Shown: positions 1 through 64,000 of the stretch, piece after piece | Position numbering within the stretch: the first letter of the stretch is position 1 | How the letters are laid out: the number at the start of each line of letters is the position of its first letter | Assembly (NCBI GenBank): GCA_028716785.1 | Contig: JAQUPD010000001.1 | Span: forward strand, 135,114 to 199,113 | Source: Fidelibacterota bacterium | GTDB lineage: Bacteria > Fidelibacterota > Fidelibacteria > Fidelibacterales > Fidelibacteraceae | Length of the DNA stretch: 64,000 nucleotides | Direction: 5' to 3' | Notes under the pieces: model-generated | Database searches by the model: none | Told to the model about the DNA's origin: nothing | What the model saw: the letters and a program-made list of their open reading frames with translations, nothing else | Translations under genes and position numbers: made by a program

Positions 1-1038
1 TATGAGTCCCTGACTAAAAGCAGCCCCTTTTCGTAATGTGGTATTTTGAATTCTTCTCAAGGTGGGATAAAATCCCACCAATGTCCCTCCAAGGAGCAAG
101 ACAAAAAGAGCAGATATCCCAGCAAGGAGAGGCGAAAAAAAATACATGACAACAATACTGCCCAGAAGAATAAAAAGATCAGAAAGTCCATATAAAAGAG
201 TAAAATGATAAAAGGATTGAATCCGAAAAAGATCTAAAAATCTGGCAGTCATTTCCCCCGTCGTGAAACGGGAAATAAGCCGATAAGGTAAATGGATAAA
301 ATGCTTGAAAGATTTACTAAAAATCGTTTGAAAAAGTGAGTTGCCATGACGGAAAAAAAGAACCTTTCGGACATATTCTGCTCCACTGCGGAGAAGAAGA
401 AAAGCCATGAGAAAAATTAAACTGAGTGTTAAAAGATGCCAATCCTGTTCAGGAACAACACGTTCTGTAACTGTTCTCATTAAAAAAGCTGTGAAAAATC
501 CTGCTAAAATAGAGATGATGCCACAGAAAAAAATCTGAAGAATCGAATCGGAGTAATCCCGAATATAACCCCAAAACCATGACCAATCTGATCGATAAAC
601 AGGATCACGATATGGTAATTGATAATCAAAAGTAAGTAATATTCTGCTTTCCCATAGGTCATCTAACTCTTTTTTATCTAACCAATATAAGCCTTTTGCA
701 GGATCACCAATAAGAAATCGCCCTTTTCGAACTGCATAGACAATCACATAATGGGTAAGATAGTTCGGGAGCTGACAATGAAGAATCACAGGCAAATTAT
801 CACTTGGATATCTACCCTTATCTATACGATAAGCAGAACAACGAAATCCTAATTTTTCTGCGGCTGATTTAAGATCATACAACCTACAACCTCTGTAATC
901 AGTATGACATAACACGCGAAGCTTATCCAAATAAGCTCGACCTCCAAAATACCGAATCAAACTTAGAAGACAGGCAGGACCGCAATCCGATGGTTGTTGT
1001 TGCTTTACAATTCGATATTTGAAATAGTTAATAATCAT
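1..1038 (-). CDS. peptidase C39 domain ABC exporter, N-terminal part (cut by window edge)
   Basis: The visible 346 codons encode the N-terminal half of a bacteriocin/peptide-type ABC exporter. The protein starts at ATG 1038 with an N-terminal C39 cysteine-protease domain: the motif QPSDCGPAC gives the likely catalytic Cys19, followed by His96 (in LTHYVIVY) and Asp112 (in IGDPAKG), the expected triad order. This domain normally cleaves a double-Gly leader from a peptide substrate while the transporter exports it. Several hydrophobic segments follow (from about residue 155 on), matching the transmembrane domain. The ATPase domain would lie beyond the left edge, and the frame is still open at base 1. 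No obvious leader-peptide substrate gene is visible next to it. The substrate cannot be named. Confidence 0.85.
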   Translation of the reverse strand, partial: MIINYFKYRIVKQQQPSDCGPACLLSLIRYFGGRAYLDKLRVLCHTDYRGCRLYDLKSAAEKLGFRCSAYRIDKGRYPSDNLPVILHCQLPNYLTHYVIVYAVRKGRFLIGDPAKGLYWLDKKELDDLWESRILLTFDYQLPYRDPVYRSDWSWFWGYIRDYSDSILQIFFCGIISILAGFFTAFLMRTVTERVVPEQDWHLLTLSLIFLMAFLLLRSGAEYVRKVLFFRHGNSLFQTIFSKSFKHFIHLPYRLISRFTTGEMTARFLDLFRIQSFYHFTLLYGLSDLFILLGSIVVMYFFSPLLAGISALFVLLLGGTLVGFYPTLRRIQNTTLRKGAAFSQGLI

Positions 1039-1129
1039 TTCTCTAAAGTATATTTTCTGTAAATATATTATCCTATTTAAAATTATAAATCAACCCAACA
1101 AAATTTCTACAGATTCTCAACTAAACACA

Positions 1130-1153
1130 AAAACCCGGCCAACACCGGGTTTT
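1130..1153 (-). terminator. intrinsic terminator after the outer-membrane protein gene
   Basis: A 9-bp stem, AAAACCCGG (1130-1138) with CCGGGTTTT (1145-1153), closes a six-base loop. It has a T-rich side on both strands. It lies 23 bases past the stop of the minus-strand gene ending at 1177 and upstream of the exporter gene. Confidence 0.75.
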
Positions 1154-1176
1154 TAAAAAATTATTTCAAAAAATAA

Positions 1177-2790
1177 TTAGAAATACCAATTATTAACCAT
1201 TTTAATCCCGACACCTCGAATTTTTTCCGTAAAGCCAGCACTTCCAAGTGTATAGGTATAAATTCCCATGTCCCAAACGCGAGTGTTAAATCCTAATCCT
1301 AATTTTAGGTACCCATTCCCATGATTAAACCCTGTCCCAACATTCAAGACAAGCCAACTCACAGGAAAAACATCCAAATCTATATACGTTCTTGGAGAAT
1401 CCTCATGACCAAGACCTTCATTTAAAAATGCTGTTAGACCTGTCCGAACCATGATATATGGAATCGGTTGCCAGGTAATATCAAATTTCATACGTGACGC
1501 CAGTTTTTCAGTCATTACAACGTTTGAATCCAATGTTGTATGCTGGACATTCAGAAGAGAATCGATATCTAAATCATCTTCAGAAAAAGTTCCCACAGGA
1601 TCTTCAACCTGTGCATCCCATACATATTCTCTTTTGATCATGTTCGTGCTTTTAAGGGTAGCTCCTACATCTAAAAAGGAAAGCTGAACATCAATTTTAT
1701 TTGACACATAGGGGATATCAATAAAATCTTTAAATTTTACACCAACACCAACATCAACACCAAACGTAGGATCAGGAATTGCAATATCTTCATCAGAATT
1801 TATATAACTGTAAACAGCCGTTCCAGAGGTGGTAACTGTTGTCTCATCCACTCCAAATGAAACATTCTTGGCATTAGCCAGACTGAATCCTCCAAGATAC
1901 GCATTCACAGCCATACCTACACGAATCTCAACGATCTCTTTAACTGTTGGAATGTATTGACTCACCTGATGGCCAACACCTAACGAACTTCGCGTATATG
2001 CAAATACTTCCGCCGACGTTTTCATGTTTGTAATTGGATTTCCAAAGCTAAATCCAGGGGCTTGATTCCCAAGAAAGGGGATCACTAATATTTCACCAGG
2101 AAGGGTCCCAGATGCCCCAACAAAAACTCCACTATTTAGAAAAACTGGGCCAATTCGAAGGGCAAATAATGTAGGCAAAGATATCTGAGAATAAAGAGGC
2201 AACCCTTTCTTTTCAAAAAGTCCAGCAAAATATTGACAATCTTCAAATGTTAAAACATCCTTAGATACAAAATCATTATAATTTTCTATACTAAGTGTTT
2301 CATTTGCAATTTGGAGATCCATATTCAACATAGGAGCCAAGAAAGAAAGGGAGACAAACGATTCATGTTTAATACCAAGATTCGCAGGATTCTCTTGCAA
2401 GGAAGAAGGCTGGCGCAGGGTTCGTTTGTAAATAATATCTATCATCTTTGCGGCGATATCAGTTTCTGATTGGCGTTCGAATATTTCCGGTTCAGAAATT
2501 AATACTGCTTCTTCAATGTCAGATTCCTCAAAGATATCTTCTTCCGGTATTTCTTGTTGAGGAATATCTGTTGTATCTTCTACAACCACTTCTTCTGCTT
2601 GAGATTCTTCTATTTTTTGAAAGAGTTCTTCAAAGGCATCCTTTTCTTCCTCCTGAATATCCTCGCTGGAGACATTGTCTACACTTACTGTATCCTGAGC
2701 AAAAAGATTCCCCACAGCAAAAAAGAATCCTATTACCAAAAGTGTAAAGAATGTCTGTTTATGTTTTAATGCAATCTTTGTTGATTTCAT
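1177..2790 (-). CDS. putative outer-membrane beta-barrel protein, unknown function
   Basis: A 537-residue secreted protein. I place the start at ATG 2790 because a GAGGAG-type ribosome site lies just upstream; a longer frame from 2844 would overlap the preceding gene. The N-terminus has a basic stretch, a hydrophobic core and a likely cleavage after LFAQ (signal peptide of about 31 residues). Next comes a very acidic, Glu/Asp-rich region of roughly 75 residues. The rest alternates polar and hydrophobic residues, contains the phrase QENPANLG resembling the N-termini of FCB-group barrel proteins, and ends in NWYF with a terminal Phe, as outer-membrane barrels often do. The upstream lipoprotein gene ends only two bases before this start, so the two are almost certainly co-translated and may act together. 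I do not recognise a named family with certainty. Confidence 0.6.
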   Translation of the reverse strand: MKSTKIALKHKQTFFTLLVIGFFFAVGNLFAQDTVSVDNVSSEDIQEEEKDAFEELFQKIEESQAEEVVVEDTTDIPQQEIPEEDIFEESDIEEAVLISEPEIFERQSETDIAAKMIDIIYKRTLRQPSSLQENPANLGIKHESFVSLSFLAPMLNMDLQIANETLSIENYNDFVSKDVLTFEDCQYFAGLFEKKGLPLYSQISLPTLFALRIGPVFLNSGVFVGASGTLPGEILVIPFLGNQAPGFSFGNPITNMKTSAEVFAYTRSSLGVGHQVSQYIPTVKEIVEIRVGMAVNAYLGGFSLANAKNVSFGVDETTVTTSGTAVYSYINSDEDIAIPDPTFGVDVGVGVKFKDFIDIPYVSNKIDVQLSFLDVGATLKSTNMIKREYVWDAQVEDPVGTFSEDDLDIDSLLNVQHTTLDSNVVMTEKLASRMKFDITWQPIPYIMVRTGLTAFLNEGLGHEDSPRTYIDLDVFPVSWLVLNVGTGFNHGNGYLKLGLGFNTRVWDMGIYTYTLGSAGFTEKIRGVGIKMVNNWYF

Positions 2791-2791
2791 C

Positions 2792-5734
2792 TTACTTCTC
2801 CTCTTCTTCACCCTCAATATCAATAAGGGCTTTGATCGTCCCATAGATCCATACGGTTAAAGAATCAGTCGAAAGCACCCGTGTTGTTGTGCCATCCTCA
2901 GGTCCTAACAAGCGGATATTTGGTTTCACATAGCCACCATTCATTAAAAGATCCAACACCTCGTCATCCATTGAAACAACAACCTGAGATGTATCATTGG
3001 GATTGACTGTTATATGTGCAATTTCAATGACATCAGGATGATTAGAAATTTCTAGATAGCTCGAATCAGGACTTCCTAAAACCGTTACTTCTGCCCCCAA
3101 TTTAAAACCATTATCTACTTTAGCATTCACAACAGCCTGGTTAATTGTCACTTCAGCAGGCATATCAACAGTATCTAATTCAGTGATTTCCAAATCAACA
3201 AAGGCAGAATCACTAATTTCAAAAGCAAAAGGTACTGAAATAAAAAGTTTACCTTTCACAGTATCACTTTTCCGAACAGATCCTTCTCCAACAATCCGAG
3301 CTTCTCCGCTTGCTTTGATTTTATTAGGCATAATATTAACAAGTTCTTTACTATTGGGAATATCCACAACAGGATTTTCAGTAATATCTTGATTGATTTT
3401 TATGGTGACAGAATCACCCGCATCATTTTTGGAGGTAATATTTAAATCCAAATACACAGGAACATCTATTTCAGAATCAAAGACAAGCTGCATGGTTACT
3501 TCTGAAAATTCAATATTTTTTAGTTCTTCCGGTAACGTTGTTATAGATTGCTCAAGGGGATTAATATCAACAATGACTGTATCAATATAGCCAGATACTT
3601 CTGTAAATCTCATATCTTCTAAGGCAATATCAACTAATATCTCTTTATCAAAGGATAGCGTCATTACGACATCTTCTGGTAGGGAAATCGTAGATCGGTA
3701 GGCAATATCCTGATCTACAGTTGGTCCATTATAGTCCAGGTCTAACGTATAGCCATGTAAAGGTAATTGAAACTGTTGAGGTGCTACCTGATCAGTAAGA
3801 TGAAAGCTTTCATGAAACATCTGTCCATTCTTGTTCAGCGCAGGAATACGAAATGCTACATCCGCAACCACACCTATGTTATTGAAGAATGTCAAATTTA
3901 AGGTTCCCGCTTCAAGAAGTGCTTCATCCAACTTATTAGGATCATCAATTACCATAACGCTATCTGTAACGATAGCATCTTGAGAAAATTTGCCCGTCAC
4001 TTCCAAAAATTTCAGCTCTGAAACATGAATATATGTACGGATAGAATCTTTCACATTATAAGATCCGTTTTCTCCTTCTTGAGTGGTTACTTTTGCTTCA
4101 TATATCACATACTGGTCTGGATTTGTTCCACTGTCTCGGTTTCGTGGGACAAGCGTATGATTTATCAGAGGAATTTCAATCGTTGTTATTCCTGGTACCA
4201 GGTCACGTTCCTCATGAATAGGACTTCCTCCTAGATTAAAAAAATCCGGTAAATCAAGAATTAAATGAGGCAACCCTTCATCGGTTGTGTTGATTTGATT
4301 GTCCACGTTAATTGTTATTGACCCTCTTGAAATTAAAGCCTTAAAAATTTCAGAATCTGAAATAATATCAATTTCCCCATTTTCGGCTATATCTTGAGGC
4401 TCAATAATGCCTGTAATATGTTTAAACGTTATTTTTTCAGAAGAATTGACACCATACATCTCTACATCCACCAAAAAATCATCTTCTTTATGAAGGAGAA
4501 TTTTCTCAGGAGAAGTATCAACAGTCCGAATTTCATAGGAATAGTAGACGGTCTGATCTGACAAATCCATGATGATTGCCATTTCGCTTATATCATAAAC
4601 AACTTTTGTCGTTTGATTTGCAGGAGCCATAAACGATTGGACAAAGGGTTGTACTCCTTGCTGGGTGGGAGTAATGTCCAAAGAAGGAACCTGAAAAGTG
4701 ACGGTTGCATTTACAAGCGATGTATTTTCTATTGTGATACTTAGATTCCCCTTATCAATCACTGCTGTTTCAATTTTATTTTTCTCCTCAGCATTAAGTG
4801 CCATTGAACTTGTGGTATCGATCACCTGCTCGGGAATAATTGCTGAAGCTTGGGAAACTTCCAAATTCCGTGCTTGGGATTTGACCACAAAAAACGAATT
4901 GCGGACAGATTCATCAACAACTCCTGTTGCATCACCACTCCCTGCAATTTTTCCTGAAACACGTACAAGAAGCTCTCCTGGTAATGTATAACCTGCTAAA
5001 TCAATAATACGGCTGCTCGAATCACCTGGCATAATGCCTGATTCCCATGTTGCATCAAGACCTGACCCTATGATCGACCCAGTACGTGTCAGCAATTCTA
5101 CATGAGTGGGAAAACCAAGCTCAGTAGCTAAATGATTAACAATTTTTATCTCGATTTCGCCATTGACAACCGTAGCTGATGAAAAATCAGTAAATTCAAT
5201 GTTTCTATCAATGGAACTAAAGTCTGTCCCCTGAGGAATGGTATAATTTTGGCCATCTGCCGGCAGTGTTGGATAAATATCGGTCATAGTAATATTTGGA
5301 GTTACCGCAGGATCTGTATCCTCCAGGGTGATAATCCCCACCTCAGAGCGGGTACTGTTTGTTATTGGATTTACCCCTACGGTATCAAATTCTGATTTAA
5401 AATGCTTATCTGTCCCCTCGGCAGTAACATCATCTACACTTTGTGAAATTCTCTGTGGCGTAATTTCATCCAGACTTAATTGATCCCCAACTTCTTGCTC
5501 ATCAATATCAACCGTATCCTTATAAACATATTGTAAGCCATCTTCTCCTTCCACTGCTTCTTTATAGACTAAAGAATCTTCCGGAATAATATCTTCTGAT
5601 TTTACAACAAGCTTTACAATAGGAGCATCAATTTCCAATTCCCATTTCGGAAGTGAAGGATTTGTATCCACCTCCATACAACCCCACAATAAAAAAAGGG
5701 TCGTAATCAATAGACCACTTTTTTTTGTTTTCAT
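2792..5734 (-). CDS. large repeat-containing lipoprotein, unknown function
   Basis: About 980 residues. The start at ATG 5734 is supported by GGAG seven bases upstream; an in-frame ATG four codons earlier overlaps that site. The N-terminus is a lipoprotein signal, with basic KTKK, a hydrophobic core and the lipobox LLWGC, so the mature protein begins at Cys19. The body is beta-rich, acidic, Thr/Ser/Asn-rich and low in Cys. I see six copies of a degenerate module whose core strand pattern (for example GNLSITIENTS, GSITINVDNQ, GTLNLTFFNN) recurs about every 140 residues, near residues 192, 329, 471, 610, 746 and 880. This looks like tandem immunoglobulin-like beta-sandwich domains. It ends in a Glu-rich tail. 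It probably sits in the outer membrane facing the periplasm or the surface, and may partner the barrel-like protein encoded immediately downstream. Confidence 0.65.
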   Translation of the reverse strand: MKTKKSGLLITTLFLLWGCMEVDTNPSLPKWELEIDAPIVKLVVKSEDIIPEDSLVYKEAVEGEDGLQYVYKDTVDIDEQEVGDQLSLDEITPQRISQSVDDVTAEGTDKHFKSEFDTVGVNPITNSTRSEVGIITLEDTDPAVTPNITMTDIYPTLPADGQNYTIPQGTDFSSIDRNIEFTDFSSATVVNGEIEIKIVNHLATELGFPTHVELLTRTGSIIGSGLDATWESGIMPGDSSSRIIDLAGYTLPGELLVRVSGKIAGSGDATGVVDESVRNSFFVVKSQARNLEVSQASAIIPEQVIDTTSSMALNAEEKNKIETAVIDKGNLSITIENTSLVNATVTFQVPSLDITPTQQGVQPFVQSFMAPANQTTKVVYDISEMAIIMDLSDQTVYYSYEIRTVDTSPEKILLHKEDDFLVDVEMYGVNSSEKITFKHITGIIEPQDIAENGEIDIISDSEIFKALISRGSITINVDNQINTTDEGLPHLILDLPDFFNLGGSPIHEERDLVPGITTIEIPLINHTLVPRNRDSGTNPDQYVIYEAKVTTQEGENGSYNVKDSIRTYIHVSELKFLEVTGKFSQDAIVTDSVMVIDDPNKLDEALLEAGTLNLTFFNNIGVVADVAFRIPALNKNGQMFHESFHLTDQVAPQQFQLPLHGYTLDLDYNGPTVDQDIAYRSTISLPEDVVMTLSFDKEILVDIALEDMRFTEVSGYIDTVIVDINPLEQSITTLPEELKNIEFSEVTMQLVFDSEIDVPVYLDLNITSKNDAGDSVTIKINQDITENPVVDIPNSKELVNIMPNKIKASGEARIVGEGSVRKSDTVKGKLFISVPFAFEISDSAFVDLEITELDTVDMPAEVTINQAVVNAKVDNGFKLGAEVTVLGSPDSSYLEISNHPDVIEIAHITVNPNDTSQVVVSMDDEVLDLLMNGGYVKPNIRLLGPEDGTTTRVLSTDSLTVWIYGTIKALIDIEGEEEEK

Positions 5735-5896
5735 AGATATCTCCATTTTTTCAATTTCCTTATATCTCTAATTAATATTACCACATTTTTACGTTAAATC
5801 ATGTGATATAGAATAAGTCCTGCGGTATTTTATGTATAAATATACTCCCAAATATCATAGGATAATATTTTTTCTCGTTAATTGTTTATTAAACAT

Positions 5897-5920
5897 AAAG
5901 GGTGGGAATCCCCACCTTTT
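5897..5920 (-). terminator. hairpin after pyrophosphatase gene
   Basis: A ten-pair stem with one G-T wobble (AAAGGGTGGG with CCCACCTTTT) and a four-base loop lies 32 bases past the stop of the pyrophosphatase gene. The T-run on the minus strand is short (CCCTTTATG), so termination may be weak. Confidence 0.55.
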
Positions 5921-5951
5921 ACCATTGATTTTCATTGTTTTGCCTTACCTT

Positions 5952-8510
5952 CTAAAAAAACTGAGCGAGATTATAGCGAAGAATGAGTCCAATAGTAATA
6001 ATACTTACCATCGTCGCTAATTTTACTGCTATATCCATAGAAGGTCCGCTGGTATCTTTAAGGGGATCACCCACCGTATCGCCTGTAACAGCTGCATGAT
6101 AACTTTCCATAATTGTACGGAATTTTATATTCAACTCTCTCATGGAAAGTAATACATCATGATCTTCTTGTGCAAGCTTCAGAAATTCTCTGAACATAAA
6201 TTTGTCATTGTTATTAAGCTTTCCCCAAAGGTTATGAAAGTGTTCATCCTGATAAGGCTTCACGTTTCGCGAACCATACGCATCAAAAAGAGGCTTTATG
6301 TCTTTCCCTTTTTTAATGTATTCATCTTGTACATATTCGATAATTTGCCCCATATATTCGGAAACTTCTTCATCAATAGAAAAAGCAAGGGGATTGAGAT
6401 TCACAAGTTCGTACAGGAAACGATTGGTTTCATGGGTTAAATAAAAAGGCCAGAGTCCTTGGCGAGAGATTTTTTTAATCCCATCATCAATCTGAAACCG
6501 AAGTTCAGATTTAGTCCGTTCGATATATTTCTTTGCATTATCCCATGCTCCACCAGCATTTGCCATAAAAATAGCAAGAATAATTCCCACTAAAAGATTT
6601 CCAATAAGAAGCCCCATTACCGCAACAGGTCCGAGTAATAGTCCTGTAACAATGGGCGTAAGAATAACAATAACAGCTGGGCTCACCATTTTTTTCTGGG
6701 CTGCGAGGGTAGAAATTTGCACACATTTGCTATAATCAGGGGTTGTTTCACCGGTCATTACACCTTTGATTTCGTGAAATTGACGACGGACCTCATCAAT
6801 CATTTCGCCAGCTGCCATAGATACCGCATCAATAGTTTTGCTAATAAACGAGGTACCAAGAATCCCCCCAATAAAAAGTCCAATAATAAAGCGAATATCC
6901 AGTATTGATGCTCCCAAATAATTAAGAATCTGGAGAATGTCTGCATTTTTTATAGAGACATTAGAAATCATTTCCACATTCATTCCTATCAAAGCAGTTC
7001 GAATGGTTTCAACAAAAGCAGCGATAAGGGTGATAGCGGTAAGGGCAGCTGCTCCTACGCAGAGTCCTTTTCCTCTAGCAGCTGTAGAGTTCCCCAATTC
7101 ATCGAGAGAATCAGTCCGTTTTCGTGTTTGACTAGACATTTCAGCCATTTCAGCAAGTCCACCGGCATTATCAGCAATGGGGCCAAATCCATCCGTAGTT
7201 AAATTAATGCCCAATGTTGATAACATTCCAACAGATGCCAATCCAATAGCAAAAAGACCTGAGGAAAAATTCTGAAACCCTCCGCCAGTCCAAAAGGCTA
7301 AAAACATGCCTATAAGGATAAAAATAAAGGTTGGTGCAGTAGAAATAAACCCAACGGAAAGTCCTGAAGTAATCACGGTAGCATGACCTGTTCGTGCCTG
7401 CATGGCAATCTTTTTTACAGGTGAAAAGGCGGCATTAGTATAAAAATCTGTTATATATCCTATAGCAACGCCTACAGCAAGGCCGGATATAATAGGTAAA
7501 AAGAGTGACCAAAAATAACCTGGTAGAAGGAAGTGGATAGCAAGAGCGCTAAGAACGAGTGTTAGAACAGAAGCAAAATTAATTCCCCTATTGATAGCTT
7601 TTAAAAGACCAATTTGTTCAGCATTTTCTTTGGTACGAACAATATAAATACCAAAAATCGAGGCAACGGTTCCAAGTGCAGCAATTATCATAGGAAGTGT
7701 TACTGCTTGATAGAGAAAATCGGTTCCAGCAAAGGCACTCACTCCTAGGGCGGCTGCTCCGAGGGTTGAGCTAACATACGACTCATAAAGGTCTGCACCC
7801 ATTCCGGCCACATCACCGACATTATCCCCCACATTATCAGCAATCACTGCAGGATTTCGGGGATCATCTTCGGGAATTCCTGCTTCCACTTTCCCAACAA
7901 GATCAGCACCCATATCAGCCGCTTTGGTAAAAATACCACCCCCTACACGAGCAAAAAGAGCTTGCGCAGATGCACCAAAACCAAAACTTAACATGGTTGT
8001 AGTAATAATTTGGAGCTTTTCAACAGGGTCCGGATTATGAATGGCCATTTGCAAAACTATAAACCAAACAATGATATCTAACAACCCCAGTCCAACAACA
8101 ACAAGTCCTAAAACCGATCCCCCTCGAAAAGAAATTTTCAGTGCATCGTTCAACGAATTGCTCGCGGCATGTGTCGTTCGACACGATGCTTTTGTTGAAG
8201 TCATCATGCCCAAAAATCCACTAAGTCCTGAAAAGAATGCACCGGTTAAAAAAGCAAAAGGGACAAACCGAGATAATGCCCCAAATCCAAATGAGAAAAT
8301 AAGTAAAATCACAAAGGCACCAAGAAAAAATATACCCGTGGTTTTATACTGCTGTTTTAAATAAGCAACAGCCCCTTTACGGATATAACCAGCAAGTTCT
8401 TGGACACGTTTATTCCCAGGATTTTGCTCTGACACCCAGCGATACATAAACCAGGCAACAAAAAGAGCTGCAAGAGACCCAAGGGGAACAATAATAAGAG
8501 CATATAGCAT
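5952..8510 (-). CDS. hppA: membrane-bound ion-pumping pyrophosphatase with C-terminal insert
   Basis: An integral membrane enzyme of 852 residues that couples hydrolysis of pyrophosphate to H+ or Na+ export. Family signatures are clear: GADLVGKVEAGIPEDDPRNP and then DNVGDNVGDVAGMGADLYES, the Mg-PPi binding loops, plus the late DTVGDPLKDTSGP motif. The segment LGNSTAARGKG carries Ala where K+-independent members have Lys, so it is probably of the K+-dependent class; whether it pumps H+ or Na+ cannot be read by eye. Family members are usually about 650-750 residues. The extra length here is a charged, soluble stretch of about 140 residues (665-804) between GGAWDNAKKYIE and HAAVTGDTVGDP, where relatives have about 20. 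It is transcribed away from the polysaccharide genes, with a 192-base AT-rich divergent promoter region between them. Confidence 0.95.
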   Translation of the reverse strand: MLYALIIVPLGSLAALFVAWFMYRWVSEQNPGNKRVQELAGYIRKGAVAYLKQQYKTTGIFFLGAFVILLIFSFGFGALSRFVPFAFLTGAFFSGLSGFLGMMTSTKASCRTTHAASNSLNDALKISFRGGSVLGLVVVGLGLLDIIVWFIVLQMAIHNPDPVEKLQIITTTMLSFGFGASAQALFARVGGGIFTKAADMGADLVGKVEAGIPEDDPRNPAVIADNVGDNVGDVAGMGADLYESYVSSTLGAAALGVSAFAGTDFLYQAVTLPMIIAALGTVASIFGIYIVRTKENAEQIGLLKAINRGINFASVLTLVLSALAIHFLLPGYFWSLFLPIISGLAVGVAIGYITDFYTNAAFSPVKKIAMQARTGHATVITSGLSVGFISTAPTFIFILIGMFLAFWTGGGFQNFSSGLFAIGLASVGMLSTLGINLTTDGFGPIADNAGGLAEMAEMSSQTRKRTDSLDELGNSTAARGKGLCVGAAALTAITLIAAFVETIRTALIGMNVEMISNVSIKNADILQILNYLGASILDIRFIIGLFIGGILGTSFISKTIDAVSMAAGEMIDEVRRQFHEIKGVMTGETTPDYSKCVQISTLAAQKKMVSPAVIVILTPIVTGLLLGPVAVMGLLIGNLLVGIILAIFMANAGGAWDNAKKYIERTKSELRFQIDDGIKKISRQGLWPFYLTHETNRFLYELVNLNPLAFSIDEEVSEYMGQIIEYVQDEYIKKGKDIKPLFDAYGSRNVKPYQDEHFHNLWGKLNNNDKFMFREFLKLAQEDHDVLLSMRELNIKFRTIMESYHAAVTGDTVGDPLKDTSGPSMDIAVKLATMVSIITIGLILRYNLAQFF

Positions 8511-8702
8511 GATCGATCCCTATTTTTATAAGATTTTTATTTTAAAAAATCTTTTAATGAGTTTCAAGTGATAAGATACAATCTTTCTATTTCAAGATAT
8601 TTCATTCCCTCATGAATATGTTTATGTTCTTCGTTTTTTTCATGCTTTAAATCACTTATATTTTATTGATTTTAAAGATATTTTAAATATTCAGAGCGCA
8701 AA

Positions 8703-9593
8703 ATGACAAAAGAAAAGATCCTTATAACGGGCGGTAATGGGTTGCTCGGTTATCATTTATCCTGTGTGTTCCAGGATGTGGGTAAAATCCTTTCGTCAGA
8801 TCTGCAGCCTTATAGTATCACTGCAGGCATTCCCTATTCACCTTTAAATATTTCAAATAAAGAGGCAGTTTTTGCCCTTTGTAATACTTTTAATCCCTCT
8901 TTAATTCTTAATGCTGCCGCCTATACAAATGTTGATGATTGTGAGTCTTCAATAGAAACTGCCTTTTTAGTGAATACCAGTGGTCCTCGCTTTCTTGCAG
9001 AATGGTGTGAAAACCACGCTTGCAAACTCATTCATTTTAGCACTGATTATCTTTTTAATGGAGAATCAGGGCCTTACAGAGAGACAGATGCACCGGATCC
9101 TATTAACATGTATGGCTTGTCAAAACTTGGTGGTGAAGCACAAATTCGCAGGATTTTAAAAAATCATCTTATCGTCCGCACCAATGTGCTCTTTGGAAAA
9201 GGCCCCACGGAAAAAGCCAGTTTTGTCCGCTGGGTCGTGGAAAATCTCCGGGAATACCGTGTTATTCATGTGGTAGATGATCAATATAACAATCCTACCT
9301 GGAGCAATGATCTTGCTTTGGCTGTGAAACAATTTTATACCTTGGGTGTTACAGGGGTAATAAATTATGGGGGGCTTGATTATTTGAATCGTTACGCCTT
9401 TGCAAAACTTGTAAGTGACGTTTTTAACCTAGATGCATCCTTAATCCACCCTATTTCCACAAATCGCCTCGCACTTGCAGCTCCCCGCCCTTTAAAAGGA
9501 GGTCTTGATATTACTAAAATAAAATTGCTTCCCAATATCCCTTTAACACCTTTGAAAACAATTCTAACCCGTATAAAGGAAACAGGTTATTGA
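8703..9593 (+). CDS. RmlD-like NAD(P)-dependent sugar nucleotide reductase
   Basis: A 296-residue short-chain dehydrogenase/reductase of the dTDP-4-dehydrorhamnose reductase (RmlD) family. The Rossmann glycine motif TGGNGLLG is at residues 9-16, STDYLFNGE marks the active-site strand, and MYGLSKLGGE supplies the Tyr-x-x-x-Lys pair. In rhamnose synthesis such an enzyme makes dTDP-L-rhamnose, but rmlA, rmlB and rmlC are not nearby, so the exact substrate is uncertain. It opens a plus-strand cluster with two glycosyltransferase genes and overlaps the next gene by four bases, which indicates coupled translation and a shared surface-polysaccharide role. The start ATG 8703 has only a weak ribosome site. 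Confidence 0.8.
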   Translation: MTKEKILITGGNGLLGYHLSCVFQDVGKILSSDLQPYSITAGIPYSPLNISNKEAVFALCNTFNPSLILNAAAYTNVDDCESSIETAFLVNTSGPRFLAEWCENHACKLIHFSTDYLFNGESGPYRETDAPDPINMYGLSKLGGEAQIRRILKNHLIVRTNVLFGKGPTEKASFVRWVVENLREYRVIHVVDDQYNNPTWSNDLALAVKQFYTLGVTGVINYGGLDYLNRYAFAKLVSDVFNLDASLIHPISTNRLALAAPRPLKGGLDITKIKLLPNIPLTPLKTILTRIKETGY

Positions 9594-10306
9594 AACGGAT
9601 CGTTATTATTCCTACTTATAATGAAAAAGCCAATTTGGCAAATCTTATTAAGGACATTCGGAGCCTTGATTTAAATTCGCTGGATATTTTAATTGTTGAT
9701 GACAATTCTCCAGATGGAACAGCAGATATTGTGCGAGAGTTGCAAAAACATGATGAGCGGCTTCATCTTATTGTTAGACCCAAAAAACTTGGACTTGGGA
9801 CGGCATACATTGAAGGATTTCATTTTGCCTTGAACCATGGGTATGATCGCATTGCCCAAATGGATGCAGATTATTCCCACGATCCCAAAGACCTTGTAAA
9901 ACTTTTTGAGGAAGTTGAAAAATATGACTGGGTTATTGGAAGCAGGTATGTTACGGGAATTAATGTTATCAATTGGCCTCTCAAACGGTTACTCCTTAGT
10001 TATGGGGCAAATGTCTATACACGGGTAATAACGGGAATCCCCATTAAAGATGGAACTGCCGGTTTTAAATGTTGGAAAAGCACAGTTTTGAAAAATATTG
10101 ATCTCAATAGCATTCGTTCTCAAGGATATTCTTTCCAGATTGAAATGAATTTTCGTGCCTGGAAAAAAGGTTATCAATTTCATGAAATTCCTATCATATT
10201 TATCGACCGTTTAGAAGGCCAATCAAAAATGTCTAAAAAAATTATAAGAGAAGCTGTCTTTATGGTTTGGAAACTCAAAATTTATAGTCTTTTTCACCGC
10301 ATATAG
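9590..10306 (+). CDS. polyprenol-phosphate mannosyltransferase-like GT2 enzyme
   Basis: A 238-residue family 2 glycosyltransferase of the DPM1 type, which moves a sugar (usually mannose from GDP-mannose) onto a polyprenyl phosphate at the inner membrane. Visible motifs are IIPTYNEKANL at the N-terminus, IVDDNSPDGTAD (nucleotide-binding Asp pair), MDADYSHDP (metal-binding DAD), GSRYVTG and a C-terminal IDRLEGQSKMS. There is no C-terminal membrane domain, so it is a short soluble or peripheral form. It begins at TTG 9590, overlapping the stop of the preceding gene as ATTGA, with AAAGGA upstream. The lipid-linked sugar could feed the DUF2723 (PMT-like) transferase encoded at 43.6-46.3 kb; that link is inference. 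Confidence 0.85.
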   Translation: MKRIVIIPTYNEKANLANLIKDIRSLDLNSLDILIVDDNSPDGTADIVRELQKHDERLHLIVRPKKLGLGTAYIEGFHFALNHGYDRIAQMDADYSHDPKDLVKLFEEVEKYDWVIGSRYVTGINVINWPLKRLLLSYGANVYTRVITGIPIKDGTAGFKCWKSTVLKNIDLNSIRSQGYSFQIEMNFRAWKKGYQFHEIPIIFIDRLEGQSKMSKKIIREAVFMVWKLKIYSLFHRI

Positions 10307-10319
10307 CCTCAATATCCCT

Positions 10320-12287
10320 ATGAAACAAGATATAAACCCCATCATGGATATTGATCTTTCTATAATTATCGTGAGTTATAATGTCCGCGATTTATTAAAA
10401 CAATGTCTTTTATCTATCAATAATGCCTGTAAATCTCTCACTGTAGAAATTTTTGTCGTGGATAATCGTTCGGTCGATGGAACCCCCGATATGATCCATA
10501 AAGACTTCCCCCATGTACATCTTATTGCCAATTCTGAAAACCTCGGTTTTGGAAAAGCTAACAATCAAGCCCTTAAATCAGCGCAAGGGAAATATACTCT
10601 TTTTCTTAATCCCGATACCATTATCCGGGAGGATACCCTTGTCGTCATGATGCAATTTATGGAAACACATCCAGAAACAGGAGTCGCCGGCTGTAAAATT
10701 TTAAATATCGATGGGTCCCTTCAGCTGGCATGTCGACGAAGCTTTCCCCGTCCTTCTGTGGCAATTTTCAAAATGTTAGGACTTAGTGCTCTTTTTCCTA
10801 AAAGTTCTGTTTTTGCAAAATACAACCTTACCTATTTAGATCCTGATAAATGTTACCCTGTTGATGCTGTAAGTGGTTCTTTTATGTTTTGTCGTACCTC
10901 TCTTGTTAAGTCTCTTAACGGGTTCGATGAGCGTTTTTTTATGTATGGTGAGGATTTGGATTTATGTTACCGTGTAAAACAAGCTGGCTATCAAGTTACT
11001 TACGTACCCGATACAACAATTGTCCATTATAAAGGAGAGAGTTCAAAATCAGCCCCTTTTGACAATCTGATCGCCTTTTATCGCGCTATGGATCAGTTTG
11101 TCCGTAAACATTTCCATCCCAGAAAGTGGATTCTCTCTGTCCTTGTCCTGCGACTGGGGATACTTTTTCACCTTATGTTACATTTTATCGGAAAAATTCT
11201 CTATAAACTTCGTGCACCCCTTTTGGATATCTTTCTTATTGTCATTGCCCATGCCTTAGCCCTTGTCATTCGCTTTCGGGATTTTTCCTGGTTTTTTAAA
11301 TATCAACCCATTATTCCCCTTTATGCAATGATCTATTTAGGATCTATTCTCGCTTTAGGAACACTCGGTAATCGAAAATTTGATTATACACGAACCTTTG
11401 GAGGAGTAATTTTAGGGGGACTCATTAATGGATGTATCACCTTTTTTATTCCTCCCATTGCCCACTCTCGATTGGTATTTATAATTGCTTTTTTACTTAC
11501 TCTTCTTTTTCTTCCGGGATGGCGACTTATTTATCACATCTTTCTCCGTAAACGAACAGATGATACTTCAACCCTTCGGAAAGCCTTAATTGTGGGTGCC
11601 GGTGAAAAGGGACAACAACTTGCCAAAACCCTTACAGAACACCCCGAAACAGGATATCTTTTTGTAGGATTTGCTGATCATACCTTTAATCATCCTCAAA
11701 CAATCAGTAAAATTAACGATATCCCTGAAACCGTGCGGATGAAACACATTGATGACATTATCATTGTGCTAAATGAAATACAAAGTTCTGAAATGATGCA
11801 GATTATGAATCATCTTCAAAGTATTCCTGTCAATATTAAAATTGTCCCTGAAAATATCGATACTATTTACGGTAAAACACACCTGGAAAATATTGATGAC
11901 ATTGCTATGGTGGATGTACAATTTAATATTTATCAACCTGTCCCCGCCTTTCTTAAACGTTTTTTTGATATCGTTGGAAGTTCACTATTGCTCATTCTTT
12001 TGGCAATTCCCGCAGGTCTTAGCCGGATTTTTAATTCTCCCTTCTCCAAATGGTATGGTAAATTACTTCTTATTTTAAAGGGAGATTGGACATTCGTAGG
12101 GGATGATGCAACAGTGCCAGACAAAAAGAAATATTATAAGCCAGGACTCACTGGGATCCTTCAATTAGAAAAATCCGAATCTATCACAGCCGAAGAGCAT
12201 GAACGTTACATGACATTTTATATGCGAAATTATTCCATTATGATGGATATAGAGATTCTGGTAAAAAGGTTAAGCGGAATATGGTAA
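10320..12287 (+). CDS. GT2 glycosyltransferase fused to degenerate polyprenyl phosphoglycosyltransferase
   Basis: 655 residues in two parts. Residues 10-290 form a rhamnosyltransferase-like GT2 domain: IIIVSYNVRDLL, VVDNRSVDGT, NPDTIIR, and GEDLDLCYRVKQAG with the usual ED acceptor motif. From about residue 290 hydrophobic helices lead into a Rossmann-type segment (ALIVGAGEKGQQLA, near 422) as in polyprenyl glycosylphosphotransferases of the WbaP/WecA-unrelated (PHPT) type. The C-terminus starts like these enzymes (KRFFDIVGSSLLLILL, near 546) and ends like them (LKGDWTFVGDD, YYKPGLTGILQL). The loop normally between them, with the conserved Gln-Arg, KFRSM and catalytic Asp-Glu, is absent, so this half is probably inactive and may serve as a membrane anchor or partner. 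The start is ATG 10320; ATG 10347 is an alternative. Confidence 0.85.
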   Translation: MKQDINPIMDIDLSIIIVSYNVRDLLKQCLLSINNACKSLTVEIFVVDNRSVDGTPDMIHKDFPHVHLIANSENLGFGKANNQALKSAQGKYTLFLNPDTIIREDTLVVMMQFMETHPETGVAGCKILNIDGSLQLACRRSFPRPSVAIFKMLGLSALFPKSSVFAKYNLTYLDPDKCYPVDAVSGSFMFCRTSLVKSLNGFDERFFMYGEDLDLCYRVKQAGYQVTYVPDTTIVHYKGESSKSAPFDNLIAFYRAMDQFVRKHFHPRKWILSVLVLRLGILFHLMLHFIGKILYKLRAPLLDIFLIVIAHALALVIRFRDFSWFFKYQPIIPLYAMIYLGSILALGTLGNRKFDYTRTFGGVILGGLINGCITFFIPPIAHSRLVFIIAFLLTLLFLPGWRLIYHIFLRKRTDDTSTLRKALIVGAGEKGQQLAKTLTEHPETGYLFVGFADHTFNHPQTISKINDIPETVRMKHIDDIIIVLNEIQSSEMMQIMNHLQSIPVNIKIVPENIDTIYGKTHLENIDDIAMVDVQFNIYQPVPAFLKRFFDIVGSSLLLILLAIPAGLSRIFNSPFSKWYGKLLLILKGDWTFVGDDATVPDKKKYYKPGLTGILQLEKSESITAEEHERYMTFYMRNYSIMMDIEILVKRLSGIW

Positions 12288-12291
12288 AATT

Positions 12292-13248
12292 ATGGCAAAA
12301 ATAATTTTAGATTTTGAACGGGAGCTTACAGAGATAGAAGCTCTGATTCGTGATCTTAAAGAACGTGAGAATTTATATAACGAAAATCATCAGGATCAAA
12401 TTCATGAATTGGAAAAAGAATTTGAATCCCTGGCAAAAAAAACCTATGCGAATCTGAATCGTTGGCAAAGGGTTCAGTTGGCAAGGCATCCTGATCGCCC
12501 CTATACGCTAGATTATATTCAGCAAATTGCAGACACGTGGATGGAACTTCACGGTGATCGACGGTTTGCGGATGATCCAGCAATTGTCGGCGGTATTGCC
12601 CAAATTGCTGAAACAGGTGTAATGATTATTGGCCATCAAAAGGGGCGGAATGTTAAAGAAAACATGATACGTAATTTTGGCATGCCTCAGCCTGAAGGAT
12701 ATCGAAAGGCCTTACGGCTTATGAAATTATCTGAAAAATTCAACAAACCCATTATTACCTTTATTGATACACCTGGTGCCTACCCTGGGTTGGGGGCGGA
12801 AGAGCGCGGACAGGGAGAAGCTATTGCCAGAAATCTTTTTGAAATGTCCCGTTTACGCGTTCCGATTCTAAGCATCGTAATTGGAGAAGGTGCAAGTGGC
12901 GGTGCTTTAGGAATTGGTGTCGCTGACCGATTAGTTATGCTTGAACATACATGGTACTCTGTCATTACTCCTGAAGGATGCGCTTCCATTCTCTTTCGAG
13001 ATGCTACCCGCGCACCACAAGCTGCTGAAGCAATGAAAGTAACAGCGCAGGACCTTTTTGATCTGGGCATTGCCGATCGAGTAATCCAGGAACCTCTTGG
13101 CGGCGCTCATCGAAATCCTTTAAAAATGGCAGAAATCCTAAAAAGAGTTATTCTTGAAGAACTTCAACTCCTCAAAAGTTTTTCCCTTGATGAACTACTA
13201 GAGCAACGGCTGAATAAATATGGACAAGTAGGTGTATACGAAGAATAA
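12292..13248 (+). CDS. accA: acetyl-CoA carboxylase carboxyltransferase subunit alpha
   Basis: 318 residues, the usual AccA length. It forms the carboxyltransferase with AccD and moves CO2 from biotin to acetyl-CoA, giving malonyl-CoA for fatty-acid synthesis in the cytoplasm. The N-terminus is the expected helical region (FERELTEIEALIRDL), followed by LARHPDRPYTLDYI, IVGGIA, GHQKGRN, FIDTPGAYPG, GEGASGGALGIG and the SPEGCA-type segment, seen here as TPEGCASILFRDA. All of these are typical of the family. It starts four bases after the preceding stop; only a weak ribosome site is visible, so translation may depend on the upstream gene. accD is not in the window. The downstream barrel gene begins within 20 bases. 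Confidence 0.97.
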   Translation: MAKIILDFERELTEIEALIRDLKERENLYNENHQDQIHELEKEFESLAKKTYANLNRWQRVQLARHPDRPYTLDYIQQIADTWMELHGDRRFADDPAIVGGIAQIAETGVMIIGHQKGRNVKENMIRNFGMPQPEGYRKALRLMKLSEKFNKPIITFIDTPGAYPGLGAEERGQGEAIARNLFEMSRLRVPILSIVIGEGASGGALGIGVADRLVMLEHTWYSVITPEGCASILFRDATRAPQAAEAMKVTAQDLFDLGIADRVIQEPLGGAHRNPLKMAEILKRVILEELQLLKSFSLDELLEQRLNKYGQVGVYEE

Positions 13249-13264
13249 AACAGGTAGGGGGACT

Positions 13265-14596
13265 ATGAAAAATTTAACCTTCTTAAAAGGATTCTTTCTT
13301 TTTTTTACACTGAATGTCACTTGCATACAGGCTGAAAATACACCTGACGTGAAGACAAAATCGGGATTAAATGTAGGAGCCGTTCCTGCTATTGCTTATA
13401 ATACCGATACTGGATTCAGATATGGAATCGTTGTCAATCTTTTTCATTATGGCGATGGGAGTCTTTATCCGAATTATCGCTATTCGATCTATACTGAATT
13501 ATCCAGAACAACAAAAGGAAGCGGGACAAATCAATTATTTTTTGATTCCAAGTATTTGCTTCCCCATGGCATTCGCATTACAGCGGAAATTAATTATTTA
13601 ACCGAACAAACCCTTGATTTTTATGGATTTAATGGCCGGGAATCCACGTATAATAAAGCTCTTACCGATGACGATTCCAATAATCCAGATTATATTTCCC
13701 GCGTTTTTTATCGCCATGAACGAAATTTACTTCGCTTAACGACAGATTTTCAGGGAAAACTGGTATATAAAAACCTTCGATGGCTTGCAGGATTTGGATA
13801 TTTTAATAACGAAATAGGTCCGGTTAATATTGACGCCCTAAATAAAGGGTTGGATGATGACGAAAAACTCCCTGAGGTCCCTGGCTTGTACGATAAATAT
13901 GTCCAGTGGGGAATTATCCCTCCCAATCAGGCTGATGGAGGTGTAACCACCTTTTTTAAAATTGGTGCTATTTATGACACGCGTGACAATGACGCAAATC
14001 CCATGAGGGGAATGTGGACAGAAGGAATATTATTAGCTGCCCCCTCGTCTCTGGGAAATAGCGCTGGTGATTATACCCAGCTTAGCCTAACACATCGCCA
14101 ATATTTTACCTTAATTCCTCATGATCTTTCTTTTGCCCTCCGGCTTGCCTATCAAGGAAAATTAAGTGGGGATATCCCCTTTTATATGCTTCCCTTTTAC
14201 ATGAATTCTTATTTAACATACGATGGCTTTGGCGGAGCAAAAACTATTCGAGGTGTTTTGCGAAACCGTCTTGTTGGAGATGCAGTTGCCTTTGGAAATG
14301 CAGAACTTCGGTGGAAATTCACCTATTTTACCTTGTTCAATCAAAATTTTTATCTTGCTCTTAATGCCTTTGTGGATGGAGGAACTGTACTAGACCGATG
14401 GGAATTTGATCAAAGTAGAATCTCCGATGAGTTATATCATATTGAAACAAAAAAGGATAACCTTCACCTTTCGTATGGCGGTGGCTTTCGTATTGCAATG
14501 AATGAAAATTTTATTATCGCTGCTGATTACGGAGTTGCCAGAGATAAAAATGATGGCAATACTGGTCTTTATATAGGTATTGGCTATTTGTTTTAA
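13265..14596 (+). CDS. Omp85-superfamily outer-membrane barrel without POTRA domains
   Basis: 443 residues. I chose ATG 13265 because GTAGGGGG precedes it and a signal peptide follows directly (KNLTFLKGFFLFFTLNVTCIQA). The mature protein is a beta-barrel: alternating strands, TIRGVLRNR near residue 340 (the conserved (V/I)RG motif of loop L6 in Omp85 proteins), DRWEFDQSR, and a terminal GIGYLF ending in Phe. No POTRA repeats fit between the signal peptide and the barrel, so this resembles the short BamA/TamA-like 'surface antigen' proteins of Bacteroidota-type genomes rather than BamA itself. Such proteins may insert or translocate specific partners or lipids; the function here is unknown. 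It lies in the same direction as accA and probably shares its transcript. Confidence 0.8.
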   Translation: MKNLTFLKGFFLFFTLNVTCIQAENTPDVKTKSGLNVGAVPAIAYNTDTGFRYGIVVNLFHYGDGSLYPNYRYSIYTELSRTTKGSGTNQLFFDSKYLLPHGIRITAEINYLTEQTLDFYGFNGRESTYNKALTDDDSNNPDYISRVFYRHERNLLRLTTDFQGKLVYKNLRWLAGFGYFNNEIGPVNIDALNKGLDDDEKLPEVPGLYDKYVQWGIIPPNQADGGVTTFFKIGAIYDTRDNDANPMRGMWTEGILLAAPSSLGNSAGDYTQLSLTHRQYFTLIPHDLSFALRLAYQGKLSGDIPFYMLPFYMNSYLTYDGFGGAKTIRGVLRNRLVGDAVAFGNAELRWKFTYFTLFNQNFYLALNAFVDGGTVLDRWEFDQSRISDELYHIETKKDNLHLSYGGGFRIAMNENFIIAADYGVARDKNDGNTGLYIGIGYLF

Positions 14597-14716
14597 GAAG
14601 CTGCTGAAGATAAGCGCTAAAGATGCCTTTTTAGAAACACGACATAGATCTAAAAAAAACACTTCCTTCACACGCTAAAGAAATTGCATTGAATGGGAAA
14701 GCAAACAGGAAGTTTT

Positions 14717-16394
14717 ATGATAAAATCTATACTAGATATTATTGGATAACAAATATAGACACGAAAAGATTCACCCGCAATTTTTCAAAAATTTAATGGT
14801 AGAATGAACCTACGACTGCCTTACTTTTGAACAATTTGGACACAGTATCGTTTGCATGACACACTATTTAAAAAAGAGAGGGTAGAAAAAGAGATAAAAT
14901 CGCCTTAATGAGTGGGAATTATTTTAAATGACTTGTTATTGATTTAGCCATGCAAAGCCTTGATGCTATCCTTGTTCCCCCTTATATCAATTTGAGCAGT
15001 GTGATATAGAAAGGTTATTACACGCCGAAACTTCTACTTTAATTATTGAAAATAGTGATTTTTTTAATCCTCATCATACATTATTAAAAAATTATGGGGA
15101 TTAACCTTTATTTTATAGTTCCTATTCAGAATGGTATCCAAAATTTTACCTGGCTCCGCGAAGCCAAGGCAAATGAAAAGGAGCAAGAAATATATCATAC
15201 GCTTTTGAAATCCCTAAACACGGAAGCAATCATCTCAATCAATTATACCAGTGGAACGTTGGGAGAACCAACAGGCATCTTAATGACGCATAAAAATATC
15301 ATTACTGATACATTTTTTGCAATTCGGTTCCTTCCAATTTTCCCAGAAGACCGTTTTTAAAGTTTCCTACCTTTTAGTCATGCTTTTGAGCGCATGGCAG
15401 GTTATTATTGTCACTCTTTGTAGGGGCACAAATTGCCTATGCTGAAAGTATAGCAACGGTTATTGATAATGCTAAAAAATTCAGCCAACAATGAATAATA
15501 TGGTTCTTTTCTTTTTAGAAAAGCTCTACGATACTCTCTAAGCAAATATTGCAGAAATGTCTAGTATTAAATGATCTCTTTTTAAACAAGCTATGAAACA
15601 TTCCAAATACACACAAGGTCACGTTGATGATACCATAGTTGATCACCTAAAAGACTCTTTCTATAACACGCTTGTTTATAAAAAAATCTTATCAGCAGTC
15701 AGTCCAAGATTACGAATGTTAATGAGTGGTAGTGCATCTCTTGCCCCTGAAATTGGTGATTTTTTACGGTCGATACACCTCAGTGTTATTGAAGGATATG
15801 GATTAACAGAAACATCCCTTATCATTGCTTTAAATAAAATCGAAGCAAATCGTTCGGGTTCGGTTGGTCAGCCTATAGATTGTAATGAGGTAAAAATTTC
15901 TGAACAAGGAGAATTTTATCCGCAGATATAATGTAACGCAAGGATATTACAAAGAACCTGCCATCACAGTAGAAGCTACTGACAAAAAAGTATGGTTTTA
16001 TACGAAAGATTTAGAAGTTCTTGATGATGATAATTTTCTTTATATCACAGGGCAATTAAAAAATTTGATGGTTACCAGCGGGGGAAAAAACATATTCCCA
16101 CAACCCCTTGAAAATATCCTTTTAGCGAGCTTATGGATTGAACAAGCCAATACCTGAGCCTTGCGAGGCAATTCAAGACCCAAACATTCTTGCCATTTTT
16201 CAGAAAGAAATTGAAGAGAAAATGGAACTTTTTTCCCGCTATGAGCAAGTGAAAAAATTCACGTTATTGTCTGAGCCATTCTCTATTGGAAAGATAAGTT
16301 TACTCCCATATTGAAAGTAAAACGCACTGTTGTAGAAAATCAAAATAATTATGCCCAAGAAATTGAGGCAATGTATAAACCCTTAAAATCCTGA
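14717..16394 (+). pseudogene. decayed long-chain acyl-CoA synthetase (AMP-forming)
   Basis: This 1.7 kb stretch has no intact frame, but pieces in several plus-strand frames line up in order with a long-chain fatty-acid CoA ligase. In order: SPAIFQKFNGR (near 14790), TYDCLTFEQFG, DKIALMSGNYF then a stop then LVIDLAMQSLDAILVP, INYTSGTLGEPTGILMTH (ATP-binding P-loop, near 15240), FLPFSHAFERMAGYY, GAQIAYAESI, FLEKLYDTL, SPRLRMLMSGSASL, IEGYGLTETS, GYYKEPAI, KVWFYTKDLEVLDD, LYITGQLKNLMVTSGGKNI, EQVKKFTLLSEPF and LKVKRTVVEN, ending at TGA 16392. The total length equals a complete gene, so decay was by point changes and small indels rather than large deletion. The two longest surviving frames are 15094-15360 and 15593-15931. 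An original start at ATG 14717 has AGGAAG upstream. Confidence 0.9.
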
Positions 16395-16513
16395 ATATTT
16401 TATGATAACAACAAGAAAATTTTTAAATTTAGATGGAACTTTTAAAGGAAGATTTTGGGTAAGTAACTTAATACTTATAAAATACCAACCATATAACTAT
16501 CATTGAGGGGTCT

Positions 16514-17266
16514 ATGTCTGGTCATTCAAAATGGGCAAATATTAAATACCGAAAGGCAGCGCAGGATACCAAACGGGCAAAAATCTGGACAAAGCTTTTA
16601 AAGGAGATCACGATTGCAGCCCGGGAAGGGGGCGGTGATGAAAATGCAAATCCCCGATTACGAACAGCATTGATAAAAGCCCGATCAAACAACATCCCTA
16701 ATGATACTATCATTCGAGCTATTAAAAAGGGAACTGGTGAATTAGAGGGGATTCATTATGAAGAAATCACTTATGAAGGATATGGGCCTGGTAGTGTTGC
16801 CCTTTTGATAGAAGCTGTTACGGATAATAAACAACGAACTGTCTCTGAAATCCGTTATCTTTTAACCAAGCATGGTGGAAGTTTGGGAGAAGCAGGGTCG
16901 GTGGCATGGAATTTTACACGAACAGGAATTATATTAATCCCTGTTGAAAATATTAGCGAAGATGACCTGTTGGCGGATGTCCTGGAAGCAGGAGCAGAAG
17001 ACATGAAACGGGATGTAAATTATTTTGAAATCACTACAGACCTTTCTTCTTTTAACGACATTCATGAAATGCTTGCTAAAAAATATCCCATTGAAAATGC
17101 AGAAATTTCATGGGTTCCAAGAACAACAGTAAAAATTGATGATCTTGCTACAGCAGAAAAATTTGTAAAGCTTTATGACCTTTTGAAAGATCACGATGAT
17201 ATCCAGAATATTTGGGATAATTCGGATATCCCTGAAGAAATTATAAATCAACTGGAGAGCAATTGA
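16514..17266 (+). CDS. yebC: YebC/PmpR family protein
   Basis: 250 residues, standard length. It begins with the diagnostic MSGHSKWANIKYRKAAQD and continues with KIWTKLLKEITIAAREGG, NPRLRTALIKARSNNIPND and YEGYGPGSVALLIEAVTDN. The family includes TACO1-type translation factors and proteins annotated as DNA-binding regulators. Recent work on the family favours a role in relieving ribosome stalling; the annotation 'transcriptional regulator' is the older view. The gene precedes ruvC and ruvA, its usual neighbours in many bacteria, and its stop overlaps the ruvC start by four bases. A 120-base spacer separates it from the upstream pseudogene, and GAGGGGTC forms the ribosome site. Confidence 0.95.
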   Translation: MSGHSKWANIKYRKAAQDTKRAKIWTKLLKEITIAAREGGGDENANPRLRTALIKARSNNIPNDTIIRAIKKGTGELEGIHYEEITYEGYGPGSVALLIEAVTDNKQRTVSEIRYLLTKHGGSLGEAGSVAWNFTRTGIILIPVENISEDDLLADVLEAGAEDMKRDVNYFEITTDLSSFNDIHEMLAKKYPIENAEISWVPRTTVKIDDLATAEKFVKLYDLLKDHDDIQNIWDNSDIPEEIINQLESN

Positions 17267-17757
17267 TTATACTAGGGATTGACCCGGGATTAAATTCAAC
17301 CGGATATGGATTGATAGATTATATGCCCCATCATACCCAATTTATTGCAGGGGGGGTTATTAAAAATCGTGTGGGGACTAACTTTCCAGATAAATTATAC
17401 CATCTTTATCAAGAGATTGGGGCTGTGATAACCCATTACAAGCCGGAGCTTATGATTATCGAAGAGACCTATTCCAACCGGAATCCGAGAACATCCTTAT
17501 TATTAGGTCATGCCCGAGGAGCTCTTATTGTTGCAGGACGACATTATGATATCCCTATAATAGAATATGCCTCCCGTTATGTAAAAAAAGCCCTCACAGG
17601 AAATGGCGGTGCCTCAAAAGAACAAGTCCGCTACATGGTAATGAAAGTTTTGAACATAAGCAAACTCCCTCCTGAAATGGATACCTCAGATGCCTTAGCT
17701 GTTGCCCTTACCCATTGTCATTACATGAAATATAAATCACTGTTAAATCAGTCATAA
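17263..17757 (+). CDS. ruvC: crossover junction endodeoxyribonuclease RuvC
   Basis: 164 residues. RuvC is the dimeric nuclease that resolves Holliday junctions delivered by RuvAB during recombination repair. The acidic active-site residues are visible: Asp in ILGIDPGLNSTG (residue 7), Glu in MIIEETYS, and the Asp pair in the C-terminal DTSDALAVALTHCH. It starts at TTG 17263 (written ATTGA with the yebC stop), so translation is coupled; an ATG start would remove the first catalytic strand. ruvA follows 14 bases downstream. ruvB is not in the window. Confidence 0.96.
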   Translation: MIILGIDPGLNSTGYGLIDYMPHHTQFIAGGVIKNRVGTNFPDKLYHLYQEIGAVITHYKPELMIIEETYSNRNPRTSLLLGHARGALIVAGRHYDIPIIEYASRYVKKALTGNGGASKEQVRYMVMKVLNISKLPPEMDTSDALAVALTHCHYMKYKSLLNQS

Positions 17758-17771
17758 GTCAGGAAATTGGA

Positions 17772-18368
17772 ATGATTTCAACACTTCAAGGAATTCTTCA
17801 AGAAAAACATCCTGATGTTGTTATTCTCAAAATAGGTTCATTTGGAATCCAGGTTTTTATTACCCTAAATACGTACGAATCCCTGCCCGATGTAGGAGAA
17901 ACGTGTCGTCTTTTTACTTACCTTCATGTTCGGGAAGATAACTTGAGTTTGTATGGCTTTGCTGATATAGAGGAAAAAAAACTCTTTCTTAAACTCATTT
18001 CCCTCAGCGGAATTGGTCCCCGCAATGCTCAAAACATGCTTTCAGGTATTAAACCCAATGAATTTCGCCGTTGTATCCTCGCAGGAGATATCAAAAGTCT
18101 GACAAAAATTCCAGCAGTTGGTGAAAAACGGGCACGTCGGATTATTCTTGAATTAAAAGAAAAACTTTCTGAAGAAGAACTTGCCAAAATGACGGGCACT
18201 GGGGTTTCAAAAACGAAAGATCCCCGTGTTGATGAAGCCATAGCTGGCCTTGAGACTCTCGGATTTCGCAAAGGAGATATTTTAGAGGCCGTAAAAAACT
18301 TTGCTACAAAAAATCCTGAAGCACCAATAAATTCAATTATACGCTATATCTTGCAAAACAAAAAATAA
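17772..18368 (+). CDS. ruvA: Holliday junction branch migration protein RuvA
   Basis: 198 residues, normal for RuvA, which binds four-way junctions as a tetramer and loads the RuvB motor. Domain I is the N-terminal OB fold (MISTLQGILQEKHPDVVIL... TYLHVREDNLSLYGF). Domain II has two helix-hairpin-helix motifs (LISLSGIGPRNAQNML and LTKIPAVGEKRARRIILEL). A short acidic linker precedes domain III (DEAIAGLETLGFRKGDILEAV), which contacts RuvB. It follows ruvC closely, and AGGAAATTGGA gives the ribosome site. Confidence 0.97.
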   Translation: MISTLQGILQEKHPDVVILKIGSFGIQVFITLNTYESLPDVGETCRLFTYLHVREDNLSLYGFADIEEKKLFLKLISLSGIGPRNAQNMLSGIKPNEFRRCILAGDIKSLTKIPAVGEKRARRIILELKEKLSEEELAKMTGTGVSKTKDPRVDEAIAGLETLGFRKGDILEAVKNFATKNPEAPINSIIRYILQNKK

Positions 18369-18370
18369 TT

Positions 18371-18398
18371 GTTGACAATTTTGAATTTTTACCTGTAT
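18371..18398 (+). promoter_or_regulatory. possible promoter of the aminotransferase gene
   Basis: A perfect -35 hexamer TTGACA at 18371-18376 is followed after 16 bases by TGTATT, a poor -10 match. It lies just after the ruvA stop and about 45 bases before the next start codon, which has a strong AAGGAGG ribosome site. The -35 is clear; the -10 is doubtful. Confidence 0.35.
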
Positions 18399-18443
18399 TT
18401 GTTCGTTAATATGATTAATATAATGAAAAATTAAGGAGGTTTT

Positions 18444-19520
18444 ATGCACAAAAAACTTTTTATTCCTGGTCCTGTTGATGTAAGGCCTGAAGTCCTCGAA
18501 GCCATGGGAACTCCTATGATTGGTCATCGGACAAAAGAAGCCAGTGAGCTTCAAAAGCGTGTGTCAGAAAAAGTCGCTAAAGTGTTTATGACAAAAAATC
18601 CAATTCTTCTATCTACCACATCCGGCACAGGATTAATGGAAGGATCTATTCGATCATTAACAGCAAAAAGGGCAGTGGTTTTTTCAGTGGGTGCTTTTGG
18701 CGATCGCTGGGCAAATCTTGCTGAATGCAATAATGTCCCTGTTGATTTAGTGCGTACAGATTGGGGACAACCAACCCTCCCAGAGGTCGTAGATGAATAT
18801 CTTTCAACGGGAAAATACGATGTGTTTACCATTACACACAATGAAACGTCAACAGGACTCATGAATCCTATCAAAGAAATTTCAGAGGTCCGCAAAAAAT
18901 ATCCTGATATTTTATGGTTAATGGATGCAGTTTCGTCTATGGGAGGGACACCAATTCCTGTAGATGAATTGGGCGTGGATGTCTGTATAACCTCAACACA
19001 AAAATCAATTGGGCTCCCCCCTGGATTATCTATGTGTTCAGCGAGTGAACAAGCGCTTGAACATGGGAAACAGGTAAAATATCGGGGGGGGTATTTGGAT
19101 TTGTTGGATTTGTACAAATATATTGTGAAAAAGCCCTATCAATATCCTTCCACTCCCTCTTTAAGCCACATGTTTGCTCTGGATGTCCAGCTGGATTATA
19201 TCCTTAATGAAGAAGGTTTGGAAAATCGATTTGCGCGTCATAAAAAAATGGCTGAAATGACCCAAGCTTGGGCAAAAGAGCATTTTGAAATTTTTCCAGT
19301 TGAAAAATATGCCTCAGATACAGTAACCTGCATTAAAAATACCAAAGGTATTTCGATAAAAGACCTTAATGCCAAACTGGGTGAAAAAGGATATCAAATC
19401 TCTAACGGATATGGGGATTTAAAGGAAAAAACCTTCCGAATTGCTCACATGGCAGATCGGCAGCCAGAGGAACTTGAAGCATTATTGAATCTTATGGACG
19501 AAATCATCCCAACCTTATAA
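18444..19520 (+). CDS. class V aminotransferase, serine/alanine-glyoxylate type
   Basis: 358 residues, PLP-dependent fold type I. The N-terminus KLFIPGPVDVRPEVLEAM and GHRTKEASELQ are typical of the serine-pyruvate/alanine-glyoxylate aminotransferase family. TTSGTGLMEGSIRSL binds cofactor phosphate, LMDAVSSMGG holds the Asp that pairs with the pyridine nitrogen, and CITSTQKSIGLPPG contains the Schiff-base Lys. Family members act on serine, alanine or phosphoserine with glyoxylate or pyruvate as acceptor. In anaerobes this branch often stands in for serC or supplies glycine and serine; the precise substrate cannot be read here. It has its own ribosome site (AAGGAGG) and a strong terminator, so it is probably a single-gene unit. 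Confidence 0.88.
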   Translation: MHKKLFIPGPVDVRPEVLEAMGTPMIGHRTKEASELQKRVSEKVAKVFMTKNPILLSTTSGTGLMEGSIRSLTAKRAVVFSVGAFGDRWANLAECNNVPVDLVRTDWGQPTLPEVVDEYLSTGKYDVFTITHNETSTGLMNPIKEISEVRKKYPDILWLMDAVSSMGGTPIPVDELGVDVCITSTQKSIGLPPGLSMCSASEQALEHGKQVKYRGGYLDLLDLYKYIVKKPYQYPSTPSLSHMFALDVQLDYILNEEGLENRFARHKKMAEMTQAWAKEHFEIFPVEKYASDTVTCIKNTKGISIKDLNAKLGEKGYQISNGYGDLKEKTFRIAHMADRQPEELEALLNLMDEIIPTL

Positions 19521-19548
19521 TTTATAATCATCATCCTGTTCAATTTCC

Positions 19549-19575
19549 AAAAACCCGCATGAAAGCGGGTTTTTT
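19549..19575 (+). terminator. bidirectional intrinsic terminator
   Basis: A perfect 10-bp stem, AAAAACCCGC (19549-19558) with GCGGGTTTTT, and a six-base loop ATGAAA, ending in six Ts on the plus strand and an A-run upstream that serves the minus strand. It sits between the convergent aminotransferase and ribH genes and can serve both. Confidence 0.88.
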
Positions 19576-19636
19576 ATCAGTAACAAAAATATTTACCCCT
19601 TTAAAAAACTACTTTTAGATAATGATAAGAGTACCG

Positions 19637-20101
19637 TTAAAGTTGTTTTATCAGATTGACCATCTCAATTAAATTAAGGGCAGCGGTCCATCCTTTATTT
19701 CCAGCTTTTGTGCCAGCACGCTCAAGGGCTTGTTCAATAGAATCCGTCGTAATAATACCAAAAATCACAGGAATATCAGAATCCATAGCCAAGCGGGCAA
19801 CACCTTTTGAAGACTCTGTCATAACAACATCAAAATGGGGAGTAGCACCTCGAATTACAGCGCCAAGACAAAGAATGCCATCATATTTTCCTGATTTAGC
19901 AAGGCCTTTTGCCACACGAGGAATTTCCATAGCACCTGGAACCCAGTAAATAGCAATATCATCCTCCTTTGCACCATGCCTTTTTAAACAATCGATGGCT
20001 CCTTCTGTGAGTTCTTTTGTGATCATATCATTAAATCGACTCACCACAAGGGCTGTTTTGATTTTTTCTGCAGATAACTGTCCTTCAATGACTTTCACCA
20101 T
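19637..20101 (-). CDS. ribH: 6,7-dimethyl-8-ribityllumazine synthase
   Basis: 154 residues. It condenses 5-amino-6-ribitylaminouracil with 3,4-dihydroxy-2-butanone 4-phosphate, the penultimate step of riboflavin synthesis, usually as a 60-subunit shell or pentamer. The family motifs are present: [50 protein letters not shown] (with the substrate-binding RG and the catalytic His in the following stretch), and [23 protein letters not shown]. It is the last gene of the riboflavin operon, seven bases after ribBA, with AGGTG before ATG 20101. Confidence 0.97.
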
Positions 20102-20108
20102 GTTACAC

Positions 20109-21317
20109 CTACTTTTTATTGTTTAAAATAATATGTCCCAATTTGTCTCGTTTTGTTTTCAAATACTTTTCATTGATAGCATTTGGGGGAATTTCTAGAG
20201 GAATTCTATCAGTAATTTCAAGTCCATATCCCTTGAGTCCTACAATTTTTTTGGGATTGTTTGTCAAGAGGCGAATTTTACGAATCCCCAGATCGTGGAG
20301 GATTCGAGCGCCCATTCCATAATCTCGTAAATCGGGTAAAAACCCCAGCTTCACATTAGCTTCAACAGTATCCATCCCTTGATCCTGTAAATGATAGGCT
20401 GAGATTTTGTGTCGCAGTCCAATTCCTCTTCCTTCTTGACGAAGATAAAGAATAACGCCGCGCCCTTCGTGAGAAATCATTTCCATCGATTTTCTCAACT
20501 GTTCACCACAATCGCAGCGCAAAGAACTAAATACATCCCCTGTAAGGCATTCAGAATGAACTCGCACCATCACAGGTTCCCCGTTGGTAATATCACCCAT
20601 AGTAAGAGCGACATGTTCTTTATTTTCAAGGTGATCTACATAAATTGCAATATCAAAATTCCCATATTTTGTAGGAAGTGTCGCTTGACTAATTCGTTCA
20701 ATATAGGTTTCATATTCCCGGCGATACGTAATTAACTCTTCCACAGTAATGATAGGGATATCATAAGTGCGTGAAATAGTTTCGAGAACTTCACCCCGTG
20801 CCATTTCACCGGAATCATCCATAATTTCACACATTACACTGACGGGGGATAGGCCAGCTAGCTTCATAAGATCCACAGAAGCTTCGGTATGTCCTGCACG
20901 CCGCAACACACCACCCCTGCGAGCAATAATTGGGAAAACATGTCCAGGACGACCTAAATCTTCCGGATGCGTTTGAGGGTCAGCGAGAGCTTTGATAGTT
21001 GCAGCACGGTCAAAAGCAGAAATTCCGGTCGTTGTACCATGGATATAATCAACACTCACAGTAAAATGGGTACTGTGAAGCGCCGTGTTATCAGTCACCA
21101 TAGAACGTAGATCAAGCTCTTGAGCTCGTTGATCTGTTAGTCCAACACAAATGAGGCCACGACCTATCAATGACATAAAGTTGACAGCCTCTGGTGTGAT
21201 TTTTTCGGCAGCAATCACAAAATCTCCCTCATTTTCCCGTTTTTCGTCATCTACAACAATAACAAATTTCCCTTTTTGAAGTGCCTCTATGGCGTTTTTT
21301 ACTGTATTAAAACTCAT
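20109..21317 (-). CDS. ribBA: bifunctional DHBP synthase / GTP cyclohydrolase II
   Basis: About 402 residues from ATG 21317, chosen for the AAGGGA ribosome site seven bases upstream; longer in-frame starts lie inside ribE. The N-terminal half is 3,4-dihydroxy-2-butanone-4-phosphate synthase ([18 protein letters not shown], the acidic metal site; [12 protein letters not shown]). The C-terminal half is GTP cyclohydrolase II, with [21 protein letters not shown] supplying the three Zn-binding Cys and then [11 protein letters not shown]. The enzyme produces both precursors of the pathway. It overlaps the ribE stop by 11 bases, so translation is coupled. Confidence 0.96.
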
Positions 21318-21972
21318 GATTTCCCTTGTTATTTTCATACCCCCATTCATGGAGCTTGTTTAATAAATTGTTCTTTTGTTGCGACCCTTTTGTTAGAAAA
21401 TTCAAGACATACTTTGCCAAAATATCAACTTCAAGATTTACAAAATCTCCTTTTTTCTTTGTATAGAGAGTTGTTTCTTGAAAAGTTAGGGGAATAATAG
21501 CAACTGTCAACAAATCTTGAGACACATTAGCAACTGTCAGACTAATGCCATTGATAGCAATAGAACCTTTAACCGCAACATATTGACGTAACTGTTCTGG
21601 AATTTGCACTGTAAGAAGGGCTGATTCTCCTTTTTTTAGAATGGATGTAATGGGTGCAATACCATCCACATGTCCCTGGATAAAATGTCCCCCCAATCGA
21701 CCATTTGTCATCATGGCTCTTTCAAGATTCACACCCATTCCGAGGTGTAAAAAACGAAGGGTCGTTTTATCAAGCGTTTCTTGTATAGCCTGCACGGTAA
21801 AAGAAGATTTAAAGACTGATACCACACTGAGGCATGCCCCATCTACTGCAACACTATCGCCTCTTTTTAAGTCATCCAAAACCTTTTCTGCTTTAATTTC
21901 AAAGAGGATCCCTTCTGGATTATGGGTCATTTGGGTAAGAGTCCCCACCTCTTCTATTAATCCTGTAAACAT
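21307..21972 (-). CDS. ribE: riboflavin synthase, alpha-type
   Basis: 221 residues with two lumazine-binding repeats. It dismutates two molecules of 6,7-dimethyl-8-ribityllumazine to riboflavin and the ribitylaminouracil that LumS (ribH) reuses. The N-terminus MFTGLIEEVGTL is diagnostic, GDSVAVDGACLSV lies in repeat 1, GGHFIQGHVDGI marks the repeat junction, and GSIAINGISLTV is the matching segment in repeat 2. It overlaps ribD by 16 bases and ribBA by 11, an unusually compact operon. The gene is sometimes called ribC in other species. Confidence 0.96.
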   Translation of the reverse strand: MFTGLIEEVGTLTQMTHNPEGILFEIKAEKVLDDLKRGDSVAVDGACLSVVSVFKSSFTVQAIQETLDKTTLRFLHLGMGVNLERAMMTNGRLGGHFIQGHVDGIAPITSILKKGESALLTVQIPEQLRQYVAVKGSIAINGISLTVANVSQDLLTVAIIPLTFQETTLYTKKKGDFVNLEVDILAKYVLNFLTKGSQQKNNLLNKLHEWGYENNKGNHEF

Positions 21973-23057
21973 GGATCAAGCCTTCCCCGGACCAACACGT
22001 CGGGTCCAATTTTTTGAATTTCATCCCATATAAGAGGGAGTGGTTTCTCGATGGATTTTCTAAATCCTCCAAAGGTAGAAAGTCCTTCTCCTAAAACTTT
22101 GGGGGCAATGAAAAGTTGAAGTTCATCACATATTTTTTCATAAAGCAGTGATCCTGCTACATGGCTTCCACCTTCGCAATAGATTGAGGTTATTCCAAAT
22201 TCCCCCAGACATTTTAACGTTTCACCCATCGTCACTCGCCCTGAAGACCCCTTTTGAATAGAGAGGAGATGAATTCCTTGAGCTGAAAAATGGTTATAGA
22301 GTTTCTTATTTTCATCACAAAGAGTCACAATGAGCGTACGATGTTTAAAATCATCTGAAACAACCTGTGCAGTTTCAGGAACTTGTAATGTTTCATCCAG
22401 GATGATACGCCAAGGAACATATCCATCCCTCTTTTTGGGTAGTAAGCCAGGATTATCTTTCAAAACGGTTCCAACACCTACCATAACTCCGTCATAGAGC
22501 AATCGCTGGCTTGCCACAAAATCCCGTGCTGGAGGTGCTGTAATCCATTTGCTATTGCCCTTCAAATCTGCAACGTAGCCATCAGCAGTCTGAGCCATTT
22601 TAAGAGTAATCCAGGGACGCCTTTTTTCTATGAGATACATAAATCCGCGATTCAAGATTCGGGCTTCATCTTCCAACAACCCCGTATAAACTTTAATCCC
22701 TGCTTCTTTCAAACGTCGAATACCTTCCTGATTTACCAGAGGATTAGGATCTATCATACTTATATAAACTTCACAAATTCCTGCTTGAATAATTTGGGGA
22801 ACGCAAGGAGGTGTTTTCCCGTGATGGACGCAGGGTTCTAAGGTGACATACAAAGTAGCCCCTTTGGCAGCATTTCCTGCTTCACGAAGCGCCAAAACTT
22901 CAGCATGAGGTCCACCAAATTTCTGATGAAATCCCTGTCCAATTATTTGACGATTTTTTACAATAACCGCACCAACCATTGGGTTTGGACTAGTAAATCC
23001 TCGACCTTTTTCGGCCAAGTGTAATGCTTGTTGCATCCATTGAGAATGTTCACGCAT
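21957..23057 (-). CDS. ribD: bifunctional diaminohydroxyphosphoribosylaminopyrimidine deaminase / reductase
   Basis: 366 residues, two domains. Residues 1-145 are a zinc cytidine-deaminase-like domain (TSPNPMVGAVIV, HAEVLAL with the catalytic Glu, and PCVHHGKTPPC with the Zn-binding Cys). The rest is the NADPH-dependent reductase (PWITLKMAQTADGYVAD, VMVGVGTVLKDNPGL, CEGGSHVAGSLL). It carries out the second and third steps of riboflavin synthesis. It is the first gene of the operon; ATG 23057 comes directly after an eight-T run belonging to the riboswitch hairpin, and the only candidate ribosome site (GGGA) lies inside that hairpin. Confidence 0.97.
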   Translation of the reverse strand: MREHSQWMQQALHLAEKGRGFTSPNPMVGAVIVKNRQIIGQGFHQKFGGPHAEVLALREAGNAAKGATLYVTLEPCVHHGKTPPCVPQIIQAGICEVYISMIDPNPLVNQEGIRRLKEAGIKVYTGLLEDEARILNRGFMYLIEKRRPWITLKMAQTADGYVADLKGNSKWITAPPARDFVASQRLLYDGVMVGVGTVLKDNPGLLPKKRDGYVPWRIILDETLQVPETAQVVSDDFKHRTLIVTLCDENKKLYNHFSAQGIHLLSIQKGSSGRVTMGETLKCLGEFGITSIYCEGGSHVAGSLLYEKICDELQLFIAPKVLGEGLSTFGGFRKSIEKPLPLIWDEIQKIGPDVLVRGRLDPCLQD

Positions 23058-23087
23058 AAAAAAAATCCCAAGTGTTCGGGACTTTTA
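23058..23087 (-). terminator. riboswitch expression platform: terminator/SD-masking hairpin
   Basis: On the minus strand AAGTCCCGA pairs with TTGGGATTT (two G-T wobbles) around loop ACAC, followed by a run of Ts ending exactly at the ribD ATG. The GGGA of the 3' arm is the only ribosome-site candidate, eight bases before the ATG. The hairpin could therefore terminate transcription or hide the ribosome site. Confidence 0.7.
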
Positions 23088-23089
23088 AT

Positions 23090-23196
23090 CTTCTCCCATC
23101 CGGACTTTTACCGTCGGTTCCTGAATTTCACAGGATCTGTCCTCATGGACTCGCGGACTGTCACCGCCGGTCAGGATTTACACCCTGTCCCGAAGA
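23090..23196 (-). ncRNA. FMN riboswitch (RFN element)
   Basis: The leader of the riboflavin operon carries the RFN consensus on the minus strand: CTTCGGGACAGGGTG at the 5' end, GACCGGCGGTGACAGTCCGCG in the centre (positions about 23147-23171), GACGGTAAAAGTCCGGATGGG toward the 3' end (23096-23116) and GAGAAG closing helix P1. The RNA binds FMN and, in the family, turns expression of riboflavin genes off when FMN is plentiful. The expression hairpin follows directly. The promoter must lie between 23200 and 23343, but I could not choose a convincing one. Confidence 0.95.
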
Positions 23197-23343
23197 CGTA
23201 GTAAAATTTAGGAGATAAGCAATGCATAAGCAAGCATATCCCTTTAAAGGATGATGGAATTATCTTTACATCATTTTTTTATAAAGATATCAAAAGGACT
23301 CCCTCATCACAATATGTGTCGCTAGTGAATCTATTGTCATTAT

Positions 23344-25395
23344 TTATGCTGTAATTAAGGCAATCAAGGCATCCAGATGCTGAAAAGAGAGTTCGCCGGG
23401 AATATGTTTCATTTCTTCCAACTGTTGGACATACTTATCTATATCTTTTGATGAAACGCCTCGCCAGCTCTTCTTTTTATCCAAAACCATCAATCCAATG
23501 TTTGCTGAGAGGGATAAATCTTCACTAAGGGTATGGATTTCCCAAAGAATAGGATTAGCATTAATAATGGGCTCAAGTTTCTTATGATTTTCAGCCCATA
23601 TTTGAAGCATTTTTCGAATTTCAGTTTCCAATTCTGGCGTTGGCTGCTGAATATACTTTTGGACAAGCATGTTAAACCGTCGAGCATCTGGGGCGTCACT
23701 CCAGGCGGCATCAACAAAACGGGTTAGAGGAGCATGTTGGACATATCTTTTTTTATCCACAGCTCTATGGCGTGAATAATTTTTTAACGGCTCTACCACC
23801 CCGGCTAAAACGTGCAAGGATGAAATATCGCGCTGACCTGCAAGGCGTCGAAACATCATATCCCGATTTTTAAGATGGTCTAAACCAACTTCTTCTAAAC
23901 GGATCGACACAATTTCTAATCGGCGATACATATCCTCCACATCTCGAACATTAGCTGGAGACCAAAATCTTTCAGCAATAGCTGCAGTGCGAGGCCAAAT
24001 ACGAAGTCCCGTTAGTTCTTGCGTTACAAATTCCGCCCAGCTTGCAGCTTCTCCACCCAAGATATTTTGGGCAGCAAGAGAATCACTGATATATTCAGGT
24101 CGAACAGGATCCAAAAGGTAGTGATATTCTGTTTTTCTAAAATAATCAAGGTAGTAGCCATTGGAAACAATACCCTTATAGCCATTCAACAAAATTGATT
24201 CCATTTCTTTCATGCGTGGAGACCAAAAATGTATTAACACCTCTTGAGGTAAGTCTGGATTGTAAATTTCCCCCCATCCAATCATCAGCTTGTTATGTTT
24301 CTGAACAATTTCATAAACTCGTTTTACAAAATACGCTTGAAGGTTATGCGTTGTTTCAAAGCCCATAGAATCTATAAAGGCAACAATTTCCGGGTTTTTT
24401 TTCCACCATTTTCCATTGTTTTCATCGCCCCCAATATGAAAATAGGCGTCTGGAAAAAGCGAAGCCATTTCACCAATAAAAGTATCTAAAAAAGCATAGG
24501 TGTATTCATTGGCAGGATTCATCCCTGGATCTTTTATTCCCCAGCTTCTTTCAATCGTATAAAGGGTATCTTTGCTGGATAGTTCAGGATATCCCACAAA
24601 CCAAGAGGTTGTATGACTTGGCATATCAAATTCCGGCACAACACGGATTCCTCTTTCAGCGGCATAAGAAACAATCTCATGAATCTGGCATTGTGTAAAA
24701 TAATTCCCATCTGATCCCATCTCATGAAGAAGAGGATACGCTTTTGATTCTACACGGAATCCCTGATCATCGGACAAATGTAAATGAAGAACATTCATTT
24801 TTACCGCTGCCATGGCATCAATATTCTGCAAAATAACATGAACCGGCTGAAAATGCCGGGCAACATCAATCATGAGTCCGCGCCAGGGAAATCGGGGTTC
24901 ATCTTCAATAAGAACTACCGGGAAAAAATATCCTTCTTCGTCTGCCATTAATAATTGAAGCCACGTTTCTAAGCCATGCAGAAGTCCCAACTCTGTTTCT
25001 GCTTCAAGAATGATTTCACGAGAACTTATCCGCAAACGATAAGACTCATCTTCACCAAGCTTTAATTCACCAGGCCGATAGCACATAAGCTCAAAACCTG
25101 CTTCTGGAGATTGATTAATTCCCGTAATATAATCCTGCTCAAAAAAAAGCCCTGTCCGCCCACTTAAACGCTGTAAGGCACGTGTAGCAGCCTTAAAAGT
25201 CCGATCACCCGCTTCACCAACAACATTAATACGAAAAGACTCATCTAATCGAAATTCGCCACTATCCCATAAAATTTCTTTGGGAATGGGCATCAGAGTG
25301 TGTTCTCTTTCAATTGCTGGCATTGCCATGATTATCTGGCTCTGTAAAAAGAAAATAATTACTACAAAAAAATATCTCTTTTTATAGGTTATCAT
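23344..25395 (-). CDS. beta-N-acetylhexosaminidase, GH20
   Basis: 683 residues from ATG 25395 (AGGAG six bases upstream). A signal peptide is visible (KKRYFFVVIIFFLQSQIIMA). An N-terminal GH20b-like alpha/beta domain (MPIPKEILWDSGEF) is followed by the TIM barrel: FPWRGLMIDVARHF, HLHLSDDQGFR, VPEFDMPSHTT, and HIGGDENNGKWW with the catalytic Asp-Glu pair at about residues 324-325, then a Trp-rich C-terminal active-site region (GGEAASWAEFV, WPRTAAIAERFW). It removes terminal GlcNAc or GalNAc from glycans or peptidoglycan fragments in the periplasm or outside the cell. About 150 C-terminal residues form a helical extension. It stands apart between the riboflavin leader and the receiver-domain gene, so it is probably its own unit. 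Confidence 0.93.
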   Translation of the reverse strand: MITYKKRYFFVVIIFFLQSQIIMAMPAIEREHTLMPIPKEILWDSGEFRLDESFRINVVGEAGDRTFKAATRALQRLSGRTGLFFEQDYITGINQSPEAGFELMCYRPGELKLGEDESYRLRISSREIILEAETELGLLHGLETWLQLLMADEEGYFFPVVLIEDEPRFPWRGLMIDVARHFQPVHVILQNIDAMAAVKMNVLHLHLSDDQGFRVESKAYPLLHEMGSDGNYFTQCQIHEIVSYAAERGIRVVPEFDMPSHTTSWFVGYPELSSKDTLYTIERSWGIKDPGMNPANEYTYAFLDTFIGEMASLFPDAYFHIGGDENNGKWWKKNPEIVAFIDSMGFETTHNLQAYFVKRVYEIVQKHNKLMIGWGEIYNPDLPQEVLIHFWSPRMKEMESILLNGYKGIVSNGYYLDYFRKTEYHYLLDPVRPEYISDSLAAQNILGGEAASWAEFVTQELTGLRIWPRTAAIAERFWSPANVRDVEDMYRRLEIVSIRLEEVGLDHLKNRDMMFRRLAGQRDISSLHVLAGVVEPLKNYSRHRAVDKKRYVQHAPLTRFVDAAWSDAPDARRFNMLVQKYIQQPTPELETEIRKMLQIWAENHKKLEPIINANPILWEIHTLSEDLSLSANIGLMVLDKKKSWRGVSSKDIDKYVQQLEEMKHIPGELSFQHLDALIALITA

Positions 25396-25509
25396 GAGAT
25401 ATCTCCTTAATAGAAGGTTAAATGTATTGAAAGAAAATATCATTCTTTCCTATGATTTACAATGGGGATTTAAGAAGAAGGAAATAACAAGATTCATGTT
25501 TAAAATTTT

Positions 25510-25887
25510 CTATGATAAATAATATTTTAACAATTTAAACAAGTGATTTTCATTAATGGGTTTTTCAATAATATCCTGAAAGAGGCCCTTGGCTTTTTCA
25601 AGATCTGATTTTTCCATATAATAAGCCGTTTGCAAAATAATAATGAGATTCGGGCGAAATTCCCGAATTTTTTTGGCAGCGTCGTACCCATTTAATCCTG
25701 GCATTTTTACATCCATCAGAACACAATCAATATCAGGATACAATTGACACAATTCAACTGCCATTTCACCATTTTCTGCTTCTAATACTTCATAATTTTC
25801 ATCCTTAAGGATTTCCGCTAGATACATTCTGTTTATGGCTTCATCTTCAGCAATAAGAATCTTTGGGGATTTTTTTTTGGCAATCAT
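25510..25887 (-). CDS. stand-alone response-regulator receiver domain
   Basis: 125 residues that form one CheY-like receiver and nothing else. ILIAEDEAINRMYL gives the acidic pocket, CVLMDVKMPGLNGYDAA holds the phospho-acceptor Asp, LQTAYYMEKSD has the switch Thr, and IEKPINENHLFKLL has the conserved Lys. No output domain or kinase lies nearby, so it may act as a phosphate sink or as a protein-protein switch in a phosphorelay. It starts 26 bases after the fhs stop with AGGGAGAG as ribosome site, so it is likely co-transcribed with fhs. That pairing is unexplained. Confidence 0.93.
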   Translation of the reverse strand: MIAKKKSPKILIAEDEAINRMYLAEILKDENYEVLEAENGEMAVELCQLYPDIDCVLMDVKMPGLNGYDAAKKIREFRPNLIIILQTAYYMEKSDLEKAKGLFQDIIEKPINENHLFKLLKYYLS

Positions 25888-25913
25888 AATTTTTCTCTCC
25901 CTTGAGGATTCGA

Positions 25914-27584
25914 CTAAAATAAATTCTCAATCTCTCCCTCATTGGTGATGGTAATTTTTTGGGCAGCGGGCTCTTTGGGGAGGCCTGGCATCCGTAAAAT
26001 ATCTCCAGTAATCGGAATAACAAACCCTGCCCCCGAAGCAATCAATATTTCTCGAACAGTTACCAAAAAATTTTCAGGTCTCCCCAGGAGTTTTGGATTA
26101 TCTGAAAGAGACTTTTGTGTTTTAGCAATACAAACAGGGAGTTTATCGTATCCAAAATCTTTAATGATTTTTAAATCCTTTTTTGCCATAGATGTATAGT
26201 CAATTGCTTTTGCACCATAAATTTCTGTGGCTATTGTTTTTATTTTATTTTCAAGTGAGTCATGCCAGTTGTACAAGGGATGCATTTTACAAATTGTATC
26301 ATCGACCAAACGTTTCACTTCCTGGGCAAGTTCCAGTCCTCCCTCTCCTCCTTTCGACCAAAAATCCACCACAGAAGCATCAAACCCTTGTTTGCGGGCG
26401 TAATCCTCCACAATTTTTAATTCTTCTTTCGTATCGGTAGGGAAGTGATTAATTGCAACAACCGATTCCATTCCAAATTTTCGAATATTTTCTAAATGTT
26501 TCCCGAGATTTGGAAGTCCTTTTATCACTGCTTTTGTATCCGGAATGGTGAGATCAGAGAGTTTTGCCCCGCCGTGATGTTTTAAGGCACGAACTGTTGC
26601 GACTAGCACAACAGCTGACGTGCAAAGAGAGCCATTAGGACACACAATATCAAAAAATTTTTCTGCACCAAGATCAAAACCAAAGCCAGCCTCTGTTACC
26701 ACATAGTCTGCCATGTGGAGAGCTGCTTTTGTTGCTATAATACTATTTGCCCCCTGGGCAATATTTGCAAAAGGGCCTCCATGAACTAGTGCCGGGGTAT
26801 TTTCTGTTGTTTGAACCAAATTGGGTTTAAGAGCATCTTTTAATAACGCTGCTATGGCTCCTTCAAATCCCAACTCTTTTTCAAGAACAGGTCGACCATC
26901 GTAAGTAAAACCAATAGTAATATTTCCAATGCGTTCCTTAAGTTCGGCAATATCTTTTGTAAGACACAAAATTGCCATAATTTCAGAAGCAGGTGTAATA
27001 TCAAACCCCTCTTCCCTGGGAATCCCTTGTCCACGTCCTCCCAAACCAATAATAACATTTCTAAGGGCTCTATCGTTTACATCAAGGACTCTTTTCCATG
27101 TGACCCATCGAGGATCAAGATGAAGTTCATTTCCTGAATGAATATGATTATCTATCAGCGCTGCTAAGGTATTATTAGCTGCGGTAACAGCATGAAAATC
27201 GCCCGTAAAGTGAAGATTAATTTCTTCCATGGGAAGAACCTGAGAATAACCTCCGCCAGCAGCTCCTCCCTTAATTCCAAAAACAGGCCCTAAACTTGGC
27301 TCCCGAATAGCAACAATTGCCTTTTCACCAAGCCTATTTAATGCCTGTGAGAGTCCGATTGAAACTGTTGTCTTGCCCTCACCAGCAGGAGTCGGTGTTA
27401 TGGCAGAAACCAAAATAAGTTTGCCTTCAGACTTTTCATTCAGTTTTTTTAAGGAAGGATATGAAATTTTGGCTTTATACTTCCCATAGAGTTCTAAATC
27501 GTTTTCATCCAATCCTAACTGTTGCCCAATTTCAACAATAGGCTTCATAGTTGTTTTTTTCGCGATGTCAATGTCTGTTAACAT
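25914..27584 (-). CDS. fhs: formate--tetrahydrofolate ligase
   Basis: 556 residues. It makes 10-formyl-THF from formate, ATP and THF, for purine and fMet-tRNA synthesis, or in the methyl branch of acetogenic or reverse one-carbon metabolism. Motifs: ITPTPAGEGKTTVSIGL (P-loop), REPSLGPVFGIKGGAAGGGYSQV, MEEINLHFTGDFHA, and VVTEAGFGFDLGAEKF. The start at ATG 27584 follows GAAGG; an in-frame ATG four codons upstream has no site. It is followed by a receiver-domain gene. A PurL-like gene lies two genes upstream in the same orientation, which may point to purine one-carbon supply. Confidence 0.97.
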   Translation of the reverse strand: MLTDIDIAKKTTMKPIVEIGQQLGLDENDLELYGKYKAKISYPSLKKLNEKSEGKLILVSAITPTPAGEGKTTVSIGLSQALNRLGEKAIVAIREPSLGPVFGIKGGAAGGGYSQVLPMEEINLHFTGDFHAVTAANNTLAALIDNHIHSGNELHLDPRWVTWKRVLDVNDRALRNVIIGLGGRGQGIPREEGFDITPASEIMAILCLTKDIAELKERIGNITIGFTYDGRPVLEKELGFEGAIAALLKDALKPNLVQTTENTPALVHGGPFANIAQGANSIIATKAALHMADYVVTEAGFGFDLGAEKFFDIVCPNGSLCTSAVVLVATVRALKHHGGAKLSDLTIPDTKAVIKGLPNLGKHLENIRKFGMESVVAINHFPTDTKEELKIVEDYARKQGFDASVVDFWSKGGEGGLELAQEVKRLVDDTICKMHPLYNWHDSLENKIKTIATEIYGAKAIDYTSMAKKDLKIIKDFGYDKLPVCIAKTQKSLSDNPKLLGRPENFLVTVREILIASGAGFVIPITGDILRMPGLPKEPAAQKITITNEGEIENLF

Positions 27585-27674
27585 AAAGACCTTCACTCAT
27601 GCTAATTGGTTAAATAATTTTTCTTTTATAGAGTTAAGACTCCCATTTCAAGCTAACGTTACAATCTAAAATTT

Positions 27675-28334
27675 TCAAATGATTAAAAATTCCTCAGAAA
27701 TTTCATGTTCCAATTCAATTACAAGTTGGTCCCCTGAAAAAACAGGCCCAACACCCGCAGGTGTCCCAGTAAATATAATATCTCCCGGAAGAAGTGTCAT
27801 AATTGTGCTTATGTACGAGAGAATTTCTGGAATTTTATATACCATATTTACAGTATTACCACTTTGTCGTAAAACCCCATTTTGATAAAGGCGAAAGTTA
27901 AGATTATCTAAGCGTGGAAAGTGTAATATTGAGACAAAATGAGAAATGAGCGCAGAATTGTCAAAACATTTTGCTTCAATCCATGAGCGTCCTTCTTTTT
28001 TTGCTTCAAGAAGGACATCCCGCGCTGTGAGATCAACACCCACACCCACACCAGCAATTAAACCCGATGCCTCCATTTCATCAATATTTCGTCCCTCCGT
28101 CCCAATAAGAAGTGTTACTTCTACTTCATACTCTACACGATTGGAATAAAAAGGAAGCTCAACAGGGCCCGGACTATGAACAATTGCTTGAGGTGGTTTT
28201 AAAAAAATGACAGGGTGTAAATAAACATCCTTATAATTTTCCTCTTTAAATCGATCAGGATAATTATGATCTACGCCAAGAATTTTGGGGACAGGAAAGG
28301 CTTTTTCAACAGGTTGAAGTATTGCATGGGTCAC
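27675..28334 (-). CDS. fumarylacetoacetate hydrolase family protein
   Basis: 219 residues, the short single-domain form (YcgM/FAHD1-like). Family members cleave or decarboxylate acylpyruvates and oxaloacetate or isomerise 2-oxo-hept-3-ene-dioate. The metal ligands are visible: two Glu in VEYEVEVTLLIG and the Asp in GVGVGVDLTARD. Other typical segments are KCFDNSALIS, and PGDIIFTGTPAGVGPV near the C-terminus. It follows the PurL-like gene by two bases, so they are co-transcribed. The substrate is unknown; an oxaloacetate decarboxylase role as in FAHD1 is one possibility. Confidence 0.9.
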   Translation of the reverse strand: MTHAILQPVEKAFPVPKILGVDHNYPDRFKEENYKDVYLHPVIFLKPPQAIVHSPGPVELPFYSNRVEYEVEVTLLIGTEGRNIDEMEASGLIAGVGVGVDLTARDVLLEAKKEGRSWIEAKCFDNSALISHFVSILHFPRLDNLNFRLYQNGVLRQSGNTVNMVYKIPEILSYISTIMTLLPGDIIFTGTPAGVGPVFSGDQLVIELEHEISEEFLII

Positions 28335-28336
28335 AA

Positions 28337-30358
28337 TTAATTGCTCCTTAAATATTCTTTTGCATAAAGTAAGGGTCGCACCGCCTCAAGATCCACTTTA
28401 ACAAGATCATTAAAAATGAACTTACCATGTTCTCGGACCCTACCTATAGTTGTACAAGCAACGCCAAAATCATTGGCAATTCGTTCCATATCCATGAGTT
28501 TCTTTTCTTCCAGGGTAATGAGGGCAGTTGTGGTGCTTTCTCCAAAAAGAAGAGCGTCATCTCGTATTTTTCGCATGGTAAAAATATCACATCCCATTCT
28601 TTTTTCTGGATTAAGTAAGGCACTTTTCACTAACGCAACGGCTAAGCCACCAAGCTCCATGTCGTAAGCTGATTTTAAAATATTTTCTTGTGCCGCTTGT
28701 AGAAGTGCCATATTTAAATGGGATGTAAATTCGCCATCAGCTAAAATAAGCCGACTCTCACTGTATCCGTGAACATAACGGGCATACTCGGAGGATTCCA
28801 ATTCTCCCCGAAAACTTCCAAGAATACAGATAAAATCTCCATCATCCTGAAAGGCAGGATTTATCCATTGCCTTTGGGAACCCAAAAGTCCGGCTACAGC
28901 AACAAGGGGGGAATCATTGTCATACGATTGATTCCACTGGACATTTTCCCCAAGAATTGAAATTTTCAACGCTTTTGCAGCACTTACAATGCCACGAACA
29001 GCATCTAAAAAACGAAAATAATCCTTTTTCTTTTCAGGATTTCCTTCCACAAAAGAGATGGAAGCGCCCAAGATTTCCGCACCCTGACAGGCAACCTGCC
29101 GACTTGCACGTACAAAGGCATTGTAAGCTGCCACAGAGGCATCACGTTCATTGTGATAGTCTTGAAGAGCCATCCTTATAGTAAGTATTTTTTTGCTTCC
29201 TTTAAGTCGTAATAATGGCTGCCCATTTTTTGTATTAATGGTATTTCCTCGAATGGTGGAATCTACCAAAAAGGAATGTGATTTGAAAAATTGAATTTTG
29301 GGCGATGTTAAGAGAGTCTTTAAGGCTTCCCCATAATCTTCTGGTTCTGGAAAGGTCACTGTTTTATGTACTTTTCTACTCTTTATTTCTAATGTTCGCT
29401 CAGACTCATTATGATAAATAATCTCACCACGATAATTTTTAAGTTGCTCGAGAGGAATAGAAGCGATTTCTTCTTTTTGATGGATAAGTGTCAATTTTCC
29501 ATCATCCTCAACGTATCCTAAGGGAATACTCATGGCATCATACCGCTCAAAAACCTCCTTTATTTCCCATTCAACATTTTTCTGAAGACACAGAATAAAT
29601 CCTCCAGGATTTTTCCCTAAAAGAATGTCTTCAGGATCACCTTCCCATCCATCTGATATCAACTTTAATCCCATTCGATCATCCTCAATCATATGTATCA
29701 GGGTGTATAAAATTCCAGCAGGATAAACATGTGATGCACTGATAAGCCAGGGGGAATTTGAAAGAGAAATCATCATTTCATTTAAACGGATAGCTTTGAT
29801 TTTTTCTTCGAGGGAAGAGGTGCTTTTTAACGGGAAAACCCACCAAATCTCACTATGAAGAGATTTTAAGCTAGGAGTTAGAAAATTTTTATTTCGAAGA
29901 AGGCCTATTTCTGCAATAGTTATCGTTTGTTTTTCCCGTGAAATTCCAGAACTTTCAATATTTAAAATGGGGATTCCTGCCCCATAAGCAAACAGTGACA
30001 GGGGTTCAAGAGCATTTTTTAATGTTTGATCATCACCCCCATGACGATGAACAACTGCTCCCACACTTTTTGCACCCAACCCGGCAAAATAACGCTCCGT
30101 GTTTTCTATATCCATGGATACATTAAATAACATCTGATAATTATCACCCACTTCAAGCATTTTTGGATGCTCTTTAACAGATCTTGAACTTTCAACAGGC
30201 AACTCCGCTAAAAGATGACGTGAGTATTTGCCACTGTATTCTTCTTCTTCCCAAAATCGTGTATAAATGCTTATTTCAAGGGGAAGAGGCTCTCGATTGA
30301 GTAAAGAACGAATTTTATTTTTATATTTTTCAACGTTTTTATTTTTTGTGTGTATCAC
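28337..30358 (-). CDS. divergent PurL (FGAM synthase II) paralogue lacking signature motifs
   Basis: 673 residues that align by eye along the full length with the small PurL of the purine pathway, an AIR-synthase-superfamily enzyme. The C-terminal half is closest: RASRQVACQGAEILG, GNPEKKKDYFRFLDAV, ILGSFRGELESSEYARYVHG, LGGLAVALVKSAL, DALLFGES and TTIGRVREHG. The active-site signatures are changed: PurL SEHCSYK reads EEEEYSGKY (37-45), ESHNHPS reads SMDIENTE (81-88), QDMGAAGL reads SASHVYPAGI, and DVS(D/E)GG reads DMELGG (566-571). It is probably not a normal FGAM synthase and could be a regulator or an enzyme on another substrate. It starts at GTG 30358 with AGGAG six bases upstream, inside the 3' end of uvrC. 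Confidence 0.75.
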   Translation of the reverse strand: MIHTKNKNVEKYKNKIRSLLNREPLPLEISIYTRFWEEEEYSGKYSRHLLAELPVESSRSVKEHPKMLEVGDNYQMLFNVSMDIENTERYFAGLGAKSVGAVVHRHGGDDQTLKNALEPLSLFAYGAGIPILNIESSGISREKQTITIAEIGLLRNKNFLTPSLKSLHSEIWWVFPLKSTSSLEEKIKAIRLNEMMISLSNSPWLISASHVYPAGILYTLIHMIEDDRMGLKLISDGWEGDPEDILLGKNPGGFILCLQKNVEWEIKEVFERYDAMSIPLGYVEDDGKLTLIHQKEEIASIPLEQLKNYRGEIIYHNESERTLEIKSRKVHKTVTFPEPEDYGEALKTLLTSPKIQFFKSHSFLVDSTIRGNTINTKNGQPLLRLKGSKKILTIRMALQDYHNERDASVAAYNAFVRASRQVACQGAEILGASISFVEGNPEKKKDYFRFLDAVRGIVSAAKALKISILGENVQWNQSYDNDSPLVAVAGLLGSQRQWINPAFQDDGDFICILGSFRGELESSEYARYVHGYSESRLILADGEFTSHLNMALLQAAQENILKSAYDMELGGLAVALVKSALLNPEKRMGCDIFTMRKIRDDALLFGESTTTALITLEEKKLMDMERIANDFGVACTTIGRVREHGKFIFNDLVKVDLEAVRPLLYAKEYLRSN

Positions 30359-32201
30359 TTATCTCCTTTGCTATTTCTTGTGGTATGTGCTGACGAAGAT
30401 ATGTGAGCATTGTTGAAACTAAAGTTACAGAAATCCCCGTTTTTTCTGCAATTTTCTTTTCACTATCTTGCATCATTTCATCCAAAGATGGGTAGGCATT
30501 ATAAATTTTTTCTTGCCGTTTTGGACCAATACCTGGGATTTCATCAAGGATACTTTTAATCATCGCTTTATCTCGACGGTGACGATGAAAGGTTATGGCA
30601 AATCGATGCGCCTCATCTCGAATTTGTCGCAATAAATAAAGAGCAGGGGATGTTTTAGGAATATTTTGTGGATTGGCATATCCTGGGATAAAAACATCTT
30701 CAAGACGTTTTGCTAAGCCAATAATGGGCAACGCATACAAGCCTAATTCATCCAAAACATTTTTTGCGGCATTCAGTTGACCTTTCCCGCCATCAATAAG
30801 GATTAAATCGGGAAGTTTCCCTTTCTCTTCAAGTTTTCGAATATAGGTACGTCGAATTACTTGTGCCATGGCTGCAAAATCATCTGGATGGTCTAAATCC
30901 TTAATAATAAATTTCCGATATTCAGATTTCTTTGGTCGACCATTATCAAAAACAACACACGATGCTACAATATGCGTTCCCTGAATGTTCGAAATATCAA
31001 ATCCTTCTATTCGCATGGGGGGAACCGAGAGATTAAGTGCTTCCTGAAGCGCCAACACCATCTTCCCCGGTTGTATATTTCCCTTTTCCCTACTCAACAA
31101 AAGATCTTTCAGCATCATATCTGCATTTTTACGAGCCAAGGTTAAAAGTCTGGCTTTGTCTCCCCGTTCAGGGGTAACAATATAAACCCGTCTTCCTGCT
31201 TTTTTTCTTAAAAAATCCTCAAAAAGCTCTTTTTCATCATCCAGTTCACAAATAACTTCCTGAGGAATAAACGCTGTTTCTGAATAATAAGACCTTAAAA
31301 ATTCTTTGGTGAGTTCATTGCGCGTTCGATTCCCTGTTTGTTTAAGTATGAATTTTTCTTGAGATATCAATCGCCCCTCTCTCACACGAAATAATACAAC
31401 AACAGCTGTGTCTTCAACCGCTGCTAAACCAATAACATCCCTGTCTTCGAAATCGGTATGAACAATATTTTGCCGCTGAATTGATTTTTGAATTGCTTTT
31501 ATTTGATCGCGATAGCGAGCAGCTTTTTCAAACTCTTGTTTTTGGGCTGCTTCCTGCATGTGGGCTTCCAACTTTTTTAACGTTTCGGTTGTGTGTCCTT
31601 CAATAAATCGAATAGCTTGTTCTATGATGGTTTGATAAGCTTCCTCGGAAATTAAACCCTGACAAGGTCCATCACAATTTTGAAGATGATATTCCAAACA
31701 GAGCTGAATCTTTTTTGATTGGATGGTTTTGGCATCCAACCGATATCGACAGGTCCGTATAGGAAATGTTTGGTGAAGAAGATGGAGAAGTTTTCGAGTG
31801 TGTTTGACATCGGTATAGGGACCATAATAGCGGGAACCATCTTTCTCAACTCTTCTTGTAAGGATAATGCGTGGAAAGGGTTCATGGGTTACCCGGATAA
31901 AGGGGAACGACTTATCATCTTTCAATCGTACATTATACCTTGGGGTATATTCTTTAATGAAATTATTTTCCATTAAAAGGGCTTCAGTTTCACTGTCTGT
32001 AATAATCCATTCAACATGGCGTACATGTGAAATCATCACAGCAACTTTAGGATCCGTTACATCTCCCCGAAAATAAGAAAGCACTCGATTCTTTAAAACC
32101 TGGGCTTTCCCAACATAAATAATCTTTCCTTCTTCATCTCGAAATATATAAACACCCGGTTTACGAGGAAGTTGAGATAATTTTTTTTGTAATTCATCCA
32201 T
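30339..32201 (-). CDS. uvrC: excinuclease ABC subunit C
   Basis: 620 residues, standard length. UvrC makes both incisions in nucleotide-excision repair with UvrAB. The N-terminal GIY-YIG nuclease (PGVYIFRDEEGKIIYVGKA) makes the 3' cut. A UVR helical hairpin (EAHMQEAAQKQEFEKAARYRDQI, first part visible near residue 205) contacts UvrB. The RNase H-like endonuclease domain (IEGFDISNIQGTHIVAS; DLILIDGGKGQL) makes the 5' cut. Tandem helix-hairpin-helix motifs lie at the C-terminus (LDEIPGIGPKRQEKIYNAYPS). Its 3' end overlaps the PurL-like gene by 20 bases, so that gene is translated from the uvrC message. Confidence 0.97.
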   Translation of the reverse strand: MDELQKKLSQLPRKPGVYIFRDEEGKIIYVGKAQVLKNRVLSYFRGDVTDPKVAVMISHVRHVEWIITDSETEALLMENNFIKEYTPRYNVRLKDDKSFPFIRVTHEPFPRIILTRRVEKDGSRYYGPYTDVKHTRKLLHLLHQTFPIRTCRYRLDAKTIQSKKIQLCLEYHLQNCDGPCQGLISEEAYQTIIEQAIRFIEGHTTETLKKLEAHMQEAAQKQEFEKAARYRDQIKAIQKSIQRQNIVHTDFEDRDVIGLAAVEDTAVVVLFRVREGRLISQEKFILKQTGNRTRNELTKEFLRSYYSETAFIPQEVICELDDEKELFEDFLRKKAGRRVYIVTPERGDKARLLTLARKNADMMLKDLLLSREKGNIQPGKMVLALQEALNLSVPPMRIEGFDISNIQGTHIVASCVVFDNGRPKKSEYRKFIIKDLDHPDDFAAMAQVIRRTYIRKLEEKGKLPDLILIDGGKGQLNAAKNVLDELGLYALPIIGLAKRLEDVFIPGYANPQNIPKTSPALYLLRQIRDEAHRFAITFHRHRRDKAMIKSILDEIPGIGPKRQEKIYNAYPSLDEMMQDSEKKIAEKTGISVTLVSTMLTYLRQHIPQEIAKEISDTHKK

Positions 32202-32283
32202 TTATTTAAAATAGCATAAAGGATAAACGATTAAAAGGGTAAAAATTATGATACAGAGGGAGGATGTTGCTTTAGATAGGAAC

Positions 32284-32346
32284 AAAGAGTCATAAAAAAA
32301 GAGACGTTGGTGTAGCAACGCCTCTTTGATGGTTTTTATGACTCTT
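32284..32346 (-). terminator. clpB terminator with nested inverted repeats
   Basis: The core hairpin (32298-32327) pairs AAAGAG-CGTTG with CAACG-CTCTTT across one mismatch, and on the minus strand it is followed by seven Ts. A second, outer pair (AAGAGTCATAAAAA at 32284-32297 with TTTTTATGACTCTT) encloses it. It lies just past the clpB stop. Confidence 0.85.
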
Positions 32347-32354
32347 CTTGAGTC

Positions 32355-34940
32355 TTATTTACAGCTTTCAATTTCCCATGTATTGTCTTTTACTTTCAGG
32401 ATATATTTTTCTCCAGGGACAATTTTCCCTTCCAACAAGTATTGAGCAAGCATATTTTCGACTTCACGTTGGATGAGTCGTTTGAGCGGCCGGGCACCAA
32501 AATCGGGATTATACCCTTTTTCAGCCAAATAAGTACGTCCACTTTCATCAAGGTCAATAAAGATATTTTGCTCCGCAAGTCTCTGTTGTACGCGTTTAAA
32601 TTGGATATCAACAATTTGTTTCAGTTGCTCTTTTGTAAGGGGTTGAAACGTAATAATTTCATCAATTCGGTTTATAAACTCCGGTTTAAAATATTGTTGT
32701 ATTCGTTGTTTAAGCCGCGGATTCAGCGTGTCGTAGGATGTCCCTTCTTTAAAGACCTCTAACCCAAGATCAGAACCCAAGTTGGATGTCATAATAATAA
32801 TGGTATTTCGAAAATCCACGGTCCGTCCTTTTCCATCAGTAAGGCGACCATCATCCAGAATCTGAAGGAGAATATTGAAAACATCGGGGTGAGCCTTTTC
32901 AATTTCATCCAAAAGGATCACAGAATAGGGACGTCTGCGAATGCTCTCTGTTAATTTTCCTCCTTCTTCATAACCTACATATCCTGGAGGGGCTCCAATT
33001 AAGCGTGCAACAGAATGACGCTCCATATATTCAGACATATCCAAACGAACCATAGCATTTTCATCATCAAAAAGAAAATCAGCTAATGCCCGAGATAGTT
33101 CAGTCTTTCCTACCCCTGTTGGCCCAAGAAAGAGAAAGGAACCAAGTGGCCTGTTTTCATCGGCAAGGCCACTTCGACTCCTTCGAATGGCATTTGCAAC
33201 AACTTCCACCGCTACATCTTGACCTACAACTCGTTTATGCAGATGGTCTTCCAGTTTAAGAAGTCGTTCATTCTCTGATTGCAACATGCGACTTACTGGA
33301 ATGCCTGTCCAGCGACTAACCACTTCTGCAATATCTTCTTCACCAACTTCCTCTTTTAAAAGAGGTGAATCACCATGAAGTTTTTGTAATTTTTCCTTTT
33401 CTTTTTCTAACTTATTTTGAAGTTCAATAAGGGCACCATAGCGAATTTGAGCAACTTTCTCATAATCTCCTTGCCGTTCTGCTTCACTTTCTTCCATTTT
33501 TAATTTGTCTATGCTACTTTTTAACTGTTGAATTTCACGAATGATGGATTTTTCAGACATCCATTTATTTTTGAGTGTATCCAACTTACCATTAAGCTCT
33601 TTTAATTCTTTTTCAAGGGCTTTTAATCGCTCAATTGAACGTTCATCATTCTCTTTTTTAAGTGCTTGTTTTTCAATTTCAAGCTGGATACGACGTCGTT
33701 CCAATTCATCGAGTTCTTCAGGCATACTATCAATTTCTACCCGTAAGCGAGAGGCAGCTTCGTCAATTAAATCGATTGCTTTATCGGGGAGAAAACGATC
33801 TGTAATATAGCGATGGGCTAAGCGTGCAGCAGCAACCAAAGCAGCATCTGATATGCGAACTCCATGATGAATATCATATTTTTCTTTAATTCCCCGAAGG
33901 ATAGAAATTGTATCCTCGACAGAAGGTTCGCCGACATAAATTTTTTGAAAACGCCGTTCCAAGGCAGCATCTTTTTCAATATATTTTTGATATTCATTGA
34001 GCGTTGTTGCTCCAATACAGTGAAGAATTCCTCGAGCAAGTGCAGGTTTTAACATATTGCCAGCATCCACCGCGCCTTCAGCATTCCCAGCACCAACGAT
34101 AAGATGTAACTCATCAATAAAGAGAATAATTTGTCCGTTGGAATCCTCTACCTCTTTTAAAACCGCTTTAAAACGATCTTCAAATTCACCACGATACTTT
34201 GCTCCAGCTAAAATAGATGCTAAATCAAGCATAATGATTCGTTTATTTTTCAATGTTTCAGGCACATCTGCATTAACAATGCGCTGGGCAAGCCCTTCAA
34301 CAATTGCTGTTTTACCAACCCCTGGCTCACCGATAAGCACCGGATTATTTTTGGTCCGCCGAGATAATACCTGTATTGTCCGTCGAATTTCTTCGTCTCG
34401 ACCAATTACAGGATCCAATTTCCCTTCTCTCGCGAGTTGGGTAAGATCAATACCAAACCGTTTTAATGCTTCATACTTAGATTCTGGATTTTCATCCTGC
34501 ACGGTTCTTCCTCCACGTATTTTCTGAAGAGCCTCTAAAAAGGTATCCTTATCCAACCCAACGTCCGAAAACAAAGAACTCAAACTCTCTTCATCCATCA
34601 AGGCAAGAAAAAGATGCTCAACACTTACATATTCATCCTTCATGCGCTTAGCTTCTTTTTCAGCATTTCGCAAAACAAGGATCATTTCACGTCCTAGCCT
34701 TCCCTGCGATACCTTTCCTAAACGCGGCAGTTTCTCAATCTGTTCTTCTGCCTTCTGAATCATTCTTTCAAGCGAAATATCCGCTATTTGTATTAAACGA
34801 GGAATAAACCCCTCTTCTTGTGTCAATAAGGCATAAAGTAAATGGATGGGCTGAATCTCCTCCTGTCCATACTCCTCCGCTGTAAATTGTGATTGCTGTA
34901 ATGCTTCACGACTCTTTTCAGTATATTTATCAAAAGTCAT
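32355..34940 (-). CDS. clpB: ATP-dependent disaggregase ClpB
   Basis: 861 residues, a full-length ClpB that, with DnaK, extracts proteins from aggregates in the cytoplasm. In order: an N-terminal Clp-N repeat domain ([20 protein letters not shown]), AAA-1 with Walker [10 protein letters not shown] (near 200) and Walker B ILFIDELH, the coiled-coil middle domain (about 400-530, rich in EKE) that distinguishes ClpB from ClpA and ClpC, and AAA-2 with GPTGVGKTE (near 605), the pore motif GYVGYEEGG and sensor segments. Transcription starts in a 157-base region shared with a divergent gene, where two copies of a TGTCA-type dyad suggest a repressor-controlled stress promoter. Confidence 0.97.
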
Positions 34941-34996
34941 TTCTACTCCTTTCTTTTTTTATCATCTAAAACAAAAAAAATGCCACGCTTTATTAT

Positions 34997-35041
34997 GCGT
35001 CAATATGGCAATTTTATAAAAATTATAATGTCAATATGACA
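34997..35041. promoter_or_regulatory. two TGTCAATATGACA-like dyads between clpB and the divergent gene
   Basis: Site 2 (35029-35041) is a perfect dyad, TGTCA-ATA-TGACA. Site 1 (34997-35010, GCGTCAATATGGCA) is a close copy. Their centres are about 32 bases apart, near three helical turns. Site 2 contains TTGACA on the clpB strand, so a bound protein would cover the -35 region. The sites do not match the CIRCE element. Confidence 0.5.
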
Positions 35042-35097
35042 GTCTCTTTTTCCATTTGTACTTTGTAAATTATTTTAAAATAGAAGAGGAGGGAATT

Positions 35098-35565
35098 ATG
35101 AAAAAACGAATCTTGGTTTGCTTAGGGATTTTTTTATTGGGAATTGCAGGGTCTGCTTATTCAGCTTCAGGGGATGATGTTTTGGGTCTTTGGTATACGG
35201 AAGAAAATGAATCAAAGGTTGAAATCGTCAGAAATAATGGTGAATACCTTGGAAAAATTGTCTGGCTTGACGAGGCTGTTTACCCCGCTGATGATCCTGA
35301 TGCAGGAAAAGCGAAATATGACCGAAATAATCCCGATGAAGAACTCCGTATTCGCCCCTTATTAGGTTTGCAAATTGTATGGGGATTTACTTATGATAAC
35401 AAAGATAACAAATGGGTTAAAGGGCGTATTTATGACCCTGAAAGTGGGAAGACCTACAATTGTACCATGTGGTTAGATGAGGTTGGCAATTTACATGTCA
35501 AAGGCTCGTTGGATAAATGGGGAGTTGTCGGTCGTACGACAGTATGGACCCGTGCTGAAGAGTAA
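35098..35565 (+). CDS. DUF2147 family secreted protein
   Basis: 155 residues. I chose ATG 35098 because GAGGAGGG precedes it and a signal peptide follows at once (KKRILVCLGIFLLGIAGSAYSA). The mature part matches the DUF2147 pattern: GLWYTEENESKVEIV (the conserved G-x-W start), GEYLGKIVWLDE, PLLGLQIVWGF, GRIYDPESGKTY and a final WTR. The domain is a small calycin-like barrel of unknown function, common in Bacteroidota and Proteobacteria and probably periplasmic. It is transcribed divergently from clpB and ends in its own terminator. Confidence 0.88.
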   Translation: MKKRILVCLGIFLLGIAGSAYSASGDDVLGLWYTEENESKVEIVRNNGEYLGKIVWLDEAVYPADDPDAGKAKYDRNNPDEELRIRPLLGLQIVWGFTYDNKDNKWVKGRIYDPESGKTYNCTMWLDEVGNLHVKGSLDKWGVVGRTTVWTRAEE

Positions 35566-35587
35566 TTTTTCCTTTACAAAAAGGGAG

Positions 35588-35613
35588 AAAGCCTGTCTTA
35601 GACAGGCTTTTTT
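35588..35613 (+). terminator. intrinsic terminator after DUF2147 gene
   Basis: A perfect stem AAAGCCTGTC (35588-35597) with GACAGGCTTT and a three-base loop, followed by more Ts on the plus strand. It lies 22 bases past the stop. Confidence 0.9.
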
Positions 35614-35724
35614 GTTGTTATAGATTCTCTGTAGCGAAATACTATCTTTAGAAATGTTAACCTAAAAATCCTCAAGAGTGTCACCTTATATAGATAAAAG
35701 GCACCTTCAATCAAATACGATTCT

Positions 35725-36195
35725 CTAATCAATCTCTCGCGTGAGATAGTCTGAAAAATCGTTTAAACTTCGTTGATATTCTTCCTTCATAAGAGGTGAA
35801 CTAATCAAAAAATCCGCAGTTGACCTGTTACAGGCTGTAGGGATATTATAAAGGACAGAAATTCTAAGAAGGGCTTTGACATCCACATCATGAGGTAATG
35901 GCATCATGGGATCCCAGAAAAAAATCAAAAAATCAACATTACCCAGGGCTATAAGTGCTCCTAATTGTTGATCGCCCCCCAAAGGTCCTGATTTGAGTTT
36001 TGTTAAATTTAAAGCGCTCTCTTTTTTATGTTCCTTTAAAAACTCCGTGAGGGTTTTTTCAATCAACATACCTGTTGTCCCCGTGCAAATTAAGTGGTGA
36101 GGAATCAGGGTTTCTGCATTCCAGCAGACCCACTCCATAAGATCTTTTTTGCGATTATCGTGCGCTACTAAAGCAATATTTTTTATAACTTCCAT
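35725..36195 (-). CDS. mgsA: methylglyoxal synthase
   Basis: 156 residues. It converts dihydroxyacetone phosphate to methylglyoxal plus phosphate, a bypass of lower glycolysis when phosphate is short. The family motifs are intact: IALVAHDNRKKDLMEW at the start, LICTGTTGMLIE (phosphate loop), KSGPLGGDQQLGALIA with the catalytic Asp, and FFWDPMMPLPHDVDVKALLR with the active-site His, then YNIPTACNRSTADFLI. The start ATG 36195 has AAGGA upstream. It converges with the DUF2147 gene and stands alone. Confidence 0.95.
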   Translation of the reverse strand: MEVIKNIALVAHDNRKKDLMEWVCWNAETLIPHHLICTGTTGMLIEKTLTEFLKEHKKESALNLTKLKSGPLGGDQQLGALIALGNVDFLIFFWDPMMPLPHDVDVKALLRISVLYNIPTACNRSTADFLISSPLMKEEYQRSLNDFSDYLTREID

Positions 36196-36306
36196 CGCGA
36201 GTTCCTTATCTCTAAATTTATTTCATCAAAACACCTTTTGATTATCAAAATTTCAATATCTTTCGAAAGATATTAATCATAGCAAACATATAATTGTTTA
36301 ATTCTT

Positions 36307-37092
36307 TTAATCGCAGACATCCTCAAATTTCATTAAGGCGCGAAAAGAGACTTTTTTAGTGTGTTTTTCAATTCCCTCAATAATAAAAGAATTTTCATTT
36401 TTCCCTTTCCCTTGAAAGAAATCTATTATATCTCCCCAAAAAACTTCATGAATATAATTAATTTCCATGCTTTTCAAGATATGAGATTCTAAAAAATTGT
36501 GAGAAAAAACATCCATAACCCAATCTGCATACCGTGTATTATTTACATGAAGATTCAAATCAATATCGCTGTAACCCACACGTTTGCTATAAATAAGGGT
36601 TGGATTTTTTGCTTCAGGAATTTTTTGGGGAATAACAGCTATTGCATGAACACCTTCATTGATAGGAAATTGATAAGGAACTCTTGATAAAGGTTGAGGG
36701 CTCTTTTTTTTAAAATCCAGCATAACCCAGGAGGAAGTGGCTCGAATTAAAGGGTTCCCATTTCCATCCTTGATGAAAAAATCCCGAAAGAAAATAAAAT
36801 CTTCTTTCTCTTTTGAGGATGTTTTTTGGGATAGTGCTTCGAATTTTTTTGGCCAGGTACTTACCTCTATGGCTTCATCATAAACGGGCATACGTTCAAT
36901 CTCAATATGGAACCGTGTGACAACCCAAAACAGGTCATTTTTTTTCATATCATCATACCCAACACCAAGTTTTGTGGCATGTTCTACAGCAGCATCTTGA
37001 AAATGCTGGAGCAACGCTGATGTCTTTAATTCTAACCGATAGTCTGTTTCATAACTTTTTATGCGTGTTCCATATGAATACCTCTCTATCAT
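36307..37092 (-). CDS. acyl-ACP thioesterase
   Basis: 261 residues from ATG 37092, preceded by AGGAGG. It has two hot-dog domains like plant FatA/FatB and bacterial relatives, and releases free fatty acid from acyl carrier protein. The first domain has TDYRLELKTSALLQHFQDAAVEHATKLG. The second has DLNLHVNNTRYADWVMD, the usual segment with the active-site Asn and His, and IHEVFWGDII. Bacterial members supply free acids or adjust membrane lipid composition. The acyl-CoA synthetase at 14.7-16.4 kb that could have re-activated such acids is decayed. Confidence 0.92.
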   Translation of the reverse strand: MIERYSYGTRIKSYETDYRLELKTSALLQHFQDAAVEHATKLGVGYDDMKKNDLFWVVTRFHIEIERMPVYDEAIEVSTWPKKFEALSQKTSSKEKEDFIFFRDFFIKDGNGNPLIRATSSWVMLDFKKKSPQPLSRVPYQFPINEGVHAIAVIPQKIPEAKNPTLIYSKRVGYSDIDLNLHVNNTRYADWVMDVFSHNFLESHILKSMEINYIHEVFWGDIIDFFQGKGKNENSFIIEGIEKHTKKVSFRALMKFEDVCD

Positions 37093-37459
37093 GAGTTCCT
37101 CCTTTTGAATTAGAAATATAAAATACAATTAAACGTAATAAAAAAGAATTAGTAAAAAGGTTCCCGCTTGGAACATTATCAGCGCTATAAAGGTAAAATT
37201 TCCTCATCTTTTTAAAAATCAGGATTCTTTGAAAAGATGAGCAGGGTTATCTATTGTTTCTAAGAACATGGGGGATAGCCCTTTTATGACAAGGATAACC
37301 TAAAAACCTTGTGAGGAGTTTCGGGAAGAAACATTAAATAAATTTTGAATAGGAGGCTTACGGAAGGTTGACTCCAACGTTGTTTATTTCTTTTTTGCTC
37401 TTGATGGTGTTATTCTTAGATTGTATAAATAAGATTAATATTCTTATTTATTGCTCCTC
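37093..37459. other. intergenic stretch with one long-loop inverted repeat
   Basis: I see no coding region here. The only structure is a 10-bp inverted repeat, CTCATCTTTT (37203-37212) and AAAAGATGAG (37232-37241), with a 19-base loop and no T-run. It presumably also carries the promoter of the thioesterase gene. Confidence 0.4.
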
Positions 37460-38611
37460 TTACTGACCTTGTGATAAAGTGGTAGAAACGACGAGGAGGG
37501 CATTTGTTACAGCGCGTTCACCGGCAGCATCAGATGGTTTATTCACGACATTTCCTTTTAAGACCATAGTTGTCGATCCTCCCCCATCTAAATTAAGCGC
37601 TTGATAAGCGCCCATATTTTTGAGATATGCTGCCAATTCATCTAATGTCATACCCACACTATGGCGAGGTTGGCGACCATCAACTGTGATAACGTATAAA
37701 GTATCTTTTGTCTTATCAAATCCTACAGCTGTCCGTGGATGACGGGTTGTTCGGAATTCTTCATATAAGTTCTCTTTCATGTGTTCAATGGATATTTCAC
37801 CATCTCTGATAATGCGAGGAATACCACCAACCAACGTTTTAACAGGGTCTTTGACAGGCGGCAACCTTAGCAATAACTCTAAGGTGTCTTCTTCTTCAAG
37901 ATATTGATCCGCAAAATGCTTAGCTTTCCCGTGGGCAGAAAGAACAAGTCCATTTGAAGGAATTTGTGTCGATTTTTGAATTGGTTCAAATAGTCCATTC
38001 TTTTCTTTAAGAACAATGCGAAACATTTGATTAACGGAAATAGGATCAACAAAAAATGCCGTTATTTCAGTCCCCCAACGGTTAGCAGGCGATTCAGAGC
38101 CAATATATGGCGTGTAAATGACAAGGTTGTCTTGATATCGTGTGCCATTAACATACTTAATTTCATAGTGAATGCGATCAGGGGTTATAAGCACACCATC
38201 AAATCTCACCACATGGATAAAGGGTTCCTTGTTTTCTGTTATTCCAAAAACAGAGCGGTTGGTAGGATTTTTTATTAATTCACCTTGTATAACCTGTGCA
38301 CCGACAGGCATCCCATCCTCCTGAAAAAAGTCTGCATTTACAGCAGCAACCACATTCCCTGGATAGCGTGCAACCATAGAGGACGTTTTTTCAAGCGCTC
38401 GCAACTGATTCCCTGCTTTGATGGTTTCAATAGAAAGGGTAGGTTCCGAAAGACAAACTGTAACGACATGGATATCCCAGGGTTGTTCTTCTTGCCTGTC
38501 GTGATAATACCAAACGCCAGAGGCAAGTAATTCACCTTTTGGCTTGCTGTATAATAAAACTGTAATAACAAAAAGACTTACAAGAGTCAAATAAAACTTT
38601 TTTATTTTCAT
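37460..38611 (-). CDS. secreted NAGPA-domain phosphodiester glycosidase family protein
   Basis: 383 residues with an N-terminal signal peptide or anchor (KKFYLTLVSLFVITVLLY). The C-terminal region matches the NAGPA (phosphodiester glycosidase) domain: VAAVNADFF, RHPRTAVGFDKTKDTLYVITVDGRQ (shown in part), GMTLDELAAYLKNMGA, ALNLDGGGSTTMV and ERAVTNALLV. The Asp-Gly-Gly-Gly-Ser segment is the conserved core. Bacterial homologues occur in exopolysaccharide loci and near peptidoglycan enzymes, and are thought to cleave or remodel phosphodiester-linked sugars outside the cytoplasm. The substrate here is unknown. It lies downstream of the hydrogenase operon, separated by a long perfect inverted repeat. 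Confidence 0.88.
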   Translation of the reverse strand: MKIKKFYLTLVSLFVITVLLYSKPKGELLASGVWYYHDRQEEQPWDIHVVTVCLSEPTLSIETIKAGNQLRALEKTSSMVARYPGNVVAAVNADFFQEDGMPVGAQVIQGELIKNPTNRSVFGITENKEPFIHVVRFDGVLITPDRIHYEIKYVNGTRYQDNLVIYTPYIGSESPANRWGTEITAFFVDPISVNQMFRIVLKEKNGLFEPIQKSTQIPSNGLVLSAHGKAKHFADQYLEEEDTLELLLRLPPVKDPVKTLVGGIPRIIRDGEISIEHMKENLYEEFRTTRHPRTAVGFDKTKDTLYVITVDGRQPRHSVGMTLDELAAYLKNMGAYQALNLDGGGSTTMVLKGNVVNKPSDAAGERAVTNALLVVSTTLSQGQ

Positions 38612-38748
38612 TTTTTTATTCTCCTGTTTATCAAATATAAAAAAACAGTCTAAAAGAATAAATGAATTTGCTGTTTGATCGTTTTCATCTTTAGAATATG
38701 TTAAATCTTTTAAGAATAGCGTATATGAAAATAAACTCGCCTTAAAGT

Positions 38749-38779
38749 GAGTGAGGGTCGACGCTGTCGACCCTCACTC
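38749..38779. repeat. perfect 14-bp inverted repeat without T-run
   Basis: GAGTGAGGGTCGAC (38749-38762) and its exact complement (38766-38779) are separated by three bases. It lies 23 bases past hydA and before the NAGPA gene. Neither strand has a U-tract after it, so it could be an RNA-stabilising stem, a factor-dependent terminator or a mobile repeat unit. Confidence 0.8.
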
Positions 38780-38801
38780 TTGGGGTTGGGGGATGGGAAT
38801 T

Positions 38802-40595
38802 TTAATTTTTTTCTCTTTTTACGTACGAAGTATGCAAAAGTTCATGAGATTTATGACCAAGTGGTTTTTCTAAAAAGTCTTCATAAATCTCAATAATTTC
38901 AGGATTTTCATGGGATTTACGATATTGCATCTTTTCATCTTCTTCATAAAGAGCATTTGCCCGTTGTAATCGGAGTTCATTGGTTGTGGGAATTGGCTGA
39001 CCACCGCCGCCAATACATCCTCCTGGGCATGCCATAATTTCAATAAAATGATAGGGAGACTCACCTGATTCAACTTGCTTCATAATTTTTCGAGCATTTG
39101 CAAGACCATGACCGATAGCAACACGGAGTTCAGCTCCTTCAAGAAAATTGTATTTATTTAATGTTCCCTCAATTTTCAACGTTGCTTCTTTTATCCCATC
39201 AAGTCCGCGAACGGGGGTAATTTTTAGACCATCAAAGGGGATTTCCCTACCGGTAACAATTTCATACGCCGTTCGTAATGCTGCTTCCATAACACCGCCA
39301 GTAGTCCCAAAAATAGCACCCGCGCCGGTAGATTTTCCAAGAATTGAATCGTATTCACCGTCTTCCAATTTTTCAAAATCAATCCCTGCTTGACGAATCA
39401 TCAAGCCAAGCTCACGCGTTGTAAGAACATAATCTACATCGCGAAAACCGCTGCTCATCATTTCAGGGCGAGCGGCTTCAAACTTTTTAGCAGTACATGG
39501 CATAATTGATACAACTACCATATCTTTAGGATCAACGCCTATTTTTTCTGCATAATATGTTTTTGCAAGTGGACCAAACATTTGCTGAGGGGATTTACAC
39601 GTTGAAAGATGATTTAAAGAATGATTGAATTCATGTTCAGCAAATTTAATCCACCCAGGAGAACAGGATGTTATCATGGGAAGCGCAACGTCTTCATTAT
39701 CGCGCAATGCTTTTGTTAACCGTTGCAAAAGCTCATTCCCTTCTTCAATGATCGTGAGATCGGCCGTAAAATCCGTATCCAAAACACTGTCAAAGCCAAG
39801 TCGACGCAGAGCAGTTACTAATTTTTTTGTCACGCGTTTCCCAGGGCCTAATCCAACTTCCTCACCAATAGAAACGCGAATGGCTGGTGCTGTTTGCACA
39901 ACCACATGTTTTGTGGGGTCATAAATTGCATCCCATACATCTTCAACATAATTTTTTTCTGTAAGGGCACCGGTTGGACAATGGCTTACACACTGTCCAC
40001 AATTTGTGCAAACAACATACGCTAGAGCTTTATCCCAAAACGTTGTGATTTTCATATCTGCGCCTTTATGAGCCACGCAGAGGGCACTTACAGACTGAAG
40101 TTCAGTACAAGCTCTTACACACCGTTGACACCGGATACACTTGCTATCATCTTTTTGTATAGCAGGGGATGAAATGTCCGGTTGATCTTCTTTGTGAATA
40201 TCAATAAAAAGGCCCTCGTCAACGCGATATTCATTAGCCAAGGCCTGAAGTTCACAGTTGCCGTTCCTAGAACACCGTAAACACTCACCCCGATGTTCAC
40301 TTAATAAAAGTTCAATTACATGTTTCCGTGCGGTACGGACAAGGCGACTATTGGTAAAAATTTCCATTCCTTCTGCAACAGGTGTCGCACAGGATGCCTG
40401 CAAGGTCCGTGATCCCTTAACCTCTACAAGGCACACTCGGCAATTGCCAGCTACGCATAAATCTTCATGATGACACAATGTTGGAATATAAACTCCCAAC
40501 GAACGTGTCGCTTCAAGTATCGATGTGTTTTCCGGAACAGAGACCGTTTTGTTATCGATCGTAACGTTTATCATTTTTTGTTTATTATCACTCAT
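38802..40595 (-). CDS. hydA: [FeFe] hydrogenase catalytic subunit, HydA-type
   Basis: 597 residues, cytoplasmic. Cluster sites in order: an N-terminal [2Fe-2S] domain (Cys41, 52, 55, 69), a His-Cys3 [4Fe-4S] site (His101, Cys105, 108, 114), two [4Fe-4S] ferredoxin motifs (Cys153/156/159/163 and Cys196/199/202/206), then the H-cluster domain. Its signatures are TSCSPGW (about 309-315; Ser in the second position of the more common TSCCPGW), IMPCTAKKFE (365-374) and MACPGGCIGGGGQP (521-534). It reduces protons or oxidises H2. With the NuoF- and NuoE-like genes just upstream it forms a HydABC-type NAD-linked hydrogenase. It follows hydB by 14 bases. Confidence 0.96.
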   Translation of the reverse strand: MSDNKQKMINVTIDNKTVSVPENTSILEATRSLGVYIPTLCHHEDLCVAGNCRVCLVEVKGSRTLQASCATPVAEGMEIFTNSRLVRTARKHVIELLLSEHRGECLRCSRNGNCELQALANEYRVDEGLFIDIHKEDQPDISSPAIQKDDSKCIRCQRCVRACTELQSVSALCVAHKGADMKITTFWDKALAYVVCTNCGQCVSHCPTGALTEKNYVEDVWDAIYDPTKHVVVQTAPAIRVSIGEEVGLGPGKRVTKKLVTALRRLGFDSVLDTDFTADLTIIEEGNELLQRLTKALRDNEDVALPMITSCSPGWIKFAEHEFNHSLNHLSTCKSPQQMFGPLAKTYYAEKIGVDPKDMVVVSIMPCTAKKFEAARPEMMSSGFRDVDYVLTTRELGLMIRQAGIDFEKLEDGEYDSILGKSTGAGAIFGTTGGVMEAALRTAYEIVTGREIPFDGLKITPVRGLDGIKEATLKIEGTLNKYNFLEGAELRVAIGHGLANARKIMKQVESGESPYHFIEIMACPGGCIGGGGQPIPTTNELRLQRANALYEEDEKMQYRKSHENPEIIEIYEDFLEKPLGHKSHELLHTSYVKREKN

Positions 40596-40609
40596 GGATT
40601 CCTCCGAAA

Positions 40610-41800
40610 TTAATAGATAATTTCTTCACGAAAGTTTTCAACAATAGAAATAAAAGGATTTGCTACACTTTGTCCTAAGCCACACTTGGAAGCAACCCGC
40701 ATCGTTTTTGCAAGTTTTACCAATTCATCAAGATAGCTTGCTGGACGCTTTTTATGCTTTATCGCTTGGATACCTTTTACTAACTGCTGACATCCTACCC
40801 TGCAGGGTGTACATTGGCCACAGGATTCTTCTTGCATAAATTCCATATAATTCATCAAAATATGGTACATGGAGCGAGAACTGTTAAAAAGCATCATCGA
40901 TCCACCTGTTGGTACCCCTTCAAAACCAATAATTGTTTCTTTGAATTTTTTACGCGGGACACAAAATCCTGAAGCACCCCCCACTTGAACGGCTTTGGTA
41001 TCACCATCACCAAACAAATCGACAAATTCCTGGATTGTCATACCCAGTTCCAATTCATAAATCCCTTCGACATCGGCATCACCTGAAACAGAAAAGACCT
41101 TCGAGCCGGTAGAAATTTCCGTCCCAAAGTTTTTGAATTTTTTCCCTTCATTCAGCACAATCATTGTACAATAGACAAGGGTTTCAACATTGTTAATTAC
41201 AGTAGGTTTTCCTAAATATCCCTTTTCAGCAGGATATGGAGGTTTATTCCGAGCCTCTCCGCGATATCCTTCCATGGACTCAATCAAAGCCGTTTCTTCA
41301 CCACAAATGTAAGCACCACTTCCGCTTCGCAAATCTATAGTAAAATTAAAACCAAATTTTTTCATGTCATCATTGAAGACATTCATTTTAGTTACAAGCA
41401 AAGGAACCAAAAAATTATATTCACCACGAAGATAAATGTATCCCAAAGAAGCACCAATGACTTTGGCACAAATTGCCATTCCAGTAAAAACCTTCTCCGC
41501 CTGCTCTTCCAAAATCTTTCGGTCTTTAAAAGTTCCTGGTTCACCTTCGTCGGCATTGCAAATAACATATTTTACATCACTTTTCTGATCAGCGGCCAGC
41601 TTCCATTTTAAATAGGTTGGAAATCCTGCACCTCCTCGACCTTTTAGTCCGGATTCCTTGATGTACTCTAAAATTTTATTATTATCCAGTGTCAAAACCT
41701 TTTCCATCAGTCTTAACGTATCAATTTTTTCGAAAATGAGATTAACGCGTTCCTGATGGGCATTAATTTTGGCCAGTTTTTCATCTCGTGTCATGACCAT
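40610..41800 (-). CDS. hydB: NuoF/HydB-like NADH-binding flavoprotein of the hydrogenase
   Basis: 396 residues. It carries FMN and binds NAD(H), linking the hydrogenase to the NADH pool. GLKGRGGAGFP (51-61) is the FMN loop, CNADEGEPGTFKDR continues it, GSGAYICGEETAL is the NADH-binding stretch, a soxB-like/SLBB segment follows, and ESCGQCTPCRVGC with a later SKCGLGQ provides a [4Fe-4S] site. Classical HydB proteins of bifurcating enzymes are about 600 residues, with an N-terminal thioredoxin-like [2Fe-2S] domain and C-terminal ferredoxin domains. Both are absent here, so the protein is closer in size to NuoF. AAGGAG lies six bases before ATG 41800. hydC ends ten bases upstream. Confidence 0.93.
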   Translation of the reverse strand: MVMTRDEKLAKINAHQERVNLIFEKIDTLRLMEKVLTLDNNKILEYIKESGLKGRGGAGFPTYLKWKLAADQKSDVKYVICNADEGEPGTFKDRKILEEQAEKVFTGMAICAKVIGASLGYIYLRGEYNFLVPLLVTKMNVFNDDMKKFGFNFTIDLRSGSGAYICGEETALIESMEGYRGEARNKPPYPAEKGYLGKPTVINNVETLVYCTMIVLNEGKKFKNFGTEISTGSKVFSVSGDADVEGIYELELGMTIQEFVDLFGDGDTKAVQVGGASGFCVPRKKFKETIIGFEGVPTGGSMMLFNSSRSMYHILMNYMEFMQEESCGQCTPCRVGCQQLVKGIQAIKHKKRPASYLDELVKLAKTMRVASKCGLGQSVANPFISIVENFREEIIY

Positions 41801-41810
41801 AGCTGTCTCC

Positions 41811-42269
41811 TTAGCGATATTCTTCTAAAGCCTGAATTGCTTTTTCAGGGGTTAGTTCTACATAGACTTTATCATTAATCAACATGGCAGGTCCTTTATG
41901 GCACCAACCGATGCAATTTGCTTCCAGAAGACTAAACTTCCGGTCGGGGGTTGTTTCACCCATTTTTATTCCGAGGGCATCTTCAAGCGCAGTAACAATC
42001 GAATCTTTACCCTTCATAAAACATGTAATAGTTTTACAAATTCGAATAATATTCTTTCCCTTGGGCTGCATGTCCATAAAGGAATAAAAGGTGGCTACGC
42101 CATAGACATCTGCTGCTGAAAGATCCATTTCTGTTGCAATTTCACGTAATTGATCTTCCGATAAATAATTATTTTCTTTCCGCACCATTTGAAGAATAGG
42201 CAGAAGATTCTCTCGCCCCTTCCCGTATTTTTTTACAGCCTTTCTAACAATATTTTCTGAACTTTGCAT
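41811..42269 (-). CDS. hydC: NuoE/HydC-like [2Fe-2S] subunit of the hydrogenase
   Basis: 152 residues, thioredoxin-like ferredoxin fold. The four cluster ligands have the family spacing: Cys78-x4-Cys83 (CKTITC) and Cys119-x3-Cys123 (CIGWC). The N-terminal helical part (NLLPILQMVRKENNYLSEDQLREIA) is as in NuoE. It passes electrons with HydB between NADH and HydA. It is the first gene of the hydCBA operon. The upstream 292-base spacer contains a near-consensus Fur box 163-181 bases before the start codon. Confidence 0.94.
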   Translation of the reverse strand: MQSSENIVRKAVKKYGKGRENLLPILQMVRKENNYLSEDQLREIATEMDLSAADVYGVATFYSFMDMQPKGKNIIRICKTITCFMKGKDSIVTALEDALGIKMGETTPDRKFSLLEANCIGWCHKGPAMLINDKVYVELTPEKAIQALEEYR

Positions 42270-42431
42270 GTATTTATCCCTTTCTACCTCATTGATTTAT
42301 TACTTATTAGGAACTTTTACCCTTCCTTTTCAGTGTGAGAATCTATAATTCCTCTCGAAATTACCCAAGAAATAATCCTTTTTTTCTCGATTAAACGTTT
42401 TAAATCGTGATTATTTTCTCGTTTTTATGTG

Positions 42432-42450
42432 GATAATGAGAATCATTCTC
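42432..42450. promoter_or_regulatory. near-consensus Fur box upstream of hydCBA
   Basis: GATAATGAGAATCATTCTC matches the classical 19-bp Fur box at 17 positions, and its core ATGAGAATCATTCTCAT (42436-42452) is a perfect dyad. It lies in the spacer between the hydrogenase operon and the 3' end of the upstream glycosyltransferase gene, so hydCBA is the only likely target. Confidence 0.65.
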
Positions 42451-42561
42451 ATGTATTAACTTGTCATTTATGAGGTGTCTCATGATTCATACTAAAGACA
42501 TTTAATGAGGTAATTTTAAAAGAAATGGTGAACATAGATGCGGCTTATATCATGCTTCACA

Positions 42562-43593
42562 TTACGATAGTTTAAGATCAGAATATCTTTTTTTTCTAAA
42601 GAGATAGACAGTAAGGGGGATGGGGTATTTAAACATGATACGATGAATTTTTGCATCGCTTACACGTCGTAAAGATTGATGTTTTTGATGTTTTTTTACA
42701 AGATAGGGGATATGGATTAAGAGCCAAAAATAGGCAGCAACAAGGGCTCCTATACGTTTAAAATCTCCCTGAAGAAGGGCAAATCCACCGGACATTACAT
42801 CCAGTAAAAAACGAGCAGGTATAATCCATAAAAGGGATAAATACGAATAGTTGGCAAGAAGCATGATCAAATTGTTACGATGATTTAGATACTTTTTTCG
42901 GTAGGAATTTGGTGGCAGGGTCCACCCCGAGTGATGCCAAATGATAGAAGCTGGGATACAAAACGCTTTCCAATTGAGCAGATGCAATCGCCAATGAAGA
43001 TCTATTTCTTCCATGTGGGCAAAAAATGTTTCATCAAATACTCCCGATTCCTCCAAGGCTTTTTTACGCATCATAAAGGCTGTGCCACTAGACCAAAAAA
43101 TTTCTATAGGATTATTATATTGCCCATGATCTTGCTCGATATAATCCAATAAGCGTCCTCTGGCAAAGGGATAACCATAATAATCAAGCAATCCGCCGGC
43201 AGCCCCGGAATAATCAAACCAATCTCTCCGTGAATAGGAAAGAATTTTAGGCATAACTGATGCTGTTTCAGGATGAGTATCGAGCCACTCGACAAGGGGT
43301 TCAATCCACCCAGGATCGTGAATTGTGTCGTTATTAAGAAAGAGAAGATATTCTCCATGAGCAGCGTAGATTCCACGATTACAACCGCCTGCAAACCCAA
43401 GATTTTTTTCATTTTGAAGAATTCGAACGTGAGGGAACTCTTTTGTTACCATTTCCAAGCTATCATCTATTGTTCCATTATCCACAAGTAAAATTTCTTT
43501 CTCAAGAAAGGTAGAAGCCGTTAAAGACTGTAAACATGCCTGAAGGATTGCCCGTCCTTTGTAATGGGGGATAATAACACTGACTTTTATCAT
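42562..43593 (-). CDS. family 2 glycosyltransferase (rhamnosyltransferase-like)
   Basis: 343 residues. VSVIIPHYKGRAILQACLQSL opens the GT2 fold (first part shown), LLVDNGTIDDSLEM binds the nucleotide, NEKNLGFAGGCNRGI, LFLNNDTI and FFAHMEEIDLHWRLHL give metal and acceptor motifs. About 100 C-terminal residues include two hydrophobic stretches (LLANYSYLSLLWIIP, VAAYFWLLIHIPYLV), so the enzyme is probably membrane-associated. It likely adds a deoxyhexose or hexose to a surface glycan at the inner face of the membrane. It follows the DUF2723 gene closely, with a GC-rich hairpin between them. Confidence 0.9.
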   Translation of the reverse strand: MIKVSVIIPHYKGRAILQACLQSLTASTFLEKEILLVDNGTIDDSLEMVTKEFPHVRILQNEKNLGFAGGCNRGIYAAHGEYLLFLNNDTIHDPGWIEPLVEWLDTHPETASVMPKILSYSRRDWFDYSGAAGGLLDYYGYPFARGRLLDYIEQDHGQYNNPIEIFWSSGTAFMMRKKALEESGVFDETFFAHMEEIDLHWRLHLLNWKAFCIPASIIWHHSGWTLPPNSYRKKYLNHRNNLIMLLANYSYLSLLWIIPARFLLDVMSGGFALLQGDFKRIGALVAAYFWLLIHIPYLVKKHQKHQSLRRVSDAKIHRIMFKYPIPLTVYLFRKKRYSDLKLS

Positions 43594-43602
43594 ATAAAAA
43601 AG

Positions 43603-43621
43603 TGGGGGCTTTTAACCCCCC
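43603..43621 (-). terminator. short GC-rich hairpin between DUF2723 gene and glycosyltransferase gene
   Basis: GGGGG and CCCCC flank a seven-base loop, and on the minus strand CACTTTTTTATA follows, ending ten bases before the next ATG. It may terminate or attenuate transcription into the glycosyltransferase gene. Confidence 0.55.
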
Positions 43622-43627
43622 TTATGG

Positions 43628-46273
43628 TTATTGTTGAAGTCTCTTTTCTTCTTTTAATTTTAGAATTTCTTCTCTCATTTTAAGGGCATTTTGATCATTG
43701 GGCGCTACTTGGCTTAACCATTGATTTAAAAGATTTAATGCTTCATCATATTTTTCGGCTTCTCGATACATTAAGGTTAACATGCCCACAACACGTGCAT
43801 CTCGGGGATATAAGAGATAAGCATTTTCCAACACCGACGCTGCCTTTTCATAATCCTGTAAATCCATGTAATAAACTTGAGCAGCATTAAAATATTCATT
43901 AAATCCAATGTTATCCCGATTAAGATACCGTTCCAGCCGATTTTCCAATTCAGCTGTATCGCCTGTTCCAAAATATAGACGTCCCATTTGAAGCATAAGA
44001 TCTGGATGATAAATGGGAATATTAGATTCTGGAATTTTCTCTTCCAAAAAATCAAGAAGTTCTCTGGCTTTTTCTTTATCTCCTCGCTCAAGAAATGCCA
44101 CAACACCCTGCATCGCACATGTCCTATAGTTTTGCATCAACCGTTTACTGTTATTATCTAAATAAACCTTTGGATTGTTGAGATTTCTAAAACGATAGAC
44201 CTGGGTATAGTTTTCATAAATTTTATCTGGATCAACAGAAGAAACTTTTTTAGGTTGAAGTCGAAGAGCAAGTCCTTCCATAGAAAGATAGTCATTGAGA
44301 CCAATTCTATTATCATCGGGGACCGTAACTGCAAAATAAACAGGTCGTTTCCATTCCGCAGCACGTGCAATAATATATACCATTTGATCCTGAACACGTA
44401 AACCAATATCCCGAAAACCAGGATCCATACGCCATGTAATCTTTCCTTCAGGATTAAGGGAATCGGGAACGGGAATGGACATTTCTTGGGATTTCCAGGG
44501 GATAACCGTTAAGCGTTCAATTTGACTATCTGATAATGGTATATTTACTTTAGGTTCATTGTGTTTCAGTTGAAGGATATACCACGGTGTATTTAAAAGG
44601 CTCAGATTAACAACACGGACATCTTTCCGCACATTTTCTACTTCTTGCAAATACCAAACCGGAAAGGTATCATTGTCTCCGTTTGTAAAAAGAATTCCAT
44701 GAGGTGCAACCGTATTCAGAAGGTTATAAGCATAATCTGAAGCTACATAGTTGCCGCTCCGGTTACTTTCATGATAATTTGCCCTTAGCATATTCACGGG
44801 AAGAACTAAGAGGAGAATAATCGTTACAATGGGAACAAGTATTGTTCTTAATTTTTTCTTTTTTAAGGAATTTACAAAGTTCAGAATGCCATGGACACCC
44901 AAGCCAATCCAGATTGAAAACGCGAAAAATGAGCCAACATACGAATAGTCTCTTTCCCGTGGTTGGGGTTCTGGCTGATTAAGATAAATAATAATAGCAA
45001 GACCTGTCATGATAAAAAGGGCGAGGACCGATAGTGCTCTGTTTCGGTCTTTTGCAAAGTGATAAAACATGCCAAACCATCCAATCACAAAAGGAATCCC
45101 CCACAATTTTGTGGGATCCAGTTCATCCCCGGTTCTTCCAATAAATTGCCAGTTAAAATACCGGATATACATGTGTTTCACCTGATAATTCCAAAAGAAG
45201 TCCCAGGAACTAGAATATTGGCTACGATTAGGAGACTCACGCCAGCGGGCACTTCGATCCCACGTGATATCGCCATATTGTTCACGTTGTAAATAAGCCA
45301 TAGCTTGGCGAGTAGTTTCTGGATCATTTTCATCAATACCGGGATTTTTTAGCGATCGAATAAATATTGTCTCATACGATGAATAACCAATGGTAATTAA
45401 TGCCAGTCCAAGCAGTAAAATTTGAGTCCATTTGAGAGCAGGTTTATGGTTTTTTAAAAAGGATCTAGCAAGAGCATAGGTAACAAAGATAATGACGAGA
45501 ATTATTCCAAGTGCAAGAGGAAAAGCAATTGCGGCAGTCTTTATCCCCAATTTATATGCTAAACGGGCAGTACCAAGAACAATGCCATTATTGATAATTA
45601 AATAATAAAGTCCCGTCCCCATAGCTAAAAGAATCAGGGGGCCCCATCGAAAATCTTTGTATCTGAAATAAATAATCAACGCAATAAAAGGAAGCGCTAA
45701 AAGATTTAACATGTGAATACCTATGGCAAGTCCAATAAGATAGGCGATCAAAATCAAATATTGTTCACCATGAGAATGCTGTTCATCCACTTCATGCCAT
45801 TTAAGGACAAGCCATACTACAATAGCCGTAAAAAAAGTACTCATGGCATACACTTCAGATTCAACGGCATTAAACCAATGACTGCTTGTAAACGCAAAGG
45901 TCATGGCACCGATAAAAGCACTGATATAGGTAATAAATCTTTTGCTCCCTTTTGCATTTTTATCCACAAAGAAGTGGCTAAACTGAATGATAATCAAATA
46001 AAGAAGTAGCACCGCCCCGGCAGAAGCAATAGGAGACATAAGATTCATTCGCCATCCAATATCTGGATTGAGGGGAAGCATAGTAAAAATTCGACCTAAA
46101 AGGATAAAGATAGGACTCCCAGGAGGGTGTGGAACACCCATAATATAAGATGTGGCAATAAATTCACCACAGTCCCAGAAGGAAAGGGTTGGAGCCATTG
46201 TTTTTAAATACGCAAAAAACGAGCCAAAAAACGCCAGGATACCCAACCAAAATTTCATTTTATCTTTTGCCAT
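43628..46273 (-). CDS. DUF2723 (PMT-like, TMEM260-type) membrane glycosyltransferase
   Basis: 881 residues. The first 500 contain about eleven hydrophobic helices. The first loop carries LSFWDCGEFIATSYIMGVPH followed by PPGSPIF, the family's acidic active-site region for a polyprenyl-phosphate-sugar-using glycosyltransferase. About 200 periplasmic residues follow (FTNGDNDTFPVWYLQEVE, NLSLLNTPWY), then a C-terminal TPR-like helical array (about 730-875: AQVYYMDLQDYEKAASVLENAY in part, EKYDEALNLLNQW). The family probably O-glycosylates secreted proteins in the FCB group. The DPM1-like enzyme at 9.6 kb could make the donor. The link to the downstream glycosyltransferase gene is by position only. 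Confidence 0.92.
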   Translation of the reverse strand: MAKDKMKFWLGILAFFGSFFAYLKTMAPTLSFWDCGEFIATSYIMGVPHPPGSPIFILLGRIFTMLPLNPDIGWRMNLMSPIASAGAVLLLYLIIIQFSHFFVDKNAKGSKRFITYISAFIGAMTFAFTSSHWFNAVESEVYAMSTFFTAIVVWLVLKWHEVDEQHSHGEQYLILIAYLIGLAIGIHMLNLLALPFIALIIYFRYKDFRWGPLILLAMGTGLYYLIINNGIVLGTARLAYKLGIKTAAIAFPLALGIILVIIFVTYALARSFLKNHKPALKWTQILLLGLALITIGYSSYETIFIRSLKNPGIDENDPETTRQAMAYLQREQYGDITWDRSARWRESPNRSQYSSSWDFFWNYQVKHMYIRYFNWQFIGRTGDELDPTKLWGIPFVIGWFGMFYHFAKDRNRALSVLALFIMTGLAIIIYLNQPEPQPRERDYSYVGSFFAFSIWIGLGVHGILNFVNSLKKKKLRTILVPIVTIILLLVLPVNMLRANYHESNRSGNYVASDYAYNLLNTVAPHGILFTNGDNDTFPVWYLQEVENVRKDVRVVNLSLLNTPWYILQLKHNEPKVNIPLSDSQIERLTVIPWKSQEMSIPVPDSLNPEGKITWRMDPGFRDIGLRVQDQMVYIIARAAEWKRPVYFAVTVPDDNRIGLNDYLSMEGLALRLQPKKVSSVDPDKIYENYTQVYRFRNLNNPKVYLDNNSKRLMQNYRTCAMQGVVAFLERGDKEKARELLDFLEEKIPESNIPIYHPDLMLQMGRLYFGTGDTAELENRLERYLNRDNIGFNEYFNAAQVYYMDLQDYEKAASVLENAYLLYPRDARVVGMLTLMYREAEKYDEALNLLNQWLSQVAPNDQNALKMREEILKLKEEKRLQQ

Positions 46274-46374
46274 GTGTCTTTCCCTATATTTTTAAACTTT
46301 AAAATAAAAGCACTTATATCTATTTTTTTTTTTAATCATCCGTAAACACTTGTTTCTTGATCTCTAAGAACACT

Positions 46375-48480
46375 TTAACCAATCGTTGCATAATCTAATT
46401 TATCCCGATAATGTTTCAAAAAGAATTCCCGAAGGGTTTTGTGCTGTGGCAAAAGAATTTGAGGGTCTTGATCGATTAACAGAAATGCTTTTTCCCGTGC
46501 TTTAACCATAATTGGCAAGTCACTCACTAAATCAGCAATTTTAAGTCCAGTTTCTCCGTGTTGACGGGTACTGAAAAAGTCCCCGGGTCCCCGCAATTTG
46601 AGATCTGTTTCTGAAATTTCAAAGCCATTGGTTGTTTTTTCCAAAGTACGAAGACGTGTATTTCCACTCTCAGAATTTTTACGATTAACTAAAAGGCAAA
46701 AACTTTGATCAGACCCACGTCCTACTCTACCCCGCAATTGATGGAGTTGAGTAAGACCAAATCGCTCAGCATTTTCTACCATCATAATACTTGCGTTGGG
46801 AACATCTACTCCTACTTCAATTACCGTAGTAGAAACAAGAATATGAATTTTTTTCTCTTTAAACGCTTTCATAATTGCTTCTTTTTCAGGTACTGGTATT
46901 TTCCCATGGAGTAACGCAACGGTCATATCAGGGAATATATGTTCCTGTAATTCTTTATACCCTTCTTCAGCGGCTTTTAAATCCATTTTTTCACTCTCAC
47001 TGATTAAGGGATAAACCACATAAACTTGTCGACCTTTCCGAATTTCTTTCCGAATAAAGTCATACGTATTTTTTAGCTCATTGGGTGTAACAACTTTTGT
47101 TTTTACGGTTTTACGGCCAGGGGGCATTTCATCAAGAATTGAGACATCCATATCGCCATAAAGAGTTAAGGATAGGGTGCGGGGAATGGGTGTTGCTGTC
47201 ATAGATAGCACGTGTGGATTCATCCCTTTTTTAATAAGTGTCCCTCTTTGATCAACGCCAAAGCGATGTTGTTCATCAATGACCACAAATCCTAACTTTT
47301 TAAAAAGAACTCCCTCTTGAATTAATGCATGGGTTCCAATAACTATGGGAGTCTTTCCCATAGCAATATTTTCAAGAAACACCTTTTTTTGAGACAGGTT
47401 TTGTCTGCCTGTTAATAAAACAACAGGAATATTCAAAGGTGCAAACAACTCACTAAAACTTTTATAATGTTGATGTGCCAATATTTCTGTCGGCGCCATA
47501 ATTGCCGTTTGAAATCCGTTATCGATCATGATTGCCGCCGCGGCTGCAGCAACTAGGGTTTTACCGCTCCCTACATCCCCCTGTAACAAACGATTCATCA
47601 CGTGTCCCGACCGAAAATCTTTATAAATTTCGCGAATTACCCGCTTTTGAGCGTTTGTGAGATCAAAGGGCAAAGAGTGATACAATGCATGAATAAGTTC
47701 CCCTGCATGGGTGCAAACAAAGGGACTTTTTTGAGCTTTGATGGTTTGTTTTTTTATTGCCAACAGGAGTTGGAGCATAAAAAGTTCCTGAAATTTAAAT
47801 CGAAACCATGCTTTTTTTAAGGATGCCTCATTGTGAGGGAAATGAATCTGATATAAAGCTTCCCGAAAGGGTAAAATCCGAAAAGATTTCTGAACATCTT
47901 CCGGAAGGGGATCTGGTAAATATGGCGGACATTGATTAAAAAGATGATAAAATATTTTTCGAAACAGCCGTGAATTAAAACCCTTATGCCGAAGATCCTG
48001 TGTTAGGGGATACACGGGAACCAACATGCCTGTATTGAGTTGTTCCCGATCGATAAAATCAAAATCTGGATGCGTCATAGTATAACCCTTGAAGAATTCC
48101 ACCTTCCCACTAACAGAAATAATTTCTCCTGGTTTCAAAACCTTTTGGATCCATTGATACCCCTGAAACCATGTCAAGGTCATATACCCTGTCGTATCTC
48201 GTAGCATTACCTTAAGGATTTCCCTCTGTCGAAGGTGTTGAAGAACACAAGAAACCACCTCACCCACCACCGTACATTCTTCCCCAACAACAAGATTTCC
48301 AATAGCTTTTACCGTTGACCTGTCTAAATACCTTCGAGGAAAATAATGTAAAAGATCCTCTATTGTCGTAATGCCGTGGTTTTTTAAAACTTCTTCACGT
48401 CCTCGACCGATATAAGGAATATTCTTTATAGGCTGATCTAAAAAAGGATGCACATTTTCTACCGATACGTCACATAGCAC
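46375..48480 (-). CDS. recG: ATP-dependent DNA helicase RecG
   Basis: 701 residues. RecG rescues stalled forks and moves Holliday junctions. An N-terminal helical and wedge OB domain (IPYIGRGREEVLKNHGI; LMLRD-type segment IMLRDTTGYMTLTW read here as VMLRDTTGYMTLTW) is followed by the helicase: RLLQGDVGSGKTLVAA (Walker A), VIDEQHRFGVDQR (DEQH box), MTATPIPRTLSLTLYGD, TVIEVGVDVPNAS and QLRGRVGRG. It begins at GTG 48480, inside the 3' end of the upstream gene, which implies translational coupling. Confidence 0.96.
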   Translation of the reverse strand: MLCDVSVENVHPFLDQPIKNIPYIGRGREEVLKNHGITTIEDLLHYFPRRYLDRSTVKAIGNLVVGEECTVVGEVVSCVLQHLRQREILKVMLRDTTGYMTLTWFQGYQWIQKVLKPGEIISVSGKVEFFKGYTMTHPDFDFIDREQLNTGMLVPVYPLTQDLRHKGFNSRLFRKIFYHLFNQCPPYLPDPLPEDVQKSFRILPFREALYQIHFPHNEASLKKAWFRFKFQELFMLQLLLAIKKQTIKAQKSPFVCTHAGELIHALYHSLPFDLTNAQKRVIREIYKDFRSGHVMNRLLQGDVGSGKTLVAAAAAAIMIDNGFQTAIMAPTEILAHQHYKSFSELFAPLNIPVVLLTGRQNLSQKKVFLENIAMGKTPIVIGTHALIQEGVLFKKLGFVVIDEQHRFGVDQRGTLIKKGMNPHVLSMTATPIPRTLSLTLYGDMDVSILDEMPPGRKTVKTKVVTPNELKNTYDFIRKEIRKGRQVYVVYPLISESEKMDLKAAEEGYKELQEHIFPDMTVALLHGKIPVPEKEAIMKAFKEKKIHILVSTTVIEVGVDVPNASIMMVENAERFGLTQLHQLRGRVGRGSDQSFCLLVNRKNSESGNTRLRTLEKTTNGFEISETDLKLRGPGDFFSTRQHGETGLKIADLVSDLPIMVKAREKAFLLIDQDPQILLPQHKTLREFFLKHYRDKLDYATIG

Positions 48481-49775
48481 ATATATTCAACACAGATTGA
48501 TTCACCCGCTTTTATGGTACAAGGAATTTCAAGGTCTGTTGCTGATTTTTTTTCAACAGGATGAGAAGCTTTTTTTACTACCCAGTTGCCATACCACTGA
48601 TCACGAATAATAACAGATATAGACTTATCACTTTGGTTGCGAATTTCGTAACATATTGTTCCTTCTGCTGTTTCTCTTTCTCTTTTATAATCCAGAACTG
48701 TTCGTTTGAAAACAACATCAAAAGCCTTTCCGGGCGTTATTATCACTGGTTCCCCCGCTGGGGTATTGGGGATTCGGACTTCACCTCCAAATATTCCCTT
48801 TTCATTAAAAATCCGCAGGATCCCTTCAGGCAAAACCATAGGATCGTTTGTGTCCTTCTTTATCATGAATGTCAATTCTAAATCAGCATGAAACGGTAGT
48901 GTTCCAGAAGATGAAAAGGAATTTCCAGAGACAATATATTTTTTTTCTGGCTGAATTTCTTTAGGTGCAGCGAGAGGTAGCCTGAACTCAGACTTGGGGG
49001 TAAATGTCACATAATCTTTTAACGTAAAAATGTAATGATCTCCAGTACTTTGAGGTGCTTCAGCAGCAAAAGCGGCGTTAGCTGACATTTCTACTCCCAT
49101 TCCCTTAGGGGCAGCCTGCATGGCTCTTTCAACATTTCTCGATTGTGTTTCTATATCCCCCGCCAAAAGTGTTACCTTTGCACTGGTCAAGGTGCCGGTT
49201 CCTTGATTAATCACCCGAAACCAGGGAATAAAAAGAGCTGTTTCTTTATCGTTCCACCGCAATTCATATTCAGCCGACCAAATAAAATCATGGGTTAAGA
49301 AACCGTAGGTCACGGGCGGATTTTTCTTTTTAGAAGGAAAGGACAATGGCAAATATTCTAGCTTTTTATCACCGGGGATTTCGGCTAGTTCATAGTATAA
49401 GATATTTGCTGGATCAATTATATAAACTTGATTGGTCCCCTCAACATAAATCGCATTGTTTTCATGTTTCACAAATTTACCCCGGATATCGATACTTTCC
49501 TTTAACAAAAGATGAATATTAGTTCCTTCTTCTAAATGATAGGCACCATAATTAGGATACATATAGCGAAGAATTCCTTCTGGTTCTGCCGATTTCCAAA
49601 CTGTTTTAGGTATAATATTTAATCCGTACGTTGGCAAATAAAATCTTTCATTTATTGTATAAGGCTCTTCCTGAAACGTTACCCAAGCACCTATTTTTGG
49701 CAATATTAAAACTTCAGGAGGATTGCCAAAAAGTGCCGTACAGACTAAAAGCAAAAGTGTTATAATGCGAAGCAT
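48459..49775 (-). CDS. DUF4139-like secreted protein
   Basis: 438 residues with a short signal peptide (LRIITLLLLVCTALFG). The middle (YGFLTHDFIWSAEYELRW, FRVINQGTGTLTSAKVTLLAGDI) and the C-terminal segment (YEIRNQSDKSISVIIRDQWYG, ending IKAGESICVEYMCYV) follow the DUF4139 pattern: two beta-sandwich modules that close with a Tyr-rich strand. The family's function is not known; in other genomes such proteins are predicted to be envelope-bound. Its stop codon overlaps recG by 22 bases, so expression is joined, although no functional link is evident. valS ends upstream on the same strand. Confidence 0.7.
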   Translation of the reverse strand: MLRIITLLLLVCTALFGNPPEVLILPKIGAWVTFQEEPYTINERFYLPTYGLNIIPKTVWKSAEPEGILRYMYPNYGAYHLEEGTNIHLLLKESIDIRGKFVKHENNAIYVEGTNQVYIIDPANILYYELAEIPGDKKLEYLPLSFPSKKKNPPVTYGFLTHDFIWSAEYELRWNDKETALFIPWFRVINQGTGTLTSAKVTLLAGDIETQSRNVERAMQAAPKGMGVEMSANAAFAAEAPQSTGDHYIFTLKDYVTFTPKSEFRLPLAAPKEIQPEKKYIVSGNSFSSSGTLPFHADLELTFMIKKDTNDPMVLPEGILRIFNEKGIFGGEVRIPNTPAGEPVIITPGKAFDVVFKRTVLDYKRERETAEGTICYEIRNQSDKSISVIIRDQWYGNWVVKKASHPVEKKSATDLEIPCTIKAGESICVEYMCYVTYR

Positions 49776-49809
49776 AATATCCCTTTCCTCGTTACATTAA
49801 CTATTCATG

Positions 49810-52470
49810 TTAATGGTCCAAGCGTGCCAGATTTAATTTAAGCAGGTTAAGATTATTTTCAATTTCCTGTTCTTTTTCCTGCTCATATCGCACCACATGT
49901 TTTGGTGCTTTTCTTATAAAATTGGGATTTTGTAGTTTATTCCTAACCCCTATCAGATGTTGTTCCAACATTTCTATTTCTTTTTTAAGACGATTTTTTT
50001 CTTTATCAATATCAATTAAGTCTGCCAAGGGAACGTAAATTTCAAGATTTTGAACGACTGCTGTTGCACTAAGTTTCGGTTTTTCAAGTTTTTCTTTAAT
50101 AGTCAGGGTCTGCACTTTTGCTAACGCATAAATATATTCTTTTTTTTTCAGGAGGATATCCCGTTGCCCTTGGGTTCCTCCATGAATTAAAACTGTTGCT
50201 TTTTTTGAAGGAGGAACGGTTAATTCACTGCGAATCGTACGGAGAGCTGTTATCACATCCATAAGAAGTTGCATCTCTTCTTCTGCTTTCATTTTTTTAT
50301 CTGTAGGAAGCTGAAACGGTGTTGGCCAAGCGCTAATAACAAGATGAGTCTCTTCCTCCTCTTTTACAAACTGCCAGATTTCTTCTGTAATAAAGGGGGC
50401 AAAGGGATGAAGAAGTTTGAGAATATTTCTCAACACATAAATGGCCGTCCCAAGTGCACTGTCTTTTAGAATAATATTGCCTCTATATAGGCGAGGCTTG
50501 ATAAGCTCAAGATACCAATCACAAAAGTAGCCCCAGGTAAAATCATAAATATCTTTTGCGGCATCATTAAACCGATATTTTTTTAGATTTTTATTCACAG
50601 ATTGAAGAGTTTCGTTAAGTTTCCCTAAAATCCAAAGATCTGCAGTTTCAAGATTTTCATTTTCAAGATTAGAGGCATTGAAGCAATAATCAACAGGTTT
50701 ATTTATAAGGACAAAGCGACTGGCATTCCAGAGTTTATTCATAAAATTCCGTCCTACTTCAATCCTGTTTTCATCAAAAAGGATATCTTGGCCTTGGGGC
50801 GCAATAAGCATAATGCCAAAACGTAGAGCATCGGCACCAAACCGATCAATTAACTCAAGAGGATCGGGGGAATTTCCCAGAGATTTGCTCATTTTCCGTC
50901 CCTGAGCATCTCGAATAAGTCCTGTAAAATAGACATTTTTAAAGGGGATTTCTCCCATAAATTCAAGACCAGCCATAATCATCCGAGCTACCCAGAAAAA
51001 GATAATATCAGGAGCTGTTACAAGATCATCCGTAGGATAATAATATTTCAGGTCTTCTGTTTCTTCTGGCCAACCAAGGGTAGAAAAAGGCCAAAGCCAA
51101 GAACTGAACCAGGTATCCAACACATCTTCATCTTGTTTAATCTGTGTTGAGCCACAGGTTGGACACGTCTTTGGATCCTCGCGAAGGGCATTTTCCCATC
51201 CACAATTCTGACAATAAAAAAAAGGAATTCTGTGTCCCCACCACAATTGTCGACTAATACACCAATCTTTAATGTTTTCTAGCCAATGATTATACGTTTT
51301 TACCCAGCGCCCAGGATTAAAATGGATTTTCCCTTCATTCACAACTTTCAGCGCTTTTTCTGCCATGTTCTCCATCTTTACAAACCACTGTTCTGAGACT
51401 CGGGGTTCAATGGGAACTCCTGCCCGTTCACTATATCCTACTTTGTGTGTATATTTTTCAATTTTTACAAGATATCCCTTTTCTTCCAGCTCTTTTACAA
51501 TTTTTTTTCGAGCTTCCTCACGCGTTAATCCCAGATAGTGAGAACCAGCCTTTTCATTTAAGGTCGCATCTGAATTAAAAATATCAATAAAAGGAAGTTT
51601 GTGCCGCAACCCAATGTCATAATCATTGGGGTCATGACAAGGAGTTATTTTTAAAGCACCTGTCCCAAAACCCTTATCAACATACTCATCGGCAATGACA
51701 GGGATTTCTCTATTCGCAATAGGAAGAATAAGCGTTTTACCAATAAAATCTTTGTATCGTTCATCATCAGGGTGAACCGCAACGGCTGAATCTCCCAACA
51801 TGGTTTCAGGCCGAGTTGTAGCAATCGTTAATCCATGTGATGGATCCTCTTTTAAGGGATATCGGATATACCACAAGTGACCATGAACTTCTTTATAAAT
51901 AACTTCCTCATCGGAAAGGGCAGTAAGCGAAACAGGACACCAATTAACAATGCGTATTCCTTTGTAAATGTATCCTTTTTCATAAAGACGGACAAACACT
52001 TCCCGGACAGCTTTTGAGAGTCCTTCATCCAAAGTAAAGCGTTCTCGGGACCAATCACATGACACACCAAGTTTTTTTAACTGCTTAATGATAATGCCCC
52101 CATATCGATTTTTCCATTCCCAAACAAGATTTAAAAATTCCTCGCGGGAATAATCAGTCCGACGTTTGCCCTTTTTCAACAAATCTTTTTCAACAGCAGC
52201 CTGCGTGGCAATCCCCGCATGATCAGTACCAGGAAGCCAAAGCGTCTCATAGCCTTCCATACGCGCTTTGCGGACTAAAATATCTTGAATTGTGTTGTTT
52301 AAAATATGTCCCATCGTTAACATACCCGTAACATTTGGTGGAGGAATCATCACTGTATAGGGTTTTTTATAAGGATTGGGGGCAGAGTGAAAATAGCCCT
52401 TTTTCAACCACACTTCATACCATTTGTCTTCAACATGGGTAGGATCGTATAATTTAGGTAACTCTTTCAT
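49810..52470 (-). CDS. valS: valyl-tRNA synthetase
   Basis: 886 residues from ATG 52470. Class I signatures are MIPPPNVTGMLTMGHI (HIGH box, here MGH) and GRKMSKSLGN (KMSKS). The editing domain (TIATTRPETMLGDSAVAVHPDD, in part; GTGALKITPCHDPNDY) hydrolyses Thr-tRNA(Val). A zinc-ribbon like CQNCGW...CPTCGS lies near 440-460. The last 60 residues are the tRNA-binding coiled coil (DKEKNRLKKEIEMLEQHL). It charges tRNA(Val) in the cytoplasm. There is no T-box in the 260 bases between it and the 6S-like RNA. The sequence from 52471 to 52730 is AT-rich and presumably carries its promoter. Confidence 0.98.
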   Translation of the reverse strand: MKELPKLYDPTHVEDKWYEVWLKKGYFHSAPNPYKKPYTVMIPPPNVTGMLTMGHILNNTIQDILVRKARMEGYETLWLPGTDHAGIATQAAVEKDLLKKGKRRTDYSREEFLNLVWEWKNRYGGIIIKQLKKLGVSCDWSRERFTLDEGLSKAVREVFVRLYEKGYIYKGIRIVNWCPVSLTALSDEEVIYKEVHGHLWYIRYPLKEDPSHGLTIATTRPETMLGDSAVAVHPDDERYKDFIGKTLILPIANREIPVIADEYVDKGFGTGALKITPCHDPNDYDIGLRHKLPFIDIFNSDATLNEKAGSHYLGLTREEARKKIVKELEEKGYLVKIEKYTHKVGYSERAGVPIEPRVSEQWFVKMENMAEKALKVVNEGKIHFNPGRWVKTYNHWLENIKDWCISRQLWWGHRIPFFYCQNCGWENALREDPKTCPTCGSTQIKQDEDVLDTWFSSWLWPFSTLGWPEETEDLKYYYPTDDLVTAPDIIFFWVARMIMAGLEFMGEIPFKNVYFTGLIRDAQGRKMSKSLGNSPDPLELIDRFGADALRFGIMLIAPQGQDILFDENRIEVGRNFMNKLWNASRFVLINKPVDYCFNASNLENENLETADLWILGKLNETLQSVNKNLKKYRFNDAAKDIYDFTWGYFCDWYLELIKPRLYRGNIILKDSALGTAIYVLRNILKLLHPFAPFITEEIWQFVKEEEETHLVISAWPTPFQLPTDKKMKAEEEMQLLMDVITALRTIRSELTVPPSKKATVLIHGGTQGQRDILLKKKEYIYALAKVQTLTIKEKLEKPKLSATAVVQNLEIYVPLADLIDIDKEKNRLKKEIEMLEQHLIGVRNKLQNPNFIRKAPKHVVRYEQEKEQEIENNLNLLKLNLARLDH

Positions 52471-52730
52471 AAGCAAGCTCGTATTCTGTTTTCTTTCATT
52501 ATCAATAGATTGTTAATTTATGGAATAAAAAAGAGAATGGTTATTTGAGAATTAAATACTTTCTCAAAGCAATTTCGTTTGATCCCTATAAAATAAATAT
52601 CATTTTTCTCTTAGGATATTTTAAATATACGAGGGTGTAAGAGTGTTCTCACGTGTCAATTTACGAGTAAGAAAATTCATGACATCCTAAAACAAAGCAT
52701 GTCAAAATTGTTAAGATAAAAATGGGGTAT

Positions 52731-52887
52731 AAAAAAGCCTGCAGCGTTTTTGATGAATCCGTTTATCACGGTGGGTACCTGCCCCTGAGTTCAGTCTTCC
52801 TCTCGAAAGAGGCTTGACTTCCGCCAGGATGAGCTAAGGTTCCCATAGTATCAATGTTGATTCTCAAAAAATTGGCTGCAGGCCATC
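52731..52887 (-). ncRNA. ssrS: rod-shaped structured RNA, probable 6S RNA
   Basis: On the minus strand the ends pair as GCCTGCAGC with GCTGCAGGC (plus coordinates 52875-52883 and 52737-52745). A second helix, TTTTTGA-GAATC with GATTC-TCAAAAA, follows. Next comes an open bubble whose 3' strand holds a small CCG-TGATAAA-CGG hairpin, then an apical rod (TGGG-ACCT with AGGT-CCCA, further GC pairs) capped by CCTCTTTCGAGAGG. This is the layout of 6S RNA, which binds the housekeeping RNA polymerase. Six Ts follow the last helix, and a good promoter lies just upstream. The length is about 155 bases, a little shorter than E. coli 6S. The identity comes from shape, not sequence match; confidence is moderate. 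Confidence 0.6.
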
Positions 52888-52893
52888 TAATAA

Positions 52894-52922
52894 AAGATAG
52901 AGTAGTTTTTGTCTATTTTCAA
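52894..52922 (-). promoter_or_regulatory. promoter of the 6S-like RNA
   Basis: On the minus strand TTGAAA (52922-52917), a 17-base spacer and TATCTT (52899-52894) form a good sigma-70-type promoter. The expected start, about seven bases on, is at the foot of the RNA's terminal helix. Confidence 0.6.
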
Positions 52923-53092
52923 GGAATTTTCAATTTTTTTTCACCCTTTTATCCTTGCTTTTATCAAAATCCTTTATTTTTGTTCACCAAGGGATTCACT
53001 AAATTCTATGATGAAATTGCAGATTGATTATCTCAAAATGATAGAATCTCGCCACTGGAAGTGGTTAAGAAATCTGATTCCTATCTGATGGA

Positions 53093-54204
53093 ATGAATAA
53101 TGATATAAAAAGAGAGAAATATGCCTTTAAAAGAGATGATTTTATTGAAAAATTTGTGGCTGAAGAGCGATTGCTTGCAAAAGAAGGACATTTTCTTCTC
53201 CAATGGAATGACTTTTCGCTCTTGGCAATGCTGGCCAATACTATCCTCAGGCGTTTTTATACCCGCAAGCGAGTTATTTATATTATTGATAGGAATTTCA
53301 ATTATACCAATATTTGTCCTACAGGATATGTCTTTCAATGTCCGCAAAATTTAGAAAAGAATTATATCTTAAATCGTGAAATTCTTGCTCAAAAAATTAA
53401 AGAAATAAAAGTCCTTGGGGGTGTTCAAATTCTTTTCAGGAAGGATTAAATCCTGCTATAATTCTCAAGTGGTTTGAGGATCTTTTTCAGTGGATTAAAG
53501 AAAAACATCCTATCCATATTCATAATCTCAGTCCACATAAAATTCTTTTTATTTCCCGTATATCAAAACTTTCTGTGGACCCGGATTCAACGATTAAGTG
53601 CAACATTTTACACCTCAAAAAGTTAGGAGATGGAGGAGGGAAGGATGAGGCTTGCCACGGATGTGTATAGAGACCTCAGAGTGTAGAGATGTTGGATTTC
53701 GTGACCAAATTCACCGTTTATCTGTGTCCATCCCCAAAATATTACCAAAGGATATGACAGAGGACGTCATAAAGGCTATATCAGATCTATCCATCACGAG
53801 AGGATCATGGGCTGAACTCAGAACTCAATGATATCTTGCCAAAGAATTAAAAGAGTTGAGTGAAACAGATGCAGATGGTTTATCGATAAAACCAAGAGAT
53901 ATCTGTAATACTATACAATCAGATTCAAACCTAAATTAGGAATGTTGATAAATGATTTCCCGTCTCCATTCCCCGTTCTCCGTCCTTTGTTTGAGTTGCA
54001 CTTATAACGTGAATTTACGGGAGAAAATATTACAGAGGTTTATTGCTACAGAATTAGATAATATTCCAGGGATAGCGCGGAATTTTTATCCAATTCTGGC
54101 CGTCTTCGGATGAAGGAGCACATCAAAAAATTGTGCATATTATTTGTGCAGCAGGCTTTATGTTAAGCCATCGGGATCAAGTATATAAACTTCTGAACGC
54201 ATAA
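53093..54204 (+). pseudogene. mqnC: decayed cyclic dehypoxanthinyl futalosine synthase (mqnC)
   Basis: A gene-length (about 370 codons) stretch with homology pieces in order. The first 118 codons are open: DFSLLAMLANTILRRFYTRK, then VIYIIDRNFNYTNIC, the MqnC radical-SAM N-terminus. However, the CxxxCxxC cluster motif is broken (CPTGYVFQC, second Cys replaced). After a frameshift come LNPAIILKWFEDLFQWIKEK and HIHNLSPHKILFISRISKLSVD. The centre (about 53600-53950) is unrecognisable. The last piece, IICAAGFMLSHRDQVYKLL, ends at TAA 54202. MqnC is a radical-SAM enzyme of the futalosine route to menaquinone; this copy cannot work. No other mqn gene is nearby. Confidence 0.85.
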
Positions 54205-54240
54205 TTACAAAATATGAATTCATAAAATAAGGAGACTATT

Positions 54241-54624
54241 ATGGCAAAAGCAGAAGGATTAAAACTCTCTTTTTGTCCACCTGATGCAATTAGAACTGAC
54301 ATCCTAGAACCTATCCCTTATACGGGGAATGATCAAAAAATTACGCTTGATTATCCAGAATTCAGCGCTGTTTGTCCTTATAGCGGCCTCCCAGATATTG
54401 CTCGCATAACCATTGAATACATTCCTAATAGAACAATTATTGAATTAAAATCCCTGAAATACTATTTCATTTCTTATCGGAATGTTGGGATTTATCAGGA
54501 GGATATGACAAACCGAGTTTATGAGGATTTGAAAGGTATATTATCACCGAAAAAATTGAAAATAACAACAGTCTATAATATTCGCGGGGGCATTGAAACC
54601 ACGTGCATTATGGGAGAAATATAA
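54241..54624 (+). CDS. queF: NADPH-dependent 7-cyano-7-deazaguanine reductase, QueF type I
   Basis: 127 residues, the short unimodular QueF. It reduces preQ0 to preQ1 in queuosine synthesis. The catalytic Cys lies in SAVCPYSGLPD, and the NADPH-binding family motif reads ELKSLKYYFISYRN; the C-terminus has VYNIRGGIETT. Overall it aligns end to end with type I QueF. A ribosome site AAGGAGA lies before ATG 54241, 36 bases after the mqnC remnant. No other queuosine gene is in the window. It converges with the fumarase genes. Confidence 0.95.
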   Translation: MAKAEGLKLSFCPPDAIRTDILEPIPYTGNDQKITLDYPEFSAVCPYSGLPDIARITIEYIPNRTIIELKSLKYYFISYRNVGIYQEDMTNRVYEDLKGILSPKKLKITTVYNIRGGIETTCIMGEI

Positions 54625-54654
54625 TCAGAACTACACACTTTTAGATATTCAATA

Positions 54655-54686
54655 AATCGATTATAATTTTTTTAGGATAATCGATT
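54655..54686. repeat. 10-bp inverted repeat between convergent genes
   Basis: AATCGATTAT (54655-54664) and ATAATCGATT (54677-54686) are exact complements around a 12-base T-rich loop. The repeat lies between queF and the fumarase genes. No T-run follows, so a terminator role is only possible. Confidence 0.5.
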
Positions 54687-54795
54687 CTTCAAAGAGTATT
54701 TAAAAATTTTCGATGTAATATTGAAAGATGAGTTATTCTGGAAGAAGATGAAAGGTTCAGTACATCTTTCTTTATTCAAACGAAACCTCTTGCTT

Positions 54796-55386
54796 TCAAA
54801 GGGTGAAGGGTTTTTTAAGAAGCTCCTGTTTTCTTTTATTAGATTTTTCAAAAATTGTGTCATGGAGAGAGTTCCCATGTGAATCCATAGTAACAATGGT
54901 GAGGAAATCTTTGACATCAATAACCCATAGAGCTTCTGGGGTTCCAAATTCTTCCAATTTAATTACTGTATGGACACCAACAACCGATTCAGCAATTAGA
55001 GTTGCAAGTCCACCAATAGCATGTAAATAAACTGCGCCTATTTTTTGTAACGTTTTAAGGGTATTCTTCCCCATCCCCCCTTTGCCAATAACGCCTCGAA
55101 GTCCATATTCCTTCATAATGGTACTTTGGTAAGGCTCTTCCCGAATTGATGTTGTTGGTCCAGCAGCAACAAATTCCCAGGAATCCCCTTTCTTTTTCAC
55201 CACAGGGCCACAGTGATAAATCATTGTATTTTGCAGTAGATCTCGAATTTCCTGGGGTTTTTCTTTTGCAAGCCAAGCATGTACAGCATCGCGGCCTGTA
55301 ACAAGGCGACCATTCAAAGATATTTCATCGCCAACTTTCAAAGTCCGCACCATTTTTTCATCTACAGGGAGCGTTAATTTAATCAT
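54796..55386 (-). CDS. fumarate hydratase class I, beta subunit
   Basis: 196 residues, the C-terminal domain of class I (iron-sulfur) fumarase as a separate subunit. It shares fumarate/malate hydration with the alpha subunit; the pair can also resemble L-tartrate dehydratase TtdAB. VGDEISLNGRLVTGRDAVHAW (in part), YHCGPVVKK, AAGPTTSIREEPYQ, GVIGKGGMG and GTPEALWVIDVKDF are typical of the domain. It overlaps the alpha gene by eight bases and is last in a fumarase-Kor cluster. Confidence 0.93.
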   Translation of the reverse strand: MIKLTLPVDEKMVRTLKVGDEISLNGRLVTGRDAVHAWLAKEKPQEIRDLLQNTMIYHCGPVVKKKGDSWEFVAAGPTTSIREEPYQSTIMKEYGLRGVIGKGGMGKNTLKTLQKIGAVYLHAIGGLATLIAESVVGVHTVIKLEEFGTPEALWVIDVKDFLTIVTMDSHGNSLHDTIFEKSNKRKQELLKKPFTL

Positions 55387-56272
55387 AGGTCACCATCTCC
55401 GGTGTATAGTGCATGGTTTTTCGTCGATCCGCCCAGCACATATAGGAAATAGAAACAAAGTATGAAGCCGGCAAACGATGGGCGACGCCTATTTTTACAG
55501 CCAGGGCAGTTGTTTTGCCACCAAATCCCATAGGACCGATTCCAAGAGAATTTATATCCTTCAAAAGGCGAGACTCCAAGGTTGCTAACAGGGGATTTTC
55601 ATTTTCATCATCGACTTTTCGAAACAGCTGTTGTTTAGCTAGGAGCATGCCAGAGGAGCGATCTCCACCGATACCAATCCCTAAAATTCCAGGTGCACAA
55701 CCGCGTCCTTGTGCTTTTACAACAGCATCTAAAACTGTTTTGTAAACACCGTCCAGGTCTCTACCAGCCTTTAAGCTTGTATCAGGAAGAGAATACTGGA
55801 TAGAAACATTTTCACAGCCACCCCCTTTCAACATCAAGCGAACTTCTATAGCAGGTTTTTCCCACTCTACAAAAGTAATAAAAGGAGCCATAATACCCGT
55901 ATTATCACCAGAGTTTTTCCCCGTGAGTGGATCAACGGCATTTGGACGAAGATAAGCCTTTCGCGTAGCTTCCCGCGTAGCTTCCCTTATTGCCTTTTCT
56001 ACTCGTCGCATAGACATTCCTATGGGTAGACTAACATAGTAGATATTCGTACCTGTATCTTGACAAATGGGAGTTACTTTTTCCCGTGCACGCTCAATAT
56101 TTCGTAGAATTGCATCCAGAACCTGGCTTGCCGTACTTCCTTCTTTTTCAGCTTTTTTGGCCATAGTAATGGCCTTTATTACATCGTGAGGTAACTGCGT
56201 AGAAGTTTGCCGAATAAGCTCAAGAAGGGCTGCCTGCAAGGCTTCATCTTGAAAAGATTTTGTTATAGGCAT
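55379..56272 (-). CDS. fumarate hydratase class I, alpha subunit
   Basis: 297 residues. It binds the [4Fe-4S] cluster whose open iron site handles malate and fumarate. The three cluster Cys lie in PICQDTGTN, GGGCENVS and GRGCAPGILGIGIGGD; RPNAVDPLTGKNSGDNTG is the family signature. The enzyme works in the cytoplasm and is oxygen-sensitive, in keeping with an anaerobe. It lies five bases after korB. Fumarase with KorAB would give a partial TCA route, oxidative or reductive. A tartrate-dehydratase function cannot be excluded by eye. Confidence 0.94.
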   Translation of the reverse strand: MPITKSFQDEALQAALLELIRQTSTQLPHDVIKAITMAKKAEKEGSTASQVLDAILRNIERAREKVTPICQDTGTNIYYVSLPIGMSMRRVEKAIREATREATRKAYLRPNAVDPLTGKNSGDNTGIMAPFITFVEWEKPAIEVRLMLKGGGCENVSIQYSLPDTSLKAGRDLDGVYKTVLDAVVKAQGRGCAPGILGIGIGGDRSSGMLLAKQQLFRKVDDENENPLLATLESRLLKDINSLGIGPMGFGGKTTALAVKIGVAHRLPASYFVSISYMCWADRRKTMHYTPEMVTYD

Positions 56273-56277
56273 GTTTA

Positions 56278-57135
56278 TTATGGTTCAAATTGTTCCAAAA
56301 GATCCAAAACTTCAGATTCCCTCATTTTTTCTGCAACCTCTTGCAATTTTTTTAAAATATCAGTATAAATAGGTCTATTTTGCTTATAAATCACGCCAAG
56401 GTGGAAAAAATCGTTATCATTTGCAACTTCAAAAGCACGGACTTCATCCGTAGGCTGGTAGTCTTCAGGAAGAGGTTTAATCTTTTCCCGAATTAACTTA
56501 AACTGTTCCGCTCCTCGAAAGGTAGGACATGGAGAAAGAACTTCCACAAAAGAAAATCCTCGATGGTTAATAGCTTGAGTAAAAATCTCTACTGTATGTT
56601 TGGGATCTCCTGAAAAGGCGCGAGCAACAAATGAAGCTTTATAGGCGATCATCATTCTGACAGGGTTAATGGGTTCATCCATATTTCCATAATAGGTTGT
56701 TTTTGTCTGTTCGCCAACGGGGGTTGTTGGTGAAGCTTGCCCTTTTGTAAGTCCATAGATGGAATTATCCATAACAATATATGTCATATCAATATTTTTT
56801 CTTGCAGCATGGGGAATATGTCCAGCACCAATAGAAAATCCATCGCCATCGCCACCCACAGCAATGACTTTAATGGCGGGATTGCTTAATTTTACCCCTG
56901 TCGCAAGGGGGATAGCCCGCCCATGAATTCCATTAAAACCATAGGTATTTACATAGCCGGGAAGGCGGCTTGAGCAACCAATTCCTGAAACAATCGCCAG
57001 CATATGGGGTGGGATTTGAAGATTTACAAAGGATTGTAAAAGTGCATTTAGAACAGAATAATCACCACATCCAGGGCACCAAATTGGTTTAAGTTCACTT
57101 CTATAATCTTTTATTGTATATTTTTTTTCTTCCAT
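56278..57135 (-). CDS. korB: 2-oxoacid:ferredoxin oxidoreductase subunit beta
   Basis: 285 residues. The subunit binds thiamine pyrophosphate and one [4Fe-4S] cluster: WCPGCGDYSVLNALLQ (cluster Cys), SGIGCSSRLPGY, GDGDGFSIGAGHIPHAARKN (TPP-Mg site, in part) and NSIYGLTKGQASPTT. Together with the alpha/gamma partner it oxidises a 2-oxoacid to acyl-CoA while reducing ferredoxin, or works in reverse. The sequence resembles 2-oxoglutarate-type KorB more than pyruvate PorB, but that is a by-eye judgement. It sits three bases after korA, in one operon with the fumarase genes. Confidence 0.92.
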   Translation of the reverse strand: MEEKKYTIKDYRSELKPIWCPGCGDYSVLNALLQSFVNLQIPPHMLAIVSGIGCSSRLPGYVNTYGFNGIHGRAIPLATGVKLSNPAIKVIAVGGDGDGFSIGAGHIPHAARKNIDMTYIVMDNSIYGLTKGQASPTTPVGEQTKTTYYGNMDEPINPVRMMIAYKASFVARAFSGDPKHTVEIFTQAINHRGFSFVEVLSPCPTFRGAEQFKLIREKIKPLPEDYQPTDEVRAFEVANDNDFFHLGVIYKQNRPIYTDILKKLQEVAEKMRESEVLDLLEQFEP

Positions 57136-57137
57136 AT

Positions 57138-58922
57138 TTATGCATCCTTTTTTTCATATTCTTGAACAATTTTATCATAAATTTGTCCAACCGTAAAAGG
57201 GGCGCCGCCAGTCTGTCGATATGACACTGTTTTCACACCAAAATCACCAAATTGTATAAATCCTCTTAAATAACGGCGAAAGCCACCAGCGTGAGACATT
57301 TCCACAATAATCACCCGTTTTTTACGGCGTAAAAAATCATAAAAGGGTTGTATGAGGAAAGGATAAAGAATTTGGGGAATAATTGCCTGCACTTTGATTC
57401 CGTTTGCATTTGCTTTTGTCACCGCTTCTTTAACGGCACCTTTTGTCGATCCCCAGGCAATAATTCCTAACTCAGCATCTTCAGGTCCATACAAGCGTTC
57501 AAAAGAAAATTCCCGTTTTATTTCGTTAAATTTAGCCCACCGTTTTTTTGTCATCGCCGCATGGATAGAGACATCAGAGGTTGGAAAACCTTTTTCATTA
57601 TGTTCAATTCCTGCAGCTTGGTACATTCCTTTTTCTATTCCTGGCCATGTAACGGGTGATATGCCATTGGGAGTAATTTTAAATCGTGCATAATCCTCGA
57701 GTTCATTTTCAGTGGGTGTCATGCGACGATTAATTTTTTTAAAGCCATATTTCAAATCTTTAAATCGGTGAGGATTGATGGATTCTTTTCGAAGGCCAAT
57801 AAAGGCATCCGAAAGGATAATGACGGGAAGTTGGTATTTTTCAGCGATATAAAATGCCAACACTGTGCAATCAAAACAATCTTCAACATCGGAAGGAGCA
57901 ATGACGACCCGCGGGGCATCTCCATGACTTCCCCAGATTGCCTGCATTAAATCAGCTTGTTCTGTTTTTGTAGGAATCCCTGTTGAGGGCCCCCCCCGTT
58001 GGACATTTACAACAACAATGGGCAATTCAGCCATCCCTGCAAGACCCAGACCTTCAGCCATAAGAGACATCCCAGGACCTGATGTGGCTGTCATGGCTTT
58101 TCTTCCTGCAAAACTTGCACCAATAACAGCATTAATGGAAGCCAATTCATCTTCCATCTGAATAACAACCCCCTTATAGCGAGGCAAATATATTGATAGC
58201 CAATGCATGATTTCAGTTGAAGGCGTAATGGGATAGCCTGCATAAAATTCAACACCTGCATAAATGGCTCCAAAAGCAGTTGCTTCATTCCCTTCCATCA
58301 CTATTCTGGGTTCTCCTGGGGTATATTCAAAAAGTACAGAATCTTGCTTCCGAATTTCTTTTTTTACATATTCTTGTCCTGCCTTTAAAGCCTTTACATT
58401 TTTTTCAACAATCTCTGTTATATTTTTGTCAAATTTTTTTTTAATAGAATTTTGAAGAGCAGCTTTAGGTAAATTAAAAAGTTCTGAAATAACACCCAGC
58501 ATTACAATATTTTTTGCTAAGGTTGTTCCGGCAGACTCGTTTGCAAGTTTTGTGAAAGGAACTTTATACCAATTTTTCATTTTTTCTGATGGAATCGGAA
58601 TGTTTTCCTCAGGAAATTTATCCTCTTCATCACTCACAATAACCACATGATCTTCAAGGAGCATTTCAGACTGAAATTTCATATAATCTTTCCAGCTTAA
58701 AACAACAAGGATATCTAGTTTATCACCTTGTGTTGCTACTGGTTCACTACTCATGCGCACCCGGACAGAACTTTCACCACCGCGAATCTGAGCACCAAAA
58801 CTTTTTAGCATAAAAACAAATAGACCCTCGCTGGACGCAGCATTGACCAAAATTTCTCCTGCAGAAATAATACCATCTCCACCAGATCCCGCAATTCCAA
58901 TGACTATGTTATTAGTTGCCAT
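57138..58922 (-). CDS. korA: 2-oxoacid:ferredoxin oxidoreductase, fused gamma-alpha subunit
   Basis: 594 residues. Residues 1-190 are the gamma (CoA-site) domain (IGIAGSGGDGIISAGEIL, KSFGAQIRGGESSVRVR). The rest is the alpha, pyrimidine-binding part (GNEATAFGAIYAGVEFYAGYPITP in part, QMEDELASINAVIGASFAG, SGPGMSLMAEGLGLAG, QRGGPSTGIPTKTEQADL) and a C-terminal transketolase-type domain (IIVEMSHAGGFRRYL). This fusion is the usual KorA arrangement. It is first in a four-gene cluster korA-korB-fumarase alpha-fumarase beta, which suggests co-regulated central carbon flow and a source of reduced ferredoxin. Confidence 0.94.
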   Translation of the reverse strand: MATNNIVIGIAGSGGDGIISAGEILVNAASSEGLFVFMLKSFGAQIRGGESSVRVRMSSEPVATQGDKLDILVVLSWKDYMKFQSEMLLEDHVVIVSDEEDKFPEENIPIPSEKMKNWYKVPFTKLANESAGTTLAKNIVMLGVISELFNLPKAALQNSIKKKFDKNITEIVEKNVKALKAGQEYVKKEIRKQDSVLFEYTPGEPRIVMEGNEATAFGAIYAGVEFYAGYPITPSTEIMHWLSIYLPRYKGVVIQMEDELASINAVIGASFAGRKAMTATSGPGMSLMAEGLGLAGMAELPIVVVNVQRGGPSTGIPTKTEQADLMQAIWGSHGDAPRVVIAPSDVEDCFDCTVLAFYIAEKYQLPVIILSDAFIGLRKESINPHRFKDLKYGFKKINRRMTPTENELEDYARFKITPNGISPVTWPGIEKGMYQAAGIEHNEKGFPTSDVSIHAAMTKKRWAKFNEIKREFSFERLYGPEDAELGIIAWGSTKGAVKEAVTKANANGIKVQAIIPQILYPFLIQPFYDFLRRKKRVIIVEMSHAGGFRRYLRGFIQFGDFGVKTVSYRQTGGAPFTVGQIYDKIVQEYEKKDA

Positions 58923-59151
58923 GCTTATCGTTATTCCTCCCTGAACTTTTTGATGATATACACTAATATTAACTAATCATGATTTGAGAATTCATATTTC
59001 CTTAATAGTTAGTTTTGTCTTGTTCCCAAAGGTAATCCGCCTTTTAAACGTGCAGGAAGTTACCAAAGAGTCTAAAATGAAACAAGTGAGAGTTGACGTT
59101 TGGTCGGCACACTTTTACCCTTTAGAGTATAGAATAGAAAGAGCTAACTAT

Positions 59152-60666
59152 TTATAGTTTATAAATCTCATGATACTTTGTGTTTAAATATTGCAAAAAC
59201 GGTTTAGGCGATAGTTTTTGACCAGTGACAGAACTCACAAGATCAAGAGGATTATAGCGACGCCCTTGAACATGAATTTTTTCTCTTAGCCATTGTAAGA
59301 AAATAGCAAATTCCCCCATCTGAATTGTTTCCCAAAATCCAGGAATATCAGCAACAGCTTTTTTAAGAAATTGTGCTGCATAGAGATTCCCTAGGGCATA
59401 GGATGGAAAATAACCGATAGATCCCATTGACCAATGGACATCTTGCATCACGCCCATTTTATCATCAGGGGGAGTAAGATCGAAATATTCTTTCATTTTT
59501 GCATTCCAGAGGTCTGGTAATTCAGAGACATTTAATTCTTCATTGATAAGCATTTTTTCAATTTCAAAGCGGAGCATAATATGGAGAGAGTATGTTACTT
59601 CATCAGCATCGATACGGATAAGTGATGGCTTTACCATGTTGATCATTTTGTAAAATGCCTCAACGGATGTTTTTTGAAGGATAGGGAAATATTCTTTTAA
59701 TCGGGGATAAAAATAATGCCAAAAGGGGAGACTTTTGGCAATCATATTTTCCCATAGGCGGGACTGACTTTCGTGAATACCATAACTTGCGGCTTGTCCA
59801 AAGGGTGTACCAAAATGCTCCACAGGCAGACCCTGTTCATATAAGGCATGACCTGCTTCATGAACTGTCGAGAAGAATGCCGATTTCATATCATTTTCAT
59901 AAACCCGTGTTGTAATACGGACATCTGTGGGATGAAAGCCTGTAGTAAAGGGGTGAGCAGAACGATCTTGACGCCCTTTGGTCATATCAAATCCCATCTT
60001 TTCTATAACTTCAAGTCCAAAAGCCCATTGATGTGCCGTATCAAAAGATTCTTTAAGTAAATGATCATCAAGTTTTTCATTAGAATTTTTTATTTTATCC
60101 AATAATTCTAACAGTCCACTTTTTAATTCTGAAAAAAGTGATTCTACCTGTTGGGTTGTTACACCAGGTTCGTACTGTTCCATAAGGGCATCATAGGGTG
60201 TTGTTTTGTAGCCATAATAATCGGCTTGTTTTTTGCACATATCAACAATTTTTTCAAGGTATGGTAAAAACAACTTAAAATCGTTATTGGCACGTGCTTT
60301 TGCCCATACCTGTTGGGATTGGGAGGTTAGGAAGGAAAAGTCTTCGACAAAAGATCGGGGAAGCACAGAGGCATAGTGATAATCTTTCCATATAAGATAA
60401 AGAAGACGTTTTTCCTCTTTGTCTGCATTAGAATTTAGAACATCGCCCGTGTAAAGATTAACAACCTTTTCTAACACTTTTTTAAACGGCTCACCCGTAT
60501 GCATTTCATGAACAAGAGCGCTGAGCCAAGCTAATTGTTCACTTTTAAACTCACCAGCTCCTTCTGGCATATACGTTTCTTGATCCCATTGGACTAATGC
60601 TTGCACAGATTCTGCTTTTGCATGCTTTTTTAGAAGATCAATTAATATATTCAGATTATCATCCAT
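59152..60666 (-). CDS. M32 family metallocarboxypeptidase
   Basis: 504 residues from ATG 60666, after AAGGAG seven bases upstream. It is a Taq/Pfu-type carboxypeptidase, a cytosolic zinc enzyme with broad release of C-terminal residues. VQALVQWDQETYMPEGAG is the typical N-terminal segment, RITTRVYENDMKSAFFSTVHEAGHALYEQGLP (in part) holds the HEAGH zinc motif, and GIHESQSRLWENMI supplies the downstream HES(Q)SR motif with the third metal ligand. Helices dominate. It probably recycles peptides. The TonB operon ends just upstream with a palindromic hairpin that finishes about ten bases before this gene's ribosome site. Confidence 0.95.
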   Translation of the reverse strand: MDDNLNILIDLLKKHAKAESVQALVQWDQETYMPEGAGEFKSEQLAWLSALVHEMHTGEPFKKVLEKVVNLYTGDVLNSNADKEEKRLLYLIWKDYHYASVLPRSFVEDFSFLTSQSQQVWAKARANNDFKLFLPYLEKIVDMCKKQADYYGYKTTPYDALMEQYEPGVTTQQVESLFSELKSGLLELLDKIKNSNEKLDDHLLKESFDTAHQWAFGLEVIEKMGFDMTKGRQDRSAHPFTTGFHPTDVRITTRVYENDMKSAFFSTVHEAGHALYEQGLPVEHFGTPFGQAASYGIHESQSRLWENMIAKSLPFWHYFYPRLKEYFPILQKTSVEAFYKMINMVKPSLIRIDADEVTYSLHIMLRFEIEKMLINEELNVSELPDLWNAKMKEYFDLTPPDDKMGVMQDVHWSMGSIGYFPSYALGNLYAAQFLKKAVADIPGFWETIQMGEFAIFLQWLREKIHVQGRRYNPLDLVSSVTGQKLSPKPFLQYLNTKYHEIYKL

Positions 60667-60686
60667 TTTAATTCTCCTTAAAAAAT

Positions 60687-60714
60687 AAAAGCACACTTAA
60701 TTAAGTGTGCTTTT
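60687..60714 (-). terminator. palindromic hairpin after the TonB operon
   Basis: A perfect 28-base palindrome, AAAAGCACACTTAA and its complement, ending in TTTT on both strands. It lies 33 bases past the tonB stop and just before the M32 gene's ribosome site, so it can terminate the operon, and some read-through may supply the M32 gene. Confidence 0.75.
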
Positions 60715-60747
60715 AATGATTTATTAACCATAACTGAAATCAAATTT

Positions 60748-61404
60748 TTATTTTAATTTAAACACAACGGGAATCGATATCCAGACCCCCACATTTCGAT
60801 CTCGTTGTTTTGCAGGTTTAAACCGAGTTTTTTTAATCGCATCAATAGCGGCTTCATCCAGTCCTGTATTCGGGATTCCCTGCAAAACCACACAATCTGT
60901 TACAATACCCTGTTCATTAATAAAAGCTTGAATAATGACGGTCCCTTCAATTTGTGCTTCCCGTGCAATTTCGGGGTAGATAATATTTCTTAAAATTGCT
61001 TGTGACCCACCAATTGGCTCCGGGGGTTCATCATAGGGAATAAATCGCACCCTTCGAACGGTATCTTGTCTGTTTTCCACAGGGGGAGGTGGAGGAGCAT
61101 CCATCAATTCAAACTCCTCAAAGTCCAATTCTTCCATGGTAATATCTTCTGCAACTTCTTCATCCTCACTCATTACCGGGATTGTTGGACGTTGTGGAGG
61201 AGCTGATTGTTGAATCTGTTGCGTTGGCGGAATGTCGATCACTTCAATCTGTATTTGTGGACCTGTTGTTTCCAAGGTTGTTTCGCTTTCAAATTTGGGC
61301 ACGAGATAAAAAATTAATATTATTAAAAAAACAACCAAAGCACTAGAAACTTCTGCGATAAACGTTGATCGTTCTTTAAATCTTTCAAATTCCTTTGCAG
61401 ACAT
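60748..61404 (-). CDS. TonB-family energy transducer
   Basis: 218 residues. One N-terminal membrane helix (about 20-38, ALVVFLIILIFYLVP) is preceded by a cytosolic tail; then a Pro- and acid-rich periplasmic linker (IDIPPTQQIQQSAPPQRP, APPPPPVENR) and a C-terminal TonB domain (YPEIAREAQIEGTVIIQAFI, GLDEAAIDAIKKTRFKPA). It passes the proton-motive force harvested by ExbB/ExbD to outer-membrane transporters or to another envelope machine. It is the last gene of the exbB-exbD-exbD-tonB operon. No TonB-dependent receptor gene lies in the window, so its client is unknown. Confidence 0.93.
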   Translation of the reverse strand: MSAKEFERFKERSTFIAEVSSALVVFLIILIFYLVPKFESETTLETTGPQIQIEVIDIPPTQQIQQSAPPQRPTIPVMSEDEEVAEDITMEELDFEEFELMDAPPPPPVENRQDTVRRVRFIPYDEPPEPIGGSQAILRNIIYPEIAREAQIEGTVIIQAFINEQGIVTDCVVLQGIPNTGLDEAAIDAIKKTRFKPAKQRDRNVGVWISIPVVFKLK

Positions 61405-61419
61405 TGTGATTGTACTCCA

Positions 61420-61830
61420 TTAATAATTTGCTGTAATAGCTGAATAATTCACACGCAGTGCGTCAGCCTCACGAAGTTCATTATGAATGCTAGAAATTAC
61501 ACCCATCTGAACATTTCGGTCTGCCCGGAGAGATACAATTAGTTGTGGATCAGCCACGCGTTTGGAATACATTACCTTACTCACATCACCGATTTTGACC
61601 AATTTATCGTCAATTGAAATCACGCCATCACGTCCGACATAGATATAAGATATATGTCGTTTTGTTTCCACTTTTTCAATCTTTTTTGCTTGCGGTAAAA
61701 GAACCTTAAGTCCTTCAACTTGCCTCATCGTAGTTGTCATCATGAAAAAAATTAACAACATAAAAATTATATCCGGCATTGATGCCGTAGGGATTATAGC
61801 TTTTAATTTTGTTTTTTTCTTTATTGCCAT
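61420..61830 (-). CDS. ExbD/TolR family protein (second copy)
   Basis: 136 residues. The N-terminal tail is basic (KKKTKLKAIIPT), one membrane helix follows (PDIIFMLLIFFMMTTT) with the conserved Asp that carries protons (MPDIIFML), and the rest is a periplasmic ExbD/TolR domain (VEGLKVLLPQAKKIEK, YVGRDGVISIDDKLV, LIVSLRADRNVQMGVI). It is coupled to the tonB gene (15 bases downstream). Two different ExbD proteins in one operon are common in Bacteroidota-type genomes and may form a heteromeric complex. Confidence 0.92.
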   Translation of the reverse strand: MAIKKKTKLKAIIPTASMPDIIFMLLIFFMMTTTMRQVEGLKVLLPQAKKIEKVETKRHISYIYVGRDGVISIDDKLVKIGDVSKVMYSKRVADPQLIVSLRADRNVQMGVISSIHNELREADALRVNYSAITANY

Positions 61831-61843
61831 AATTGTGCCTTAT

Positions 61844-62242
61844 TTATTCTGAATCAGCAATGGATATACGCGTTGCATTCGCCAATTTTAACTGATCTAT
61901 AACCGTTATATAATCTTGATATTTTGTATTTTCTGCTGTTTGCACAGAGAAAATCATCAGTGGATTTTCTGCCAGAAGGCGCGCTGCTTCACGATGAATT
62001 TCATGAGGGGGAATTTCTTTATCATTCATGAGTACTTGTCCAGCTGCATTGACTAAGACATTGGTAATGTTTTTAGGGTTTACCTTAAATTCTCCCCCTT
62101 TTCCAGGCAGGACAAAACCAATCCCTTTATCTGGATCAATAGTCGACACAAGAAGGAAAAAAATCAAGAGGAGAAAGGCTATATCAGCCATAGATGAACT
62201 GGGGATTTCTCCGCTAATGCGATATCTTTTTTTAACAAGCAT
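61844..62242 (-). CDS. ExbD/TolR family protein (first copy)
   Basis: 132 residues with the same layout: a cytosolic tail (KKRYRISGEIPSSS), the Asp-bearing membrane helix (MADIAFLLLIFFLLVSTID) and a periplasmic domain (IGFVLPGKGGEFKV, ITNVLVNAAGQVLMNDKEI, YQDYITVIDQLKLANATRIS). The proton-carrying Asp sits in MADIAFLL. It belongs to the same complex as the ExbB/TolQ subunit 19 bases upstream. Its periplasmic sequence differs clearly from the second copy, so this is an old duplication. Confidence 0.92.
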   Translation of the reverse strand: MLVKKRYRISGEIPSSSMADIAFLLLIFFLLVSTIDPDKGIGFVLPGKGGEFKVNPKNITNVLVNAAGQVLMNDKEIPPHEIHREAARLLAENPLMIFSVQTAENTKYQDYITVIDQLKLANATRISIADSE

Positions 62243-62261
62243 GATTTAATCCAGACTTATC

Positions 62262-62879
62262 TTATTTTTTTTCTTTCATATATTCTGACAACACATCAAT
62301 TAAAAGGACAGAGCTTTTTTCAAGATCAATAACCATCTTGTCGATACGACTCATAAACCAGTTTTGAAAAATAGAAACAATCACTGCTACAACAAGTCCA
62401 AAAAGGGTTGTAAGCAATGCTTCAGAAATACCACTAGCAACAATCGCAGGAGAAATATCATTGGCAGCCGCCACATCATCAAAAGCACTAACCATCCCAG
62501 ATACTGTACCAAGAAAGCCAAGCATAGGTGCAAGGGTTATCACAGTAGTAAGCCAAATTTGATTCTTTTCCAGAAATGCCATTTCCAAAGCACCTGAAGA
62601 ATCAATCACTTTTTCTACACGTTCCAGACCCTGATCCAAACGACTTAGTGCCTCATGATAAATAGCGGCAACAGGACTGCTAGATTTTTCGCACAATTCT
62701 CGAGCAGCTTCTGGTCCTTCTTCTCTTAAGACTCTCTCAATGTCCTTTAGAAATGAGCGGGTTCTTAATTCTGCAGCTGTTAAAGAATAAAACCGTTCAA
62801 ATACAATGATCAGTCCAAAAATGAACACACCAAGAATCCAGTACATAAATGGACCACCCTTCACAAAAAATTCAACCAT
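62262..62879 (-). CDS. MotA/TolQ/ExbB proton channel family protein
   Basis: 205 residues. Three membrane helices are visible: FMYWILGVFIFGLIIVFERF near the N-terminus, then WLTTVITLAPMLGFLGTVSGM and ALLTTLFGLVVAVIVSIFQNW. GFLGTVSGMVSAF and the Thr in helix 2-3 are the family's channel signature. As a pentamer around an ExbD pair it converts the proton gradient to force for TonB. It is the first gene of the operon; an 89-base spacer separates it from the S41 protease gene. No clear Fur box is visible here. Confidence 0.94.
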   Translation of the reverse strand: MVEFFVKGGPFMYWILGVFIFGLIIVFERFYSLTAAELRTRSFLKDIERVLREEGPEAARELCEKSSSPVAAIYHEALSRLDQGLERVEKVIDSSGALEMAFLEKNQIWLTTVITLAPMLGFLGTVSGMVSAFDDVAAANDISPAIVASGISEALLTTLFGLVVAVIVSIFQNWFMSRIDKMVIDLEKSSVLLIDVLSEYMKEKK

Positions 62880-62968
62880 AGATATGAACCTCCGATCTTA
62901 ATTGAATAATTATTTCAAACCACATTGTAAAACATTTTACTTAATGCAATGTTTAATGTCAATTATTT

Positions 62969-64000
62969 TTAACGATTCTCAGCCCCTGTAAAGCCAAGAA
63001 GTTTTTTTGCTTCCGAAACATGCTCTAAAGCCGCTCTAAATTGATTATCTGCAAGGAGTCGTGCTTTGTAAAAAGCATTATTTCCCCACCACATTTTTGC
63101 AAGTTCTGACTTTAACTGCATGATAATATATGCTTCATCCTTTTGCAAATCTTCTAACGTTACTATGTCAATTTTTTCGTTAACAAAAGCAAGAAAGTCT
63201 TCAAGATATCCATCCGGCAGAGCAGATTCAAAAATGAATTCATCAATGTTATCAGGTGGATTTTGGTAGTGCATTGCCAACTCCTGGGCATATTTAAAAA
63301 AGAGTCGATCACTATGTTGAAATACTTTTGTCGTCCCTTTTGTGAGGTCTAAATTCCGCTTGACTAAGACATCAGGAGTAATTCCTCCTCCACCATACAC
63401 AATACGACCTGCCCTAGTTTTATAGACAGGTTTGTCTGATGTTGTTTCGGTATCCATTTCATCTGCCATAATAATAGATTCGTAATAATCTTCCAATCCA
63501 TTTTCATAGGGACGTTGTATCAATCTGCCTGAGGGTGTATAATACCGAGCAACAGTAATGCGAACAGCTGACCCATCTTTTAACGGCCACTGCCGTTGAA
63601 CCAATCCCTTACCAAAGCTTGTTTCTCCAACAATCAATCCCCGATCTAAATCTTGAAGTGCACCACTCACAATTTCAGAAGCACTGGCTGATCCTCGGTT
63701 TATAAGAACAATAACTGGCAAGTCTTTAAATTCACCCTTCCCAGTAGCATAAAATTCTTCATTGGCATTTGGCAAGCGACCTTTTGTATAGACAATCATG
63801 TCTCCGGTTTCTAAAAAATTATCAAGCATATCAATCGCTTCATTCATATACCCACCGCCATTATACCGTAAATCAATAACTAAAGATGTCATGCCTTTTT
63901 TTTGTAGATCATGCAATGCCGAAGAAAACTCCTTTGTGGTATTTTGAGAAAATCGATTGACAAGCACATAGCCAATATTATCTTCCACAATAAAGTGAGC
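62969..64000 (-). CDS. S41 family C-terminal processing protease, C-terminal part (cut by window edge)
   Basis: 344 codons remain; the frame is open through base 64000, so the N-terminal signal, and probably most of the PDZ domain, lies beyond the edge. The catalytic domain is intact: VIDLRYNGGGYMNEAIDML, VLINRGSASASEIVSGALQD with the nucleophile Ser, and VGETSFGKGLVQRQWPL with the general-base Lys. GGGITPDV follows, as in CtpA/Prc homologues. The protease acts in the periplasm, trimming or degrading envelope proteins. A helical C-terminal tail of about 100 residues ends the protein. It is 89 bases upstream of the exbB-type gene in the same orientation. Confidence 0.93.
   Translation of the reverse strand, partial: AHFIVEDNIGYVLVNRFSQNTTKEFSSALHDLQKKGMTSLVIDLRYNGGGYMNEAIDMLDNFLETGDMIVYTKGRLPNANEEFYATGKGEFKDLPVIVLINRGSASASEIVSGALQDLDRGLIVGETSFGKGLVQRQWPLKDGSAVRITVARYYTPSGRLIQRPYENGLEDYYESIIMADEMDTETTSDKPVYKTRAGRIVYGGGGITPDVLVKRNLDLTKGTTKVFQHSDRLFFKYAQELAMHYQNPPDNIDEFIFESALPDGYLEDFLAFVNEKIDIVTLEDLQKDEAYIIMQLKSELAKMWWGNNAFYKARLLADNQFRAALEHVSEAKKLLGFTGAENR

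Follow-up and report, generated by a model that had tools for sequence, protein, structure and literature searches.

A GT2 glycosyltransferase apparently carried by a phosphoglycosyltransferase shell without catalytic loop in Neomarinimicrobiota and Bacteroidota

In the window, as we call the whole stretch of 64,000 nucleotides that was analysed, one gene joins a GT2 glycosyltransferase to a polyprenyl phosphoglycosyltransferase (PGT) from which the catalytic loop is missing, and this raises the question what function is left for such a PGT half. The coordinates of the gene, its domains and its neighbours are collected in Table 1. The gene forms a single unbroken frame, and the motifs KRFFDIVGSS, LKGDWTFVGDD and YYKPGLTG were found in it where the original prediction had placed them. 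The GT2 domain is intact, as had been claimed: Pfam matches it (PF00535 at residues 14 to 132, E = 1.2e-24; PF13641 at residues 13 to 243) and the NPD and ED.D motifs are retained. Together with a GT-A fold (VIA-align Z of about 20 to 23 to GT-A enzymes), these motifs place it structurally in the GT2/PF00535 class. The residues N97, P98, D99, E211, D212 and D214 were invariant in all 48 aligned sequences, and among 122 fused proteins the motif EDx[DE] occurs in every one and NPD[TAS] in 119. In its GT-A fold and its NPD and GEDxD motifs the domain resembles GT2 enzymes of the rhamnosyl/fucosyl type (TIGR01556 rhamnosyltran, WrtF 9omm, RmlT 8bz7); the match to TIGR01556 is weak with 40.8 bits, and all NCBIfam scores of the domain are far below the cut-offs.

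Table 1. Features of the fusion gene and of adjoining genes, in positions of the window.
Feature	Position	Strand	Details
RmlD-like dTDP-4-dehydrorhamnose reductase	8703..9593	+	PF04321 2.6e-64; TIGR01214 rmlD 223.0 bits, cut-off 224.05
Small GT2, polyprenol-phosphate sugar synthase (DPM1-like) type	9590..10306	+	238 aa; Pfam PF00535
GT2::pseudo-PGT fusion gene	10320..12287	+	655 aa, stop 12285-12287; open reading frame and translation
Intact GT2 (GT-A) domain	10347..11054	+	Residues 10-245; NPDT 97-100, GEDLD 210-214; Pfam
Four predicted membrane helices, as in large PGTs	11190..11552	+	Residues 291-411; AlphaFold2 model of 290-655
PF13727 stretch, ending in Rossmann-like CoA_binding_3/DUF domain	11367..11849	+	Residues 350-510; Pfam 5.3e-17
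Predicted beta hairpin, at position of WbaP dimerisation hairpin	11883..11915	+	Residues 522-532; model strands 233-236, 239-243
Pseudo-PGT domain	11955..12284	+	Residues 546-655; Bac_transf match, PglC superposition, alignment
Missing catalytic loop, approximate site	12033..12062	+	Between residues ~572 and 581; alignment with intact PGT of the same genome
AccA, acetyl-CoA carboxylase subunit alpha, directly downstream	12292..13248	+	PF03255 5.7e-143

The distance between KR..D and VG is 49 residues in the fusion protein (counted by hand), whereas the intact PGT encoded in the same genome has 107. About 58 residues including LDE are missing, which bears out the predicted loss of the loop with the Asp-Glu pair. 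Since the intact PGT is encoded elsewhere in the genome, on a different contig from the fusion gene (G000:C11, L001), the cell does not lack the priming chemistry. The pseudo-PGT domain retains the reentrant helix, VG, KPGLTG and the C-terminal helix, without the catalytic loop and the DE pair. The Bac_transf model PF02397 matches residues 582 to 650 only, corresponding to positions 94 to 173 of 179 in the profile (5.6e-10), and thus covers part of the core. For residues 301 to 563 the closest NCBIfam model was TIGR03025 (EPS_sugtrans, 1.3e-46), followed by WcaJ and WbaP, all below cut-off. The sequence is that of an apparently active GT2 carried by a pseudoenzyme.

AlphaFold2 models reached a mean pLDDT of 80.8 for the whole protein and 86.6 for residues 290 to 655. 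The separate model of the C-terminal half was made because the GT2 domain fills the match list of the whole model: VIA-align returned only GT-A type enzymes and their kin, with WbaP outside the best 50 rows. Using Foldseek, the top PDB match was WbaP 8t53 for the whole protein as well as for the C-terminal half (E = 2.8e-12 for the latter). Residues 249 to 366 of the half model were superimposed on PglC 8g1n with a Z of 11.9 (117 residues, 2.9 Å, 30% identity). The superposition on WbaP 8t53 gave a Z of 12.7 over 319 residues with an rmsd of 15.7 to 16.3, a value so large that the domain placement in the model differs or is wrong and is not to be trusted. The membrane helices lie at model positions 2-30, 42-56, 67-87 and 95-122, and Pfam, the model and Foldseek all point to the architecture of large PGTs, with the PF13727 domain lying between a membrane bundle of four helices and the PGT core. 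The predicted hairpin is of low confidence (local pLDDT about 60 to 80) and was seen in a predicted monomer.

Compared with the large PGTs (Lg-PGT) WbaP and WcaJ, which combine PF13727 and PF02397, the fusion protein shares the four-helix bundle, the PF13727 domain, the predicted hairpin, the reentrant helix and the PGT core fold with KR..D, VG and KPG.TG, but it is devoid of the catalytic loop, the Asp-Glu pair, KFR.M, D.R.T and PRP and has a GT2 enzyme joined at the N-terminal end. A literature search by title and abstract revealed no paper on a fusion of a GT2 with a PGT lacking catalytic residues; an earlier mention is possible in O'Toole 2021, which is reportedly a network study of monotopic PGTs. 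The fusion is also similar to the Bi-PGTs in that an enzyme domain is fused to a monotopic PGT core; in the account of Bi-PGTs given in PMC10942596 this core is catalytic, whereas in the fusion proteins it is dead in all members that were examined.

The fusion protein was searched against 61 genomes of Neomarinimicrobiota. Near-full-length fused homologues were present in 51 of them, one (L019) being cut by a contig end, and one further genome contains a fused homologue divided between the ends of two contigs (L054, L055). The other nine genomes, several of them incomplete or very small, gave GT2-type or partial matches only. Full-length orthologues with 74 to 80% identity were found in five other genomes of the window's genus, and the closest named matches are Candidatus Neomarinimicrobiota MAGs (79, 79 and 74% identity). 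When 50 complete fused proteins were aligned with three intact PGTs from the genus, none of the 50 had D in the column of the nucleophilic Asp, and 5 of 50 had E in the Glu column. The loop had been described as cleanly deleted; this applies to the six genomes of the window's genus, but most Neomarinimicrobiota relatives keep, as judged by eye, about 20 to 35 residues of a degenerate loop.

A homologue of 660 residues was identified in a Bacteroidota MAG (L062) downstream of a recR-like gene, which we name recR because this setting resembles the neighbourhood in Parabacteroides. A search of 148 genomes of the Bacteroidota group yielded a match at E ≤ 1e-40 in 114, and in 74 genomes, as counted from the match list, the best match lay in an open frame 600 or more residues long. 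We examined 90 loci, comprising the long frames and some GT2-only ones; 89 gave a protein and 72 a protein of at least 560 residues (L196 of G173 gave no protein, L094 of G157 has 525 residues, and L062 and L065 are one gene). In these 72 fused proteins 26 to 79 residues separate KR..D from VG, compared with 106 to 107 in four intact PGTs. The DE pair was present in all 46 intact comparison PGTs and in none of the 72, so that homologues with the same loss are found on both sides, the pair being absent from 50 of 50 Neomarinimicrobiota and 72 of 72 Bacteroidota-group proteins.

The distance from KR..D to VG shrinks in grades, from about 107 residues in the intact enzymes over 67-79, 44-54 and 26-28 residues down to proteins without a PGT half. 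The fused proteins L186 to L189 (G062, G067, G072, G077; 611 to 616 aa), with 26 to 28 residues from KR..D to the next conserved G, are by their sequence apparent intermediates between the pseudo-PGT and the GT2-only forms, and the size of their remnant indicates that the constraint relaxes in places. Sixteen GT2-only rows of 369 to 413 aa represent 15 distinct genes, because L090 and L197 are the same gene. Of 17 short rows, two of the 17 being one gene, six are without the ED.D motif of GT2. Parabacteroides distasonis contains a GT2-only gene (WP_005856215.1, 388 aa) between recR and a GNAT gene. The protein is without the PGT half, its GT2 shares 57.7% identity with the GT2 of the fused Bacteroidota protein P0002, and L062 likewise has recR upstream and a GNAT gene downstream. 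This common setting suggests that the genes are orthologous and that the Parabacteroides lineage lost the PGT half entirely. Since the orthologue is a GT2 alone in Bacteroidales-like lineages, of which the Parabacteroides gene and the 15 short genes are examples, the shell can be dispensed with in places.

An intact GT2-PGT fusion, as an ancestor would have been, was not seen among the listed PF02397 matches from 199 Neomarinimicrobiota and 148 Bacteroidota-group genomes; the long frames read for this purpose are L096, L098 and L101, which are joined to a polytopic-PGT-like half instead of a GT2, and the matches listed for the Bacteroidota group contain further long frames of 730, 790, 828 and 834 aa. 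These three Neomarinimicrobiota proteins of 818 to 866 aa (G053:C168, G023:C1 and G227:C47) consist of an apparent polytopic PGT, presumably MraY/WecA-like, and an intact large monotopic PGT with DE. The polytopic half of L101 looks degenerate by eye.

For the analysis of conservation the 122 fused proteins (50 from Neomarinimicrobiota, 72 from the Bacteroidota group) were aligned with the 46 intact PGTs, and positions conserved in at least 85% of the intact enzymes were compared. Kept in Neomarinimicrobiota and in the Bacteroidota group, respectively, were K1 (100 and 90%), R2 (100 and 85%), D5 (100 and 88%), G107 (100 and 100%), G135 (100 and 86%), Y163 (100 and 100%) and D172 (100 and 97%), whereas R41, M57, D74, R76 and T78 (each 0 and 0%), D90 (0 and 3%), E91 (10 and 0%) and R109 (0 and 14%) were lost. 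The reentrant-helix residues K1/R2/D5, P18, G101, S104, G107, PG.TG, Y163, N166, S168, D172 and I175 persist, although several of them are kept in only about half of the Bacteroidota-group proteins, and with them the structural motifs KR..D, VG, KPG.TG and YY..N.S..D. Erased are SPGP, R41, K53-F54-R55-M57, D74-R76-T78, D90-E91, PRP at 108-110, W139 and K174. The kept and the erased positions thus distinguish a structural shell from an active site.

A FastTree phylogeny was calculated from the membrane-plus-DUF region (273 columns, 168 sequences), in which the intact PGTs are the top-scoring or listed ones and not a random sample. A single split with a support of 0.991 separates the 46 intact PGTs from the 122 fused proteins, with none misplaced, and a tree with 34 of the 46 intact PGTs, selected by a motif filter, agrees with the tree in which all 46 were taken by similarity. 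Neomarinimicrobiota is represented by 50 sequences, which form a clade (support 0.806). Because of the split between intact and fused proteins, fusion and loss look like one old event; the tree suggests that it predated the divergence of the sampled lineages or that the gene was afterwards transferred between phyla. As YN00 gave usable dN/dS values in only 1 to 10 pairs per domain, we used the raw pN/pS over all 15 pairs of the genus. The values were 0.127 for GT2, 0.115 for TM, 0.171 for DUF, 0.271 for the pseudo-PGT and 0.191 for the pseudo-PGT core. The pseudo-PGT half is clearly under purifying selection, which is weaker than on the GT2, and within the genus no other part of the protein is as weakly constrained as the pseudo-PGT.

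The small GT2, which is called DPM1-like here and which Pfam assigns to GT2 only, lies directly upstream of the fusion gene in all 49 Neomarinimicrobiota loci with enough flank. RmlD follows further upstream in 36 of 44 Neomarinimicrobiota loci and in none of 28 loci of the Bacteroidota group. AccA is located directly downstream in 40 of 49 Neomarinimicrobiota loci, and downstream in 46 of 72 Bacteroidota-group loci; the Neomarinimicrobiota loci that deviate belong to other genera of the window's own family. Upstream in the Bacteroidota group we found the small GT2 in 36 of 69 and recR in 5 of 69 loci. In at least 51 of 73 Bacteroidota-group genomes an intact PGT is encoded no more than 6 kb from the fused gene, compared with a chance expectation of about 1%, which is a rough estimate, not computed, from few PGTs per genome of 2 to 5 Mb. 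All 51 are on the same strand as the fused gene, 34 upstream and 17 downstream. The upstream ones are mostly 738 to 861 nt away, a spacing that fits the small GT2 lying in between (L084, L085). In 22 of the 73 genomes none of the listed intact PGTs is near the fused gene, and the position of the intact PGT of the window genome on another contig also indicates that the pairing is not universal. The original prediction is thus extended by the spread over two phyla, the apparently single origin, the conservation of neighbouring genes and the frequent pairing with an intact PGT.

Two further observations concern the window itself. On the minus strand at 5952-8510 it encodes an H+-pyrophosphatase of 852 aa, of which PF03030 matches residues 14 to 668; the C-terminal rest, which exceeds the 645-position model, consists of a long hydrophilic segment and a hydrophobic end. 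At 15094-15931 two short frames match positions 140-193 and 285-358 of the AMP-binding model PF00501, probably the traces of a broken acyl-CoA synthetase gene.

The C-terminal half had been predicted to act as a scaffold or sensor. Since the active site of the PGT is lost, the half is retained under selection and the GT2 motifs are kept, a role in scaffolding, docking or sensing follows naturally, but by themselves these findings do not separate a scaffold from a regulator. The conservation of the fusion in two phyla indicates that the dead half is probably a membrane platform for the live half, which would build sugar chains, and we consider it probable that the GT2 uses the dead PGT as a platform for membrane attachment, dimerisation and polyprenyl-phosphate binding in the assembly of lipid-linked glycans. 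The sequences show that an ancestral large monotopic PGT with four membrane helices, PF13727 domain, reentrant helix and PGT core was fused with a GT2 and was deprived of the catalytic loop and the Asp-Glu pair, apparently once, and that selection has maintained the shell since then. As a cradle the shell would hold the GT2 at the inner membrane face, form dimers via the DUF hairpin in the manner of WbaP, and bind the polyprenyl-phosphate end of the acceptor. The GT2 would then attach one of the first sugars to a polyprenyl-linked sugar supplied by the products of neighbouring genes, namely the small DPM1-like GT2 and/or, in most genomes of the Bacteroidota group, the intact PGT. RmlD adjoins the fusion gene in the window's lineage, and dTDP-rhamnose is therefore a reasonable guess for the donor there. 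WbaP, according to the description in PMC10942596, dimerises via a hairpin between the DUF and the PGT domain and shows binding of and inhibition by UMP; by analogy, the PF13727 domain of the fusion may sense nucleotides.

The dead half could instead pair with the cluster's intact PGT in mixed dimers and control or channel it; the GT2 would be delivered to the product of the PGT, and the main role would be the control of initiation. The frequent and co-oriented intact PGT within 6 kb speaks for this regulator, as does the dimerisation of large PGTs, since the hairpin region is predicted to be kept in the fusion. The 22 of 73 genomes with no listed intact PGT nearby and the separate contig in the window genome speak against it, and we regard it as unlikely. 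The graded shrinkage of the loop down to proteins without PGT half, and a pN/pS of this half above that of the GT2 domain, would also fit a decaying and functionless relic that is carried along with a needed GT2. Such a relic is quite improbable, however, because the frame, the membrane helices, the DUF and specific PGT positions are kept in 122 proteins of two phyla and the pN/pS of 0.27 is far below 1. An artefact of assembly or annotation, with the loop present in the real gene, has practically no probability: apart from the draft state of the genome (2.19 Mb, 71 contigs) nothing is in favour of it, and the same junction occurs in five more genomes of the genus, one of them a single contig (G004). 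The original prediction had named a homologue with the loop as the sign of an assembly deletion. This deletion was rejected, as the junction recurs in the genus and none of the 122 homologues restores the loop.

For the platform reading a more specific pathway can be considered. An O-glycan core of a hexose (mannose) and a deoxyhexose (rhamnose) is common to most Bacteroidota species according to a 2025 review (PMC12871550), in whose account of the core the machinery is encoded elsewhere in the genome by genes not identified, and the pathway resembles O-mannosylation. The core disaccharide is given as 2-O-methyl-Rha-(1->3)-Man, again with core genes lying elsewhere, in PMC8698959, and the shared hexose, deoxyhexose and hexuronate are confirmed in PMC10897501. 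This Man-Rha core might be made by the block of small DPM1-like GT2 and GT2::pseudo-PGT, to which RmlD belongs in Neomarinimicrobiota and, in many Bacteroidota-group genomes, an intact PGT: the small GT2 would form polyprenyl-phosphate mannose, the GT2 of the fusion would add rhamnose while the dead PGT holds the polyprenyl-phosphate mannose, and Neomarinimicrobiota would share Bacteroidota-type O-glycosylation. The conserved pair of a DPM1-like and a membrane-tethered GT2, with RmlD adjoining in one phylum, fits this reading, which we put forward tentatively and consider rather unlikely. Hints of dTDP-rhamnose in the window genome are RmlD beside the fusion gene and RmlC (PF00908) elsewhere. 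One GT-C family, PF13231 (PMT_2), was searched in this genome and no protein was found, which counts against the O-glycan reading.

The sequon D[ST][AILVMT] was counted in secreted proteins, called by a crude hydrophobicity rule for signal peptides, and compared with the expectation from composition in six genomes with bootstrap and then in five more. In the sampled part of the window genome the ratio was 1.74 in 79 predicted secreted proteins (190 observed, 109.2 expected, bootstrap 1.41-2.11) versus 1.17 in 84 predicted cytoplasmic ones, and D ranks first of 20 residues in the sequon context. This enrichment is clear, as it is in two other genomes with the block, G025 (1.91) and G094 (2.05); it is weak in G166 (1.22) and absent in G126 (0.98). 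Ratios of 1.21 and 0.78 were obtained for GT2-only genomes, 0.43, 1.17 and 0.85 for genomes without a hit, and 0.75 for E. coli. In the GT2-only genome G118 the ratio of 1.21 in secreted proteins was exceeded by that in cytoplasmic proteins (1.68). Prevotella sp. oral taxon 299, intended as positive control, showed no enrichment (0.78), and a Parabacteroides stretch of 16 kb, included in the pilot only, was dropped as too small with 2 predicted secreted proteins and 0 sequons. Because these results are mixed and the classifier is crude, the link to O-glycans is given here as a possibility only.

If the platform reading is correct, the fusion proteins would represent an old and conserved family whose initiating membrane enzyme was stripped of its catalytic core and has survived as the carrier of another enzyme. 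The family would offer a natural experiment on the role of the large-PGT shell apart from catalysis, and its fixed neighbourhood may provide a concrete candidate for the core genes of O-glycosylation in Bacteroidota.

Follow-up and report, generated by a model that had tools for sequence, protein, structure and literature searches.

The FGAM synthase PurL carries its synthetase site in the A1-B1 half of the protein; a second site, in A2-B2, holds ADP and has no known function (PMC3815217). The vGAT or v-FGARAT proteins of gammaherpesviruses (the ORF75 family) are derived from PurL/PFAS and have been described as proteins without the catalytic residues that persist in a different role (PMC6213852). 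There are also precedents for dead paralogues acting as regulators of a live partner, among them the prozyme of trypanosome AdoMetDC (PMC5201418). In the literature collection searched, no paper dealt with Marinimicrobia PurL or with PurL pseudoenzymes of bacteria.

The window, a stretch of 64,000 nucleotides, belongs to a member of the Marinimicrobia (Fidelibacterota), class AB16, from the genus of Fidelibacter. At 28337-30358 on the minus strand it encodes a degenerate PurL pseudoenzyme of 673 residues, here called psi-PurL. As the preliminary description stated, the gene opens at a GTG codon within uvrC (30339-32201, minus strand), whose 3' end it overlaps by 20 nt, and it has a ribosome site, AAAGGAG (30363-30369, minus strand), 4 nt before the start codon and inside or just downstream of the end of the uvrC coding sequence. 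An orthologue is very probably present in the cultured type strain, Fidelibacter multiformis. This organism (IA91) is placed in GTDB class AB16, genus 46-47; the members of that class reportedly do not synthesise peptidoglycan and subsist on muropeptides (PMC11652737). A long beta-N-acetylhexosaminidase-like protein is encoded near the psi-PurL locus, at 23344-25443 of the window.

The protein is homologous to PurL across its whole length, as had been noticed by eye. It is matched by the NCBIfam profiles NF002290 (193 bits, cut-off 648) and TIGR01736 (164 bits, cut-off 526) without reaching either cut-off, and a PDB search matched the PurL of T. thermophilus at 1.8e-24. The AlphaFold2 model (pLDDT 87.9, pTM 0.90) has the A1-B1-A2-B2 fold of PurL and was aligned by Foldseek to PurL 3viu with a TM score of 0.82. 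With this one included, confident PurL-like models were obtained at pLDDT 88 and 85. Proteins of this kind are called dead copies below. Because of these profile, PDB and fold matches, psi-PurL is a PurL in fold and descent, and both the PurL tree and synteny agree on the descent.

Most of the catalytic apparatus is gone. Eighteen positions that bind FGAR, ATP and Mg, which we take from the established PurL annotation, were placed by motif in an alignment of 57 sequences. Psi-PurL keeps 2 of them, the groups of dead copies keep a mean of 0.3-1.7 and canonical PurL a mean of 17.2. The motifs SEHCSYK, ESHNHPS, GVGG.RD, QDMGAAG, SESQER and GNVS are all replaced or deleted, and with them have disappeared the catalytic His residues, the ESHNHPS block, the Mg2 aspartates and the GNVS loop. 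The catalytic motifs of the A1-B1 half (about residues 62-275; 29534-30175, minus strand) are lost, as is the active-site GNVS of the A2 domain (about residues 341-505; 28844-29338, minus strand), where Arg420 and Gly426 are kept. The loss of the active-site signatures reported in the preliminary description is thereby confirmed; it is common to all 28 examined relatives of the psi-PurL kind (families f1 and f31 and group I), and no alternative alignment of psi-PurL restored the missing motifs. In the sense of an enzyme homologue without the conserved catalytic motifs, psi-PurL is a pseudoenzyme, and it is predicted to be inactive. The motifs that had been noted as kept, GELESSEY, LLFGES and TTIGRV, are all in the B2 domain (about residues 506-656; 28391-28843, minus strand), which is conserved as in working PurL (GELxxSEY, GGLAVA, LLFGES, TTIGRV), and they are kept across the family.

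The genome of the window has a second, complete PurL, a 997-residue PurS-PurL fusion (PurSL) encoded between purM and purQ, and since this purM-purSL-purQ set is complete, psi-PurL is not the genome's FGAM synthase. The same gene order is found on a Saprospira plasmid, and the PurL tree joins the window's PurSL to that of Saprospira with support of 100/100, so that a Bacteroidota-like origin of PurSL is likely. Replacement enzymes are called foreign here by tree position and operon layout.

A search for PurL-like proteins in 245 genomes, mostly MAGs, found short divergent proteins of 540-710 aa in families f1, f5, f6, f8-f11, f13-f19 and f31, whereas f2, f4 and f20-f30 have a single intact small PurL, about 745 aa long. 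All named relatives of psi-PurL from an alignment search (n = 30) belong to the Marinimicrobia/Neomarinimicrobiota, and no viral relative was found in viral contigs. Genomes with a dead copy carry another PurL, which is a PurSL of about 1000 aa in f1 and a 780-aa type elsewhere; the latter scores above the PurL cut-off and in one genome (G064) is part of the operon purA-purL-purM-purQ-purC. A 369-aa protein of the AIRS family, encoded at 1459-2568 of locus L002, matches PurL positions 52-351 (165 bits), keeps part of the A1-B1 motifs, has PTS IIA-like upstream neighbours and represents a stand-alone half PurL, a type also found in G209 and G217.

The partners of PurL follow the replacement. 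Among 32 panel genomes, all 11 with an intact small PurL had PurS, whereas the 20 with a dead copy, the G000 genome included, yielded no standalone PurS, and neither did G048, which has the replacement only. PurQ scores fall into separate ranges (at least 297 bits versus at most 221 bits), and the PurQ and PurM of dead-copy genomes belong to the replacement set. A single full PurM was counted in each genome, and wherever its surroundings were readable it lay within the replacement operon; G001, a genome of family f2, has only a PurM fragment. By these patterns of PurS, PurQ and PurM, the purine module was exchanged and only the old PurL stayed. A split synthase formed with PurS or PurQ was rejected on the same grounds, and the proposal of the preliminary description that the protein is specifically a regulator of purine synthesis is not supported, PurS being absent and PurQ, PurM and PurL all having been replaced. 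In most Marinimicrobia families the replacement FGAM synthase is itself a small PurL with no standalone PurS detected in the genome (loci L074-L078; L077 5755-8088 and 2974-4230). The PurQ of that set (L077; L074-L078) is extended at its C terminus by about 190 residues that match no Pfam family and might take the place of PurS.

The gene order around dead and intact copies is the same in its essentials. Psi-PurL is followed after 2 nt by a gene for an FAH-family hydrolase (27675-28334, minus strand), which also adjoins intact purL in f2 and f4, and uvrC is its ancestral upstream neighbour. Intact purL is found in the orders uvrC-NHL-purL (f25), uvrC-x-purL (f26, f29), NHL-purL-FAH (f4) and purL-FAH (f2). 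Dead copies are found in the orders uvrC-psi-FAH (f1 g1), NHL-psi-FAH (f31), uvrC-psi (f13, f14, f6; in f14 the dnaX cluster follows) and recA-recX-psi-(FAH) (f5, f8-f11, f15-f17, f19). Because the order uvrC/NHL-purL-FAH is common to both, the dead copy is the resident gene at its ancestral locus and not an inserted duplicate. The earlier view of a repurposed paralogue is abandoned: the gene is the phylum's own purL, apparently displaced by a foreign purM-purSL-purQ operon.

At least two inactivations were separate. The genome G001, from the order of the window, has only an intact PurL, scoring 902 bits, and the FAH beside it is sister to that of the window genus (56% identity, on a starred branch), which indicates that the G001 contig is native and its locus orthologous to that of the window. 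Since a sister family in the same order thus has an intact PurL at the ancestral locus, PurL was inactivated in the window's lineage independently of its inactivation in group I. Starred branches separate AB16 from group I in the RpoB tree, on which at least three changes are required to account for the labels. In the tree of the PurL C-terminal half the dead copies of f1 and f31 fall within intact PurL, away from those of group I. With all dead copies placed in one clade the AU test gave p 0.096, so that by itself the gene tree falls short of formally rejecting one shared origin; that the inactivations were independent is concluded from the species tree, from synteny and from G001.

The dead PurL directly follows recA-recX in many families and uvrC in others, often with an overlap or no gap (L061, L065-L069, L071, L072, L079 and others). 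This coupling is consistent with drift from one ancestral neighbourhood, and a link to DNA repair, to which uvrC and recA-recX belong, is for that reason only a lead. The preliminary description had cited the FAH and fhs neighbours as a sign that the gene is maintained; they deserve little weight, since such an FAH is absent from several genomes with a dead PurL. As an obligate partner FAH was rejected, being missing from f1 g2 and g3, f6, f11 and G061, all with a dead PurL, and present in f12, where the dead copy was not found.

The dead copies have been maintained by selection, as was suspected from the sequence of the window, and that selection is domain-specific. Over 27 pairs dN/dS is 0.06-0.32, and in most pairs of the window genus it is about 0.08 in both halves of the protein. 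The identity between the window genus and the intact PurL of G001 is 18% in A1, 19% in B1, 32% in A2 and 47% in B2; the corresponding values within group I are 13%, 18%, 22% and 48%, and those between G001 and other intact PurL are 74%, 66%, 67% and 50%. Overall, A1 and B1 are 13-19% identical in dead copies versus 66-75% in working enzymes, and B2 is as conserved in dead copies (47-48%) as in working PurL (50%), where it is among the least conserved domains. The B2 of intact Marinimicrobia PurL is not unusually conserved relative to the other domains, so that a second function there is putative.

The best explanation, which we consider probable, is that the resident PurL of Marinimicrobia was displaced by horizontally acquired enzymes and kept as a pseudoenzyme with a non-catalytic role exerted through B2, a role that probably existed before they arrived. 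The synthesis of FGAM and AIR would have passed, in the window's lineage, to a foreign purM-purSL-purQ operon, and the ancestral PurS, PurQ and PurM would have been lost. The old purL would have stayed at its locus, losing its active site and most of the auxiliary nucleotide site, and may have been retained as a binding or scaffold protein through B2. This role of B2 may already have been present in the intact enzyme, because other families, independently and with a different replacement PurL, kept the same domain. In Marinimicrobia of marine and subsurface habitats, foreign enzymes apparently took the place of the original PurL on two or more occasions and the old gene was kept, which suggests a second job for PurL there. 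A general form of the explanation, on which our judgement is evenly balanced, is that Marinimicrobia PurL is bifunctional, combining FGAM synthesis with an advantageous non-catalytic role of B2, which came to light on two or three occasions through the takeover of catalysis by a foreign FGAM synthase. Since f12 and possibly f30 have a replaced PurL and no dead copy, which is gone or undetected there, the role of psi-PurL would be dispensable somewhere. The f12 genomes (e.g. G048, G055) are streamlined, at about 0.7-1 Mb, and have a replacement PurL and a related FAH, with no dead copy detected.

It is possible, if unlikely, that a new function was gained separately in each lineage after displacement, B2 being merely the part that happened to be reused. 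Group I has B2 residues of its own (SHRGELGGS, GETQG, ERICM), unlike f1, and the N-terminal half is also under purifying selection, as would be expected in that case. Against it, one and the same domain is held in separate lineages to a constraint equal to that of working PurL, where B2 is the least conserved domain and so not simply the most stable part of the protein. Quite unlikely is a regulatory subunit, in which the dead PurL would pair with the replacement PurL or PurSL and activate or stabilise it in the manner of the prozyme. The dead PurL is indeed found only where a replacement PurL exists, and precedents for such regulation are cited above; that co-occurrence, however, follows from the displacement itself, and the retention of the same B2 beside two unrelated types of replacement is better explained by a shared partner other than either.

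The possibility raised in the preliminary description that the protein is an enzyme for a new substrate, which would imply an altered active site, is highly improbable, even though its predicted fold is intact and selection acts on the entire protein. All 29 dead copies lack the two catalytic histidines and the two Mg2 aspartates, nearly all lack the other ligands, and no new conserved set of acidic or histidine residues appears in the aligned A1/B1 of the dead copies. In f1 g2 and g3 this half even shrinks, the proteins having 540-600 aa. At the auxiliary site between A2 and B2 the Glu and Asn of AExxRN, which we assume to be ADP-site residues, are lost in almost all dead copies. In psi-PurL the Glu and Asn are lost from A2 and the second D/E of DVS(D/E)GG is also missing, the Asp of YDxxV being kept in the window genus. 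With residues lost at both nucleotide sites, a new ATP-dependent activity is unlikely on sequence grounds. The idea that A2-B2 was kept for the sake of a retained auxiliary ADP site is not supported, since most ligands of that site are lost. Slow decay of a gene without function, to which the motif loss and the fast change of the N-terminal half might point, can be dismissed in view of the dN/dS values, of a B2 conserved as in enzymes and of reading frames that persist in many families over great distances. The early assessment of psi-PurL as a maintained pseudoenzyme is thus upheld by the motif loss, the dN/dS values and the second complete PurL.

Repeated displacement with retention amounts to a natural separation-of-function experiment, in which catalysis is removed and other selected demands on a core enzyme are left, and it singles out B2 as the domain for testing. 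Genome annotation could name the dead copies PurL and so credit them with an FGAM synthase activity that, to go by their residues, is almost certainly absent.

Compared with the described systems, psi-PurL shares with small PurL (TIGR01736 / NF002290) whole-length homology, the predicted fold and the genomic locus of the phylum's intact PurL. It differs from small PurL by the loss of the catalytic and most auxiliary-site residues, by the absence of PurS from the genome and by scores far below the cut-offs. Like the AdoMetDC prozyme (PMC5201418), it is a catalytically dead relative beside a live enzyme. The prozyme, however, is a paralogue of its live partner, whereas here there are two kinds of replacement, only distantly related to the dead copy. 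With vGAT psi-PurL has in common its nature as a PurL-derived pseudoenzyme, and the B2 of group I weakly matches TIGR01739 (2.3e-8). In contrast to vGAT, which is viral, belongs to the large PurL type with a glutaminase domain and acts through host PFAS, psi-PurL is a bacterial small PurL of 673 aa without a GATase domain that arose in place after displacement.
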